This document shows, in pieces, positions 1 to 64,000 of a DNA stretch of 64,000 bases. Both the position numbers and the translations under genes were made by a program. The notes beneath the pieces are model-generated. The model was given only the letters and a program-made list of their open reading frames with translations, did no database searches and had not been told where the DNA came from. Every line of letters starts with the position of its first letter. Position 1 is the stretch's first letter. Source of the DNA: Ascaphus truei. Its lineage: Eukaryota; Chordata; Amphibia; Anura; Ascaphidae. Location of the stretch: assembly GCA_036426205.1 (NCBI GenBank), contig CM071573.1:71894580-71958579 (forward strand), written 5' to 3'.

Positions 1-13
1 TACACTGTAAATA

Positions 14-424
14 TTAAAGGAGCAAGCCATGCTTCTTAAAATTAAAAATAAATTAATTAATATAGGGTTGAAGCAGGGGGTCTCCGGAGCTGAAGCCCAT
101 TAATTTTAGCTCCGGGGACCCCCTGCTTCTGGAGATATTTACCTCCATAGTAAGTGCCGGTAGCCACTCCAGGGTTCACAATATGGCCACTTTTCAAAGC
201 GCCTGTGGGCCAATAGGAAGCTGCGATGTCACACGGAGCGGCTTCCTATAGGCCTATGTTACCAGGGGGCTTTAAAGTGCACAAAACTGCAGGAGATACC
301 GGTATCCCTACAGAGATAAGTATCTCTGGAAGCAGGGGGTCCCCGGAGCTTAACAGAACTGGATTCAGCTCCGGAGACCGTGCTTGAAACCTGTACTAAA
401 AAAAGGCATGGATTGCTCCTTTAA
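14..424. mobile_element. TTAA-flanked MITE, T2/Kolobok-like, copy 1
   Basis: Non-coding inverted-repeat element. The left end reads TTAAAGGAGCAAGCCATGC and the reverse complement of the right end reads TTAAAGGAGCAATCCATGC, so there are about 19-bp terminal inverted repeats that include TTAA. Inside are inverted modules rich in GAAGCAGGGGGTC and CTCCGGAGCTGAA. TTAA targets and TTAAAGG-type ends are characteristic of piggyBac and Kolobok/T2 MITEs; T2 elements are known from Xenopus. Related copies lie near 19.5, 23.9, 39.2, 42.9 and 56.4 kb. No transposase is encoded, so it must have been mobilised in trans. The superfamily name is an inference from the ends. Confidence 0.7.
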
Positions 425-1105
425 AAGGGGCAGTCCCTGTATGACTGTGGCAGGATTGGGGGTATGTTTAATATAGTAGTGGAAGTGAAGTTGGTTTACA
501 CCTTTAAAAGAAATCAGACGGGTATTTTAAAACGTTCTTTTTTTTAACATTTCCCTGCTAAACCTTTTTTGACAGTCTTTATTAAATGTCTTTTGGTGAC
601 TGACATTCCACAGGTAAATTGTTGCTGTTATTTGTTGTTCTTTGTTTTTGATTATGATGCTGCTACTGGAAAAAAAAAAAGAAGGAAAGGAAACATACAG
701 TATGAATGTGTGCAGGATACAAATATCTAATGCAGTTATTTTAAGGGGGTTGTTTTAAACAAAATGTGACCGGCTTGTGGGACCTAAATGTACTAAACAC
801 CGTTAAGCCACATAATGTGAAGTTTATCTAGGTCAGGAGTGGCCAACTATAGTGCTTAAGAGCCCCCAACAGGTCAGGTTTTTTAGGATATCTTCGACCG
901 AGCCACTGATTCATCCTTCTGTGCTGAAGGTCACCTACATAGCCAAATACCCTTGCACCGGCCCTGTGTGTAGGGCTGAATGTAAGAGGCCAAAAAGATT
1001 TACAGCCTCAAACTCATGACGAGTGCTACACAGAGGAAACCTTTGAGGAACCATGGCTGCAGCGCTGCCCTCCCTCCAGGCGTACTACAGGATATAGCAC
1101 TAGGG
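425..1105. other. Unassigned non-coding, with a hAT MITE fragment
   Basis: Mostly AT-rich sequence with no recognisable gene. About 835-945 matches the left part of the hAT MITE family that is complete at 17492-17695 and 31553-31769: it begins CAGGAGTGGCCAACT and includes the AGCCACTGATTC and TGTGCTGAAG portions, then stops. The rest is not recognised. Confidence 0.5.
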
Positions 1106-1631
1106 CGGTGTTCTTCAACAGGGGTTCCCCTGGCTTCCCTGCAATTTTCAGGTAATATGAAAATTATACCGAATACAGAAAAAATTACACTATATCTAAT
1201 CTCAGACGCGCAATTAGAGAGGGTTTGGGTTCCTTACAATGCATCTGTTCTCAGACACACTATTAGAGAGGGTTGGGGTTTCATACAATGCATCTAATCT
1301 CAGGCAAGCTATTAGAGAGGGTTGGGGTTCCTTACAATGCATCTGATCTCAGACACGCTATTAGAGAGGGTTGGGGTTTCATACAATGCATCTAATCTCA
1401 GACGTGCTATTGAGAGGGTTGGGGTTCCTTACAATGCATCTGATCTCAGATGCTATTAGAGAGGGTTGGGGTTCCTTACAATGCATCTGATCTCAGACGC
1501 GCTATTAGAGAGGGTTGGGGTTCCTTACAATGCATCTGATCTCAGACATGCTATTAGAGATGGTTGGGGTTCCACAGAACTTCACAATATAATTATAGGT
1601 TTCCGTAACCAAAAAAGGGTGAAAACCACTG
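1106..1631. mobile_element. hAT-like non-autonomous element with internal tandem array
   Basis: The element is bounded by a perfect 8-bp direct repeat CACTAGGG at 1098-1105 and 1632-1639. Its ends, CGGTGTTCTTCA and (reverse complement) CAGTGGTTTTCA, are imperfect inverted repeats. An 8-bp duplication with CAGnGG-type ends is the hAT signature. Most of the interior (about 1205-1575) is a 49-bp tandem repeat annotated separately. No transposase frame is present. Confidence 0.75.
1205..1575. repeat. 49-bp tandem repeat inside the hAT element
   Basis: About seven to eight units of a 49-bp monomer. Each unit runs GAGAGGGTTGGGGTTCC, TTACAATGCATCTGATCTC, then AGACGCGCTATTA. Neighbouring units differ by a few bases, and one is shortened near 1440-1460. 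The same monomer in the same orientation forms a second array at about 32300-32565. Short open frames here are simply translations of the repeat. Confidence 0.9.
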
Positions 1632-1639
1632 CACTAGGG

Positions 1640-2483
1640 GATGGGAATTTAAGAGGCCCAAAACACTTTGACTGGACAGCAATGCACACACGCAGTGGGG
1701 ACCACAGCTAGGAGAGAGAGGATGGCCAGAGACGTAGCATGCCAAGGGAGAGCTGCAAGCCTGGGAGAGGACAGCAGGCAGGATGCTGAACCCAGAAAGC
1801 GTAAGGTCAGATAAACCGTTTAGTCAGATAAAGCCCCAAGCAAACCGTACCTGGGGAGCAGGCAAAGATAATCCTGAGCTGAGCTGAAAGCGTGATACAG
1901 TGTGGGCCAGCAGTCTGATTTTACAGCTAGCAGTTGAAACTGTCTGATATTTAAAGGCCTCGCTCAGCTGGGGTTAGTTAATCGGTGTGCTGCAGCACAG
2001 GAGACTGAACGCCAGGACCAGAGTTGCTACTTTCCTACACGACAAATACAGACATCGCCTTCCACTTATCCTACAATAACGTAATGTTAGGCCTGTGCTA
2101 ATGAGATGTACTTTGGACATTGTATTTGCATGTAATTGCCTTAAGTCAGGGAACATACTGTAACTTCTGATCCTATTTTAGGTAACGTGACATATGTTCC
2201 CTGACTTGATGGAGCTTAGTGCATATTAGTGGTTATTGTGTGAGAGAGCCGTAGTGGAGGGACGGGGCAGTATTCCTCTTGCCCACGTATTACAAGGCTT
2301 TTCTTATTTGTCGTTGTAGAGATGAAAGTCATTAGCTACATTCTTTGAGTACTGAGAAGGCGATTAAATGTTCTTTTTGACAAGTTCCGAAGATTAGGTG
2401 TCTTTAATGAGTTTCAATAGAAATATCAACAAATGCCAAGTCAGGATGTGCATTTAGTGCGTTTTTTCCAAAAATACACTTAA
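1640..2483. other. Unassigned non-coding sequence
   Basis: No gene, RNA or transposon boundary was recognised here. Scattered short frames lack any domain. The stretch simply separates the hAT element from the solo LTR. Confidence 0.4.
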
Positions 2484-2487
2484 TGAG

Positions 2488-3162
2488 TGTAGCACTGCAT
2501 ACCCCCCCCCCCTCCCGTCTGGGAGATCTTGCTAAAGCTACAGGTGTCATGGTGCGTAATACCTGTGAGGGTCCAGGAGTGATGAGCGTCCACGATGGTA
2601 AGGGGAAACAGGACAGGCTTTTGGTGATCCTCAGGCTGAATTCTGGTTCTGGTGTAACGCCTCCATTCATAGTAGGCTTCAGGGTTACTGGAGACAGTCC
2701 CCACTCTGACAGTCTTCAAGCATACCCCTCATAGTAGACTCAGGCAGGGGTATATAAAACAGGATCAATTTATTGGCATCCACTGCAGGTGTCATTACAG
2801 CGGATACTTTCTCTGGCTTCACAGGCTTCCAGTCTTGGGATGGCCCTAGGCCCCCTTAAGGGCTGACAGCAAATCTCAGCCCCAGCCGTGAGAGACTTGG
2901 ACTGCACGTCTCTACCCCAGGAGGGGGAGACCTGGGCTGACTATAATTTAGAATACTTTCTCCCTAAGGAACAGAGGGGGAGGTCTGCACCATGATTGGC
3001 TGCACACAGCCCCGGTTCACCTCCACCCCTGTCACTCAGAGAGGCAGCATGAGGGGAGGGGGGGGGGGATAAACCCCACAGGATAGCCTGCCACTGCCTG
3101 TAGCTACTAGGACTTACGTGACAGGAAGGCAGAATGTATAACCTGAACCAGCCAGGGCTACA
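2488..3162 (-). mobile_element. Solo LTR, minus strand, family 1
   Basis: A 675-bp block ends in TGTAGC and GCTACA, the TG...CA ends of a long terminal repeat. It is flanked by a perfect 4-bp duplication TGAG (2484-2487 and 3163-3166). Read on the minus strand it starts TGTAGCCCTGGCTGG and carries a CCAATAAATTGATCC polyadenylation-like segment (near 2765), then a segment containing ATCTCCCAGA before the end. Both features are shared with the plus-strand copy at 26300-27050. No internal gag-pol adjoins it, so it is a solo LTR left by LTR-LTR recombination. The 4-bp duplication would fit a Gypsy-type element (inference). Confidence 0.75.
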
Positions 3163-3166
3163 TGAG

Positions 3167-4250
3167 TTTTACCTCTACAACAACGATTATGTTCCACTGG
3201 TTATTTTTAGATTGCTCACAGTGACACATAATTGTTACTCATTATTTTCATAGTTGCAGAAAAATATTAAGATTTCTACACACCGTAGCAGCAAGCTGGG
3301 TTTCAATGTTTGGCCTGAGGTTTCAGTGCACTTTTCAAGACAAAATAACTCTCCTTACAATGTAATATCCTTTCTTCCTTCTCCAGAAAAGAATTATGGA
3401 ATTGGACTACACTTGTTGACACCCTGGTTGCCAAATTGTCAAATAAAAAAGATAAAGTATACGGCAGATGACAACAGATTACACAAAGCAACTATATTTA
3501 TTAGCAGCATTACATTACACTGCAGACTTCCCAGTGCATTGCCAAACAAGTTTCAAGTGACTTCGTCTCATAAGAGATCATAGATCAAGAACAGAATCAA
3601 GAACAGACTCAGATTTGACGACCTAATTATGCATGCTTGGATAACTTCCAGCATAACACATACTAATATCTTGCCATAATGTATTGTTATTTAAAGCATA
3701 GGTTTGATGTTGGAATCCAAGAATCAGATAGATATTGGCTTATTTTGCACAGGTAAAACTATTACTAATTAAGAACTAGTAAATTAAAGCAGCAGTCCAA
3801 GCTGCCGTTTTCTTTTTTTCCTTTTTTGACCTTTAATATGTGCATCAATACAATCCACACAATGATAAGCAATTAGCTAAGTTGCTGATTGATCCGTTCT
3901 CCTGTAATCGCTTAGCGAAGATTCGGATCGGGGGGTTCACTAAATGGCCGTCAGTGCAGCAGAAAAGGACCAAAGATGTAAAGTTCTGCGGGGAAGATCA
4001 CATTACCAGGCAGTGACTAAATACAATTGGTGCACTGCTAGAGGGCAGGGCTCAAAAAGGGGCGTACCCGAGCATAAGAGGAAGGGGATGTGACTTTGTA
4101 AATGATTGCAATAGAAACAAAAATGCTTGTTACATTATAATACATAAAAAATATAATTCACAGTGTTTTTTTTTTAAATGCTACAAGTATTTTCTCATAG
4201 TACAGAGCTGATTTATTAAAAAAAAAAAAACACATGTACAGTAAGATATT
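3167..4250. other. Unassigned non-coding, with one isolated MITE end
   Basis: No gene recognised. At about 3783-3806 there is TTAAAGCAGCAGTCCAAGC, which matches the end of the TTAA-flanked MITE family but has no partner nearby, so it is probably a truncated copy. Confidence 0.4.
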
Positions 4251-4294
4251 GTTTGGTCTGCAGGTTTAAGATGTTCCAGGGTGTGGCAGGACGT

Positions 4295-4390
4295 AGCAAA
4301 ATGCAAAATGCAAACTGCAAAATGCAAACGATCTGTAAAGGACGTAGCAAAGGCTGCAAAATGCAAACGATCTGTAAAGGACGTAGAAAT
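4295..4390. repeat. Short tandem repeat, GCAAAATGCAAA type
   Basis: Two units of about 42 bp, each containing GCAAAATGCAAACGATCTG and TAAAGGACGTAG, preceded by several shorter AAATGCA repeats. Overlapping frames on both strands are repeat translations. Confidence 0.75.
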
Positions 4391-5294
4391 CGACTTCATC
4401 AAAACAACTGGTTCCGACCACAATTAGTCCGGTCAAACGTACATTGAATACTGCCATTTTACAATGACCCTGTAATATTTTAGACATTTGTGATGTCAGC
4501 GGCAATGTACAGTGCAATCAAATAATTGTACAGACAAATCTGTTGCTCATTATATATACACACTTTCTTAATGCTGATTATAATCATGTTTTGCACGGAC
4601 AAATTTGGTGATATTTGTTAACCCTTGTTAATGCCAGAGAGGCATTTCACCCCCTTCTGGCAGCAAAAGGGTTATTTTTGTTCATGTGACAATACATGAA
4701 TTAACAATAAATGAATTAACTCTATATCCACCAAAGTCAATGAGGATTTGGGGCCAAAACCTGCCTGAACTGCTGCTTCAGCGTATATTGAATAAAGTCC
4801 TAAGTAACAAACAATTGGTGTGAAATATAGATTTCCGTTACTACGTTGATATTACCATAAGAATAATGATGGAATTTGCTGAAATATTTAGCCTTGTCAA
4901 TTCTTTGAACAATTTCATTTTTTTCCCCCTAAAAACGTTTTTATTCACTTTTTTTTTAATTTTCTTTACTCACAACACATTGCAGATAGTTCACATGCAA
5001 TATCGGCATATGTTCCTTTCTTAACCACCTTCCGTTACTACTACAATATTACTATTGCAATTAACTTTGTCAAACATTTGCTGTGTTTTTCTAATATACT
5101 AATCCCACCAATGTCAAGTTATATATACTGTATCTTTGCATACAATTTGAAGATATGAATGATACCTGTACAGGGTGTTGCCCATAGCCTCACAAGGTAA
5201 CACAATAATACTCTCGAGAACTCCTAAAAATATCTATCACTTTTCCTGAAACGACTTTATAATCTAGCCCAAATTCTTTGGAATTTCTGCAGCA
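4391..5294. other. Unassigned AT-rich non-coding sequence
   Basis: AT-rich, with no coding frame, RNA gene or clear element ends recognised. Confidence 0.4.
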
Positions 5295-5563
5295 GGCTGC
5301 GTCCCCGCTAGCGCTGAGCGGGTGGCGCTTGCTGTGGTTACTTACATATATAGCTATATGTGTAAGTCCCCACTTACGCTGTGCGCAGGAACACACGCTT
5401 ACCATCGCTCGGCGCTTAGATATACAAAAAATTATACTTTCCGCGTGCTCAACTACCCGCAATACCCCCCCCCCGTGCGCGCGTGTAAATGCAGGACACC
5501 CTGCGCTCATGCTTGGTGCGCTCTCCAAGCATGAGCGCGCTCAGCGTCAGCGGGGACTCAGCC
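5295..5563. mobile_element. CpG-rich MITE, PIF/Harbinger-like
   Basis: The ends read GGCTGCGTCCCCGCTAGCG and (reverse complement) GGCTGAGTCCCCGCTGACG, followed on both sides by a CGCTGAGCG segment. The right flank is TTA, the typical target base set for this family, but the left flank (GCA) has changed. Related elements are at 20791-21085, 35326-35678, 39534-39899, 39903-40220 and 42461-42664. Chance frames on both strands cross it. Confidence 0.65.
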
Positions 5564-6920
5564 TTAGGTGTAAGTACTTAACTAGACCCTAATGAACCCT
5601 GTGTGTTGTGAGACCCTAATGAAGTCATTCTAAATTTATTCGGTTTTATATGAGAATTTCAAAAGTGATATGGCACATATTTTAAATGATGGAACAAAGG
5701 AATGTATGGTTCAAAGCATTCACTTACTTGCAGTTGCAATATACAGTATATAGTGCCAGAAGGAAATGCATCTTTAATTGGGCCACTGGACCGTTTACCC
5801 TCTTGCTACAGGTGCCTTATTTTTATTGCTACTAAAGTTCTGGAGCAGTAAACCAAGACTTAAATCATATATAAATATTCATTGTTTTACCTACACAGCT
5901 TAGGACACTTTTCCAATAGCCTTCATTCTTTATGCTGCAGTGATGCATTTATTTCAGACAGTGACACAAGGACACACATTTCTGTCCAATAAATACTACT
6001 TTTCACTAACATCAATAAATACTACTTTTCACTAACATCAATAAATACTACTTTTCACTAACATCAATAAATCCAGTTTGGCAGAGCTGAGCTATGATAT
6101 TGTGTTAGTCTGCTCATTCACACACTTACACTATTAACATCAAGAATTAGGCACGACAGTTATTACAGCAAATGAATCAAGTGCTCCTTCAGATAACAGG
6201 GGGGTGAGGAAATTTATGGTGCTCTTGACAAACCGTGTATCATAAAGTCACAAAGTACAAGACTAACTAAAGCAGCAGCAAACCTGGTTCATGTAGGAAC
6301 TACATATTCTTTCCCTTCACACCTCTGACCATTATCTGGGCCTTGAAGGGGGTTTCTTTCGAGTGAATGTAATGGACACTAATGGTGGGTAAAGGTCACC
6401 ACCATTTATGATGGCCTTTTTGACCATGAAAAGCTGAAAGGAATTATTGAGGGCCAGAATATAGGGATTCATACATATTTGTTTATTTCATTATTTGTAA
6501 TATTTTGCCAAGTAAGATAAACAAAAGACAGGGTGCCCAATGCTACATCCAATTGACAAAACATATAACGTATAAAGTAATAAGTATAACGTTTAAATAC
6601 TTCAATAATAATATTTACTTGGTTATTTAGTTAAACCCTTTGGCCAAAGCGTCATAAGCCTGCATACCAACGTCAAGGTATAACCAAATTAATGCAGGTC
6701 CTAACCCTAACTGTGAACCCTTCCTTTTACCTCTGTATGAGGGGAAACAACCACAGTGAGTCCTGTCCATTCAGCAAAATGCTAGAACCTCCCAAGTTAA
6801 AAAGGTGGGGAGGGGTGATCTCTGGGAGGAGGGGCCACTTACCTCAAAACAACTGCTGCCAGTCAGGAACTAGATTAACACACATTCCCAGCACGCTCTA
6901 ACTCCAACACCCACCACATT
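5564..6920. other. Unassigned non-coding sequence
   Basis: No gene recognised. Contains the 26-bp tandem repeat at 5988-6073, annotated separately; otherwise unique-looking AT-rich DNA. Confidence 0.4.
5988..6073. repeat. 26-bp tandem repeat
   Basis: A little over three nearly identical copies of a 26-bp unit (ATCAATAAATACTAC followed by TTTTCACTAAC). Confidence 0.9.
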
Positions 6921-7186
6921 ATATATATATATATATATATCTGCCCAATCTTTTTCCCCTGCGCCCCCCTGCCGGCTGTCCCCCCCCCCCCTCCCCTCCT
7001 TACCTTGGCTCTGGCATTCTAACGTCACGGCCGTGACAATGCATCACCAAGGTAAGAGAGAGTTACAGGGGCCTTTGCTGCTTCCCCAGCATTTCATTTA
7101 AATGCCTTCGGGAAGAGTGCAATGCCTCTGTAACCCCCGTGCCCCACGCAGAGAAGGGCGCGCACCCCAGTTTGCCCACCCTTGGT
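6921..7186 (-). mobile_element. (TA)n and hAT MITE fragment, GTGCGCAA family
   Basis: A short (TA)n run at 6921-6941 is followed by a reverse-oriented relative of the hAT MITE at 22695-23046. The right end reads GTTTGCCCACCCTTG, the complement of a CAAGGGTGGGCAAAC-type hAT end. The interior shares the CCCCAGCATTTCATTTAAATG and GAGGCC/CCTCTGTAAC segments. The other end is degraded and no target duplication is clear. Confidence 0.55.
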
Positions 7187-7869
7187 CTAGAGGTCCTGAG
7201 GAAAACAGGAATGGGTAATGGCTATGCTCAAATACAGGGGGGCTGCAGTACCTCGTAAAGACTCATTTGCTCCCCAAGGTTTCCCTCTTCTCTCAAGACA
7301 TTGTTCATTAAGAAATTGTCATGTAACCAGATATTTGTGGCCAGGCAGCAGCATACATGTACATACATTTGAATAAATGCATATAAGTGTACCGTCACTA
7401 TATAAAGTCGTTGATATATCTAACATTATATATCGCCAATCCTAAATACTGAAAGTCAGACCACTACTTCCCAATCATTCCCAAGATATCCTAAGGTAAA
7501 CTTTTGTTCATAACAGGTTAATTTGCTTTGAAGACATTTTACAATGATCGGTCCCCTGTCACTGCATGAATACAAATACATATTCTGGTTTTCGAAGTAT
7601 AGATATATAAACTTACAGGGACTGCCGTGGTGGGCAAACGCTCTCCCATACCTTCCTAACTGACTTGCCCACCTGCTCACCCACAATGCCAAAGAGGACA
7701 GATCGAAGTGGTGTCCAATATATTGACTAGGGTACAGAGGAACAGAATCAGGGGTCCTTCCGGCTTTATCCATATCCCCACCCCCAGAAATTCTACACTG
7801 AATGGACAGAACACTCTCAGATCCCCTGGTGTGTCCTGTTAGAACTGTCTTACTGTATGTAATGCCAGA
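7187..7869. other. Unassigned; long chance frame on minus strand
   Basis: A 235-codon minus-strand frame (7456-8163) crosses this stretch, but half of it reads through the GC-rich minisatellite next door and the rest has no recognisable domain. It is treated as a chance frame. No other feature seen. Confidence 0.4.
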
Positions 7870-8150
7870 TCTATTAGGACCATGACAACCGCTTCTCGTC
7901 GCCCCGCTTTTCGGCGATCCGCCGATACAGCGGTACCGAGAAGGGGGCCACCATGTGCGCAGAACGAGCCAGTCCTGTGTCACGCATGCGCAGAACGGGC
8001 CGGTCCGGGGTCGCGCATGCGCAGGATGTTTTTTTTTGCCGATGTTGCGCATGCGTAGAACGGCGCATTGCCGGTCTGCACATGCGCACACAAGAAAAAA
8101 TTGCCGGTTCCGCTTTCCGCCGATTTTCGCTTTGCAGCGGGTCCTTAGAA
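7870..8150. repeat. GC-rich minisatellite with GCGCATGCGC motifs
   Basis: Degenerate tandem units carry CGCATGCGCAGAACGGGCC in several variants. The palindromic GCGCATGCGC core resembles the NRF1 consensus, so the block could bind NRF1 if unmethylated; that is an inference. The frames crossing it on both strands are repeat-derived. Confidence 0.6.
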
Positions 8151-8998
8151 CGGAACCCGCCACATGACTGGGGCCCTCCTGTAGTTAGGAAACGTGCCCT
8201 TTAACTAAGTTCCAGCAGTAATGGTCCTAGATTATTCTCACTATTGAGAAGGAGAAAGCATGCTTTTAGTAAGGAGTTCTCAGTGTCAGTAACTCTGGAG
8301 TGTGTCTGAATCAGCCTGACCGGAAGGTCCCTAGTGCAATCCTGATCAGATAGGTATGGAAGAAGTACACAGTAGCGGGATATAAATCCTAGAGGCCAGA
8401 GTGTATTCCATGGAGGTCAATTTAATATGGGGCATCTCTACCTACGCAGTTTAACCCTTACTACAGGTAATAAGTTAAATACCTCCCCAGTGTATGAGTG
8501 AGAGCTACAAAGGGGACGAAGTTCAGAGTATTATGTTTTGGCACGAGTTTCTGTCAAGTGGGAGGCATGTCAATACTTGTGGAGCCTTATAGACAGATGT
8601 CACAAAAAGCACCTTTATGTTTTTCAAAAATTCCTGGCGCCCGTCCTTATTCACGCCCAGCCTGCACCTACCCAGCACCCTGAACAGGTATGAGAGACTG
8701 AGCAATGTAATATACATAGTCAATCTGATGTAAACTACTTTGGAACAGGGTAAGGAGAGTTGCACTTATACGTAGGGCATTAAAATATTCATTAAACTTT
8801 GGGTTTCCATGCAATAGTGCCCCGATCAGCACTTTCATAGTTGAATGAATTGACCCCATAAACTCCATGATACCTAGTAAGATTTGGATAGAGGGGCAGC
8901 ACTGAAGATCACCAGCTTTTCCCTTGGAGCTCCCCTATAAAATGTTCTTGCACGCAGTGTCGGATAAAAAAATTACCGGGTGCTGCCCTCCTCCTCCA
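8151..8998. other. Unassigned non-coding sequence
   Basis: No gene or clear element boundary was recognised. Confidence 0.35.
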
Positions 8999-8999
8999 G

Positions 9000-9777
9000 T
9001 AGGGATGGTTCTCCGGAAAGCGCAGGAATATGTAGAAGCAAAAAATATATTGATAGTGCAATATTGTATGTGATAATTTCGGAGTAAATTGGCTGATCTA
9101 TTATAGATGTACTCACAAGTGTGAGAGGGTTAAAGGCACGTAAAGGTATCTTTCAATAATATGGATATCGCACGGTGGTCAGGAAATCAGTCTTAGCCCC
9201 ATATAGACTCCAAGAGACCTTAAAGAAGAAGACTGGACATAGTGCAGACTGTATACAAAGAATTTATAAAAGTAAGTGGAAGGTATTACACTCACATGAT
9301 TTCAAAAGTTTAAAAGCATTTCGATCACACGCAGTGGATCTCAGCAGCCGGATAGATGGTGTCTCTGCTTCCCCTCCTTCTGTGGCGTGCGTGTCACGGG
9401 TTGCGTTCCAACTGCACCGGAAGTGATGTCATCCGCTTCCAGGTGTTCCGGCCAATGGTAAAGACGTCACTCTACGCGTTTCACCTCTTCGGTTTCATCA
9501 GGAGTCCTTTGTAGTTCTTTGTATACAGTCTGCACTGTGTCCAGTCTTCTTCTTTAAGGTCTCTTGGAGTCTATATGGGGCTAAGACTGATTTCCTGACC
9601 ACCGTGCGAAATCCATATTATTGAAAGATACCTTTACGTGCCTTTAACCCTCTCACACTTGTGAGTACATCTATAATAGATCAGCCAATTTACTCCGAAA
9701 TTATCACATACAATATTGCACTATCAATATATTTTTTGCTTCCACATATTCCTGCGCTTCCCGGAGAACCATCCCTA
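9000..9777. mobile_element. Fold-back element A with hammerhead-like loop
   Basis: Two nearly perfect inverted arms of about 262 bp (9000-9261 and 9516-9777) flank a 254-bp loop. The arms contain AGTCTTAGCCCCATATAGAC and its complement. The loop has a GC-richer part (AAGTGATGTCATCCGCTTCC) and ends in the hammerhead-like motif on the minus strand. The same plan recurs at 36552-37449 and 59648-60220. Penelope-like retroelements are known to carry hammerheads and often sit as inverted partial copies, so that origin is a reasonable inference. No protein is encoded. Confidence 0.7.
9469..9505 (-). ncRNA. Hammerhead ribozyme-like motif, best copy
   Basis: On the minus strand the core boxes are present in order: CTGATGA (9495-9501), a weak stem II (ACC/GGT), then GAAACGCGTA (9473-9482). 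ACTC directly before the first box pairs with GAGT after the putative cleavage site, giving a 4-bp stem I. ACGCGT is self-complementary, which matches the very short stem III of dimer-forming retroelement hammerheads. An extra A follows CTGATGA, as in every copy here; an insertion at this point is tolerated in at least one viroid hammerhead. Catalysis is not shown by sequence alone. Confidence 0.55.
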
Positions 9778-11203
9778 CTACTCACCACGAGGACTGACAG
9801 AGCAATCCTCACCGGGTTATAGCAGCACCTGTTTATGTGTTTGTATAAGTATCACTTTTTTGATTATTATATCACTATCTCTAGCAATTTGATTTATTTA
9901 GAGCGCCACCATTTTGATAAGTTTCCTTTTCACATGCACCTCCTCCTCCAGTGCCACGCTGTCCTGTTACCAATGCAAAGCCGCGTGATGTCACGTTGCC
10001 AGCCGTTCATGCGTATGTGCTAATCGCGCATGAGTGACGACAAGCGCCCCCAAATTCTTCCGCTCTAGGCCCGGGCCTAATGGGAAATTCACCACTGATA
10101 ACACGTCACTCAGTTTTCTGAGGTGCGTCATCCTTGGTACTGTAATTGTACAGTGATAATGAGCATACAAGAAGCAGCTGACTGATCATTTTTAAAAGGT
10201 GCCATACACATCATTATCTGCAGCTTTAAACCAAACTGTTGCACTTACCATGTCTAACATGTTCTAAGCATAGCCCTTTTTTTTTTTACAAACAAATCCA
10301 AATCTCTTCTTGCATTTCAAATTATGTTTACCATTGAAAAGCTTATGAACTTTTAAGTCCTTCAGCTCAAAAATCTTTGAAGATGCGATTTAATATTCAT
10401 CAACTTACCCTAAGGCTTCTATGCATACATGTGAAATCCCAGTTTATTTAGGTGTATAATGTGGTCTGCTATTCTAAGAGCTCAGGGCAGTCCTTCCTAA
10501 TACCAAATATAACTATTGGTAAGTGAATTCCCTTTTGTACTGCTAAGATATATACAGTACATTCAATCTTTTGGGATTATAGTGTAGGACTAAAAGCATC
10601 TTCTTTAAACTCTTCCACACAACTGTGCCTCTGAAAGCCCTATATTTATGCACGACTGCTTGAAGAAGGCTTCTAGCTTAAATTTGCTCAAATTACTGGT
10701 TATAGTTCATTTTCTGCTCAATTACTGATCAATGGATATGGAACTTCTTTTTTCTTTGCCCTTAGCAGTGCTGGCTGACAATTACTAACACATTTGCTGA
10801 ATGTGCCCTAATTATTATATACAAAGCTGGAGCTAAGCAATCCATTTTAACTAACCAATGTCAATAGCCCTTACCTGCAATTGTATTTGGTTCCAAGTTT
10901 AGAAAACAAGAACAAAACAGTTTATTGAAGCTGAAAGTGTGGGACCATGTGAAGACACCCCAAGCAAACAAAGATATTAGAAGAAGACACGGCTCAGGAA
11001 AATGACTTCTAAATACAGCATACTGAAAATGAAACACGAAATTTTACCATCGCCTGATGTTTACTCATAGCACTCTGTTTATTTGAGTCTCCTGGCTGAG
11101 GCAAAGCCGCTGCAAAAAAACATTGAGGGTAAGGACAGATTTTGATCAATCTGGTACTGTTCTGTGGTAGTTTTACCAACCATGAGATTTAAAAAAAATA
11201 GAT
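9778..11203. other. Unassigned non-coding sequence
   Basis: AT-rich and unique-looking. No coding frame with a domain, no RNA gene and no element ends recognised. Confidence 0.4.
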
Positions 11204-11447
11204 TCTAAGACGGGGTGCGCAAACTGGGGGGCGTGAGATTATCTGCGGAGGTTACAGAGGCCCTACGCAATCTCGAAGGCATTTATATTAAATACTGGGG
11301 CGCAGGTCTCTGTAACTTCTCCTCACCTAAGCTCAGATGGCTTCTGGTAATGCGTCGCCATGGCAACGCGGTGTCAAATGACGCCGAGGGGTCATGTGAC
11401 GGTGCATTGCCATAGCAACGTGACGACATGACGCCAGATCCAAGGTA
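11204..11447. mobile_element. hAT MITE fragment, GTGCGCAA family
   Basis: Starts GGGGTGCGCAAACTGGGGGG, close to the left end of the complete copy at 22695, and shares its CATGGCAACG and GGTCATGTGACGG interior. No right terminal repeat or duplication could be found, so it is a truncated copy. Confidence 0.55.
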
Positions 11448-13287
11448 TGTACATACTTTCACTTGTTTCGGCGGGATACTTATATACCATTAAATGTTTG
11501 TTATTTTCTGTTTTCTCAGACCTCACGTCTGACATACTAGTTAGCCCCTGGTGGGGTAGTTGCATTCATTAGGGATATCTTATCCTTGTATTATATATTA
11601 GTGTACCATGAGTGCGTGTTTACAGGGATCCAGGTGACTGTTCACCAATTGTGTTTGCTCCTGGGGGAGAGAAAAGCGACGTGGTAAGGAGAAGCAGCAG
11701 TATTGTGTCGACCATGTTATGGTTGGCATGACCCTTCAGACTGTGTAATGTGTATGCGGTGGCCATCTTGGGGTTGGCGCGGCCAGAAAGAAGAGGCAGA
11801 GAGAGACATGATTTCCTGGCCCTATATAGCTCCCGGTAGCTAGGTAACACAGCGGAGCAGATCGGATTGCAGAGGGAGGCTGTGTTACCAGCCAGCATTC
11901 GGACATAAGGTATGAGGGGCTTGTTGTTGGAGACCCCACTGCTATTATTGCCTTAGCTTGGGAGTGTGGCCTGGTTGTACCTTGAGCCAGGAAGGTATTG
12001 TGCACCAATGCAAGGGAGAGGGTAGCGCTACCCTCACACACACTGGGAGGGGTTACTTGCTGGACACTGGGTTACAGGTGCCCAGGCACCCTAGGTACTA
12101 TTGGGGCTAGCTACCCCATGACTATATTACTGTTATCCCTGTTATTTTTGTGCTGTATTATTCGAGGCCTTCTGTAGGACCACAGTTAAGGAGTTATATT
12201 ATACCTGGTTGGGATTGTATTATTGAGGTATACCCTAAATGTATACGAGTTCCTATGAGGAGCCATCCTGCTACGCAGGATCTTCATAGGTGGAGGCCCT
12301 GCACCATATAGAGAACACACAATCACCCCAGGCTCCCTATGAGCGGAGGGTCAGGCCTTCTGTGTGCCTAACAGGTAGCACCAGTACCGTAATTACCGCT
12401 GTTTCCCAAGGGATAGGGGGAAGGGTGTTACAGCAAATTGAGGGTTTATCTATCAAGCATCATAAGCAGTTACTTTGGGGCATATGGTTACCACTGTTTT
12501 GTAAATGCATCACATTATTTTGTACCTAAGTCAGCGCATGACATGGGAAAGCTGGAATAATTTCATTATGAGTATCTCCCTGCCTGGAAGATCTCAATAC
12601 AAGTGCCAGAGCACTTGTAACATACTATTGATCATGTCCCCGTCCATACAATTGGAAATAATGCTGTTACTGCAAAGATATAATTAACTGAGCTCTGGAT
12701 ATAACAATGTTTCTTCCCTTCATTACTTAGGCATTTGCTCAAATGTAATTACCACATCAGAGGCTAATAATGAAAAGCAAGAGGGTCACTGCTTTAGAGA
12801 CCATGCAAACATTTTATAGGACAAACACAGAAAAGAATGTATGCATTTGGGAATTGCAGAACATTTTTGCCCATGGCTAAATTACATTTTTGATAGTGAA
12901 ACATTGCCCAAAGCTCGTAATCATTGCGATATTAGCCTGTGGCAAAAAAAAAATTGTATTGCCTGGCTCTTCTTTAATACTGTAACACGTGGTTAGGAGC
13001 AAAGTATCATATTTCCCTTACGGTAAAGACAACATTGATAAAGAATGTGCATTAGGTTCTATGTAGTTAAAGGTGCAATCCCATATAGCCAGCCAAAAAA
13101 CAACATTTTGTAAAGAATTTAACAATCTAATTGGCTTCTTTAGACATTTCTAACCATGGTAAAAGAAGTGTTGGCTGCTTTTGTGGATTTGGAAATTGAT
13201 CACCATATGCATTTCTTAGGGATCTCTGTGGGACTGGCTTTATAAAATGCGGGGCCCTGTGCAATATCCACCAATAATGTACCATGC
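11448..13287. other. Unassigned; possible degraded LTR-like block
   Basis: About 11630-12433 is less AT-rich than its surroundings and ends GGGTGTTACA. It could be an old LTR, but no matching start or target duplication was found. 12434-13287 is AT-rich with nothing recognised. Confidence 0.3.
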
Positions 13288-14590
13288 ATCCTTCCAGAAG
13301 AAGTGGCAAAAGCAATCAAATCCATTTAGACTGGGAAGGCTCCCAGAGAAGATGGAATTACAACTGAAATATTGAATGTACAGTAGCTGGGGAAGAGGTA
13401 GAAAAAATCCTTGCAAAACCCTTTACATGCTGCATGAAGAAAAAGAAAATTCCAGAACAATGGAGTAATGCCATAGTTATTGTCATGCACATGAAAGGAG
13501 GCAAAGAAGACCTCAAGTAATAAAGATCACTCAGTCTACTTCCAATGGCTTACAAGCTTTTTGCGAAGATACTCACTAATCGACTGCAACAGACCCTGGA
13601 CTTTGGCCAACCTAGAGAACAAGTGGGATTTTGCAGTTGATACAACACAACAGACCACATGTAAGTAGCACAAGAAGTGATTTGCCAAAGTAATGAATAC
13701 GATCAGTTTAGGATTCGTAGATGATGAAAAAAAAAAAAATGATTTGCTTTGTCTTCAGCTCAGTGGTTCTCAATACATGAAGAAGACAAAGTGTTAAAGA
13801 AGCGTACATTGATATTATAAAGAATATTTACAAGAATGCCACATCAACCATTAGATTACATGAAAATACAAGCAAGATAAAGATCAGCACGGGAGTGCGC
13901 CAGGGAGACACCGTGTCACCAAAGTTTTTCATAACAATAAGAAGAATTTTTCAAGACGTTGCATTGAGAAGAAAAAGGAATTCAAATCAACGGTGAATAA
14001 TTGAGTTACCAATGATTTGCAGATTACATTGTTATTTTTTGCCACAAGTCCAGAAGACGTCCAGCAACAAATCGGAGAACTCGCCGAAGCAAGAAAGAAA
14101 GTGGGCCTCCCATATGAATCTCAGCAAGACAAAAGTTATGTGCCACAAATATTTCAACTCTGCAAAGATCAAAATGAATAGAACTAGAAGAAGTCAAAGG
14201 CTATGTTTACCTTGGCCAGTAACAATGGATGAGGACCAAGAAGATGGATTGTGTAATTGGAAGAAACAAGACAATCTTTCAAAGGAAACTTCCACTGTGC
14301 CTTAAGAGGAAAGTTTTTGACCAGTGTATTCTGCTTGCGCTCTTGTACGGATGTGAAACTTGGACCCTAAATGCAAAGATATTTCAGAAGCTTCCAACAA
14401 TTCAAATAAGTATAGAGAGGTGTATGCTGGGTATTACCCAAATACGCAGGAAAAAGAATGAATGGGTCCAAGAGCAAACAAATGTCTGTGACATCATCAC
14501 AAGGGTGGAGAAGAGGCAGGGTGCCAGAAATATCACAAGAAGAAATCGTTGGACAAATAAATTATACAATATAATAAAAATAAAATAATA
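13288..14590 (+). pseudogene. RTE-type LINE reverse transcriptase remnant
   Basis: Decayed reverse transcriptase, truncated at its 5' end. In order it reads EEVAKAIKS, TGKAP-EDGITTEIL, a segment like SLLPMAYKLFAKILTNRL, EQVGF, then GVRQGDTVSPK (about 13892) and FADYIVIF (14016-14027). After these come NLSKTKVMCHKYFNSAK and LLYGCETWTLNAK (about 14335), then a C-terminal MLGITQIRRK. The FADD catalytic motif has become FADY, and stops plus frameshifts break the frame many times. The order and the YGCETWTL tail fit the RTE clade (inference). An AT-rich tail (about 14560-14612) follows, as expected for RTE 3' ends. It is dead. Confidence 0.8.
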
Positions 14591-14612
14591 ATATAATTTT
14601 TTTTTATAATGG

Positions 14613-15246
14613 ATAAATTATAGCATACAGGAATCGAACCCAGGACTTTTCATATGCTATAGAGAGAATATTGAGGTGTAATGTCCCCTCAATTGACCAG
14701 CGCTGCAGGGCATGAATCCACTTAAATGATTATTTGTTGCTTATTCCGGAGGCACAATGAAGTGGGGATGCTATACAATGAATAACCCCTAGTTGGAATG
14801 TGGTCTGGCGGCGACTGTGAAGGGCTGTCTGGGGGAAGTCCTAGAACCCACCCAGACCCCATACATAAGTCCCGCAACTACATAAACCACAACTCCCGGG
14901 GAAGCTCCCAATGAACAATAAGTGAAATTACTCACTAGTAACTTTAAAGTTCGTCCGGTTTCCTTTTCTTTATCTTCTGTTCTGCGTGCTCCAAGCTGTG
15001 TAGAAATGCAAGCAGGATATCCTCACCGGGGAGGAAAGATGACAGCGGGCACGGCAGCGCAACAAATTGGCAAAGGCTGGACTGTGCTGAAAAATACTTT
15101 ATTCTGGCATGGATATTAAAAAAGAGTGAGGGGATAGCACCCCCCGCACCTCTTACGAGTTTCACCAACTCGGGGCTTTTTCAAAGAGTGAAGATTACTT
15201 GCTGCCGTGCGTCCTGAAGTACTGAACGCACCCGAAGTGACGTCAC
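14613..15246. other. Unassigned, with one hammerhead-like relic
   Basis: No gene recognised. The minus strand at 15148-15190 holds a decayed copy of the ribozyme-like motif, annotated separately. Confidence 0.4.
15148..15190 (-). ncRNA. Decayed hammerhead-like motif
   Basis: On the minus strand, CACTCTTTGAAAAAGC, a CC/GG stem, then GGTGAAACTCGTAAGAGG. The first box has changed (TTGAAAA instead of CTGANGA), but CTCT before it and AGAG after the CGTA position can still pair as stem I. It is unlikely to cleave. Confidence 0.35.
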
Positions 15247-15639
15247 TTTTTTTTTTTTTTAATTCGGGGTCCACGCTCAAACCGCTTCCGTCTTGCGAGA
15301 GCAAGCTCCCTTAAAGAAATCGTGTGTCTGTGTGTGTATTTGACTGTGTGAGACTGTGTGTATGTGTGTGTCAGTGTGTCAGTGTGTGTGTGCAGTGTGC
15401 TGTGTGTGTGTGCAGTGTGCTGTGAGAATGTGCAGTGTGCTGTGAGTGTATGCAGTGTGCTGTGAGTGTGTGCAGTGTGCTGTGAGTGTGTTCAGTGTGC
15501 TGTGAGTGTATGCAGTGTGCTGTGTGTGTATGCAGTGTGCTGTGAGTGTATACAGTGTGCTGTGAGTGTATACAGTGTGCTGTGAGTGTATGCAGTGTGC
15601 TGTAAGTATGTGTAGTGTGCTGTGAGTATGTGCAGTGTG

Positions 15640-15694
<55 letters not shown>

Positions 15695-15713
15695 GTGTGT
15701 GTGTGTGTGTGTG

Positions 15714-15765
<52 letters not shown>

Positions 15766-16830
15766 TGTATTTGACTGTGTGAAACGTGTGTATGTGTGTC
15801 AGTGTGTCAGTGTGTGTGTGCAGTGTGCTGTGAGTGTGTGCAGTGTGCTGTGAGAATGTGCAGTGTGCTGTGAGTGTATGCAGTGTGCTGTGAGTGTATG
15901 CAATGTGCTGTGAGTGTATGCAGTGTGCTGTGAGTGTGTGCAGTTTGCTGTGAGTGTGTGCATTGTGCTGTGAGTGTATGCAGTGTGCTGTGAGTGTATG
16001 CAGTGTGCTGTGAGTATGTGCAGTGTGCTGTGAGTGTGTGCAGTGTGCTGTGAGAATGTGCAGTGTGCTATGAGTGTGTGCAGTGTGCTGTGAGTGTGTG
16101 GAGTGTGCTGTGAATGTATGCAGTGTGCAGTGAGTGTGTGCAGTGTTTTTTTTTTTTTTTTTAAATTCGGGGTCCACGCTCAAACCGCTTCCATATTGCG
16201 AGAGCATGCTCCCTTAAAGAAACAGCGTGTCTCTGTGTGTGTGTGTGTGTGTGTGTGTGTATTTGACTGTGTGAGACTGTGTGTATGTGTGTGTGTGTGC
16301 AGTGTGCTGTGAGTGTGTGCAGTGTGCTATGAGTGTGTGCAGTGTGCTGTGAGTGTGTGCAGTGTGTGCAGTGTGTGCAGTGTGCTGTGAGTGTATGCAG
16401 TGTGCTGCGAGTGTATGCAGTGTGCTGTGAGTGTGTGCTGAGTGTGTGCAGTGTGCTGTGAGTGTGTGCAGTGTGCTGTGAGTGTATGCAGTGTGCAGTG
16501 AGTGTATGCAGTGTGCTGTGAATGTATGCAGTGTGCTGGGAGTGTGCAGTGTACTGTGAGTATGTGCAGTGTGCTGTGAGTGTGTGAAGTGTGCTGTGAG
16601 TGTGTGCAGTGTGCTATGAGTGTGTACAGTGTGCTGTGAGTGTGTGCAGTATGCTGTGAGTGTATGCAGTGTGCTGTGAATGTGCAGTGTGCTGTGAGAA
16701 TGTGCAGTGTGCTGTGAGTGTGTGCAGTGTGCTGTGAGTGTGTGGAGTGTGCTGTGAATGTATGCAGTGTGCAGTGAGTGTGTGCAGTGTGTGCAAAAAA
16801 ACCAAAAAAACAACAACAACAAAAAATTAA
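15247..16830. repeat. Compound TG / 20-bp minisatellite block
   Basis: A 20-bp unit (TGTGAGTGTATGCAGTGTGC and variants) is repeated for most of 15395-16140 and 16290-16795, broken by a long (TG)n run at 15640-15765. Three copies of the spacer AATTCGGGGTCCACGCTCAA sit at about 15260, 16163 and 16828, two of them followed by a GCGAGAGCA(A/T)GCTCCC segment. This gives a higher-order repeat. Long minus-strand frames (Ala-His-Cys-Thr-His-Ser-Gln-His type) are translations of the array and not genes. Confidence 0.9.
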
Positions 16831-16852
16831 ATTCGGGGTCCACGCTCAAACC

Positions 16853-16904
16853 GTGTTATAAGCGATCCGCGTTATCGTGGATCGCGCTATAACGGGGTTG
16901 AGCT
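16853..16904. mobile_element. Hairpin, possible pogo/Tc1-type transposon end
   Basis: GTTATAAGCGATCCGCG and CGTGGATCGCGCTATAAC form a hairpin with a TTAT loop. The outer side reads (reverse complement) CAGCTCAACCCCGTTATAGC and abuts a TA run. Ends of this type next to TA are typical of Tc1/mariner-pogo elements. No partner end was found. Confidence 0.4.
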
Positions 16905-16905
16905 G

Positions 16906-16972
<67 letters not shown>
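16905..16972. repeat. (TA)n microsatellite
   Basis: About 68 bp of nearly pure TA dinucleotide, with one G interruption near 16925. Confidence 0.95.
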
Positions 16973-16973
<1 letters not shown>

Positions 16974-16974
<1 letters not shown>

Positions 16975-17359
16975 CAACTGTAAATATTACTGTATGCTCA
17001 TTTGCATGTCTCAGACAGGTCGGCAACCTCGCCTTTCACATTATCACCCAGCACACAGCACTTCCACTGCAGCAAGGGATTCTGGGAAATTACATGCAAA
17101 TGAGCACACAGTGCCTCCTTTTGTCTCAAGCTCACATTACATGAACAACCTTTAAGCCAATGCATGCTGCTTTAAACAGAGCTATAAAGCTGTAATGTGA
17201 GCTTGAGACAAAAGGTGGCACTGTGTGCTCATTTGCATGTCATTTCCCAGAATCCCTTGCTGCAGTGGATGTGCTTTGTGCTGGGTGATAAAGGTGAAAG
17301 GCGGGGTTGCAGACCAGTCTGAGACATGCAAATGAGCATACAGTAATATTTACATTTGC
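16974..17359. repeat. Palindrome with four ATTTGCAT octamers
   Basis: Inverted arms 16974-17140 and 17192-17359 flank a 51-bp spacer. Octamer sites ATTTGCAT/ATGCAAAT lie at 17000-17007, 17094-17101, 17231-17238 and 17326-17333. Next to two of them is CCCAGAATCCCTTGC (17246-17260 and its complement), which resembles a ZNF143/Staf site. Octamer plus Staf is the layout of snRNA distal enhancers, but no snRNA body was recognised. The unit is shared with the array at 17955-18760 and copies near 22430 and 54350. Confidence 0.75.
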
Positions 17360-17483
17360 TACATGCTTTACTGTGGAGGGTTTTTGTCACTTTTTTACCC
17401 ACTATAACCTTAATAATATATATAGATATATAGATAGATATATCTCTATATCTTGTATGGGAATTAGGCAGATTAGCAGATAC
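17360..17483. other. Short AT-rich spacer
   Basis: Contains a small GATA-rich run at about 17420-17450; nothing else is recognised. Confidence 0.4.
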
Positions 17484-17491
17484 CTTAGTAC

Positions 17492-17695
17492 AGTGGTGGC
17501 CAACTTTAGTCCTCAAGGGCAACCAATAAGTCAGGTTTTCAGGATATCCCTGATTCAGCACAAGTGGCTCAATCAGTGGCTCAGTCTTCAGCTAAACCAC
17601 TGATTGAGCCACCTGTGCTGAAGCAGGGATATCCTGTAAACCTGACCTGTTGGTGGGCTTTGAAGACTGGAGTTTACCACCCCTGTCGTAGAACT
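17492..17695. mobile_element. hAT MITE, GTGGCCAACT family
   Basis: Ends CAGTGGTGGCCAACTTTAG and (reverse complement) CAGGGGTGGTAAACTCCAG. The interior is a near-palindrome built on TCAGCACAAGTGGCTCAATC and its complement. The flanks CCTTAGTA and TCGTAGAA are a weakly conserved 8-bp duplication. A cleaner copy lies at 31553-31769. Confidence 0.7.
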
Positions 17696-17954
17696 TCTAT
17701 TCCAAACATACATTGCTCCGGCTGAGGCATGGAACATCTCTTTAGCAAAATCGTGTATGATGATTTTATTATGTACTTACACGTTTATAAATAAGGTGGG
17801 AAAAAAATATGGTAGAGATAAGGCATCAAAAAAAGGAACATAACAGCATAAAGAAGCATTTTTTTCTGGTCATTAGACTGAACGTCGAGCATGTATTGCA
17901 GCAGGTGCAAGTCCTAGGGAAATACGTAAAGTGAATTGGAAGTTAAAAAGTGTA
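17696..17954. other. Unassigned AT-rich spacer
   Basis: No features recognised. Confidence 0.4.
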
Positions 17955-18760
17955 CATCAAATAAAAATACCCATTGTGAGCACATTCACATTTCTCAGGC
18001 AGGTCTGCAACCCTGCCCTTCCCCATTATCTCTCAGCACACAGTGCTTCCACTGCAGCCAGGGATTCTGGGTAATGACATGCAAATAAACACACTGTATA
18101 TCCCTATAAGCTTCTGCGTGCTTTATCACACAGCTTTTTCAGCACAGCTTGGGTTACAGAAGTGCAGAATCATTAAACCTACTCACAGACAGCTGTGTGA
18201 GCCTTTTGGGTCTCATCAGTGTGCGGATTGTTATTGGCTTTGCAACGTGAAGCTGGGGTAGGTTTCAATCACACATTAAATAAGCTATGGTGGGGGAAAA
18301 AGTAACAAAATCCCTCCACCGTACAGTAAATAAAAACCCCACATGTGAGCACATTCACATCTCAGACAGGCGTGCAACCCTGCCGTTCCCCATTATCTCT
18401 TAGCAAACAATGCTTCCACCGCAGTCATGGATTCTGGGTATTAACATGCAAATGAGCCCAGTGTGTCACCTTTTGCTTCTTATCCATTTTAACATGGACC
18501 CCCTAAAAGTTTATGCCTGACGTACTGCACAACCTGGGTTAAAGAAGCGCATAGCCAATAAACCTACTCCGACAGCTGCTTCAACCTCATCAGCGTGAGA
18601 TTGCTTACTGGCACTGCAATGTGGAGCTGGGATAGGTTTCAACCACACACGTTATGTTGGGTCCAAAAAAAAAAAGTGACAAAATCTCTGCAATCGTACA
18701 ACGTGCAGCAAATAAACATATCACCTGCGAGCACATTCACAGGTCTCAGACAGGTGTGCT
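17955..18760. repeat. ~375-bp tandem array of octamer-bearing unit
   Basis: GTGAGCACATTCACA followed by a CTCAG(A)CAGG segment recurs at about 17976, 18346 and 18728, so the period is roughly 370-380 bp over a little more than two units. Each unit has the CCCCATTATCTCT part, a GATTCTGGGTA plus ATGCAAAT part, and a TCATCAGTGTG part. It is a tandem array of the family also seen in the neighbouring palindrome. No coding or snRNA body was recognised. Confidence 0.75.
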
Positions 18761-19519
18761 AAAAAGTGAAACAGCCAGCCGGCGTGCATGTCAATACTCA
18801 GACTCCTTGTCTTCAGCTGTATGGCATAGGTCAATGGGGTGAATGAAGCAGATTTGGGGGACCCCGTGGAAGGCACGCAGATGAACTGATAGGTGCCATG
18901 TCTTTATTCCAGATCTGCAAAACTGTATGCCAGTTTCTGGCTTCCCCCCCCTCGGCACAACTAGAGTCAGTATTTAATGAAAGTCATTACCATCAAGTAT
19001 CTATGTGGTGGCCTGTATAAAATGAATTCACATTCCTACTATAGTTCCCAGTAGGCAGATATGTACATCCCTAATAATACTTTCACAATGGGTTGCCATA
19101 ATTGTTAATTGAGTAGTTGGCAGCAAGCAGTAGGAATATGGATTGAAAGGGCATAGCAGCTAAGCAGCCCTTTGAACCTTAAAGGTGGTCCCCCAGGAGA
19201 GCAATTAACTTGCACTGGCAGGTTGTTATGGGCCGTGGAAAAGCTTTATCTATTGCTACATGATTCTGTTTCTAGGCTGTGGTCCAAATAATGCTATGCA
19301 CCAAACAATACAAGATTGCACGGCCAGTGTGATTTATAAAGTACAAAAGAGCTACAGAGCTCAATCACCGTGGACATGTTACGTTATAATAAATATGTTA
19401 AAGCACAGTCAGTTATATTACAGAATATAAATAGGATACAATTATTAATAGTAGGATATTTTTATCAATGTTACAGGCAATGCAAGTGGAAACATTTTGG
19501 GGGGATTTTTCTTTTTAAC
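18761..19519. other. Unassigned non-coding sequence
   Basis: Nothing recognised. Confidence 0.35.
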
Positions 19520-19902
19520 ATAGTATTGAAGCAGAGGGTCTCTGGAGTTGAACCTCGTTCATTTCACCTCCGGGGACCCCCTGCTTCCGGAGATACTACC
19601 GTCTGTAGGGGTTACCGGTAGTTGCTCTGGCTGGCTAGCAGGGATCTCATAATGGCCGCTTTTCAAAGCTTCATCACCCTGCGGGCCAATAGGAAGATGT
19701 GACGTCATCCAGTTTGACTTCCTATTGGCTAGCGTGATGCATGAGCTTTAAAAAGCAGAGAGATACCGGCACCCCCTTCAGAGGTAAGTATCTCTGGAAG
19801 TAGGGGTCCCAGGAGCTGAAATTAACAGGGGTCAGCTCTGGAGACCCCCTGCTTCAATCATATGTTAAAAAAAGCATTTGCCCGCTTGGATTGCTTCTTT
19901 AA
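19520..19902. mobile_element. TTAA-flanked MITE, copy 2
   Basis: Shares the GAAGCAGAGGGTCTCTGGAG / CTCCGGGGACCCCCTGCTTC modules and the CCAATAGGAAG interior with copy 1. The right end is CTTGGATTGCTTCTTTAA. The left terminal repeat is not evident. Confidence 0.65.
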
Positions 19903-20700
19903 AGACTTCAATCCTTTAATATTTGAACATAAAAATACTCTGAGAAATCCATATTAAGTTTAAGGTCCATATTTACTAAGCAGTGATTAGACAGAAGATA
20001 CATTACAGAACCATATGGAAAAAAAGCTTGCAGCGTTCTAAGAAGCTTTATGGCCTATTCAAACAAATGAATGGGCCACAAGATGTCATAAAGTGCCGTC
20101 ACGAGTCCTATTCCTTAGCACCGCTTAGTAATTTTGGCCTAAAATCTATAATATTTCCAAACCATTCTTTCAAATACTGTATTTAGTCAGATGCCATCAG
20201 CCTTCACAGAGAGCAATGTTTTACTTCAGTGGGACCTCTTTCCTGAAGATACATGAAGTAGGTCTTTATAGAAACCTCTGCATTAGCAGAATTTATCTCT
20301 TGACAATAAAGCTACCTTATGGTGCAGGCAAGCTTTGTCTTTGAATATATGTAATGATACAAGTAACTACAAAAGGCATCTCTGTTTGGGAAACCGCATA
20401 CACCTAGTGCTTGGGACAGCTGGAAGAAGTTAGCATCTTATGACTTTGGAAGGAGGTTTTTAGTCGCATAGTCCTATGAAATGAACCAGCATTTAGTTCA
20501 AAATTCTATTCAATCTGGAGAAAAGCAGATTCAATGTAAATTGTGATACCTTAGCAGAGCAACATTAGTGTTCTTCATAGTTGAAATTATAGTGTACAAA
20601 GCTTTCGAAACCGCATAGGTTTCTTCTTCAAGGGTACTGCGGTTTCAGCCCGGCTGGGTAGGAAGGAATACAACTGAGAACCAATAATAATGCCATCGCA
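19903..20700. other. Unassigned, with one hammerhead-like motif
   Basis: No gene recognised. The minus strand at 20599-20635 carries a ribozyme-like motif, annotated separately. Confidence 0.4.
20599..20635 (-). ncRNA. Hammerhead-like motif with strong stem II
   Basis: Minus strand: TTGAAGAA, a 6-bp hairpin GAAACC/GGTTTC, then GAAAGCTTT. The G of the first box is kept but its leading C is now T. AAGCTT replaces the usual ACGCGT as a self-complementary segment. Compensated pairing in stem II suggests past selection on structure, but activity is doubtful. Confidence 0.35.
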
Positions 20701-20704
20701 CCGA

Positions 20705-21370
20705 CCCCGCTGTTGCAGAGGCCCTGCCCTCTTCCCTACAATAAAGCTGATTTCCAGGGGAGAGCGCGGAGCCTCTGTAACTGTCTCTTAGGTCGCGTCC
20801 ATGGTGAGTGCGACGACGCGATCAAAATGCCATGCCTGTATGAGGTAGGCCATAGAGCACACGACCGCGCGCACATTATGCAGAGCGCTGGCGCGCGCTA
20901 TTTACCAGAAGACAAATAATTTGTGTTTTGTCACGCGATGGCCGGGTCACGTGAGTGGTTCACCCAATGAGGGCGAACCAGCTACTTGACGTCACAGCCA
21001 TGCCTCCGACACGCCTCTCTGTCACGTCTACCTAGAGGATACAAACTGCTCCAGCTACAGGCGTGCGCTCACCATGGACGTGGCCTTACCTGTCCGGCGG
21101 CATCTCTTCCTTCAGCATCCTGTTATCAAGGCACCGCAATGTCAAACGGCATTGAGTTGCCACGAGAATGTCACGGTCACATGGCATCGGGACGTCACAT
21201 GAGGCCGCATTGCCATGACAACGTGACGGCACATTGCATGCGGTAGCCACGACAACGTGATTCTGCATGGCGCCATGATGCTGCGTCGTCTTAGTAGGAG
21301 ATGCCATGCTGGACCAGATAAAACGCCCCGCTAAGGCTCCTGAACCGAGCACCACAGAAGAACAAGCCGG
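20705..21370. mobile_element. Old GTGCGCAA-family hAT relic split by a MITE
   Basis: The segments 20705-20787 (GCAGAGGCCCTGCCCTCTTCC) and 21089-21370 (CATGGC and GCATTGCCATGACAACGTGA parts) are both found in order in the complete hAT copy at 22695-23046. A CpG-rich MITE interrupts them at 20791-21085. Terminal repeats are not evident, so the extent is approximate. Confidence 0.5.
20791..21085. mobile_element. CpG-rich MITE nested in hAT relic
   Basis: Ends GGTCGCGTCCATGGTGAG and (reverse complement) GGCCACGTCCATGGTGAG are bounded by TTA on both sides (20788-20790 and 21086-21088). A 3-bp TWA duplication is the PIF/Harbinger signature. The interior CCAATGAGGGCGAACC is shared with the element at 35326-35678. 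It inserted into an older hAT relic. Confidence 0.75.
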
Positions 21371-21751
21371 CCATGCACAGGGGCACTGCCTTAAATTCTT
21401 AGGGTGGTGGTCCGAGACTCTTTACCAGGGTATGAACTAGAAAAATCCTTCAGGGACTAATATAGCAGGGCTGTATTCCCTTACCGCTGTCCAGAGATCC
21501 ACAGCGCTCCTTGCATCGCAAAGGTGCTTCTACAAGCTTTGGAATCATAAGGTGGACTTAGTTTTTCACATATGGCTTCTCCATTTAGGCTTTATTTTTG
21601 TTAAATAAATCATGACACGGTGTAATATGTCATGTGTTGTTGTTCATCTGAGGTTGTACTTACCTAATTTTAAGACCTGCAAAGGAACAGATGATTGTTA
21701 TTATGTACTGATATGTAAAACCACAGAATTCAAAGAGGGTTTTGCACACAA

Positions 21752-21757
<6 letters not shown>
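21371..21757. other. Unassigned non-coding sequence
   Basis: No features recognised. Confidence 0.35.

Positions 21758-21804
<47 letters not shown>
21755..21804. repeat. (TA)n microsatellite
   Basis: A nearly pure TA run. Its flanks, ACTGTATA and TATACAGT, continue the symmetry, so the whole forms a small palindrome. The frames crossing it encode only Tyr-Ile repeats. Confidence 0.95.
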
Positions 21805-21807
<3 letters not shown>

Positions 21808-22420
21808 TTTATCAAGAAATGTATGTGATTCATTAATGAAATAAACGTTGCATATAATGAAATGCATAGGGTTCCTTCCTTTATTGTAGACACCTGCATT
21901 CCCCATTGACAGAGGAACTAAAGTGCACCAATTTTCATATGCTCAATGTTGGAGGGTCTGCATTTACTGGTACTAACTTGTTGGGGGGTGGGTGGAGAAG
22001 AGAAAATTGGGCTGCCTAATTTGGTACGCTAGATTTCTGATTACAGCCCATGCTCCTGCAGCACTACAAATTAATTGTCTCAAATAAGCATGTACTTTAG
22101 ATTTAATGAGTTACATGTTAATTATCGACTGATTGTAAAAAGAAATCCCTTATTAGGGATTTAATAAGTAGGCAAGTGATAAATCCAGTTGCTATGGACT
22201 GGAGTTAACTCAAAATGACTTCTGATTACGGCTAATGTTTCATACAGTAGGACAACATGGCGTGGAACATTTAACGAAGCACATTTTGCGTACACAGAAA
22301 ATACGAGATATGTAAGAGGCAAGAAACTAGTATACTTCATCATGTTAATGCTTACATTGTAATGGGATGGCCAATATAATTTATCGTGTTTGATGATATG
22401 GTTTAGTAAATAAAATGACA
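21805..22420. other. Unassigned AT-rich sequence
   Basis: No gene or element recognised. Confidence 0.35.
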
Positions 22421-22424
22421 CTTG

Positions 22425-22686
22425 TGCATTCACCGGTCTACAACCCTGTGTTTCCCCATTATCGCTTAGCAAACAATGATTCCACTGCAGCCAGGGATTC
22501 TGGGTAATGTCATGCAAATGAGCAAACAGTGCCACTCTTTACTTCTTATCCATTGTAATATGGACCCCTATAAGCGTATGCCTGCCGTATTACACACATG
22601 TTCAGCACAGCCTGGGTTAAAGAAGTGCAGAGCCAGTAACCTACTCACAGACAGCTCTTCCGACCTTTTGAGTCTCATCAGTGATA
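22425..22686. repeat. Single copy of the octamer-bearing unit
   Basis: Matches the 17955-18760 array: CCCCATTATCGCTTAGC, GATTCTGGGTAATGTC, ATGCAAATGAGC and TCATCAGTG in the same order. It is interrupted at its right by the hAT element that inserted at 22695. Confidence 0.7.
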
Positions 22687-22694
22687 CTCTAGAT

Positions 22695-23046
22695 CAGGGG
22701 TGCGCAACCTGGGTGGGTGTAGAATTTTCTTGGGGGGGGGCACGGTCGGTAGCAGAGGCCCCAAGCTCTTCCCCAAGGCTTTTAAATTAAATGCTGGGTG
22801 ATCGCGTGAGGCCTCTGCTACTGAATTCGGCTTCAGATGACGCAGTGACACGGCAACGCTGCATCAAATGACGCTGCAGGGTCATGTGTCATCACATGAC
22901 CCCGCTTTGATGCCTGTTACCATGGCAACGTGTCACGTGATGACACGTCACATGACCCCGCTGACCTCGACAGGCAAGCAAGGGGGGCTCAGGCACCGGG
23001 GGAGTGGATGCAGGGGGGCACAGCATCAGACGTTTGCGCATCCCTG
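22695..23046. mobile_element. hAT MITE, complete GTGCGCAA-family copy
   Basis: 352 bp. Ends CAGGGGTGCGCAACCTGG and (reverse complement) CAGGGATGCGCAAACGTC are inverted repeats. The flanks CTCTAGAT (22687-22694) and CCCTAGAT (23047-23054) match at 7 of 8 positions, an 8-bp hAT-type duplication. The interior is GC-rich with GTTACCATGGCAACG and TCACATGACCCCGCT segments. No coding capacity. Confidence 0.85.
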
Positions 23047-23054
23047 CCCTAGAT

Positions 23055-23550
23055 CAGTAGTTCCCAAACTTTTTTAAGTCACCACCCCCTTGGTTTCGTA
23101 AACTCATCCCCAGTGCCCCCTACGTACACTCTAAAAAGCATTATTCAGAATAGCGGTATACACGACCCACTAAGGAAGATAAGAACAATTATTTAGAAAC
23201 AGTAACAATTAATTGCACATTTATTCAAAATTCAATTAAATCTTTTTAGTTTAATGAATTCAACAACATTGATGAACTTGTTCCAATGATAAAGCTCTTC
23301 AAAGTCTGATAGTCATTTAGCAAGATATTCCTATATTTTCCACTAGATTTCAGCATCCTGCAGAGGCAGAAACTTGAAGCGAGGAAGATGTTCCACTCTA
23401 GGCTCTAGCCTGGTCAGTCGTAAATAAGCTAACAACGTGCACGGAGGGGCCCACTTTCAGCACCCCCCTGCTGCCCCCTTGCCTCTTAGCGCACCCCTAG
23501 GTAATTTCTCCACCCCCAGGGGCTGGTACCGCCCACTTTGGGAACCACTG
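23055..23550. mobile_element. Second hAT element abutting on the same target
   Basis: 496 bp. Ends CAGTAGTTCCCAAACTTTT and (reverse complement) CAGTGGTTCCCAAAGTGGG. The flanks CCCTAGAT (23047-23054) and TTCTAGAT (23551-23558) match at 6 of 8 positions. It directly abuts the first hAT element with one shared 8-bp site between them. The interior is non-coding, with a segment of CCACCCCC and GCCCCC type near both ends. Confidence 0.85.
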
Positions 23551-23558
23551 TTCTAGAT

Positions 23559-23850
23559 TATAGAGTTTGAAAGAAGCACCAAGCTGTATGTACGTACCAG
23601 ATACCACAGGACAGAACAGTTTACTTCAATCACATGAAAATAATCATTTGTTGCGCTACACAATATACAGTATGTTGCTGCATCGCAATAGTGAGGACAC
23701 AAGAGGACTTGTCTATATCCAAACATACTGTATAGCCAAATCTGTTGGCTATTTGAACCTGTGATGTGTGAGATGTACACAAAACACAATGCGTCCACTG
23801 AAATGAAAGCAAAGAAAATGCTATTTTCACTTGTTATTTATTTTTAATGG
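23559..23850. other. Unassigned non-coding sequence
   Basis: Continues the flank of the hAT pair; nothing recognised. Confidence 0.35.
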
Positions 23851-24220
23851 GTTGGAACACGGTCCCCTGCCGCTGAACTACATTCATTTCATCTCCGAGG
23901 GCCTCCGGTACTCAGGATACTCACCAGGGAAGTTACACGTATTATTTCATGGTTTCTTGCAGGGATTTTAATGGACACCCAATAGGGACGCTGCACCGGA
24001 TGACATGGCGGCTTCCTATTGGTACAAGAAACCTGCCATATTTAAACTGCTATTGTGTTTCCCCTGTAGGGACAGAGACACAGCTAACTTCGCTGCTAAG
24101 CATCTCAGAGAGCCAGGGGTTCCCCGCAGCTGAAAACACTGGGGTTCAGCTTTAGAAGATCACTCGGTTCAACCCCGTTATATATAAAAAAAAAAACAGC
24201 AGCTTGGATTGCTGCTTTAA
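23851..24220. mobile_element. TTAA-flanked MITE, degenerate copy 4
   Basis: Right end CAGCTTGGATTGCTGCTTTAA matches the family end within a few bases. The interior keeps ACCCAATAGGGACG and TTCCTATTGGTACAAG but is more diverged than copies 1-3. The left end is unclear. Confidence 0.55.
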
Positions 24221-24916
24221 ATCATTTCTTCAAACCTTTCTTTCCTTGCTAAAATTGTACCAAGATTTAGTCTAAATTAATCTTCTCTTCAATACACGGT
24301 GACTTCTGTAGCCCAGACCCTCGAGGATCTGAGGCAAAACTTTTAATGCTGGCATCATGCATCACATGGCAACAGTTGATATTTAGTGACAGTGACACAT
24401 CCTTAAAATGATCACGCGTTTTTCAATAATATTTGTTCAATGTCAGAGTAACAGATCAAAGGGGCAAAGATGACAAAACGCTTTATGCATGGATTCGGGA
24501 AACAATGCAAGTCGTAATCTTGTATGCTCATGAAACATAAATTCTTCATGTGATATAACTTGTCTTGCAGCAACATCAACAACATGCATCATCCCAGTAA
24601 TAATCCTAATCATGTTTGCTTTTGAGCTGCATTGAAATAATTGTGTGGTTGTTGCATTCAGAAACCCGAGTGAATAAAAATCCTCAGCCCACCCGGTTTA
24701 GTCATTGGTCCTTTTACTCTGGTATGCTATGTTTATTTATATTTTCTCATCCATAGCATCTGACGGAATGAAGATCTGTCGATTTTGAAATGTTAAGTCA
24801 CATTGCATGAATCTTTAGTGATCTTTTATTTAGTATGGTTGTTGCATGTTACTTTCGGCTATGGGGCACCGTTTGTGGGAAGGGGTGAGAGTGGACAATA
24901 CGATGTATCATAAAAT
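24221..24916. other. Unassigned AT-rich sequence
   Basis: Nothing recognised. Confidence 0.35.
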
Positions 24917-24918
24917 TA

Positions 24919-25304
24919 GGGTTGCCAGGTGGCGTCTCCAAAAATACTGGACACAATGGTGAAAGGTGCGATGTGCTCAAGATACATACACACCTCTCAC
25001 CTCCATGCTGTTTCCTCCTCTCCTTAGCCCGAACCTCAGGCTCCTGACATCCTCCCTTTCATGATGCTCCTCCATTACCCAGCAGCAGCCATTCAGGATG
25101 GAGGAAGCTGCCCAGCCCCCTAGCAACAGTCCAGATCTCTCTTTGCTCAGGGGAATCCCACGGCATCCCAAGCCAGTCAGGTGACTATGTCCAGAGAGGT
25201 AATACTGATATACACATACATGTCCAGTATTACCTCTCATTTTTTACTGGACAGCGTGTCCAAATACAGGACAGTCCGATTCAATACTGGACACCTGGCA
25301 ACCC
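24919..25304. mobile_element. MITE with GGGTTGCCAGGTG ends
   Basis: Left GGGTTGCCAGGTGGCGTCTC and right (reverse complement) GGGTTGCCAGGTGTCCAGTA form terminal repeats. A subterminal AATACTGGACAC is found on both sides. Flanking bases are TTA on the left and TAA on the right, so the duplication may be TA (Tc1-like) or a TWA (Harbinger-like). The superfamily is unresolved. A minus-strand frame inside has no domain. Confidence 0.7.
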
Positions 25305-25306
25305 TA

Positions 25307-26299
25307 AAATAATGCAGAATTATCCCCGGTCTCTCTATCTCTTTTGTGATCCCATTCACTTGGTCCAAGAAATAATTCTGTTGTGTATATAGCATTTTCT
25401 TTCCTGTTTTCACCCGTAGGTCCTACTTTATTGCAAAGTCCTCCAGTTGTTTTCAGTTTGAAAGAAATACATAATGAAGCGTAAAAGCAATCAACGCACC
25501 TCTGTATCAATAGGCCAGGCAGTAAGACCCACCAGTTACATTGTACTGATTGACTCACTGGCAGGAAAGTTCCCCGCAGCCATCTTGGAAAAGGGCAAAT
25601 GCCCTCTTTGTAAGAACCTCAACTCTTCTAAGCTGGGGGACTTGGTGTAGAACTGTATTTCTAAAAAAAATCACAGTGTTTGGAAACGTAAGGAAAAAAG
25701 GGAAATCTGAGGGGGAATGGACCACTCCCACTCCCCCAGCTGCTTAATGACAGTACACTGGTACATACTACCCCTTACTCTCCTGTGCTAATCGCTAAAA
25801 AGATGGAACAAACACCTTGACACATCGACAAAAAGAGACACAAGATGAAAATGATGCAATTTGCGTAAGTATTGCTCTACATTTTCCTTGATAATATCAT
25901 CCTTTAGATACATGCGCTAGGAATGTGTCTACAAAGACACTCCACAAACATGTTCTCAGCAATAAAAACAAGTTTATTTCCCTTATTATAGGAGACACTA
26001 GAATACCTAGCGTAGTCCTCTGCGCTGCTTGCGATTTTCTTTTCTATTACCTGAGCAGGGGGCTCCCCCTGGAGCTACTTTGCATCTCCTGATGACTGGA
26101 TCCCACCCGGCGCCACCAGAATCAAGATAACGACAGGGTCAGGCCCGCGGGAGGTGACGCTGTCTATTGGTGATGACGGTGGTTTTGTTTGTAGTGTTTT
26201 GTACAAAACGACATCAAAGTAAAAGTCTTGCTGCTTGGAAACCAGGGGGAGAGGATCCGCAGAAGTCAATGGATGAGGTCTTTAATTCAAATATACTTA
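25307..26299. other. Unassigned non-coding sequence
   Basis: Short frames only, with no recognisable domain; no element ends seen. Confidence 0.35.
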
Positions 26300-27050
26300 T
26301 GTAGCCAGGGCTGGTTTCTGGCTACCAGTCTGCCCTTCTCCTGGCAGAAAGCCCTGGTAAGAGCAGGCCTGCCAGGATTAATCATGGGTTTTCCCCACTC
26401 ACAGCAGCTTCAGTGAGTCATAGGGGAGGAGGTGAGACTATGCTTGTGTGTAGCCAATCAGGGCTTCAGACATGGTACTTTCTTCCCCTGTACTTAAGGG
26501 GCTGCACTGCTAAATTTAGGAGTGCCTCTACCTGCTTGAAAGAGGCTGATCTACCCACAACAGTTGTGCAGGGCCCTGCCAATCTGTATTCCCTCCCTTA
26601 GGGGAGTGGAAGGGAGACTATACCCCTTACTCCACCAGGGAGTTAGGGAATAGCAAGGACTGCTTCAGGGCCCCTTAGCCTAGAGTGGGGGTCCAGGGGT
26701 GAAGCCCAAAGAACTGCCTGTAACCACTGTGTGGGCTGTGTATGCTGACCATCTGCAGTGTGTACAAATAAAGTGATCCTGTTAAAGATATCTTCCTGTC
26801 TGAAACTACAATCTATCAGGGGGGAGTGGAAGTAAGTTCTCCTGCAGGGATTGTCTGCACATCCCTGGGGCCTGCAAGAGATGGAGGTGATGTCTCCATG
26901 AGAACGAATCAGTTACTACCCCAGAAGCCTGTTCTGTTCTCCCCTACAGCAACGCAGGAAGCTCAGATCTACTGTGAGCCAGCAGGTATGCACCACACTG
27001 TGCAGCAGTGAAATCTCCCAGAAGGTGGGGGAACATGTGTCACACCTACA
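26300..27050 (+). mobile_element. Solo LTR, plus strand, family 1
   Basis: Begins TGTAGCCAGGGCTGG and ends CACACCTACA, with a polyadenylation-like segment ACAAATAAAGTGATCC at about 26762 and a GAAATCTCCCAG segment before the end. These features, in the same order, match the minus-strand LTR at 2488-3162. The flanks CTTA and AGTA do not match, so the duplication is lost, or the LTR arose by recombination between elements. No internal region adjoins. Confidence 0.65.
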
Positions 27051-27635
27051 AGTAATAAACAAAACATTGGGGGGGGCTTCTGTTTTGATAGTAAAATCTA
27101 TAAATACCAAGACTTTTGACTGACACAATGGGAAGTTTAAAAAGAATTTAAAGTTGGTTTGCCTTCCAATTTGAACGGTTGACTCTTGTACGAACTCCTA
27201 CTGAAGGTAGTCTGAAAAATCTATCAGTTCCTCCATATTAATGATCTAAAACAGACAACGGCTGAGAAGACAGCGTGCATACATTCTGTATTAGGCCTTG
27301 ATGCGACTTCTGGCCACTTATACATATTGGCACAGTTATTTATTCAGCAAATAAGAAAGTTGCAATAATGCTAGTCAGATTATTGTGAGTGCATATTTAA
27401 CAAATGCCAGCAATAACCTTAGTAAGGTTGTCTAAATTGCTTTTCCTATTTCACAGAGTTGCAGCTCCACATGTACATTGGGTGCCAGTGCTGGTACTGG
27501 GTTGCAAATAATACTTGCACCTACTTGACATCTCTAAAGTGTCACAGGTACTACGCATATCGATCAGAAGAAAACATTTCTGTCTTTTCCACTCTTTTTG
27601 TTGCATTCATTTAAATTGAAACAACAATTAAGTGG
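27051..27635. other. Unassigned AT-rich sequence
   Basis: Nothing recognised. Confidence 0.35.
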
Positions 27636-27639
27636 TATG

Positions 27640-28600
27640 GGGCTCAGGGCCACTTGCAGATTTCCCGGGCCCAGGACTAGAGTTACGATCGGGCCTCCCC
27701 CCCCACCCCATGTCGGCGGTCTTACAAGCCCATTTCACACCTTGCAAGCCCCTGCCTCTATTCCCCCCCCCTCTTCCCATGTATTTTCGCCCCCTGTCTC
27801 ACTCGTACCCCTCTCACTTCTTCATTCACTCCCCATCTCATCCACTTTCACTCTCCCCCCCTCCATCAATTAATCTACTTCCACTCAATCCCGTTCCCTC
27901 AATCCACACACTCATCCTTCCCCCCCCCACAATAATTACCCCCCACAAAATACATATAAACTACCAACACCCCCAAATATTTTTTTTAAAACACACTCCC
28001 CAAATACATACAAAACCCCCCACCAACTCCCCAAATACATACAATCCCCCGCCACCATCCAATTATATACAAAGCCACCCCCAAATACATACCAACCGCC
28101 CCCCCTCCCAAATACAAATACGGAAAAAAATACCCACCCCCAAATGAATACAAAATACAGACTTACCTTCCTTGAGCATGATCTCAGGCCTCTGGTGCCC
28201 TGTCTTCCCCCAACTGTGTGGGCCTCATCTCCTGTCGGTGAGTGCCAGTGTCAGAGAGAGGCTCTGTGCGGGACAGTGAGGGAGGCCCACAGATGGGGAG
28301 AGCCGGTGACCGATGGCTGGATAAAGCAGTTGGGCCCAACCTTTGGCCGGGCCCAACTGGTTTGCCTGACTGCTGGTCCTCTTGTTGCTGCCGGGCCCTG
28401 GATCTCCCCAGCTGGTGCCTCCCTCACTGACACTATCCAACACAGAGCCTCTGAAGCCGGCATGCCACGAGCCGCTCTCTCATGCCTGTGATGTTTATAG
28501 CTGACGTCAGACAGAGGCCCTGCCTCTTGGCCGACCGGGCCCTACACACTTGGCCCTGCTCTCCCCCCCCCTGTCGGGGCCCTGATGGGGCAACATCGTG
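27640..28600. repeat. C-rich repeat block with CCCCAAATACATA units
   Basis: A GGGCC-rich start (GATTTCCCGGGCCCAGGAC) and GGGCC-rich end (CTGTCGGGGCCCTGATG) enclose a strongly pyrimidine-rich strand. Degenerate tandem units of the CCCCAAATACATACAAAACC type occupy about 27980-28150. 28165-28590 is GC-rich with inverted GGGCCC segments. It may be one large non-autonomous element, but no clear terminal repeats or duplication were found. The long plus-strand frame at 27632-28147 is low complexity. Confidence 0.45.
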
Positions 28601-28636
28601 ATAAGGTTTGTACCTGAATCAACATCCTTCCTATGT

Positions 28637-29045
28637 TTACTTATTAAGTATATCCCTGTATACCTTTCCTTTATAAAAAGATGTCAACTGTTTTTTGAAG
28701 ATGTCTATTGTATCTGCCATCACAGTCTCCGTGGGTAATGAATTCCACATTATAACTGCCCTTACTGTAAATAACTCTTTCCTTTATTGCTGGTGAAATC
28801 TTCTTTCCTCCAACCTTAAGGGATGACCCTGTGTTCATTGTACTGTCCTTACGATGAATAGTTATTTTTAATGCTCCTTGTATTGTCCTCATATATTTTT
28901 ATATAGTTATCATATCCTCTCTTAGTCGCCTCTTTTCTAATGTAAACAAATCTAATTTAACTAGACTCTCATAAAATCTGATTAGCCATCCCCCTTATTA
29001 ATTTGATGGCTCTTCTCTGCACTTTCTCTAGTTCCATGTTTCTAT
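28637..29045 (-). pseudogene. CR1-type LINE ORF2 C-terminus
   Basis: On the minus strand, in order: LEKVQRRAIKLIRGM (about 29035-28990), a ..RGYDNYIKIYE.. region, then ELFTVRAVIMWNSLP and MADTIDIFKKQLTSF, ending at a TAA at 28637-28639. LEKVQRRA...L and WNSLP...ADTI..FK are standard C-terminal features of CR1/jockey-group ORF2 proteins. Frameshifts and stops separate the segments. This is the last 130 or so codons of a dead, 5'-truncated LINE, the usual outcome of target-primed reverse transcription. Confidence 0.75.
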
Positions 29046-29984
29046 GAGTAAGAGTAAGCCCTATTAGCATCGTCATAACACATGACGGTGGTGCAAATGA
29101 ACTCAAGGAAGAGAGAACTAAACTCCTATATACATGTTCTATTCCCTTTCTCATAGAGGAGAGGGTAGACAATGTTTATGGGGATAGCATAAAGAGAAGA
29201 GGATGTCCTGAGGAGTGTAATGAGGAAGTTGCCAATACAGATTAACTGCAAATGAGTGTTAATCAATCGGGCACAGTAATTAAAAAAGGAAGGAAAGAAA
29301 GGTTATTTATTACTTCAAGATACATGTAGCTGTTGATCCAGTGAAGACAAAGATTCTGTAGGAGTTCATAAAGTCAGAAAATATTCTTACTTCAGTCGTT
29401 CGGAACCATTAAGCTTTGCAACATAAAACTGAAGATGTAAATTCTTGAGGATGGAGTCGCTCACAAGCAATACATTTCTGTAAAGTGCATTCTGTTCCCT
29501 ATCATCAGTGAAGAGTTTACTCTGTAACTGTTTTGCAAAGCTGTATTAAAGTACCTGAGATCATATGTGCTCTAATGCTGATGTCTTTGCTGGTTGCGAG
29601 CCCCCCAGTATGTTAATTTTTGTATACCATTGTATTCCTTCTGAATCAGCAGTATCCTCACTACATCACGCTACCCTGCCTTATGGAATAGCACATTGAT
29701 TTATTTACTTTTATGGTAGCTTTTACACAGAGACAGCTGTGTACCAATCTGTAAAAGGAGGAATTGTAACTTTAAAAGCCCAATTCAGAATGTGAGTTCC
29801 TGAACGGAAATGCTTGAAGATACATTACTCCCTTTAGGCCAGAAGAGGTTCTATGGTAGAAGATCTTGACAAAAATACTCTATTGATTTTTTTTTTTGAA
29901 CTCCTTGCTTTATTTATTTATATTTTTGATAAGGTTAAACTGGCAGGTCAGTGCTGCCAAAATTCGGGATGGGCTGAACTGTCA
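29046..29984. other. Unassigned non-coding sequence
   Basis: Nothing recognised beyond the adjoining LINE fragment. Confidence 0.35.
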
Positions 29985-30320
29985 AAATCCGTTCCTCAGA
30001 ATTTCCCGGGCTTTCCCTGCGGTATCCAATCCGCAGTGTTAAATCCATTGATGGATTGCTCCAGTTTTATTCCGTACCTATGAATCTCAAAACCGCCATT
30101 GGATACAATTGTGACGGATTTATAAGAATCCACACACTGATTCCACAATCCGTTGTCGGATTGTTAAAAATCCGACCACGGATTATTAATCTGCCATGTG
30201 AATTGTCAGGGATGAAAAAAAATCCGGAAAAGACGAATGATGACGCTTTTTGAGATGCGGGCCAAATTAACTGTCCAATCCGAGTCAGATCCAAATGCAC
30301 CAAAACATTTCCACTTTGGT
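29985..30320. repeat. AATCCG-rich dispersed repeat, copy 1
   Basis: Dense in AATCCG and its complement CGGATT, both alone and as near-inverted pairs, such as GACGGATTTATAAGAATCC and TCGGATTGTTAAAAATCCG. The same sequence type recurs at 37540-37920 and, shorter, at 45380-45560. It is a MITE-like dispersed family; ends are clear only in the second copy. Confidence 0.6.
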
Positions 30321-30740
30321 ACATATAGAATCAGCACCTTAATGCACATATACTATACATCTCAGATGCACTGACCATGACCCCAGGCAGATGCACTTAT
30401 CATAACACCCTCATACAGTTTGTGTAATTTCTCGCTACCTACCACTTAGATTGTAAGATCTTCGGGGCAGGGACTCCCTTTCCTATTGTTATGTGTATTA
30501 CTGCTGTGAAGCACTATAAATCTGGATGGCGCTAAACACATAAAGTTATAAAGACATACATACATACAGTGGCGTAACTACACCTTAAGGGGCCCCCGGG
30601 CAATATCACAACATCATGACGTCTGTCACTGCGTCATATGCTGGCACGTTACCATGGCAACGCGTTACCATGTGATGTTGTGTCACCATGATTACGCAGC
30701 GCGGGGGCTTCTGTAACTGCGGGGGGTCATCTTCTGTAGC
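30321..30740. repeat. SINE tail and hAT fragment
   Basis: About 30445-30560 has TTAGATTGTAAGATCTTCGG and GGGCAGGGACT, the 3' part of the MIR-like SINEs seen at 33095. About 30575-30740 has ACCATGGCAACGCGTTACC and resembles the interior of the GTGCGCAA hAT family. Both are fragments. Confidence 0.5.
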
Positions 30741-31544
30741 CGCTTGGGAGGTTACCAAGCGTCCATAGTGAGGGTCCCGACTCCCTTTGGCTAATATAGA
30801 TAATTTTCAAAAATAACATTACATATGTTCTTGTACAAATGCAACATGCAGCTGCTTCTATTGCTTAATTAGTTTAAGTGCCAGACTGCACCTCAGCTGG
30901 TATTATTAATTTGGAATCATTTCTAAAGACACATTTTTTTTAGCTGCCTTAGAAATGTTAAGACGCACACGGCAAATAACCCTAATTGCTGGAAAAGGCC
31001 AAAGCGTTTCTTAGCAGAATGCGCCCCTGATAATTTGGGTTAAACTGAATGCCTCCCTGTGCCCTTTCAGTTTCCGGACTGACGTGGTAAGTGCCCTGCT
31101 TCCTTCAATCAACCTGACTGAAGCTTTCTTTCCCCTCTGCCGCATGTTCAAATGGAATAATTGTACGTGTGTGTGTCTGCATAGCAAAGTGTAAGTAGTT
31201 AGAACAGCGAGGAAAGCTGCCAGCTAAATAGAGTGTGCTGAAAGGAGAACTGCAGATTCGGATCAAAGAAACAATGACAAGCTTCAATCTGCTGGGCCCG
31301 TGATCTATTACTTAAGATGAATACGCTATTATCTATTCTGCTCATTTCAGCAAAGACAAGTCATTCTTAGAAATGGGCTGATTAATATTTGTTATGATGC
31401 CTCTATGTGATGGATCTGATATTGCAGCGACCCTAGTATAATGTTAAAAATAGAGAGTAAAATGTTTCATGACAGCTGGAATGTGGAATAAAACTGAATG
31501 CGACTCATTAGAAATAATCCACAGTCATCCCTAACTATAGACCA
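30741..31544. other. Unassigned AT-rich sequence
   Basis: No gene or element recognised. Confidence 0.35.
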
Positions 31545-31552
31545 GGGGTGCT

Positions 31553-31769
31553 GAATACCGGTCCTTTAGCACCCCTCCCCAACCCCCCAAAAAGTCAGGT
31601 TTTGAGGATCGCCCAGCTTCAGCACAGGTGGCTCAATTAGAGCCTTTGATTGAGCCACTTGTGCTGAAGCAGGGACTGATTGAGCCACCTGTGCTGAAGC
31701 TGGGATATCCTGAAAACATGACCTTTTGAGGGCGAGGGGGGGCTTGAGGACTAGAGTTGAGCACCAGTG
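31553..31769. mobile_element. hAT MITE with perfect 8-bp duplication
   Basis: 217 bp, flanked by CTATAGAC at 31545-31552 and 31770-31777. Ends CAGGGGTGCTGAATACCGG and (reverse complement) CACTGGTGCTCAACTC. The interior AGCACAGGTGGCTCAAT and its complement fold back. Same family as 17492-17695 and the fragments near 835, 34385 and 51390. Confidence 0.85.
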
Positions 31770-31777
31770 CTATAGAC

Positions 31778-32299
31778 AACTGATGAATTGGGGATTTTAA
31801 TCAAATAGTCTGTTAGAATTACAAATATAAGACAAAGTGGAATAAATCCTCACTGTGTACATGCATTGTTAAATTCATATGAATGTTTTTTTCAGTTTAT
31901 TATGCAGCTATTCCAGTGAACGGCACAGTAAAACCGCTAATGAAATACATCCCACTGTACATTATAATCACCATAAAATATGAAACTATTTGAGTGAATT
32001 TAAAGATATGCTCCTGATTCCATTGTACTGAAGAACTCGCATCCGCTAAGCATGGCTTGTTGTGTGAATGTGCTATTAAGTTGTTTGCATGCCGAAACCA
32101 AGCTTCTGAAATGTAGCTACAGATGTAGTCAGCTTATTCTGCAGCTACATTACCATTGAATCTAATGAAAACTCTATGGTATTCTGTGGTATGCCTGGAG
32201 ATGTTGCGTTATCTGGGGGAACAATGAGGCCCGCTAAGTCTGTAATCTAGACCCATATAGGACTTCAATATCAGAATAAGTAACCATTAAGGTAGGGGC
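31778..32299. other. Unassigned AT-rich sequence
   Basis: Nothing recognised. Confidence 0.35.
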
Positions 32300-32565
32300 G
32301 CCCTAGAGAAGGTTGAGGTCCCTTACAATGCATCTGATCTCAGACGCACTATTAGAGAGGGTTGGGGTTCCTTACAATGCATCTGATCTCAGACGCGCTA
32401 TTAGAGAGGGTTGGGGTTCCTTACTATGCATCTGATCTCAGGCGCGCTATTAGAGAGGGTTGGGGTTCCTTACAGTGCATCGGATCTCAGGCGCGCTATT
32501 AGAGAGGGTTGGGGTTCCTTACAATGCATCTGATCTCAGACGCGTTATTAGTGAGGGTTGTGGTT
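32300..32565. repeat. Second array of the 49-bp tandem repeat
   Basis: About five to six units of the same 49-bp monomer as 1205-1575, in the same orientation. The ends of the carrier hAT element are not evident here. Units are at least as homogeneous as at the first locus. Confidence 0.85.
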
Positions 32566-33090
32566 GACCTTTTGAGGGAGTGATCGGAGGATGACAGAGG
32601 TAACGCGCTTGCTACCTACCTCTTAAATAACTTCCCACTCCCCAATGCATCACTCCGTGGCCAATCGGACAAAGGGTCATGCTCCCCTTCCCATTATTGG
32701 CAATTGGTTTTCTTTACAATTTAGACAAGTTTAGAACTTGAATCAAGATCTGAACTGATGCTGGAGCCCCTGCCTGTTCTGAATGTAGTGAGACTGTACT
32801 AGCAGAACTGGCTAAAAAGGTCTGGAAATGTTTCCAACTGTATCCAATACATCACAACATACATGCTCTGGAAATAAATAAACCCCTTATTTTCTAACTA
32901 TAGATCTATCTATCTCTGGGTACTGCAGTTAATAATTCTGGTCTAAAAGGTCAGTTCCACAGTAGAAAAACAGTAACTGAAGGTTGAAAGGAGAATGCAG
33001 TGAAACTGTATAAGAAGCTGATTGATTACAAATTGTGCATATCAAGATGTACAAATAAGCGGCTCCAGAATCCAGAAGCCTCTAAAAAGG
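32566..33090. other. Unassigned non-coding sequence
   Basis: Nothing recognised. Confidence 0.35.
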
Positions 33091-33094
33091 GCTG

Positions 33095-33350
33095 AAGGAG
33101 CGGCTCAGTGAGTAAAGGCACTCGGTGAGTTTGAGGCATGGGGTTCATAATCCCATTGCCAGCTCCTTCTGACCTTGAACAAGTTCCTTTATCTCCCTGT
33201 GCCTCAGGCACCAAAAAATAGATTGTAAGCTCTTCTGGGCAGGGACTGTGTCTGTAAAAATCCCATGTGCTGAGTACCACACTATATTGTAATTGTGAAG
33301 CTCTGTGAGTCCCATTGGGAGAGAAGCTCTATATGAAATAAAATTATTAT
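33095..33350 (+). mobile_element. tRNA-derived MIR-like SINE
   Basis: A tRNA-like head has GCGGCTCAGTGAGTAAAGG (A-box) and GGGGTTCATAATCCC (B-box). A core-like segment, AGTTCCTTTATCTCCCTGTG with CCTCAGGCACC, follows. The tail reads AGATTGTAAGCTCTTCTGGG, then GGGACTGTGTCTG, then an ATTATTATAG-type end. Head, core and tail order is that of MIR/CORE-SINEs, which would use a LINE for movement. Related copies are at 38190, 40800 and 50265. Confidence 0.8.
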
Positions 33351-34384
33351 AGTTATTATAAAACATTGATTTCATGTCAGTGTAATGTTTAAGCAGAATA
33401 TATATGTATATATGATCATTTACCAAGTGAATGTTGCTTAAAAATCATACATTGAAATGGTTATGCAACTGAGAAAATTCAATTGTTTAGGTATCTACTT
33501 TCTATTGCTGTCTCATTTCTCAGGTAAAAAGAAAACATTCGTAAGGCCATAAATACCTCTATATTTAGACACTATTGTGTACTAATACTGAGTTAATTCA
33601 AGGACAGGAATCTTTTTCAAACAGAATATTCTATTTATATTCCTCCTTTTTCAAATGACTAAAAGGAAGAACGGCTGTGTATTGATATGAAATACTTTCT
33701 CTTTGTTTTTTCGTTTTTTTTTTACATGGCATGATAAGATAATGTCCTCTACTAACCCTGATGGGAAGAGAGACACGTCTTCTAGTGAAGTGTTAAGCGT
33801 CAATAATGATCCATTTTTTTTTTTACCTGGTCCTTGGCTCCACCAAGGCGCCGTGAATTCCTGCTGCTACTTTACTATTTTAACAGAGTTAAGTGACACT
33901 CCAAGCTATTAGAATGGCTGTGTTAATGTGCCATTACCCTCCATTTAACCTGTAATGTAATCTTTGCTAATACCTGGGCTGTGTACGTCTGAGGCCGACC
34001 TGCCAATGCAGAGAGCACCACTGTGGGATGGGGGATGGAAGCAGGGAGATCATTGTGTAGAAGACAACTGCTCCTCAAGGGCTTTCTTAAGTGGGTCAGC
34101 TAAGCCGCGAGGTATTTTAAGGACCCTGCTTTCTTTGGCTAAGCACACTATAATCATTCTTCCGTAACCTTTTTAGTGCATAGGGATCTGGCGGACCTCC
34201 AGCATTCACAGCCAGGTTATTGCTTCAGAAGTGATCACAGGACTGCCACCAACCCCGGGCTGACAGAAATGGGGGGCTCCACTTCCGCTTCAATCAGGAA
34301 GACCACTCTGCTGGAGCGGCTGTTCAGATATTCCCATCGAAAGCGAGCATTTCTGCTATGACTTACCTAGTATGACAATAGAGC
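33351..34384. other. Unassigned AT-rich sequence
   Basis: Short frames only; no feature recognised. Confidence 0.35.
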
Positions 34385-34565
34385 AGGAGTGGCCAACTGT
34401 AAAGGATATCCCTGCTTCAGCACAGAAGTGTGTGTTGGTCAGTGTGTGGGAGAGTTTGTGCTGGTCAGTGTGTGAGACTTGTGCAGGTCAGTTTGTGTGT
34501 GTGTGCTGTGCAGGCTAGTGTCTGTGTGTTTCTGCAGGTCAATGTGTATTTACAGGGAATGCACT
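34385..34565. repeat. hAT fragment and TG-rich minisatellite
   Basis: 34385-34426 is a truncated GTGGCCAACT-family hAT end. It runs directly into degenerate units of the GTGCTGGTCAGTGTGTG type to about 34560. Confidence 0.6.
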
Positions 34566-35322
34566 AGGTGTGTGTATGTGAAAAGTGTGTGGCATGTGAA
34601 TAATATTATGTGATTGGTTGTTTGTATGTGTGCATGTATCAGCTGTGTGCGTATATTTTCGTTTATGGTGCCTATATATACAGTGGATGTGTATGGGGTT
34701 CACTGGCTGCATGGTTTCTTGGTAGCATTTTTTGGGTGTAGCTGTTCAATATAAGCTGCTTCTCCAATATCTACCTAGTACCCTACATTTGCTGTTTTTT
34801 GCCTTTTCTGACATGCTTTAATAAAACTATGTTTTAAAGCTGAGGGTGTTGCATGTGACCTGTAGGTCAACAGCATCTCCAATTCATTAAGCAATCACAT
34901 TTATATGCTTCCACTATTACAAATGGCAAATCAGTTATGCTGTGAAAATGTTCATTGTTATGCTGAAACCGCACTGAGAAAATTGGCTGCGTGAAACATT
35001 CCAATACAAGCAGCTCGACTCAAATCCCATCACAATACATATTTTTTTAAGCACCAGTTATTCTCTATTTGATCAGATGTACTTGTCTTGTTTTTCATTT
35101 TCATCCACTATTTTATTCGTAAAAGCTTAGCTAATTGCCTGTTTTGTTGTTTACAATAATACCCTTGACCCACTTTAACAAAGCTATTAATAAACATGTA
35201 ACCCTCTTTCCACGCAGATGGGTCTGCAATACATTGTCTGCAAAGGGGTTAAGGGTCAGATTTCTCTAGCAGTCTTTTGCCATAAGACACCTTAAACTCT
35301 TCCAACTCAAGTCAATGTGCTC
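34566..35322. other. Unassigned AT-rich sequence
   Basis: Nothing recognised. Confidence 0.35.
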
Positions 35323-35325
35323 TAA

Positions 35326-35678
35326 GGCCTTGCCCCCGCTGCCTACTACAGCGTCCGCTGTGGCGGACGCTGCAGGGACGAGAGCCCTCCCCTCAATGGC
35401 GCCGGGCCCGCTGCGAGGGGGGGCCGCAGCGCTCGGGCGAGAGCTGCTCCTGCTCTCAATAGAATTGAGAGCAGGACTCGCGTCGAGCGATTAGGCACGC
35501 CCCCGGCGGTTCAGCCAATGAGGGCGAACCTGCCGGGTGACGTCATGGCCGCGCCCCCGTCACTCCCCCGCCACGCCCCCCCCCCGGTCTCTCCTCCTGC
35601 AGTGAGCTGCAGACCGGGGAATCGGCTGAACGCGCCGCCAATATCGCGCGCGCGCGTTACAGCGGCGTGACCGGGGCC
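35326..35678. mobile_element. CpG-rich MITE, PIF/Harbinger-like
   Basis: Ends GGCCTTGCCCCCGCTG and (reverse complement) GGCCCCGGTCACGCCG, flanked by TAA on the left and TTA on the right. The interior has CCAATGAGGGCGAACC and TGACGTCATGGCCG, shared with 20791-21085, and CGCGCGCG near the right end. CpGs are well preserved for a vertebrate repeat, which would fit a young copy (inference). Confidence 0.65.
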
Positions 35679-35681
35679 TTA

Positions 35682-36551
35682 GCCTTAGGTGTCTTTCAGC
35701 ACCAGACGGTGTCTTAGGACAGAACACTGCATAATAGGCAGGGGCCTAAAACGTCTTGAATTTAGAAAAAGAGGCCAGTTTACTCCATTTAATATCAACT
35801 GTTCTCTCTCTTTTAGGTTAATTTATTAACACTATAGTTAAAGAAGCCATTTTTTTTAATTTCCAATTGTTTTTCAGTTAAATAAAGATTTCTGCGCAAT
35901 AGTGCACAGCATATTGAAAAATAAAAAAGAGAAAAATAAAAAAATATGTAGTTCAGTAAGTGAGTATTTATATAGTGAAAGGATGTTCAATTCTTCTTAT
36001 AGGGCACTCACATTTCCTTAGAACAGTTAAAGCCCGTAGTGCCTCTCACAGGAATCCAAGATCCTCATGCAGATTAAGAAAAACAAAAGGTGATAATATA
36101 GTTTAGTAACTTCAACCAAACACCTTATTTATTGCATTCACATAGTAAAAATTAGACTTTAAAGGCATAGAGAGTAAACTACAGAGTGAAGTCTTGCCAG
36201 TTGCCAGGTAAACTTCAGCACCCTCTGACCACATGTAACGTGGCTCCATGGTTCCTTCTCGTGACATCACTTCCAGTTGATGCATTTCCGATTCACCTCC
36301 ACCCAACGCGTTTTGTAGATGCTCACTATATAAGCAATGACTTACTACACAATGTATTTTTCTTTTACACAAGGCTTGTGCTTGTTAAATGACTGAGATA
36401 AAAGGGGTGGTGTGAAATAGAGCTAAAATAAAGAATGTGTTGAGTGATGTGACCTAATTAGGACCACTAGAATACCTCTTATAAAGGTAGGCCGCCTGGC
36501 ACAAATCTAACCGAAAAAGATCAGATGAACAATACAAATACACAATAAGAG
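35682..36551. other. Unassigned, with ACGCGTTTTG relic
   Basis: About 36240-36340 has CACTTCCAGTTGATGC and AACGCGTTTTGTAG, resembling the GC-rich part and the ACGCGTTTC end of the hammerhead-like loops. It is too decayed to fold as one. The rest is unrecognised. Confidence 0.35.
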
Positions 36552-37449
36552 TGTCTTACAAGTCCTTGAATATGTCTCTTTAAGTCCAAATGGAGGAAGT
36601 GTCCAAAGAACTCTTCTAGTCCTGTGCTTCCAAGTGAATGGATGATTCCACGGCTGTGCGTACCGTGATATGTGGATCAAACACAAGAAAAAATCATAGT
36701 GCATCACTGCTGATACATAACAAATGATGACATACAAAACATAAGAGTAACACCACATACAAAACATACACCACAAGACTAACACCACATATAAAACATA
36801 CACACCATATAAAAACAATAACAACAAATGATAGCAAGGCTAAAATATAAAAGGCTAATTTAATACAACATAAAAAACAATAAAAATTGCTAGAATAAGT
36901 ATCACAGTGATGCAGCTGGTCTGGTGGGTTAAAACCTGAATCCTACTCACAAGATGGTGGGAGTAAACAGGCACAGTATATTGACTGCAGTGAGATATTA
37001 GCTAGTCCTCCAGTAACACTGGGGTATCAGTAGATGCACTCCAATGCTTTCCCGCGCTCCTGGGACGGATACTCCGACACTGGGGGCGGACCTCGAGGAG
37101 AAGAGCCTCTTCCTGCTTGTCAGACCAAAACACGCCTGTAATGCTGCTCACGTCAGTTCCGTCAAATTAGCTCATGAACTTTGACCCTACGCGTTTCGTG
37201 CGCTTGCGCGTCACTTCTTCAGGTGTGGTGTGTATGTTTTGTATGTGGTGTTAGTCTTATGTTTTGTATGTCATCATTTGTTGTGTATCAGCAGTGTTGC
37301 ACTATGATTTTTTCTTGTGTTTGATCCACATATCACGGAACGCACAGCCGTGGAATCATCCATTCACTTGGAAGCACAGGACTAGAAGAGTTCTTTGGAC
37401 TATTCCTCCATTTGGACTTAAAGAGGAATATACATGGACTTGTAAGGCG
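36552..37449. mobile_element. Fold-back element C with hammerhead-like loop
   Basis: Inverted arms 36552-36805 and 37223-37449 share AGAACTCTTCTAGTCCTGTG and GTGATATGTGGATCAAACAC and are nearly identical. The left arm carries an extra partial repeat of ACACCACATACAAAACATAC. The loop has an AT-rich part and a GC-rich part (GGGCGGACCTCGAGGAG) ending in the ribozyme-like motif at 37184-37230. Same layout as element A. Confidence 0.7.
37184..37230 (-). ncRNA. Hammerhead-like motif with GNRA-capped stem II
   Basis: On the minus strand: CTGAAGA (37216-37222), an extra A, then stem II GTG-A-CGC/GCG-CAC closed by a GCAA tetraloop (37198-37214). GAAACGCGTA follows at 37188-37197. The core boxes match the hammerhead consensus CUGANGA/GAAA. 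Stem I pairing is weak, so cleavage is uncertain. Confidence 0.5.
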
Positions 37450-37539
37450 CCGGATCTTGTTAAATGACTGCTATATAATCAATGACGTGCCTGGGAAGAA
37501 TCTCCCAATGATACCGTGCCATGAAAAATGATAGGGACA

Positions 37540-37920
37540 GCATTAGAAATGGGAGAATCCACCCAAATCTGTTTCCCGGATTTTCTCGCATTTTCCCCTC
37601 AAAATCCGTTTCGCAGTGTCAAATCCGCAGACGGATTTGGTCAGTTGGAATCCGCTTGCATTCATCAAAAACTGCAATTGGATACAATCCGTTGACGGAT
37701 TTGTAGAATCCAATCCACAGGTTCAGACACTCGTTGGCGGATTCTTAAAAATCCATCAACGGGTTGCGGGATCCGCGGAGTGTATTGGTAATAAAAATAA
37801 TAATAAAAAATTCGCAAAAGACGAATCGCCCTTTTTAAGGTTGATCCGCTAAAATCCGCGGACCAAAGGAACCAGCAGCTACGGATCCAAATCCGCCCCA
37901 AAAATGTGCCCATCTCTAGA
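37540..37920. repeat. AATCCG-rich dispersed repeat, copy 2
   Basis: Left end TTAGAAATGGGAGAATCC and right end (reverse complement) TAGAGATGGGCACATTTT form imperfect terminal repeats. The interior has many AATCCG/CGGATT motifs (for example CCGTTGACGGATTTG). This suggests a MITE family with TAGAGATGGGC-type ends. The duplication is not clear. Confidence 0.65.
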
Positions 37921-38189
37921 TCTTATCGCTAAGCTATTTGTATGTGATGGATACTGAACAGTATCCTTTTTAGCTTCTACCTAATGGCTTAAAGCAGCCC
38001 GAACTTCTATGCTAACTGTCAAACAAGAAAAGTGCTTTGATTGTACAAAAATACATTTCTCGTAATTGTTGTCTTGAAGGAGGGCTTCTACAACTGCATA
38101 AAGAATACCCTGTTTTTGTCATTTACATAGCGTTACCGAGCTACTGGTGCAGAGGGACATAGAACTCAAAACTGTATCTAAAAATTACA
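37921..38189. other. Unassigned spacer
   Basis: Nothing recognised. Confidence 0.35.
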
Positions 38190-38465
38190 AGAAGGAGCGG
38201 CTCAGCGAGTAAAAACACTGACTCTAAAAACAATGACACTGACTTTGAAGCAGGGGAACCTGGTTCAAATTCCTGTGTCAGCTCCTTGTGACCATGTACA
38301 AGTCACATTATCTATCCTCAGGCACCAAACTTAGATTGTACGCTTATCTGGCCAGGGACTGTGTCTGTAAAAATTCCTATGTGCTGCGCACTATACTGTA
38401 ATTGTGATGCGCTTTGAGTCCCATTGGAAGAAAAGCGCTATATGAAATAAGTTATTATTATTATT
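38190..38465 (+). mobile_element. tRNA-derived MIR-like SINE
   Basis: A-box region GCGGCTCAGCGAGTAAAAAC and B-box GGTTCAAATTC (38262-38272) are both well preserved. A 22-bp or so internal duplication of an ACACTGACT segment separates them. The tail GGGACTGTGTCTGTAAAAAT leads to AGCGCTATATGAAATAAG and ATTATTATTAT. Confidence 0.8.
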
Positions 38466-39114
38466 ATGAATAATAAGAAAAACTTTACCAAGATGCATTG
38501 GGCTAATACCTGCAACATTTGAAGCATTCTTTATGATTTTTAGCACCTACACAACCTATAAAGTTTGTAAATGACCCTTTCCTGGAATATGTAACAGCTG
38601 TACTTCAAGTTACTATGTACTCAGCTCCTTTAATGTGAAATACATTGGGTGTTTTGTCACAGATTACATAAAAGGGGTGTTAAATCTAGAGTTGTTATCT
38701 GGTCAACCTGGATAATATAATTTCTCTAACTCGCATTTTAGCTGTTAGACATTCCTTTAAAGCACTGTGGCATGTTATGTAATAATTATATGTAATTATA
38801 TGAGAAAGGGCTTAAAATCAGCACTAATGTACAGTAATAATATTGACTTGGAAACCTATAAAAATAGACACTGATAGGCAATGGAAAATGCTGTCTTATA
38901 TTTCTACTTCCTCACATTTATCAGACTAAGTTTAAGGATGCTTAAATAGACATAATGTGTAATAGGATCTAATAAGTAAATTTACACAAATATATTTTAA
39001 TCTTTTTATCATCTTAACTCACAAAGGCAATTACATGCAAAATTGTGGTGAATAGTGATTTTGAGGGGGAAATACGAGAAAATGCGAGAAACGGAATTTG
39101 GGCGAATTTGCCTA
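38466..39114. other. Unassigned AT-rich sequence
   Basis: Nothing recognised, except a possible AATTTGGGCGAATTTGCC MITE end near 39090. Confidence 0.35.
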
Positions 39115-39375
39115 TCTCTAATGATCACTTCCTGCTTTTAAAAAGGGGGTTTAAATCGCCGTCCAAAAGGAAGTCACTACTGATGAAGTTGCAGCTTCCT
39201 ATTGGTCTGAGATTTGGCAGTCATTATGTTTCCTGTGGAGGGAGATTTTAACATAGTAACTTCACAGGTAAGTATCTCAGGACCTGGGAGGTTCCAAGGC
39301 CCTGGTTCCCATCAAGTGGGGAAAAAAATGGGGGGGGGGGGGGGGAAACAGTATTGGGGATTGCTGCTTTATTTA
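39115..39375. mobile_element. TTAA-type MITE, degenerate copy 5
   Basis: Keeps the CTTCCTATTGGTCTGAG interior and ends GGGGATTGCTGCTTTA. A G12+ homopolymer lies inside. Ends are mutated. Confidence 0.45.
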
Positions 39376-39530
39376 TAAAATGTATTTATAAAATGTGTTA
39401 CCAGGAAGTAATAGATTGAGAGTTACCTCTCGTTTCCAAGTATGTCCTGGTCACAGAGTTATAATGACAGATACATGGTTACATTAAGTGAGCAGGGTTA
39501 TACATTATATACCAGACATTACATGCACAG
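39376..39530. other. Dispersed-looking sequence next to MITE pair
   Basis: A block with GTTACCAGGAAGTAATAG and CAAGTATGTCCTGGTCAC looks like an old repeat cut off by the MITE at 39534. Family not identified. Confidence 0.3.
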
Positions 39531-39533
39531 TAA

Positions 39534-39899
39534 GGCCTCGGGCATGGTGCCTCGGGCCGCGCTGAGCCGCGCTCCTGCTCTGCCTCGCCTGCTCAAGCTG
39601 GGGCATTTTTGCGTCCTGGCAGGCGAGGCAGTGAGCATGCTTTGGGGGCGGGGCGAAGGCGTAGCGGGAGGCGGGGATAGTCCCTCGTTCCCATTGGATG
39701 GTTGCGGTCACGTGACCGCTCCTCCACTCCACACAGCGCCGAAATTCAAACCTGCCTGTCTCCTGAAAATTTCTGAGCATCCGCACGCATGCGGAAGTGT
39801 GCAGAAGCGGCTGCTAAAGCCGCGCTGATCACAGATGTAGGGGGTAAGTGCAACCGCTCAGCGCGGCTCAGCACGGCCTGCTGTACCATGTCCCAGGCC
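39534..39899. mobile_element. CpG-rich MITE, first of an abutting pair
   Basis: Ends GGCCTCGGGCATGGT and (reverse complement) GGCCTGGGACATGGT, flanked by TAA at 39531-39533 and 39900-39902. The 3-bp duplication matches PIF/Harbinger. The interior is rich in GCGCGGCTC and has GGTCACGTGACCG. Frames crossing it on both strands are chance frames in GC-rich DNA. Confidence 0.8.
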
Positions 39900-39902
39900 T
39901 AA

Positions 39903-40220
39903 GGCTGCGTACCCGCTGGCGCTGACCGCGCTCATGCTTGATAGTGGTGACGTCACCAACTCACTAAGCATGAGCGCCGAGTGTCCTGTCTATTTTGCAA
40001 GCAGGAGCGGGGGTGATGGGGGGAGGGCATTGGGGGCATGTTTAGCACGATTCAAGGTCACTTTTTTTGTCTCCTCAAGCGCCAAGCTTGGGAGAGCATG
40101 CGTGCCTGCACACGAGCGCATGTGCACCGCGTGAGCGGGGACATCAACATAAAGAGTACAGGAAGTAAAAGCGGCAAGCGCTGAGTGCACAGCACGCTCA
40201 GCACCAGCGGGGACGCAGAC
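39903..40220. mobile_element. CpG-rich MITE, second of an abutting pair
   Basis: Ends GGCTGCGTACCCGCTGGCG and (reverse complement) GTCTGCGTCCCCGCTGGTG, flanked by TAA at 39900-39902 and 40221-40223. It shares its left TAA with the preceding MITE. GCTCATGCTTGATAG after the end links it to the copy at 5295-5563. Confidence 0.8.
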
Positions 40221-40223
40221 TAA

Positions 40224-40620
40224 GAGATAATACAGTATACAGTACCGACACACTTTATTGAAGTGTGGTCGGTACCGCAAGCCGGGAAATCTCCCGGCTT
40301 GCTAGTGGCCGCCCCTCGGCGTGCCGCGCGTCATAGACGCGCGGTCACGCGTCATCGGGAGCGTGCGCCCCCTGCACGCGTGTCCAGGGGCTCCCTGAGG
40401 GAGCCCTGGTGTGCCGCGATCGCGGGACAGCGGCAGGGGGTTCCGGGGGACCCGGCGGACCCGGCAGCGGTAGGGAGAGCGCCCCGATCGGAGGGCGCTC
40501 TTCCGCTGCTTCGGCGCGCGCCCGAGTGTGACGGCTACTGCTGCGGCACAGAACGGGCAAATGCTCGAATAAACTGTGCCGCAGCAGTATGTTATAGGCG
40601 TATGTAACAGTTACAGGCCA
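40224..40620. other. GC-rich block with terminal hairpin
   Basis: Very GC-rich and CpG-rich. CAAGCCGGGAAATCTCCCGG forms one hairpin near its left side. TACTGCTGCGGCACAG at 40530 and its exact complement at 40574-40589 form a second. The frames here lack any domain. It may be another MITE, or an older GC-rich element whose left end is lost. Confidence 0.45.
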
Positions 40621-40799
40621 GGTTAAAATTTAAAGGCTTTAACCTTTTTATTACCATAGAGGCCTCTCAGACACCAAGGGGGTAATTCTATGTATAGTAC
40701 AAAGCGGCCATATGGAGCACTTTCTGGGAAAATCCCTATTAAAGTCCATGAACAGAGGCTTCGGACAACATGGAATAGGGATCTAGTTGGGTTACTTAC
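40621..40799. other. Unassigned spacer
   Basis: Nothing recognised. Confidence 0.3.
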
Positions 40800-41070
40800 T
40801 GCTGAAGGAGTAAAGACACTGAGTTTGAAGCAGGGGAACCTGGTGCTAGCCCATTCTGAATTTGGGCAAGTCACCTCCTCTGCCTATGTCGCAGGTACCA
40901 AAACCTTCTGGCCATCTGGTCAAAAACATCTGGCCATCTGGTCAAAAACTTCTGTGCAGGGACTGTGTCTGTAGAAATCCCATGTGCTGCGTACCGCGCG
41001 CTATACTGTAGTTGTGACACGCTTTGAGTCCCATTGGGAGAAAAGCGCTAGATGAAACAAAGTTATTATA
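40800..41070 (+). mobile_element. MIR-like SINE with internal duplication
   Basis: Head GGAGTAAAGACACTGAG, core TTTGGGCAAGTCACCTCC, then a direct duplication of CTGGCCATCTGGTCAAAAAC, and the tail GGGACTGTGTCTGTAGAAAT to AGCGCTAGATG. The B-box is altered (GGTGCTAGCCC), so it is no longer competent. Confidence 0.7.
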
Positions 41071-41082
41071 TGTGTAACAGGG

Positions 41083-41250
41083 GACTTATCCCTGTTCACA
41101 AATGTGCCTCTAATCCAGCAGTGTGGTGGTTAACTGCTGGTAACAAATTAACTAACACCACCTGCCTGATTACAGGTGGTAGAAAAAAGCCTGCCTTTGA
41201 GACAGGAAGTGACTCCGTAGCTCACGTGTGAGCTGAACTTTGGAGACAGA
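41083..41250. other. Possible LTR start
   Basis: TGTAACAGGGGACTTATCCC could begin an LTR, continuing into the duplicated segment downstream. No matching end or target duplication was found, so this is only a suggestion. Confidence 0.3.
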
Positions 41251-41890
41251 GCAGAGGTTCTTGAGTCTCACAGGAGAGACTGACCAAGAGAACACAGATC
41301 TCTGGAGCTGACAAATAAGACTTCTAAACCTGGATGCTGACATTTTCTGTGCACACACGGGTGCAGTTCCAGGAGAGCAGAGAAGCTTCCCCATACAGCA
41401 GCCAGCTAACAGATAAGACTTTTATTAACAATACTTTTTATATCTGTTCATCCGTCTACAATATGCAAAAAAAGTAGAGTTTTTTTTATCTGTACTAAAC
41501 CTTCAGCATTGTACAGTAATGTTGTCCTTATTTGCCATAATATAATATCATTGTATTGCGTACATCTGTAGCAGAGGTTCTTGAGTCTCACAGGAGAGAC
41601 TGACCAAGAGAACACAAATCTCTGGAGCTGACAAATAAGACTTCTAAACCTGGATGCTGACATTTTCTGTGCACACACGGGTACGGTTCCAGGAGAGCAG
41701 AGAAGCTTCCCCATACAGCAGCCAGCTAACAGATAAGACTTTTATTAACAAGACTTTTTATATCTGTTCATCCGTCTACAATATGCAAAAAAAGTAGAGT
41801 TTTTTTTTATCTGTACTAAACCTTCAGCATTGTACAGTAATGTTGTCCTTGTTTGCCATAATATAATATCATTGTATTGCGTACATCTGT
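41251..41890. repeat. Recent 320-bp tandem duplication
   Basis: 41251-41570 and 41571-41890 are direct copies that differ at only a handful of positions (for example CAGATCTC/CAAATCTC and GTGCAGTT/GTACGGTT). Each starts GCAGAGGTTCTTGAGTCTC and ends CGTACATCTGTA. The two minus-strand frames at 41170 and 41448 are the same frame in each copy and have no domain. Confidence 0.95.
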
Positions 41891-42339
41891 ATTGTTTACC
41901 TCTACAAAGGAAAGGTTAGGTGTTTCAGATGACTTACTAAAAAAAGCAGCATCCGCTAAGAACAAACGTTATTTCTACTGCAACAGAAGTGTAAAGTTAT
42001 GCACTTTCGGTATATAGTATGCCAATATATTTCCTGAAAAATAGCTGCACAGAATGAATTAGACACATCAAGAAATTCTAAATCTATATGCCATAAATGT
42101 GCCTATCACTATAATTTTCATTCTTTGGAAATGTATTTATACATGTTATACTCTAAAGTAATAAGTAACTATCAGCACTGTATAATAATAAAATACTAAC
42201 ACTAAATAAACTTCTTATATAATCATCATGCTTTTTCTCAGCTGCTTTGCCCCAAAGCAGAGGCTATTTGACCTATTGATTATTTGGTTATGTTGAAGAC
42301 CTCTCTTAGCTCTGCCTCTCTCTATGCTGCTGACCGTTC
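41891..42339. other. Unassigned AT-rich sequence
   Basis: Nothing recognised. Confidence 0.35.
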
Positions 42340-42830
42340 TGCCAATACAAAGATTTATTGTATGCATGTCTATTGGTATAGAGCCATCTATGTACATGGT
42401 GCTTCACAGCAGTAATAATCAACAAAATTATATGAGGTGTCATTCATAATGAGCGTTTTAGGCTTTGTCCATAGTGCAGGATACGGCGCGAGCTACGTAG
42501 CTCACGCCAAAACAAGCACTACTACGCCAATGCATATGCACATAGTGCACACACGATAGCGGGTGCACATGCGCTACAGGGAGAGGGGCAAGTTTGTATT
42601 TGAAGCGCGACGCTGGGAGGAGGAGGAAGTGCGGAAGCTAGCGGGTTCCATTATGGACGCGGCCTTAACCATAAGAGTAAACATTAGGAAAAGATCTCCC
42701 TACCCCAAAGAGCTTACAATGTAAATGTTATGTAGGGAGAACTTATACAGACAGAAGGATGGTGTCATGTAAGTGTGAATCCAAGGGGTGAGTATGTTGG
42801 AGCTACGAAAAAATTAAAGAGGTGAGTTTT
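42340..42830 (-). mobile_element. SINE/LINE-tail-like repeat split by a MITE
   Basis: CCCCAAAGAGCTTACAATG (near 42703) is the complement of the GATTGTAAGCTCTT tail seen in the SINEs, so this is a related, older repeat on the minus strand. Its continuity is broken at 42458-42667 by the MITE below. Confidence 0.45.
42461..42664. mobile_element. CpG-rich MITE, nested
   Basis: Ends GGCTTTGTCCATAGTGCAG and (reverse complement) GGCCGCGTCCATAATGG, flanked by TTA at 42458-42460 and 42665-42667. Smallest member of the family at 204 bp. Confidence 0.75.
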
Positions 42831-42854
42831 GAGGCGGGCCTTACAGTGATTATT

Positions 42855-43205
42855 TTAAAACATAGGTTTGAAGCAAGGGGTCTGTGGAGCTGAACTCTGT
42901 TAATTTCAGCTCTGGGGACCCCCTGCTTCCAGAGATACTTACCTTCACAGGGGGTGCTTGTAGCCACTCCGCTCGGCTAGCAGGGATCACGTAATGGCCG
43001 CGATTCAAAGCTCCCGCACCCTGTGGGCCAATAAGAAGCTGTGATGTCATTCGGGGCAACTTCCTATTGGCCCACGTGACACCGGAGCTTTAAAAAGCAG
43101 TGACATACCAGCAGCCCCCTTCCGAGGTAAGTATCTGGAAGCAGGGGGTCCCCGGAGCTGAAATTAATGGGGTTCAGATTCGTAGACCCCCTGCTTCAAT
43201 TCTAA
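42855..43205. mobile_element. TTAA-type MITE, copy 3
   Basis: GAAGCAAGGGGTCTGTGGAG ... CTGGGGACCCCCTGCTTCC on the left and GGAAGCAGGGGGTCCCCGG ... GACCCCCTGCTTC on the right. The interior CCAATAAGAAGCTGTGATG is close to copies 1 and 2. The outermost terminal bases are not preserved. Confidence 0.65.
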
Positions 43206-44096
43206 GATATTCAAAACAATGGGAAAATGTGCTGCTTTTCGTACCAGAATACAGGTGTTAATTTTGGAAGAGGATTTTCTCAAGAAATCATGCAGGAGGA
43301 GCAGTGTAGAACTGTAGTAGCCTTATTATCCCTGTGAAAATCTAGTTTCATTTGTGGGTAGTGATACCAGTTAATGGACCAAGAGTAGACCTATTCATTA
43401 TTGCAGTTTTCATGAGACCTCACATGTCTCTACTTCAGTATTATAAAACTGTATATCAGAGAACTTTTAGAGAGCTGAGAACCCAGATTTGTTTTTGTTT
43501 TTTTAACCACGAAATGGCGTAATCTTCCGGTACCTAAGGATTAAAATGTTGCTAGTAACCTCTGCAGGCGGAGAATGGGCACATTGTACAGGGCATGAAA
43601 ATTCTATTTACAAGACGGGCTGCTGTATAAAAACAGCTAGTTATCTTTCAGTCATTGTCACAAAGGCAATTTGTAGAAGTAAAAATATTTTTAGGCTGGG
43701 TTGATGGCCTGCATCTCTGGAGAAACATGTAGAGTTCCTTTCAGTTGCAGCCTGAAATATTCCACTAATGTTGTGCTTTTCATCCATTATCCTGCAGTAC
43801 CACAAATTATAGATAATTTGTATCACAGCTGCTCCTGGCTTTAACCGTTTTTTTTTTTAAAAGTTAATCAGCCTCATGAAGCGTTGTTGTCTAAATCTTG
43901 TTTATTCTACATACACACACTTAGCTGGGGAATAAAACACAGCTAATGCAGCAAAGCATACATCAAGAATTCATGCAAGACCACACACAGCAACACAATC
44001 CTGGGAGTGTCACACTATTGTCTCTGTAATGGAATATTTATCTTTAAAATATGAATATGGCAGTAATACATTTGATCTCATTGCCCCATAATTATC
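43206..44096. other. Unassigned AT-rich sequence
   Basis: Nothing recognised. Confidence 0.35.
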
Positions 44097-44100
44097 TATC

Positions 44101-45210
44101 TGTAGCGCACTTTCCCCCACCCCTTGGAGATGTGTGGCTACGGTGTTTGAATGCAATACTTGCTGGTGCCCAGGAGATCTGAGCCTCCGATGCTGGAAAC
44201 CTGGGGTGCACCTGAGTGATGCTTGGTAGCGCCTCCACCTGTACGGGATTCTATAGTGTAGATTAACCCCGTTACAGGACACATAAGAAATACACACGTG
44301 GGATAACAGAACAGTTTTACTGGGTGTAAAGGAATATGATATACAGCCCACCCACCAGACCACGCACGGCCGTACCTTCCCACAGTACCTACGGGTCCTT
44401 GGGCACCCAATCAACCCTGTGTCCATAAGTCAATACCTCACCCAATGTGTGGTACAGCGCTGTCCACTATAGTATTGTTGGAGCACGTGAGACGTTGGGT
44501 ACCTGCCGGGTGCATACACACCCGGGAGTGCTGGCGTAGTGATGATGGGACCCACGGATCCAAGATGTCCTCTGCGAAGCCTCCGCCTCTACGTTGCGTG
44601 GGTCCCGTGTGGAGTGTACCACCGTATGCAATGTCTCTTTGTTGTAGGTGTCTGGTCCCAGATCACCTGAAGCCAGGATACAGCCGCGTCCTGGATGGGT
44701 CCCTCACTCTGGTACTACAGGGGTAGTGTCCCTGTCTATGGGCCTGTCCCTGCAGCAACCACAAGCTGAGGGGAGTCGGGGCCTTAGTGGGGCCTAATGT
44801 GGTCTTTGGACTAGTGCAGGTGCCACAAACACCTGCACACACACACCCTACCCTGAAGGCGTCCCAGCTCCGACTGACTAATGTGACCCAGTGCGCAAAA
44901 TGTATCTAATATCTAATACCTGCGGGGGGAATGCTACAGACCTATTGGCTGGTTCGCGCCATGTGAGCTGCAACCCCAGTGGCTGCTGGGGCTTGTAGTT
45001 CCCCGTGTAGCCTGATACCTAATGGCCACCTCACGTGCCTACCACTGTGCATGCGCAATTGAATTCAAGATGGCGGTGCCCCACTACGGGAGCCGCTGAT
45101 TCCTCCGGCGACCGGATCGCACGCCACACTGCCCACCTTGCTCTGCAATCTTCCCCTGCACCAGTGAAGGTAAGGGGAAAGTAAAGGGGACCAAGGGGGA
45201 CCTAGCTACA
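44101..45210. mobile_element. 1.1-kb solo LTR-like element, family 2
   Basis: Ends TGTAGC and GCTACA with TATC on both sides (44097-44100 and 45211-45214), which fits a 4-bp target duplication. GC-rich, with no gag-pol. Sequence differs from the LTRs at 2488 and 26300. Orientation is undecided; no strong TATA or AATAAA was found. The 138-codon minus frame inside has no domain. The right TATC has expanded into a microsatellite, so the duplication could in part be coincidence. Confidence 0.6.

Positions 45211-45247
<37 letters not shown>
45211..45247. repeat. (TATC)n microsatellite
   Basis: About nine tandem TATC units starting exactly at the LTR border. Confidence 0.95.
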
Positions 45248-45248
<1 letters not shown>

Positions 45249-47655
45249 CTGTATCTAATTGACACATAATACATAATGGGATTGTGCAACATCAGAAAGG
45301 TGCTGCTGGAAGGGCTCAACCCCGTTCCCAGTCCAAACCCGTTCCCTGGAATTCATGGATTGTTTTGACCAAATGCGCCCCCCCCCCCTCCCCTACTATA
45401 TCAGTCTGCTGTTTGGGTGCTAAAAAAGCCGAGTGGATTCATTAAAATCCATCATTGAATACAATCCGGACAGATTTGTAAGAGTCCCAACTTCATATTA
45501 ATTCTGAAATTCTATGCCGGATTGGTAATAATCCACACTCCAGTTGTGTATGGGGAGAAAGAGAGCTTTCACTTGTGTGTTTCAGAAAACTTATGTTTTA
45601 TTTGATCTCACCTGGCCTCAGTAACTCATAGCCTTCAGTACATATTAATACTTGAAGTCCTTTTAAGGTTACAATCAACAAAACAGATACCCCTTCAAGG
45701 TATGCTAATAGTAGACAGTGATGGACTGCTAGCCACCAGCTGGTTTAGCCCACACTGCTAGAGCTGTGACTTAGAAAAGCAGTGGTTATGGGCCCTGGTC
45801 CTGTTGTGTCTGACACCCTTCCAGTAATTGGGTTGGTACCATAGACTTATCAACTCTATGTAGTTAGTATGTAAATTATTTTAGGAAGTGTGGGATGGGT
45901 CTCATTTAAATATACTTTGCATAGCCAATAGCTTATCTCCCAGTCAGGTAACACAGGTGTCTTCCTTTTCAGCAGAGGCATTTGTCCCTAATTTATTTGG
46001 AGGGGTGTTTGAGGGGATATATATATACAACTGGTGACGTTACTAAATTTGAAAGTCTCTCTATCAACATTAAAAAAAACAAAAAAACAATCCAGGTTGG
46101 CCTTTTTGAGATTGATCCACAGAATATAGGAACCAGAAGATCCCATTTTACAAAAGAATGTTACCCACCTCTTTGTGGAATACAATCATGAAAAGTCACA
46201 TATCTTTTAATTCCTGATTTTTATCATAATTAAAGTGATTATATACTGTAATTGTAATATGTTGGCCAGTGAAAGTTACAAGTAGCGTTATCACTTTTGC
46301 AAATGGAGTGATAGGAGGAGTTACAGAACGAGTTACCTAATGCATCTATAATGTATTGTATTCATTTTAGCATGTTTTGGTGTTATTTTTATTCTTATGT
46401 CATATGTCACTTAAAACATCAGGTCAGAGCTGCCTTTAACCTTGTCTGATATTGCAGACCCCAGAGTTCCCCCGTAGCTGAAATAAAACCTGAATTTTTT
46501 TGAAAGGTCATGTACTGTACCACAATACCTATTAATAAATACATTTAATACTAGTTATTACAATTTGTAACCCAATGTAGAAATAAGATTAATGACCATT
46601 TTGCAATGTATTGAAATTCCCTTAATGGCACAATTCAGTATTCTAATATTATCCTAAATTATATGAAGAAACTTTTATTACTGCACAATTTATATAATTA
46701 ATATAGGTCCATTGAATTTATTCACAATACATTATAACGGTTAAGAACACTAGTAGTCAAATATCTGCACAGTTAAGTGCTGAATACAATCCGAGTGTTT
46801 TAGTAAATGGTATGTCTTAAAGGTGATGATATTAGCAAAATGCCATTAATTGACTTTGACATTTCAAATGTAGTACCCAGGTTAAGTCAGTAAGGGATAC
46901 CTAATATTTCTATATTTATGACATTGAATTGCTCAAGTACTTTGCAAGCCCTCCCAAGCACGTCGTGGTTTCAAAGAAGCAAATTGCCATGAAGTTATCG
47001 CTGGTGAATTTACTGTACCAAGAAAAGTCTGAAGTAGCAGCAAATTAAATGACTTCAACTACAGGAATCTGGTGAAAAATAGCACGCGCCTCGAATCACA
47101 AAAACCTGCTATAATGTCTCGAACCGTACTTCATATTTCTACTGGGTAAGTAAGATATTGCATTCTTTTATGTGAGGCAAGTTGAATGTATCCTGCTCAC
47201 TGACATATCGAATGGATGCTTCTTGTGACTCAGCACATGGAAGAGGTGTAGCTTTTTGACACACGTTTGAGCAAATGCGCTGATCATTATTAAATTGTAC
47301 TGAGCACTGTTAGGGTGCAAACAAATTCTCCAGGCCAGCCAATAGCTTTCAAGGCACCCAGGACTAGAGTCTTCTCCTGGTTCCAAGGTTATTTAGCCGT
47401 GGGGTTGCTGAATGGGGACTGTAGGGTGGAGGGGGTGCTGGCAGCCTATTCAGCAGAGAGACAGAGAGTTCCGACAGCTTGTATAGCATAAGGAAAGATT
47501 GTGCCGGCATTGCATTTGCATCTTAAGAGTGATGCATTTAAAGTGATCATTTTAAGTGACAATATATAGTTAGACTATAGTTTATATATATACTTTTCTT
47601 CATGCAAGACCTATAAACTCAGCTGATATGACATGGATCTAATTGCATTCTCTCC
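45248..47655. other. Unassigned, with an AATCCG repeat fragment
   Basis: 45380-45560 has AATCCATCATTGAATACAAT and GGATTGGTAATAATCC and resembles the AATCCG family. The remainder is AT-rich with short frames only and no recognisable gene. Confidence 0.4.
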
Positions 47656-47660
47656 ACAGG

Positions 47661-47796
47661 TATGTCCCTGATCTGCAAGTCCTGTTTTAAAAGAATGTCC
47701 CACCCGGCTTGTACTATTGATCTATTGGTATGTCCCTGATCTGCAAGTCCTGTTTTAAAAGAATTACCCACCCGGCTTGTACTATTGATCTATTTG
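47661..47796. repeat. 68-bp tandem duplication upstream of the LINE
   Basis: Two direct copies, starting TATGTCCCTGATCTGCAAG, at 47661 and 47729. They differ at a few bases. They end about 330 bp before the first in-frame ATG of the LINE ORF and could be part of its 5' region, as tandem promoter units occur in some LINEs. That link is an inference. Confidence 0.85.
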
Positions 47797-48003
47797 TATG
47801 TTTGAATATTAAATGGTGTTTCCCCCCCCCCCTTAACTCAAGGCAACAAACGGTGAGCTTATATGACCACCCTATGATCCCATGCTTGTTTACCTGCATA
47901 TTTTAACCCCCCACCCCTTTACAACTTATTTCACTGCAGCCTCTCCCAAAACTAACTGCACAAAAATACCTCCCACACCTATTCATTCCACTGAAACCCT
48001 GAA
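47797..48003 (+). other. Likely LINE 5' leader
   Basis: C-rich segment (AACCCCCCACCCCTTTAC) running into the LINE frame. Where the element starts cannot be fixed without other copies. Confidence 0.4.
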
Positions 48004-49925
48004 TTGACTCCAGCATTGCAATGCAGCAACACATCTGACAAGGAACAGGCACATCCCTGCTGTTTAGTCTGCACACACTCACTTTGCTCACAACAGCTCC
48101 ATGCAGCACTGCCTACCTCTGGCATAATGAACCTGCTATGTATCTTAACTTTTTTCTTTCTCCTGGCCTTGTGGAGATGTTACTCCCTCTATACACTACA
48201 AACTCCTCCCTCCTGGCCCACACCCAACATCACCATACACCCTGGACTACTCAAAAGCCTTGCACTATCTACTGAATGTTGGTGGAGAACTCTAGAAACC
48301 AGCACACCAACCACTGCTCCCTCAAATGGCAAACACCACAAATTTACGACTTGCAAACAGCTACCCAAATTTCTACTCTTACTATTACTCTCTTTAGCAG
48401 GTGATATTGAACCTAACCCAGGTCCTCCCATTTCAGCTCTGTCCCATGCCCCTGAGAATTCCAACTTTAAATTCCAAAAAGGGCTATCTGTCGGCCATAT
48501 AAATATCCGGAGCCTGCTGCCCAAACTGGATGAACTAAGGGCATGGTGCCTTATCCATAAACCCAAAGCCATCGTTCTTACAGAAACATGGCTAACCCCT
48601 AAAACCCCTGATGCAAATATCGCCATTCAGGGATACTCCATTTCTAGGAGAGATAAGTCAAAGAGAGGAGGAGGGGTGTTATTTTATATTGCAGACACCT
48701 TACAATTTACACTGTTAAATTGGCCCCCAAGCCCACCCTCTTTTGAAATTCTAGTTGACAAAATCTGCCTCCCCTTTTCTAAGCCCATCTTGATTGCTGG
48801 CATCTACCGCTTCCCTAAAGCCCCTCTACAATCCCTGACTGATATCACCCAGTTTCTGGGCTCCATTTCCTCTCTGAACGAGAAGAGTGAGCTGCTAGTT
48901 CTTGGGGATTTCAACTTCAATTGGCTTGACCCTAAAAACCACAAAATCCAGATACAACTCAAGTCACTTAACCTATCACAACTCATTTCCCAACCCACAC
49001 GGACAAACCTGAAATCGCACAACCATTCCTTGCTAGACTGGATTCTTTCCTCAAACCCCAGCAGAATCCAATCCTCTGGCATCCTTCCTGATATTTTCAG
49101 TGACCATGCAATAGTGTACTGTGTAAGGAAAATTAAACCGCCCCATTCAAGCCCTAATGTTCTCCTCACTAGAACATTTAAAAACTTTAACCCACAACAG
49201 TTTCTGGATGACCTTACCAACTGCCCATGGCACAGAATCGATTTAATTCCCGACCCCGATTCTGCGCTCGACTATTTCCAATCCGAGTTCTTAAAACTCT
49301 GCGATACCCATGCTCCACTATGCAAAATAAGGGTACGGGGGCCCACCTTCCATGGGTTACAACTGACCTTGTAGCACTCTACCAGTTCAGGGATAGCTTG
49401 TGGAAAAGCTACAAAGTAACTGGCACTGCCAAGGATCTCAATCACTACAGATGCCTGCGGAACATGTGCACAAGGCAAACAAGGCACGCAAAAGCACAAT
49501 ATTACTCTGACAATCTCCACCAAAATACATCAAACCCAGCTACAGTAACTTCTGGAAGGTTATCAACAATATATTCTAGCCTCCTAACCATTAACAACCA
49601 AGTAATATCACTAAGGGGGATATTACTCTGACAAACCCCACTGACATTGCAAATGCATTCAATGATAAACTTTGTGGGGTGTGCCACTAACTTATTAGAG
49701 AAACGCAGCCCAAACCACAAACCTGAATCTCATCCTGGGAGTACCCACATAGCCCCACCCCCTCCCAACACTGCCCACAATTTTCAATTTGGGCCAGTAT
49801 CTGAAGAGGATATTACACAAGCGCTCCTCAAATTAAAACTAAGCAGCCAATGTGGACCTGACTTACTACAATCTAGGTTCCTACGACTTGGTGCCCCAGC
49901 CATTGCCAAACCAATTTCTGAATGC
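48004..49925 (+). pseudogene. L2/CR1-like LINE ORF: 2A, endonuclease, start of RT
   Basis: The open frame runs to 49374. Its first in-frame ATG is at 48127, just before a hydrophobic stretch (MNLLCILTFFFLLALW). Counting codons from 48004, a second hydrophobic run (121-133) leads into a 2A motif (134-141). An APE-type endonuclease follows with HINIRS (N167), TETW (E194), GIYR (Y268), GDFN (D302/N304) and SDH (366-368). A frameshift near 49340 moves the reading to HLPWVTTDLVALY, another lies near 49545, and SEEDITQALLKLKLSSQCGPD opens the reverse transcriptase. The match stops near 49925, so most of the RT and the 3' end are missing. The clade is inferred. Confidence 0.85.
48403..48426 (+). other. 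2A ribosome-skipping motif
   Basis: Encodes D-I-E-P-N-P-G-P, an exact match to the D(V/I)ExNPGP signature, preceded by a Leu-rich segment and Gly. 2A motifs cause the ribosome to skip the Gly-Pro bond. They are known near the N-terminus of several APE-type non-LTR retrotransposons. Here it would separate the hydrophobic leader from the endonuclease-RT protein. Confidence 0.85.
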
Positions 49926-50264
49926 CTCTCTTGGGACGGAGGTCCTGTACTACAGGGTCTATTGATTAAACTCAGATTTTGCCAATGCAAAATATCCTAA
50001 AATGGAAAGCAAGCTGATATTTGTGGGCCCATTTACTTATATACCCCAAATAGATAAACCTTTATTGCCCATGGTGGGAGGAACAATACCTAACATGGTG
50101 TCAGGAAAGAAAGTGATACCTAGGACATATGCATAGAAAAATATGTTAAAATATTCCAATTCTTTATTTGTATATTTCCTAGATATCACTCTCTCTATTA
50201 AACAATGAATATGGGGAGGCAAGCACACCATACATTATACAAGATGTTACCTCTGATAAATACT
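49926..50264. other. Unassigned, follows LINE breakpoint
   Basis: No LINE motifs continue here. The sequence is AT-rich and not recognised. Confidence 0.35.
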
Positions 50265-50480
50265 GTTGTTGTATCAAAGGAAGGTGGAGTAAAGATACTG
50301 ACTGGCACTGAGTTTGGAGCAGCAGAACCTGGTTCAATTCCCATTGATGGCTCCTTGTTACCTTGGGCAAGTCACTTTATCTGTGCCTCAGACATCAAAA
50401 ACAGGGACTGTGTCTGCAAAATGTCTATAAATTGCTACGTAAAACTAGCAGCGCTATAGAAGAACAAACTATTATTATAA
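50265..50480 (+). mobile_element. MIR-like SINE, degraded
   Basis: B-box CCTGGTTCAATTCCC, core TTGGGCAAGTCACTTTATC with TGTGCCTCAG, and tail GGGACTGTGTCTGCAAAATG to AGCGCTATAG. The tail is shortened relative to other copies. Confidence 0.7.
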
Positions 50481-51150
50481 AGGAATGTTTAATACTGTGA
50501 CTTTAGTGAGGAGGATTCTAAGTGCCCCAGATGATTCCCAACTGTGGCATCCAGAAATCCCCAAGGCAATGTGAGATTAGCTACATCTGTTTGTGTATAG
50601 CAAGATATGGAGGAGTGGCCCAGAGGTATCTGGAGGGCTCTCTTTAACAATCTGCTCCCTACAACTCTCCTGTTGGGTGAGCTTCAGGGCTTACATTCCT
50701 GCCCAGCAAGATATCAAACATTACATGTACATAAATCATAATTTTCTTTGTTAATAAAAAAAAAAAGAAATTGATGTGATTAATCATGTAGTATGCCACA
50801 GGGCAAACTGTCAGATCTGTGGTGCTAATAATTAACATCCTGCATACAAGATACCCGAATTTCCCTTTCCACCCATACCATGTGAAGAAAACCCAAGCCG
50901 TTAAATGCGGCATTGTCATGGAGTAGCATTCTATAAATACAAGAACCTTCGTGTTCCGTATTACTGTATTTTAGATCACAGATTAGATTGTAAGATTTTT
51001 GGAGTGTGTATTAATATTTAATAGTGAGATATTCCCCTAACTCCTCAGTTGGCTAATAAAATGGTGATGTTATCTTTTAGAGTACAAGGCTATTTCCTGG
51101 TATATTACATTCTCTTTCAATGTGCTAGTGACAGGTTACATTACAGTCCA
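50481..51150. other. Unassigned AT-rich sequence
   Basis: Nothing recognised. Confidence 0.35.
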
Positions 51151-51345
51151 AGTGAGGGTGCACTCACGGTATAAATTGTAGATGCCACAGGTGCTCAACG
51201 AACATACTCCTGCGTACTGACAGGACCACAAGAAGTGAAGAAGTAGTTGCACTCTAGTGGTCTTCAAAGGTAGAACATTTATTGTAACAAGATCAACATT
51301 TCGGTTCGCTGGCAAACCTTTGACAATGAGGAGTTAAGTGAATAT
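51150..51345 (-). mobile_element. Retroelement-like fragment with hammerhead relic
   Basis: The minus strand at 51291-51330 reads TTGTCAA, a GGTTTGCCAGCGAACC stem-loop and GAAATGTTGATC. Next to it is an AATAAATGTT segment. The same arrangement occurs at 54785-54862, which points to one dispersed family. The first ribozyme box is decayed. Confidence 0.45.
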
Positions 51346-51384
51346 CTCACTGTTGTATATTAATACACAACCCGAAACTGATGA

Positions 51385-51455
51385 CTAAGTCATCTGTGCT
51401 GAAGCAGGGATGTCCCGAAAAGCTGGTCTGTTGGTGGCTCTTGAGGATTGGAGTT
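51385..51455. mobile_element. hAT MITE end fragment
   Basis: CTGTGCTGAAGCAGGGATG and GGTCTGTTGGTGGCTCTTG match the right half of the GTGGCCAACT family. Confidence 0.6.
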
Positions 51456-53320
51456 GCCCCTATCCTTCATCAATATAGCAAGCACAATGACAGTGACAGC
51501 TTTTGCACGGCATGCCTTCTCTCCACCATATTCCTATGGGAGCTGTCCAGGCTGAAAGTTTACATACCCAAGTATTCCCATCCTGACTGAAAGAAACTGT
51601 GCAATGTTTGTAGTGACATCTTTCTCTGAGATATGACAAACTTGGTACTTGGTATTAATACTCACAGTAGCAACATATATTTCTCTAAGAGAATCCTCTT
51701 TTTGACCCTTGGTCTTTTTTTCCTCTTCTATTCCCAGCTGGATTTAGTACAGCCAGCAAATAATGGGAAGTTTGTGTTTTGTGTTCTCAGTTACAATTTG
51801 TAATGAATTATAGCTTCAAATACAAGTTTACAAACAAATATATGCAACAGGTAATTTGTCAGCAAGGACGTTCTTGGTTTGCCACAAAAAAAAAAACACT
51901 GCTTGCTAGAAGGTGTGATAAATATTGCCCTTACTAAAAACTAGAATTGACCCCACCTGCTGCGTCTGCGTGGATTGGCTGCTGTTTTACAGAGCTATGC
52001 ATTACTGCAGGGAAGTGAAATGGATTCACATAGTAACAGTACTATCTGATTGGCCTCATTGATATAGAGGGTTAAGTATGAATTGCTTGAAGGTTTCTGG
52101 TCACACAAGTTTACATCAATCACACCGGACAGGGATTTGTGACTAAAAAAGTAACAAATGAATTTAGAGTCAGAATGTCATACATCTCATTACAAAGTAA
52201 TTGACACTTAAAGATGCATGTTCAAAAATGCTTTCTAAGCATCAAATGGGTGTTTAAATGCCTTGAAAATAGCCACCTCAGGCACGACAAAATGTACCTA
52301 TTTTAAACTACTTAATGAAAGCGTAACCATGATTCCTTACTGCACATATTTGTAACTTTGTGTGATTAGAGGTTTCTATTCATATATGCTTTTTATATAT
52401 TCTATTGTTGTTGAAACAAAAGTAACCAACTCCCATTGTTAATAAGATAATTGTGAGCTAACATATGGACTAATTTTACTCACAGTATTAAGTAGCACAG
52501 TTAAGATTACGTTTAATACTTTAATAAATACATTGTAAATCAGATCTTATATATTTAATATATGCAAATTATTGATGCAATGATTTGTATAAGCGTAAGA
52601 AAACGCCCCGGGTAACGCTGATAAAATAGGTACAGTGAAACTGTGAATTATTGCTGGGCAGCGCTTAGAATGAACAAAGTCTAGGCATTTGTCCAAGCAA
52701 CATCATCTGTGAAAGATGCACATTTCACAATAAATGGCACTTTGTTTTCAGGATAAAGGTTACATATCTATAGCCAGACTAGAATATGATATCATTCACT
52801 AAGCACTGCTGGTGCTGATAATGTGCAAACAAAACCAGAAGTGTCCTGTGTTATTGTTTATACCACCCCCTATGGTCAAGGCCAGGAGCTGGACAATGAC
52901 TAAACATGTTCTTAGCAATTACATCTGGTTAGACAAGGAAAGTAATAGCAGGGATAACACACAGTTATTATTCATGGCATTTAATGTCATGAAGAAAAAT
53001 AGCTTGGGCATTCTCAGCTGGCCACATACAGACAAGGTCCCTACAAGGAGATTGACGATGTTATAAAAATGTTTAATGCAAACAAAAAGTTAAATAATGT
53101 CATTTAATTCAATGGGTAGGGATTTGTATTTTGTCCCTTGGTACTGGGAAAAGAGATACTGCTCTGTGTAGGAGTATATTTTTGCAGAAAGTTCAATCAG
53201 CTCTTTTTAAATAGATAACATTGAAATGAAATAGAAGGCCCTGTGTTTAATGCTGCGTGCAATGCAAACACAAGGCTGACCAATGTCTCCAGATTGTAAT
53301 TAAGGAGGTAAAACAAATTA
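51456..53320. other. Unassigned AT-rich sequence
   Basis: One of the longest repeat-poor stretches in the window. No coding domain, RNA gene or element end was recognised. Confidence 0.35.
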
Positions 53321-53324
53321 CAAG

Positions 53325-53690
53325 TGCTGGGCGAATGTGTCAAACTTCGGCCCGCAAACTTTCAGATTAACTTTTCTATTTTATCGCAAACACGCAAACG
53401 TTTGACTTAAAGTCGCTATTCAAAAAACATGCAATTCCGTCGTCTCTATTGTGCCGTTTTTTCACTGCATGGTTTGTTTTTATATTATATTTTGAGTTTG
53501 CCGCAGTGACAGTTTAAAAAAGTTACATTCACTTCAATTTTGCTTAGCTGAATTTTCGCATAATCGAATACAAATATATATATATAGGCCACATTTTTAT
53601 TGAACTAAGTTCAATTCACACACACAAAAAAAATCCCATTTGTGCAGAAACTGCAAATTTGAACTTCGGTGAAAAAGTCACACATCCCTA
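53325..53690. mobile_element. Degraded MITE with GGGCGAATGTG-type end
   Basis: Starts GTGCTGGGCGAATGTGTC and ends GTCACACATCCCTAC, which are imperfect inverted complements. The interior has GCAAACACGCAAACGTTTG. Duplication not clear. Confidence 0.45.
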
Positions 53691-54344
53691 CAAATTACTT
53701 CTGGAAAACTTTACTTCTGGAAAACTGCAGTGATTTTAATGTCACAGTGGTTTGGACAGAGTTATCATAACATTTCTTTGTTTAAGAAAACTCCCAAACT
53801 CCTAAATGACTGCCATATGTAAGAGGCATCAATATATCTCTGCTGAAGGTTTTAAAATGTACTGAAGAAAATATTTTTAACTGTGGCACAAGTGGCAATA
53901 TACAGATGTAGCCAACGTTATTGCAATCCATGGCACGCTCCTGCCAGGTGAATTAGTGTGACATCCCCGCCTGTTCTTATGCGTGGGTAGTTCAAATCAA
54001 TGGCTGCTTCTTCCACTGGTGCGTTGTGTATGTCCCTTTGCCGGGCCCCACAACTTGCAATGTTTGCTACATCTGTAATACTGCCCTTTATCTTTCATCA
54101 TTGTCTAAGGCACTTATTTTAAATCTGACTATCTCTTTACATCTTCCACCACAACTGTTTATTGTAAACTCTCTGGGTGAGACATTCTCCCCCCCCCCCC
54201 CAAAAAAAAAATGTTTGCTTCTATGGCGGTATCTTCTTTCCCTAAAATGCATCAGTTTTTACCTGTACTTTACATATTGCATCCTTTCTGGATAAATAAT
54301 GGTGCTGCATAAGAGGGAAACCCACCCAAATTCATGAAGGTTCT
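53691..54344. other. Unassigned AT-rich sequence
   Basis: A C(n)A(n) run lies at about 54190-54210. Nothing else recognised. Confidence 0.35.
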
Positions 54345-54485
54345 GTTTAAAAATGTGCATGTCATTACCCAGAATCCCTGGCTGCAGTGGAAGCACTGTT
54401 TGCTAAGCGATAATGGGGAAAGACAGGGTTGCAGACCTGTCAGAGAACTGCAAATGTACCCACAAGTCTACAGTGGAGGATTTTT
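54345..54485 (-). repeat. Octamer-family fragment
   Basis: GTCATTACCCAGAATCCC and GGTTGCAGACCTGTCAGAG match the right arm of the 16974-17359 palindrome. The octamer has decayed to ATGTGCATG. Confidence 0.65.
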
Positions 54486-54779
54486 GTCATTTTTTTTTTT
54501 ACCCACCATAACTTTTTAACATCTGGTTAAAAATTAGGAATGTTTTTGAGATCTGAAATTCAGGTTTCACTTCAATCAACATGTGGCATGTAACTGTGTG
54601 ACCTTCTGCCGTCTATTTGAATTAGTACAGAATGTAAAAAACCTAAACTTCACACATTCAAATGATAGCAAGGTTGTCATAGCCTGTCATCCGTTAAAAT
54701 AAGATGAACAGAGGAGTCATTGTTGTTAAATGACCTTGAAGATGTACAATGCTATGTAAATGGCAATAAAAAATATATC

Positions 54780-54862
54780 CAGGCACTCCAGTGTTCTTGA
54801 AGAAAAATGTGTTTATTAGAACAGGATCGATGTTTCTGTCCAACCTTGGACATTTCTCAAGA
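54780..54862 (-). mobile_element. Retroelement-like fragment with hammerhead relic
   Basis: The minus strand at 54824-54862 reads TTGAGAAA, a perfect stem TGTCC/GGACA and GAAACATCGATC. Both the conserved C and G of the first box are altered. The neighbouring AATAAACAC segment parallels the copy at 51150-51345. Confidence 0.45.
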
Positions 54863-56071
54863 TGTATAGATGCTATGTAAAAACAGAATTATTATTTTTC
54901 TTATTTTTATTCCACTCATATGTAACAATTATGAGGTGCACAGCCTTGCACATATCATATACTGGTTTGGTTTGGCAATGGAGGGAGGGAGAGAGAGCAA
55001 TATAAATTGCGTTACCCTTTGCATGACCACTTTATTTCCTTGTGCCTCCGCCACCAATATTTAGCTTGTAAGCTTTTTGGACAATGTATTAATTCTACCT
55101 AAAAATGATATGTACACTATGTTGTATATTTCAGTCTCCTATAAGGAAAAATTAGTATTCGTTGTATCATTAGCTTGAAACAATGAATCTATATGTCCAC
55201 CATTTATATAATTATTGAGTATTGTTCGGCTATAATCAATACATATAATCCATAATAATCAAAGTTTTGCATGTTTATACAAGGTTATTGACTGGAATGA
55301 GTGATTTATGAACCTGTTATCCAAACCAGTATTATCCGACTATTTCACTTGTGTAGAATACAGATGCATAACAAACCATAAGTAATCCATTTTACTGATT
55401 GAATACAACCTACTGTAGTTGTTGTTGGTAATGGATTTTCAAAACACAAAGGAAATATGTATTTTCATTAGTGTAAAACAAGATTATTTCAGGTGCATTT
55501 GAAATGTAGTTAATTCACAGAATTGTATTGCCCACGAAAATCTAAGCAGCAGGCAATAAATACAATGTGCCCAGTTATATCAAAGTCCTACAGAGTTGCT
55601 CAGTCAGTGGAACTGATTTGCAATTTTCACATATTTGCATAAACCGCTGGCCTGACTCTCTACAGACCATTGCACACTTCTGAATTGCTAGTATCAGCTG
55701 CAAAAAAAAAGAAATAAAATAAACTATTGCTACAATGAAAACCATATCACCCCAAAGCCATACATAGAAAATCATCTCGAGAAATAATCTGGCAATGTGT
55801 TTATTTTCTAGAAACAGACTGTTCTCACGGCCACGCTGAGGACGTGCATTTTACACACACAGTAATGCCAGTCTGGATTATACTTCGGTCTGTGCTGTGA
55901 CACTGGCAAAAGTGTGTAGGGCAAAATATTTAAGGGTGAAGTACAATAGTAAAAATACAAATAATTATTTTGCACATGTTGGTTTTATGGAACAAGAAAC
56001 ACGTGCAAACAAAACCAATACTGGTGAATCAAAAAACATGGCAAATATATAGTGAATAAAAAGTAAGAGAC
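54863..56071. other. Unassigned AT-rich sequence
   Basis: About 55025-55130 has a decayed SINE-like core and TAGCTTGTAAGCTTTTTGG tail. Nothing else recognised. Confidence 0.35.
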
Positions 56072-56369
56072 TTAGGGGGCTATGCACTAAGCTCCATGCT
56101 TTTGCGTCTGTTTGAAATAAAAAATCACGTCCGATACAAAGTGAAGCCGGAGACGCGATTCACTAAGGCCTTGAGGCCATTTTCTCCCGGCCGGGCCAAA
56201 AACTGGCTTATCGTACGTGCAAGCTTTTCCCCCTGCTAGTGTTCTTAAACTTCACGTACGCTAGCTGCTAGAAAAAAAAGCTGCATGTAACATTTGCATG
56301 GAGATTTGCCATCTCCATGCAAGGCTGTTACAGGCGATTGTACACTAAATAAATACATTTGAATAATAG

Positions 56370-56640
56370 TGTACATGAACAAGGGGTCTCCGGAGCTGAA
56401 TAGCATTGGTTTCAGGTCCGAGGAACCCCTACTTCAGGAGATACAGGCCCCGTTATGGAGTGCCGGTATCCCCTACAGAATTTCAATGTCCCGGTCACGA
56501 GACGCGGATGCTTGAAAGTGCAGGGGATACCGGCACCCCATAACGGGGCCTGTATCTCCTGAAGTAGGGGGTCCTCGGACCTGAAACCAATGCGGTTCAG
56601 CTCTGGAGACCCCCTGCACATCTACACTATGAAACACATG
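56370..56640. mobile_element. TTAA-family module inside giant palindrome
   Basis: AACAAGGGGTCTCCGGAGC and GCTCTGGAGACCCCCTGC, with GATACCGGCACCCC and its complement in between, form a small fold-back. It belongs to the same family as copies 1-5. It appears only in the left part, so it either inserted later or was lost from the right part. Confidence 0.6.
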
Positions 56641-57639
56641 TATATTAAAAAAAGATTTAACAAACATCAATACACGACCCCCCCCCCCTCAGCCCTAACA
56701 CATACAGTACAATAATGTGCAAAATTACTATTATCCAGATATGGATAATAGATTATTTGCCCATTATTAAACACTGCATTAGCATACCTAAATAAAGTCA
56801 ATAAAAACAGTAGCCAGCTAAGCCAATGAATACAAGCAGTAACAACATCAACAATGAATTAATTAAACCATTATCCAATGAAACCAATTAATTCTAAAAC
56901 CAACTCAAAATGAATAGTAACACTAACCAATCAAACCAATGAATTACTACAACATTAATGAATGTAAACATTAAAAGACAAAGAAATTCAAACATTATCT
57001 GAAATAACCATAAAACGCATTCGCTAACATAATACAACATTAACTACAAACGAACAACAATCGCAAACATTTTATTACCATTAAGCAGGAAAAAAACAAA
57101 CAATCACATCCACATAAGAAATTGAAATTAAAAAAACCAATAGCAATACCAAGCCACAAATGCCCCCCAAATATTGTCATAATAATGTATTAATCTGTAC
57201 CCTAAAGTGGTACAGATTAATATATTATCAGTCAATGTGCCTCCCCCAAAAAATCAAAAAACACATCCAATGAAGAAACCTGTAAAAAGAGACATTTACA
57301 AACATTCAATATATTACTTACCATTAGAAGCGGTGGCCCTCCGACTCCCGGGGTAACAGGAAGCTCACGTACCTTGAAGGCCTTCAACAGCATCCGATGC
57401 CATCCGCCATGAAGATCCGGTCAGGTACCCAAATCTTCTTTTTTCTTTCTTTAATCACCTTCTTCTATCTTCATCGGTCACCATTTCTTGATCTTCTTTA
57501 TCTTCTATCTTCATCTGTCAATCCAAAAAAACCCCATGGTAAATCCCAACCGATGTTGTCTCGTCGTCTTCTTGGGCTCAAATGAGGCGTCACGGCCTGA
57601 AATAGGGCTTGTGATGTCACATATAGCCTCAAAAGGGTT

Positions 57640-57985
57640 AACAGCAACCTGATTGGCTGTTCAAACCATGTTCCGGCTTTATTTTTTTTACATGACGTCA
57701 CTTAAAGGGAATGATGCCAGCCAATCAGAATGGCTGTGCTTCATTTGCCTTTAAGATGACTTTACTAAATCCAAGATGGCCGGCGTCACATGGTATTTCA
57801 GCCAATCAGAGTGTGGAATTGGTTCCCATGAACTGATTGGCTGAAATACCATGTGACGGCTTCGTCACGTCATCTTAAAGGCAAATGAAGCACAGCCATT
57901 CTGATTGGCTGGCATCATTCCCTTTAAGTGACGTTATGTAAAAAATTTTTTTTAAGTTTGAACATGGTTTGAATAGCCAATCAGC
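57640..57985. promoter_or_regulatory. CCAAT-rich centre of the giant palindrome
   Basis: Six CCAATCA or TGATTGG sites (57652, 57720, 57803, 57834, 57902 and 57977) lie symmetrically around the centre, with a TGACGTCACTT segment at 57696. CCAATCA is the NF-Y core and TGACGTCA the CREB/ATF core. This looks like a bidirectional promoter, but it may simply be element sequence; no transcript is evident. Confidence 0.4.
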
Positions 57986-59479
57986 TGGCTGTTAACCATT
58001 TTGAGGCTAAATGTGATGTCACAAGCCCTATTAAAGGCCATGACGCCTCATTTGAGCCCAAGAAGACGACGAGACAACATCGGTTGGGATTTACCATGGG
58101 GTTTTTTTGGGTTGACAGATGAAGATAAAAGATAAAGAAGATCAAAAAATGGTGACAGATGAAGATAGAAGAAGGTGATTAAAGAAAGAAAAAAGAAAAT
58201 TTGGGTACCTCATCCGGATCTTCATGGCGGATGGCATCGGATGCTGTTGGAGCCCTTCAAGGTACGTGAGCTTCCTGTTACCCCGGGAGTCGGAGGGCCA
58301 CCGCTTCAAATGGTAAGTAAAATATTGAATGTTTGTAAATGTCTCTTTTTACAGATTTCTTCATTGGATGTGTTTTTTGACTTTTTGGGGGAGGCACATT
58401 GACTGATAATATATTAATCTGTACCACTATAGGGTAAAGATTAATACATTATTATGACAATATTTGGGGGGCATTTGTGGCTTGGCATTGCTGTTGGTTT
58501 TTTTAATTTCAATTTCTAATGTGGATGTTATTGTTTGTTTTTTTCCTGCTTAATGGTAATAAAATGTTTGCGATTGGTGTTCGTTTGTAGTTAATGTTGT
58601 ATTATGTTGGCTAATGCGTTTTATGGTTATTTCAGATATTGTTTGAATGTATTTCTTTGTCTTTTAATGTTACATTCATTAATGTTGTTGTAATTAATTG
58701 GTTTGATTGGTTAGTGTTACTATTCATTTTGAGTTGGTTTAGGAATTAATTGGTTTCATTGGTTAATGGTTTAATTAATTCATTGTTGATGTTGTTACTG
58801 CTTGTATTCATTGGATTAGCTGGCTACTGTTTTAATTTACTTTATTTAGGTATGCTAATGCAGGATTTAATAATGGGCAAATAATCTATTATCCATATCT
58901 GGATAATAGTTATTTTGCACATTATTGTACTGTATGTGTTAGGGGGGTGTATTTAGTTAGAAATAATGTTTAGTATATTTATAGGCACAACATTAGTACC
59001 GCAGGCCCGCGCGTACCCCGAGACTCCCGCAGGGACCCCAGGACGGTCGCGGGGTCAGCCGGGGACACCCGCGAGACCCCCGGCCTCCCTCGGGGACCTC
59101 CATGGGGTCAGCTGGGGACACCCGCCGGCCTGTTGTATGGGTGTTGCGCACGCAAAAATGTAAACAAATACATTTTTCAAAGTCCAGCTTTTTTATCACC
59201 TGCCATGAGTTGGCGATCTTTTCTGAACGCAACTTTCGCGTGCGATAACTTTGCGTAGCTTAGTGAATCCCAGAGAAGGGCAGAATTGAACGCAAACAGG
59301 TTATCGTACGAGCAAAGTTGGACTTTGAAAAATTTCCAGGAAAAAGTCAGTTTAAGAACGCAAAGTGCCTGTTTGCGTGGCTTAGTGAATCGTGTTCGGC
59401 GAAACATCACGTTCTAAGAGCACTTTGCGCTCTTAAAACGACTTAACGGAGCTTAGTGCATAGCCCCCATAAAGTCTTG

Positions 59480-59647
59480 GAAGTGAATTGATAAAAAAGG
59501 AAACATGTCACCCTGGAAGAGAAATGCAACCCTTTTGGAAGATGTTTCCCAACATCTAATAGGGCAATACAGCAAAAACTTCACAGCGCAAACCTCTCCA
59601 GGATCATTAAAAGAGAAAAATTACATAGTGCAAAAAAGCTACTATAG
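59480..59647. other. Spacer between palindromes
   Basis: Nothing recognised; probably belongs to the left part of the following fold-back element. Confidence 0.3.
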
Positions 59648-60220
59648 AAGGTTAGTAGTCAAAAAGTATTATAAACTGCTCACTCACGTGGTGTCAGAAA
59701 AAATCAGACGTTTTCAATATTGTGTCTTGATCTTTTCCTTTAGGACGTTTGTATACTTTTAATTCCCGAGGAAGCTCCCATATCTGAGTGAAACGCGTAG
59801 GGTGGGAATCTTTACGCGCAGGTTGTCATCCTTCCACTCCTGCAAGTGAAATCCACCACCAGAGCCTCCCTGATCCTCCCCTCCGGTGACAGCTGCTACC
59901 CGGAAGCGCGACTCCGGATCAATAGAGAAGCCAACAAATGAGTGTTCGGGACGACGCGTTCTTGGACCCAGAGTGGTCACTCGACTTTTTATCTACCTGG
60001 AGCATGTAAGTTTGCTTTGTCCACTGATCTAGTGTATTTTACTTTTAGAAAGCATTTTGCACTGTCTACCTCTTCTTCTTTCTCCACCTAATCTTTGGGA
60101 GTTTAAAGTATGCAAACGTCCTAAAGGAAAAGATCAAGACCCGACACAATATTGAAACGCCTGATTTTCTCTGACACCACGTGAGTGGGCAGTTTATAAT
60201 ACTTTTTGAGCGCTAACCTT
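59648..60220. mobile_element. Fold-back element B with hammerhead-like loop
   Basis: Inverted arms 59648-59760 and 60100-60220 share AAAAAGTATTATAAACTGC and CTCACGTGGTGTCAG and TTGATCTTTTCCTTTAGGAC. The loop holds the ribozyme-like motif on the plus strand at 59763-59812, next to a GC-rich part. Arms have more differences than in A and C, so this copy is older. Confidence 0.65.
59763..59812 (+). ncRNA. Hammerhead-like motif, one core change
   Basis: CCGAGGA (59766-59772) replaces CUGANGA by a single U-to-C change. GCTC/GAGT form stem II around an 8-nt loop and GAAACGCGTA lies at 59790-59799. ATTCC and GGAAT can pair as a stem I with an internal loop. The core change would be expected to weaken or abolish cleavage. 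Confidence 0.45.
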
Positions 60221-60254
60221 AGATACGTTGGTTTTACACATATTTTCTAAACAA

Positions 60255-60292
60255 ACTCTATTACCTTGCTCAATTGGTGCAAAATCCATTGT
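60255..60292. repeat. Left piece of interrupted degenerate tandem repeat
   Basis: TTGGTGCAAAATCCATTG matches the CTACAAAATCCATT units at 62450-62530. The array is split here by the hAT-like insertion. Confidence 0.55.
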
Positions 60293-60300
60293 AATATCCA

Positions 60301-60987
60301 CATGGGCGTCCGCAGAAATGTTTTCAGGGGGGGGCATAATTATAACTAGACAGAGAGAGAGAGTGGGTGTGGGGGGTGTGTGGGTGACAGGGTGGGTGAC
60401 TGACTGACTCGTGTGTGACTGACACTTGGGTGACTGACTGACACTTGGGTGGGTGACTGACTGACTGTGGGTTGGTGTCTGTATTCATTCACAGACAGAC
60501 AGACACAAACACACACACACCCTCCCTCTCAGACTCTCCCTCTCAGTCTCTCCCTCTCCGACTCTCTCAGACTCCCCCCCCCCCTCAGACACTCTCTCCC
60601 CCTCAGACTCTCCCTCTCAGACTCTCTCAGACTCTCCCTCTCAGACTCTCTCAGACTCTCCCTCTCAGACTCTCCCTCTCAACTCTCTCAGACTCTCCTC
60701 TCAGACTCTCTCAAGACTCTCCACTCTCACTTCTCTCAGACTTCCCCCCCCCTCATACTCTCTCAGCCTCTCTCCCCCTCAGACTCTCTCTCCCTCTCTC
60801 CCCCGACTCTCTCAGACTCTCTCCTCCCCCTCAGACTCTCTCCCCCTTAGACTCTCTCCCCCTCAACTCTCTCAGACTCTCTCTCCCCCCTCAGACTCTC
60901 TCCCCCTCAGACTCCCCTCCCTTCAGAATCCCTCTCTTACTCTCAGACCTCCTCTCTCACTCTCAGACCTCTCTTCTCACTCTCATA

Positions 60988-61018
<31 letters not shown>

Positions 61019-61066
61019 CACCAACACCCACACCCACCACACACACACATACACACACACACAACA

Positions 61067-61104
<38 letters not shown>

Positions 61105-61473
61105 CACACACACACACACCTTTGTCGGTGCCCCTCTAATGCAGATAGTCCCAAGGTGTAGCCCCATCTCTTCTTACCTACCCCGCCCCTCTCTTCTTCA
61201 TCTCACCTCCCCCCTCACCCGTCTCTTCCTCACTTCCTCTTTTACAACACCCCCTTCTCCTCACTCTCTCCCCCCTCCATCATTATCCCCCTCTGACTCA
61301 AACCCCTCCTGAATCCCCCTCCTCACATTCATTCCCTCCCCCCTGATCTCACACACACACACACCCACACACACACCACACACACAACACACCACACACT
61401 CCACACACCACACATCACCCACACACACTCACCACAACACACCACACACACACACACACACACAACACACACA

Positions 61474-61553
<80 letters not shown>

Positions 61554-62248
61554 ACACTCCACACACCACACACCACACCACACACACCACACACACACTC
61601 ATACAGCTAACACACACATCCCAGCACACTCATACACACCAGTACACACACTCCATACACCCCAGCTCAGAAACCAAACTCTACTCTCTACAAGTTTTTA
61701 ATAGATCGTTTTTTGGACGGAACGTGTTTTCCGTGATCATTTGTGTAATCAGACTTTTTTATACCTGATCATTGGTTTAATGCGGAACTTGTGGTACCGA
61801 TCTGGGTTTTAATTCGTACAGCGTTAATTTGGTTACCTTAGAGGGTGGGTAATCAGAAGGGTGACCAGAGCATGGGAATATTTTGGGAATTTGGGGGATC
61901 GGCGCAGTGTGTGGATCATAGCCGGAGGTACATTTGTAAAAGCGAGAGTGGCATGGAGCAGTAGTCACCTGACTTGCTCCATGCAGGAAAGGGCGGGCCT
62001 CGCTATGCAAGCTCAGATAGAGCTTGTGAGGGCCAAAAAAAAAAAATCCTGGCAGCGTGCCAACACGCACCAGCCAATCAGGAGACAAGGGAGGTTTTTT
62101 TTTTTTTGCAGAGACGTGCGCGCTTCCTTGCACATCGTGAGCGCGCTAAATCCTGTCACGCCAGTGCCCTCTGTCCAATGCTGTTGGCGGCCGTGGATCC
62201 AGGGGGGGGGCAAGCGCCCCCCCTTCCCCCCTCCTGCGGACGCCCATG
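60301..62248. mobile_element. 1.95-kb hAT-like element packed with CT/CA repeats
   Basis: Perfect 15-bp terminal inverted repeats CATGGGCGTCCGCAG (60301-60315) and CTGCGGACGCCCATG (62234-62248). They are flanked by a perfect 8-bp duplication AATATCCA (60293-60300 and 62249-62256). Inside lie a GGGTGACTGACTGAC minisatellite, a CTCTCAGACTCTCCC array, two long (CA)n runs and about 500 bp of unique sequence. There is no transposase. The 8-bp duplication points to hAT; the long frames inside are repeat translations. Confidence 0.9.
60490..61620. repeat. Pyrimidine and (CA)n arrays inside the hAT-like element
   Basis: CTCAGACTCTCCCTCTCAG-type units at about 60525-60960 are almost pure pyrimidine on the plus strand. 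(CA)n runs follow at about 60985-61120 and 61350-61615. Mirror-like homopyrimidine tracts can form triplex (H-) DNA, and (CA)n can form Z-DNA; both are known properties. Confidence 0.9.
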
Positions 62249-62256
62249 AATATCCA

Positions 62257-62770
62257 CTGCTTTACTATGTGCAGCCATGTTCATTAGATTTCACATGTAA
62301 CACAGAATGCATTGCATTATTTACGCACTGGCCATTCCATTGCATTTCTCATAGAGCACAAAACATCTTGTGTTCTGTTCTATACCCCATGTGAATCTTG
62401 GAATGTTACATCCATTGAGTTACTCATGTTATGTACCACAAAATCTGTTGTGTTATTCACATATAGGAAAATTCACTGCATTACTCACACACTACAAAAT
62501 CCATTACTTTACCCGCACACAGCAAAATCCATGCATTACTCATTTAGCACAAAATCCGCTTTCTTACTCACATACTGCACAATTTACTGCATTGCTAATG
62601 CAGCAGAAAATCCATCATGCTACTCAAATACTGCCCAATATACTGCATTACTCATGCACCAAAAATGCACAACACTATTTATACAACACAACACAAATTC
62701 TATTGTTACTAGAACACCTAGAAATGCCATAGCAGTACTCATACACTTCAAAGTCTGTGTACATTGTAAT
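62257..62770. repeat. Degenerate ~35-40-bp tandem repeat
   Basis: Diverged units of the type TACTCACACACTACAAAATC plus CATT recur across this stretch. The open frames 62312-63016 and 62370-62732 (Cys-Tyr-Ser-His-Thr-rich) are repeat translations. Confidence 0.65.
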
Positions 62771-62839
62771 GGAGGAAACCACTGTATTCATACAATGAAA
62801 AATAATTCTGCTACCTATGAACCTCTACATCCGACAGGT

Positions 62840-63035
62840 GTAAATATTCTTAATGTAAGCCCTCACAAGCATGGCCCTCAGTTCCTTTTGTATCGGTCTG
62901 CATCAGTTTGTTCTTTTCTGTGTGTCATTCCAGTTTATGTAACTGCTGCACCCTCCCTCCCTCCCTTCTTCCCCCTCCCCACTGTACCACGGAATATGTT
63001 GGCGCCTTATAAATAAACGATAATAATAATATTAG
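62840..63035 (+). mobile_element. SINE/LINE 3' tail
   Basis: TGTAAGCCCTCACAAGCATG and ATGTTGGCGCCTTATAAATA, then an (ATA)n-type end. This is a different 3' tail from that of the MIR-like SINEs but follows the same logic. The head is missing. Confidence 0.55.
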
Positions 63036-63083
63036 TAGATGTGGCACACTAGAATAACATCATAATAATATAATGCTTTAGAG

Positions 63084-63384
63084 CAGGGGTCTCCAAACTA
63101 CGGCCCAGGGGCCACATCAGGCCCCCCACAAGATTTTATCCGTCCCTCAGCAACTTGAAATATATATATTTTTGCTCATTATATATAATTTCCCAGTGTA
63201 ATTGTGACATTTCTCTTTTGTTCTGAATCATATGCTGATTACCCCCCAAAAGATCCAAATAAAACTTATTCATTATTTATAAAATATATAAATATATAAA
63301 AATGATAAAAATATGTTTTTTCTTTGGCGAAAATGTATAGAATATACGATGTGTCCCTCGTACTGAAAAGTTTGGAGGCCGCTG
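63084..63384. mobile_element. hAT element with perfect 8-bp duplication
   Basis: 301 bp, flanked by CTTTAGAG at 63076-63083 and 63385-63392. Ends CAGGGGTCTCCAAACTACG and (reverse complement) CAGCGGCCTCCAAACTTTT. The left part CCAGGGGCCACATCAGGCCC is of a type common in hAT-Charlie-like elements. Non-coding. Confidence 0.85.
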
Positions 63385-63460
63385 CTTTAGAGCACTCCTT
63401 ATGTTTGAGATAATATATGTGATTCTTCTACTGGTGCACCGGATCTCCAACATCTGCTAT

Positions 63461-63500
63461 ATTCTTGAGAAAGGCTGCCAGGTAGCCGAAACATTGAGTT
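63461..63500 (+). ncRNA. Decayed hammerhead-like motif
   Basis: TTGAGAA, stem GGCT/AGCC, then GAAACATTGAG. The first box has lost both its C and its G, like the copy at 54824-54862. Confidence 0.3.
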
Positions 63501-63539
63501 ATAGTGTGATAATAAATACAAAATGGCAGTAATCCCTGA

Positions 63540-63748
63540 AACGAAGTAGAAAACTACTTCCAAAAATCTTTTCAAAGATTCAGGAATATTTATTGCAGGA
63601 CTAGTCAATGCAGCGGCAACGTTTCAGGTGCTACATGGACCTTTCATCAGGTGAGACCCGGAACATTGTCTTGACTGTTGACTGTTCCTGCAATAAATAT
63701 TCCTGAATCTTGAAACAGATTTTTGGAAGTTGTTTTCTACTTCGTTTT
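63540..63748. mobile_element. Fold-back element D with hammerhead-like loop
   Basis: Inverted arms 63540-63600 and 63685-63748 share GAATATTTATTGCAGGA and CTTCCAAAAATCT. The loop carries, on the minus strand (63617-63656), CTGATGA (63644-63650), a perfect AGGT/ACCT stem II and GAAACGTTG. The core is intact, apart from the extra A, but stem I is weak. Confidence 0.6.
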
Positions 63749-64000
63749 GGGGATGACTGCCATTTTGCTTTTGTTTGTGCTGTTGTGTTGGCCCCACAGT
63801 TCTTTTTCTCTCCCCTTTTTGATCCTTCCCCCCACCCCCATGTTTCTTCAAGTGATAATAAATACACCTCACTGAGCAAATCCAAAGTGCAACCTCCTTT
63901 GAGATCCAGATTGTCTTTCTTTCCTTGTGTTTTGCTAGTCTACAAACAACACACAGAACCCCAGTAACCTATTTTTGGGAACCCCTTAAATACACTTTAC
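63749..64000. other. Unassigned end of window
   Basis: Nothing recognised; the element at 63540 may extend into it. Confidence 0.3.

What the first reader, a model, noticed from the sequence alone, without database searches (positions are those of the whole stretch)
9000..9777. Hammerhead-ribozyme-like motif in the loop of a near-perfect fold-back
The minus strand holds CTGATGA, a short stem II, GAAACGCGTA and a 4-bp stem I (ACTC/GAGT) in the right order, inside a loop bounded by 262-bp inverted arms. Hammerheads are known in Penelope-like elements and amphibian genomes. What looks less described is the repeated plan of long arms, a GC-rich loop and one ribozyme at the loop edge, seen here three or four times with unrelated arm sequences.
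Basis: partly seen in the sequence, partly recalled or inferred. Interest (0 to 1): 0.8.

Follow-up and report, generated by a model that had tools for sequence, protein, structure and literature searches.

The report
Paired Penelope element ends, hammerhead-like motif
The hairpin-like repeats in this amphibian-type genome are insertions of Penelope-like jumping elements made of two copies joined head to head, and the ribozyme-like sequence at the loop edge sits where the element's RNA seems to begin; the element type is known, but the junctions give testable clues to how it inserts.

Summary
The minus strand at 9469-9505 carries a hammerhead-like motif at the loop edge of a fold-back (265-bp arms, 98%). 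Fold-backs B (36.4-37.5 kb), C (59.6-60.2 kb) and an old, decayed D (35.9-36.4 kb) repeat the plan.

It is not a new kind of element. In the host genome each loop plus arm is one end-repeat (pLTR) of a Penelope-like element (PLE); longer relatives carry a reverse-transcriptase/GIY-YIG ORF upstream. The fold-back is two pLTR copies head to head inside a 14-15 bp target duplication (A, B). The loop is the part missing from the 5'-truncated copy.

Of 17 head-to-head insertions of family A, 16 carry a ~159-nt "tail" on exactly one side and 16 have a 14-18 bp target duplication. In A, neither half can be a copy of the other, so two separate primings are likely.

The motif's stem II covaries between families (stem I only weakly). 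Against a standard hammerhead: one extra A in the core, no monomeric stem III, no Rfam match, and folding energy no better than shuffles. Cleavage is untested. A few insertion ends fall on the predicted cut site: a lead, not proof.

The parts
8987..9000 (.). Left target-site duplication of insertion A (14 bp, CCTCCTCCTCCAGT)
   Evidence: Exact repeat of 9939-9952
9939..9952 (.). Right target-site duplication of insertion A
   Evidence: the repeat is CTC-rich, so less telling alone than that of B
8998..9505 (-). Insertion A, half 1: pLTR unit U1-508 (motif, GC-rich part, arm), no tail
   Evidence: Unit boundaries from 30 family-A loci
9515..9938 (+). Insertion A, half 2: 5'-truncated pLTR U244-667 with the 159-nt tail (9780-9938)
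9506..9514 (-). 9-nt linker between the two halves, source unknown
   Evidence: Lies between the two matches
9469..9505 (-). Hammerhead-like motif of A; predicted cut between 9473 and 9472
36381..36395 (.). Left target-site duplication of insertion B (15 bp, CTTGTTAAATGACTG)
   Evidence: Exact repeat of 37456-37470
37456..37470 (.). Right target-site duplication of insertion B
36396..37226 (-). Insertion B, half 1: unit UB1-831 with tail (36396-36554)
37230..37446 (+). Insertion B, half 2: 5'-truncated UB456-672, no tail
37184..37226 (-). Hammerhead-like motif of B
59762..60235 (+). Fold-back C, motif-bearing half (older; no target duplication found)
59634..59767 (-). Fold-back C, inverted half
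   Evidence: 85.7% over 140 columns
59762..59803 (+). Hammerhead-like motif of C, core mutated (CCGAGGAA)
35935..36366 (-). Fold-back D, old and decayed, 15 bp from the left duplication of B; motif remnant AAAACGCGTTGGGT at about 36301-36314
   Evidence: (44-nt arms, 75%)

Best explanation
The fold-backs are insertions of the end-repeats (pLTRs) of Penelope-like retrotransposons. Shown from sequence: pLTR units start at the hammerhead-like motif; most end at one of two sites (family A: U~508, or U~665 after a tail); head-to-head pairs sit inside 14-18 bp target duplications; longer relatives carry a PLE ORF just upstream. Inferred: the PLE enzyme cuts both target strands with a 14-18 nt stagger, and each 3' end primes reverse transcription of element RNA, one strand at the inner site and the other at the tail site. 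The two cDNAs are joined at their far (RNA 5') ends. If one reaches the RNA 5' end and the other stops early, a hairpin results with the motif at the loop edge. The motif probably lies at the 5' end of the transcript (TATA-like box about 30 nt upstream) and may fold as a minimal hammerhead, with helix III only as a dimer through ACGCGU. Whether it cleaves is unknown.
For: Unit start: 31 of 47 family-A pieces start at U1-8, 22 of 38 family-B pieces at UB1-6, 18 of 90 family-C rows at q205-211, all at the motif. Upstream sequence is shared by 12 family-A copies; of 6 inspected for ORFs, 4 (L021, L022, L024, L031) show a PLE-like ORF, and the L022 piece matches GIY-YIG at E 6e-4. L072 has a 795-aa frame with 1604 homologues at E<=1e-20 and a pLTR 92.7% identical to U downstream. 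Pairs: one tail in 16 of 17, target duplication in 16 of 17. In A, L017 and L035 each half has sequence the other lacks. The anole PLE enzyme cuts and extends both strands and starts at two internal sites that bound the tail (PMC11167929, section 3 read).
Against: GIY-YIG match is 20.5 bits, under Pfam's 22.6 cut-off, and Pfam finds no family in the L072 frame, so PLE identity rests partly on homologues and on RT motifs that I recognised from memory. PMC11167929 saw no difference in start site between strands in vitro. Pair C1:282257924 has no tail and no duplication; L014 and L020 end elsewhere on the tail-less side. No duplication was found for C or D, and of 7 single units with private flanks only L030 has a clear one next to it. 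Halves of a pair are 93.8-100% identical (7 pairs), which also fits one RNA used twice.
Confidence: 0.85

Rival explanations
1. Self-priming (snap-back): one cDNA folds back and copies itself, making the inverted arms; favoured for rotifer PLEs in PMC3846280 (passages read).
For: Halves of a pair resemble each other more than other copies, e.g. L038 0 mismatches in 208 while about 90% to A. For B the tail-less half (UB456-672) lies wholly within the other, so B alone does not exclude it.
Against: In A, L017 and L035 the tail-less half reaches U1-4 while the tail half starts at U244, U492 or U196/499: neither can be copied from the other. In 14 of 17 pairs the tail-less end lies at U504-514, the same site where single units end.
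Confidence: 0.08
2. A long-TIR DNA transposon or MITE that happens to hold the motif.
For: Long near-perfect inverted arms; other MITE-like palindromes exist in the window.
Against: Single, non-palindromic units are common (18 of 30 loci), truncation varies at the 5' side, duplications vary from 14 to 18 bp, and longer copies carry a PLE ORF.
Confidence: 0.02
3. The motif is not a working ribozyme: it is kept as RNA start region, promoter DNA or a protein-binding hairpin, or is a relic.
For: Extra A in the core, no monomeric helix III, no Rfam match up to E 1. Folding energies of the three motifs are not better than shuffles (z -1.2, -0.5, +0.1). Many cDNAs run past the cut site to U1, so those templates were uncut. 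The anole motif is not needed for insertion in vitro (PMC11167929).
Against: CUGANGA and GAAA blocks are kept in three families while stem II changes with pairing kept; two A motifs fold unconstrained as a double hammerhead; a few ends lie at the predicted cut.
Confidence: 0.45
4. Chance resemblance to a hammerhead.
For: Short motif; energies within shuffles.
Against: No match in 100 shuffles; kept at the start of units in three PLE families.
Confidence: 0.02

Closest known systems
Penelope-like elements with inverted pLTRs and optional tail (Adineta vaga Penelope, PMC3846280, passages read; Anolis Poseidon PAc, PMC11167929, section 3 read)
   Same: RT plus GIY-YIG ORF next to pLTRs, head-to-head pLTRs, tail on one of them, target duplications, hammerhead motif, capture of other sequence
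   Different: Tail about 159 nt here against 30-40 bp (31 bp in A. vaga); duplications 14-18 bp against 8-10 bp; motif at the unit start, while in PAc the ORF begins at stem II; near-strict one-tail rule counted here
Minimal type I hammerheads of PLEs and dispersed in animal genomes (PMC7761336 and PMC6155905, passages; Cervera and de la Pena 2014 and Lunse 2017 not held, known from reference lists and recall)
   Same: CUGANGA and GAAA blocks, stems I and II, little or no helix III, palindrome suited to dimers
   Different: One extra A between A9 and stem II; I could not check whether published PLE motifs share it
Amphibian retrozymes / newt satellite hammerheads (PMC7229834, section read)
   Same: Amphibian, very weak helix III with palindromic loop, better cleavage as dimers
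   Different: Those are 330-350 bp tandem repeats; here interspersed single or inverted pLTR units

Membership tests
Penelope-like elements | Single ORF with telomerase-like RT and GIY-YIG endonuclease, linked to these pLTRs | tested here: met
   L022 ORF: GIY-YIG E 6e-4, 20.5 bits (cut-off 22.6). L072 795-aa frame: Pfam none; 1604 homologues E<=1e-20, best 120 listed, many with PF00078 and 4 with PF01541. The frame in L072 stops short of where the L022 frame ends. pLTR of L072 92.7% identical to U
Penelope-like elements | pLTRs, often inverted, with an optional tail on one of them | tested here: met
   16 of 17 family-A pairs have the tail on one side only; 4 of 4 family-B pairs with duplications too
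Penelope-like elements | Target-site duplications | tested here: met
   14-18 bp in 16 of 17 pairs, one with a mismatch
Penelope-like elements | Complete element with 5' pLTR, or transposition activity | tested here: inconclusive
   No 5' pLTR seen in L072; recent activity inferred from 41 of 44 matches at 99-100% identity
Type I hammerhead ribozyme | Core CUGANGA ... GAAA, A15.1-U16.1, H17 | tested here: met
   CTGATGA, GAAAC and GTA in A; C has CCGA; many copies show single decay changes
Type I hammerhead ribozyme | Stem II directly next to the core (10.1-11.1 pair adjoining A9) | tested here: not met
   Register with one extra A pairs fully in 51 of 55 motifs, register without it in 0 of 55; PMC3088659 rejects hits mispaired there (passage)
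Type I hammerhead ribozyme | Stem III | tested here: inconclusive
   Not possible in the monomer; 6 bp ACGCGU in a dimer; unconstrained dimer fold for A, for B with shifted stem I, not for C
Type I hammerhead ribozyme | Rfam covariance-model match | tested here: not met
   None at gathering, none up to E 1
Type I hammerhead ribozyme | Self-cleavage | not testable with these tools
   Only indirect: a few insertion ends at the predicted cut
Retrozymes | Tandem hammerhead repeats giving circular RNA | tested here: not met
   No head-to-tail array among 30 family-A loci; RNA not testable

The most novel reading that the evidence does not exclude
Genomic insertion ends record hammerhead cleavage in the animal: some PLE cDNAs stop exactly at GUA/G, so the motif cuts RNA in vivo despite the extra A, and cut RNA is still used as template. 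In addition, PLE insertion assigns its two reverse-transcription start sites one to each target strand, perhaps on an RNA dimer held by ACGCGU.
Probability: 0.25. Interest if true: 0.75.

Novelty: new member of a known kind. Interest (0 to 1): 0.5.

Why it matters
[quoted passage not shown] This genome holds a subfamily with 41 of 44 reported matches at 99-100% identity (40 candidates scored of 1437). Its junctions can be read as records of the reaction: which start site each side used, where the RNA began, and whether the ribozyme had cut it.

Tried and rejected
Rfam at both thresholds gave no hammerhead. A pattern search of viral contigs gave 11 matches; only L001 could be read by my script, its insert had no hairpin, and the other 10 were not followed up. 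Full-text search for GAAACGCGT: 78 papers, 40 listed, none by title about this motif. No target duplication was found for C. Homology of the A and B tails, which I believed by eye, is not significant (86 of 500 shuffles as good). The idea that the motif is a 3' splice site on the other strand (CTTCNTCAG) was dropped because stem II covaries. The LINE ORF at 48 kb did not name the organism. No solved structure matched the PLE ORF piece. The genome-wide motif count was never obtained. Between-family swaps of stem sides are a weak control: 1 of 6 swapped stem II combinations (C 5' with A 3') also pairs fully, and the stem I 5' side of A pairs with the 3' side of B and C through G-U, so stem I is poor evidence. 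On recount, the family-C comparison of ends used 17 hand-picked values; the table holds 21 rows starting at q212-520, of which 1 is at the cut and 6 cluster at q402-412 for reasons I did not trace.

Full report
The observation. On the minus strand, 9469-9505 reads ACTC CTGATGAA ACC GAAGA GGT GAAACGCGTA GAGT at the edge of a 252-nt loop between arms 8998-9262 and 9515-9779. Exact GAAACGCGT sites sit in the same place in fold-backs B (36555-36771/37230-37446, 95%) and C (59634-59767/60097-60235, 86%), and a decayed one in D (35935-35978/36323-36366, 75%). Against 1500 random positions the inverted-arm score of the 3 exact sites lies in the top 1% each; D is at 4.5%. In A, B and C the motif follows the 5' arm within about 0-15 nt on the motif strand (read by eye).

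What the arms are. The window lies in a 2.82-Gb assembly. A search with insertion A listed 104 matches (40 candidates scored of 1965); B gave 92 (40 of 659) and C 90 (40 of 102). Mapping 30 family-A loci showed a unit U that begins at the motif (U1 = 9505) and mostly ends at U~508 or, after a tail of about 159 nt, at U~665. Of the 30 loci, 10 are single units with tail, 8 single units without, 11 head-to-head pairs, and L032 repeats the place of L014. Insertion A is U1-508 on the minus strand and U244-667 on the plus strand inside a 14-bp duplication; its loop is U1-243, which the other half lacks.

Why Penelope. In 12 family-A copies the sequence upstream of U1 is shared for 41 to about 1500 nt. 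Of 6 of them inspected for ORFs, 4 (L021, L022, L024, L031) show a PLE-like frame. The 357-aa piece from L022 matches GIY-YIG at E 6e-4, 20.5 bits against a cut-off of 22.6. L072 holds a 795-aa open frame, stopping short of where the L022 frame ends, and a pLTR 92.7% identical to U about 560 nt further on. Pfam finds no family in that frame, but it has 1604 homologues at E<=1e-20 among 7993 scored; in the 120 listed, the organism names I saw are amphibian (Leptobrachium 43%, Ascaphus 48%, Xenopus, Ranitomeya, Ambystoma and others) apart from one fish, Coilia. Many listed homologues carry PF00078 and 4 carry PF01541. RT motif labels are mine, from recall. L074 is a 5'-truncated PLE copy with the GIY-YIG part, head to head with an inverted pLTR piece, inside a 14-bp duplication. 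No call names the host; amphibian is inferred from these relatives.

Insertion anatomy. I tabulated 17 head-to-head pairs of family A: the 11 above, L073, L074, and four seen whose outer ends were fetched. The tail is on exactly one side in 16 of 17 and on both in none; in 14 of 17 the other side ends at U504-514. Departures: L014 (U160), L020 (U384) and C1:282257924 (a short inverted piece, no tail on either side). If each side chose independently at the single-unit frequencies (10 with, 8 without), one tail would occur in about half of pairs, and 16 or more of 17 has probability about 1e-4 (hand calculation). Duplications of 14-18 bp were found in 16 of 17, one with a mismatch. In family B the four pairs with a duplication (L042 15, L045 14, L063 12, L068 15 bp) each have one tail; the fragmentary B loci L051, L064, L066 and L071, without duplications, were left out. 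Of 7 single family-A units with private upstream sequence, L030 has a clear 14-bp duplication, L023 lies in simple repeats, L018 shows long repeats of its flanks, and the rest show none of note.

Mechanism. Halves of a pair are 93.8-100% identical in the 7 pairs compared, so they come from one RNA or sibling RNAs. Yet in A, L017 and L035 each half holds sequence the other lacks, so one is not a copy of the other; B alone would allow snap-back copying. Two separate primings are the simplest account. The anole PLE enzyme cuts and extends both target strands, is modelled as a dimer and starts at two internal sites bounding the tail, though its authors saw no difference between strands (PMC11167929, section 3). 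Rotifer PLEs show inverted pLTRs, a tail on one of them and 8-10 bp duplications, and self-priming was favoured there (PMC3846280, passages). The new quantitative point is the near-strict split of the two start sites between the two sides. L033 is a 17-bp-duplication pair whose tail-side half also contains another family's motif; I did not resolve it.

RNA start. 31 of 47 family-A pieces start at U1-8 and 22 of 38 family-B pieces at UB1-6; 18 of 90 family-C rows start at q205-211. Copies with longer upstream sequence carry TATATATG at about -31 to -24 (family A) and an AATAAAAG-like box at a similar place in part of family B (read by eye). The motif is therefore probably the start of the transcript; no RNA data were seen.

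Is it a hammerhead? Stem II pairs at its three closing positions in 23 of 23 (A), 19 of 22 (B) and 9 of 10 (C) motifs that fit the search pattern; other lengths and more decayed motifs were not counted. A subfamily has AUC/GAU in place of ACC/GGU, read in L040 and both L073 units; 41 of 44 matches to it are 99-100% identical, so this is an active lineage. Stem I pairs at 4 of 4 positions in only 16 of 23, 4 of 22 and 2 of 10, partly because its 5' side lies at the insertion junction; it is weak evidence. One of 6 between-family swaps of stem II also pairs fully. Folding energies are not unusual against shuffles. Two A motifs fold unconstrained as a double hammerhead dimer; B does so with a shifted stem I; C does not. 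Against membership stand the extra A, the missing monomeric stem III and the lack of any Rfam match. The two key papers on PLE hammerheads were not held.

Cleavage lead. The predicted cut lies after U33. L014 begins exactly at U34 and L020 within about 1 nt, with an AG overlap. A family-C copy, L093, begins exactly at the first G after GUA. Of 13 truncated family-A ends, with start-site ends and three internal or nested pieces dropped, 2 lie within 1 nt of U34 (p 0.003, uniform null) and 4 within 4 nt (5e-5, width chosen after seeing the data); family B has 0 of 12. For family C the proper count is 1 of 21 rows starting at q212-520 (about 0.05 by hand), and 6 of those 21 cluster at q402-412 for another reason, so the null is poor. 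This is suggestive and small; many templates were uncut, since their cDNAs run to U1.

Novelty. Search listings with hammerhead, Penelope, retrozyme and inverted-repeat terms showed no paper on this layout in a frog, but the library is partial, and both PLE inverted pLTRs and minimal PLE hammerheads are known. I file it as a new member of a known kind.

Noticed in passing
56693-58944: A 2.25-kb palindrome with nested arms, 92.6% self-complementary, without the motif.
   Followed up: no
57-399, 19512-19871, 42859-43204, 56353-56643: Four related short fold-backs, MITE-like, 70-80% alike, without the motif.
   Followed up: no
47995-49374 (+): 459-aa frame resembling the endonuclease part of a LINE; homologues carry PF14529 and PF03372.
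   Followed up: partly
1185-1574 and 32304-32565: Two arrays of the same tandem repeat, shifted matches about 49 bp apart, 31 kb from each other.
   Followed up: no
L033 about 1455-1490: Head-to-head insertion (17-bp duplication) whose tail-side half also holds another PLE family's motif, CCTGAGGAAGCCCTGTTCAGGGCGAAACGCGTAG; chimera or nested copy unresolved.
   Followed up: partly
L018 1312-1500 and 2000-2188: Two 31-bp matches of the flanks at the same 688-bp offset around a single U1-505 unit, as if a target duplication of about 190 bp.
   Followed up: no
G000:C6:86031427, C5:49562465, C13857:55901 and other places: Many pLTR copies 99-100% identical: a recently active PLE subfamily.
   Followed up: partly
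G000 family-C rows: 6 of 21 rows with internal starts begin at q402-412, an unexplained second boundary.
   Followed up: no
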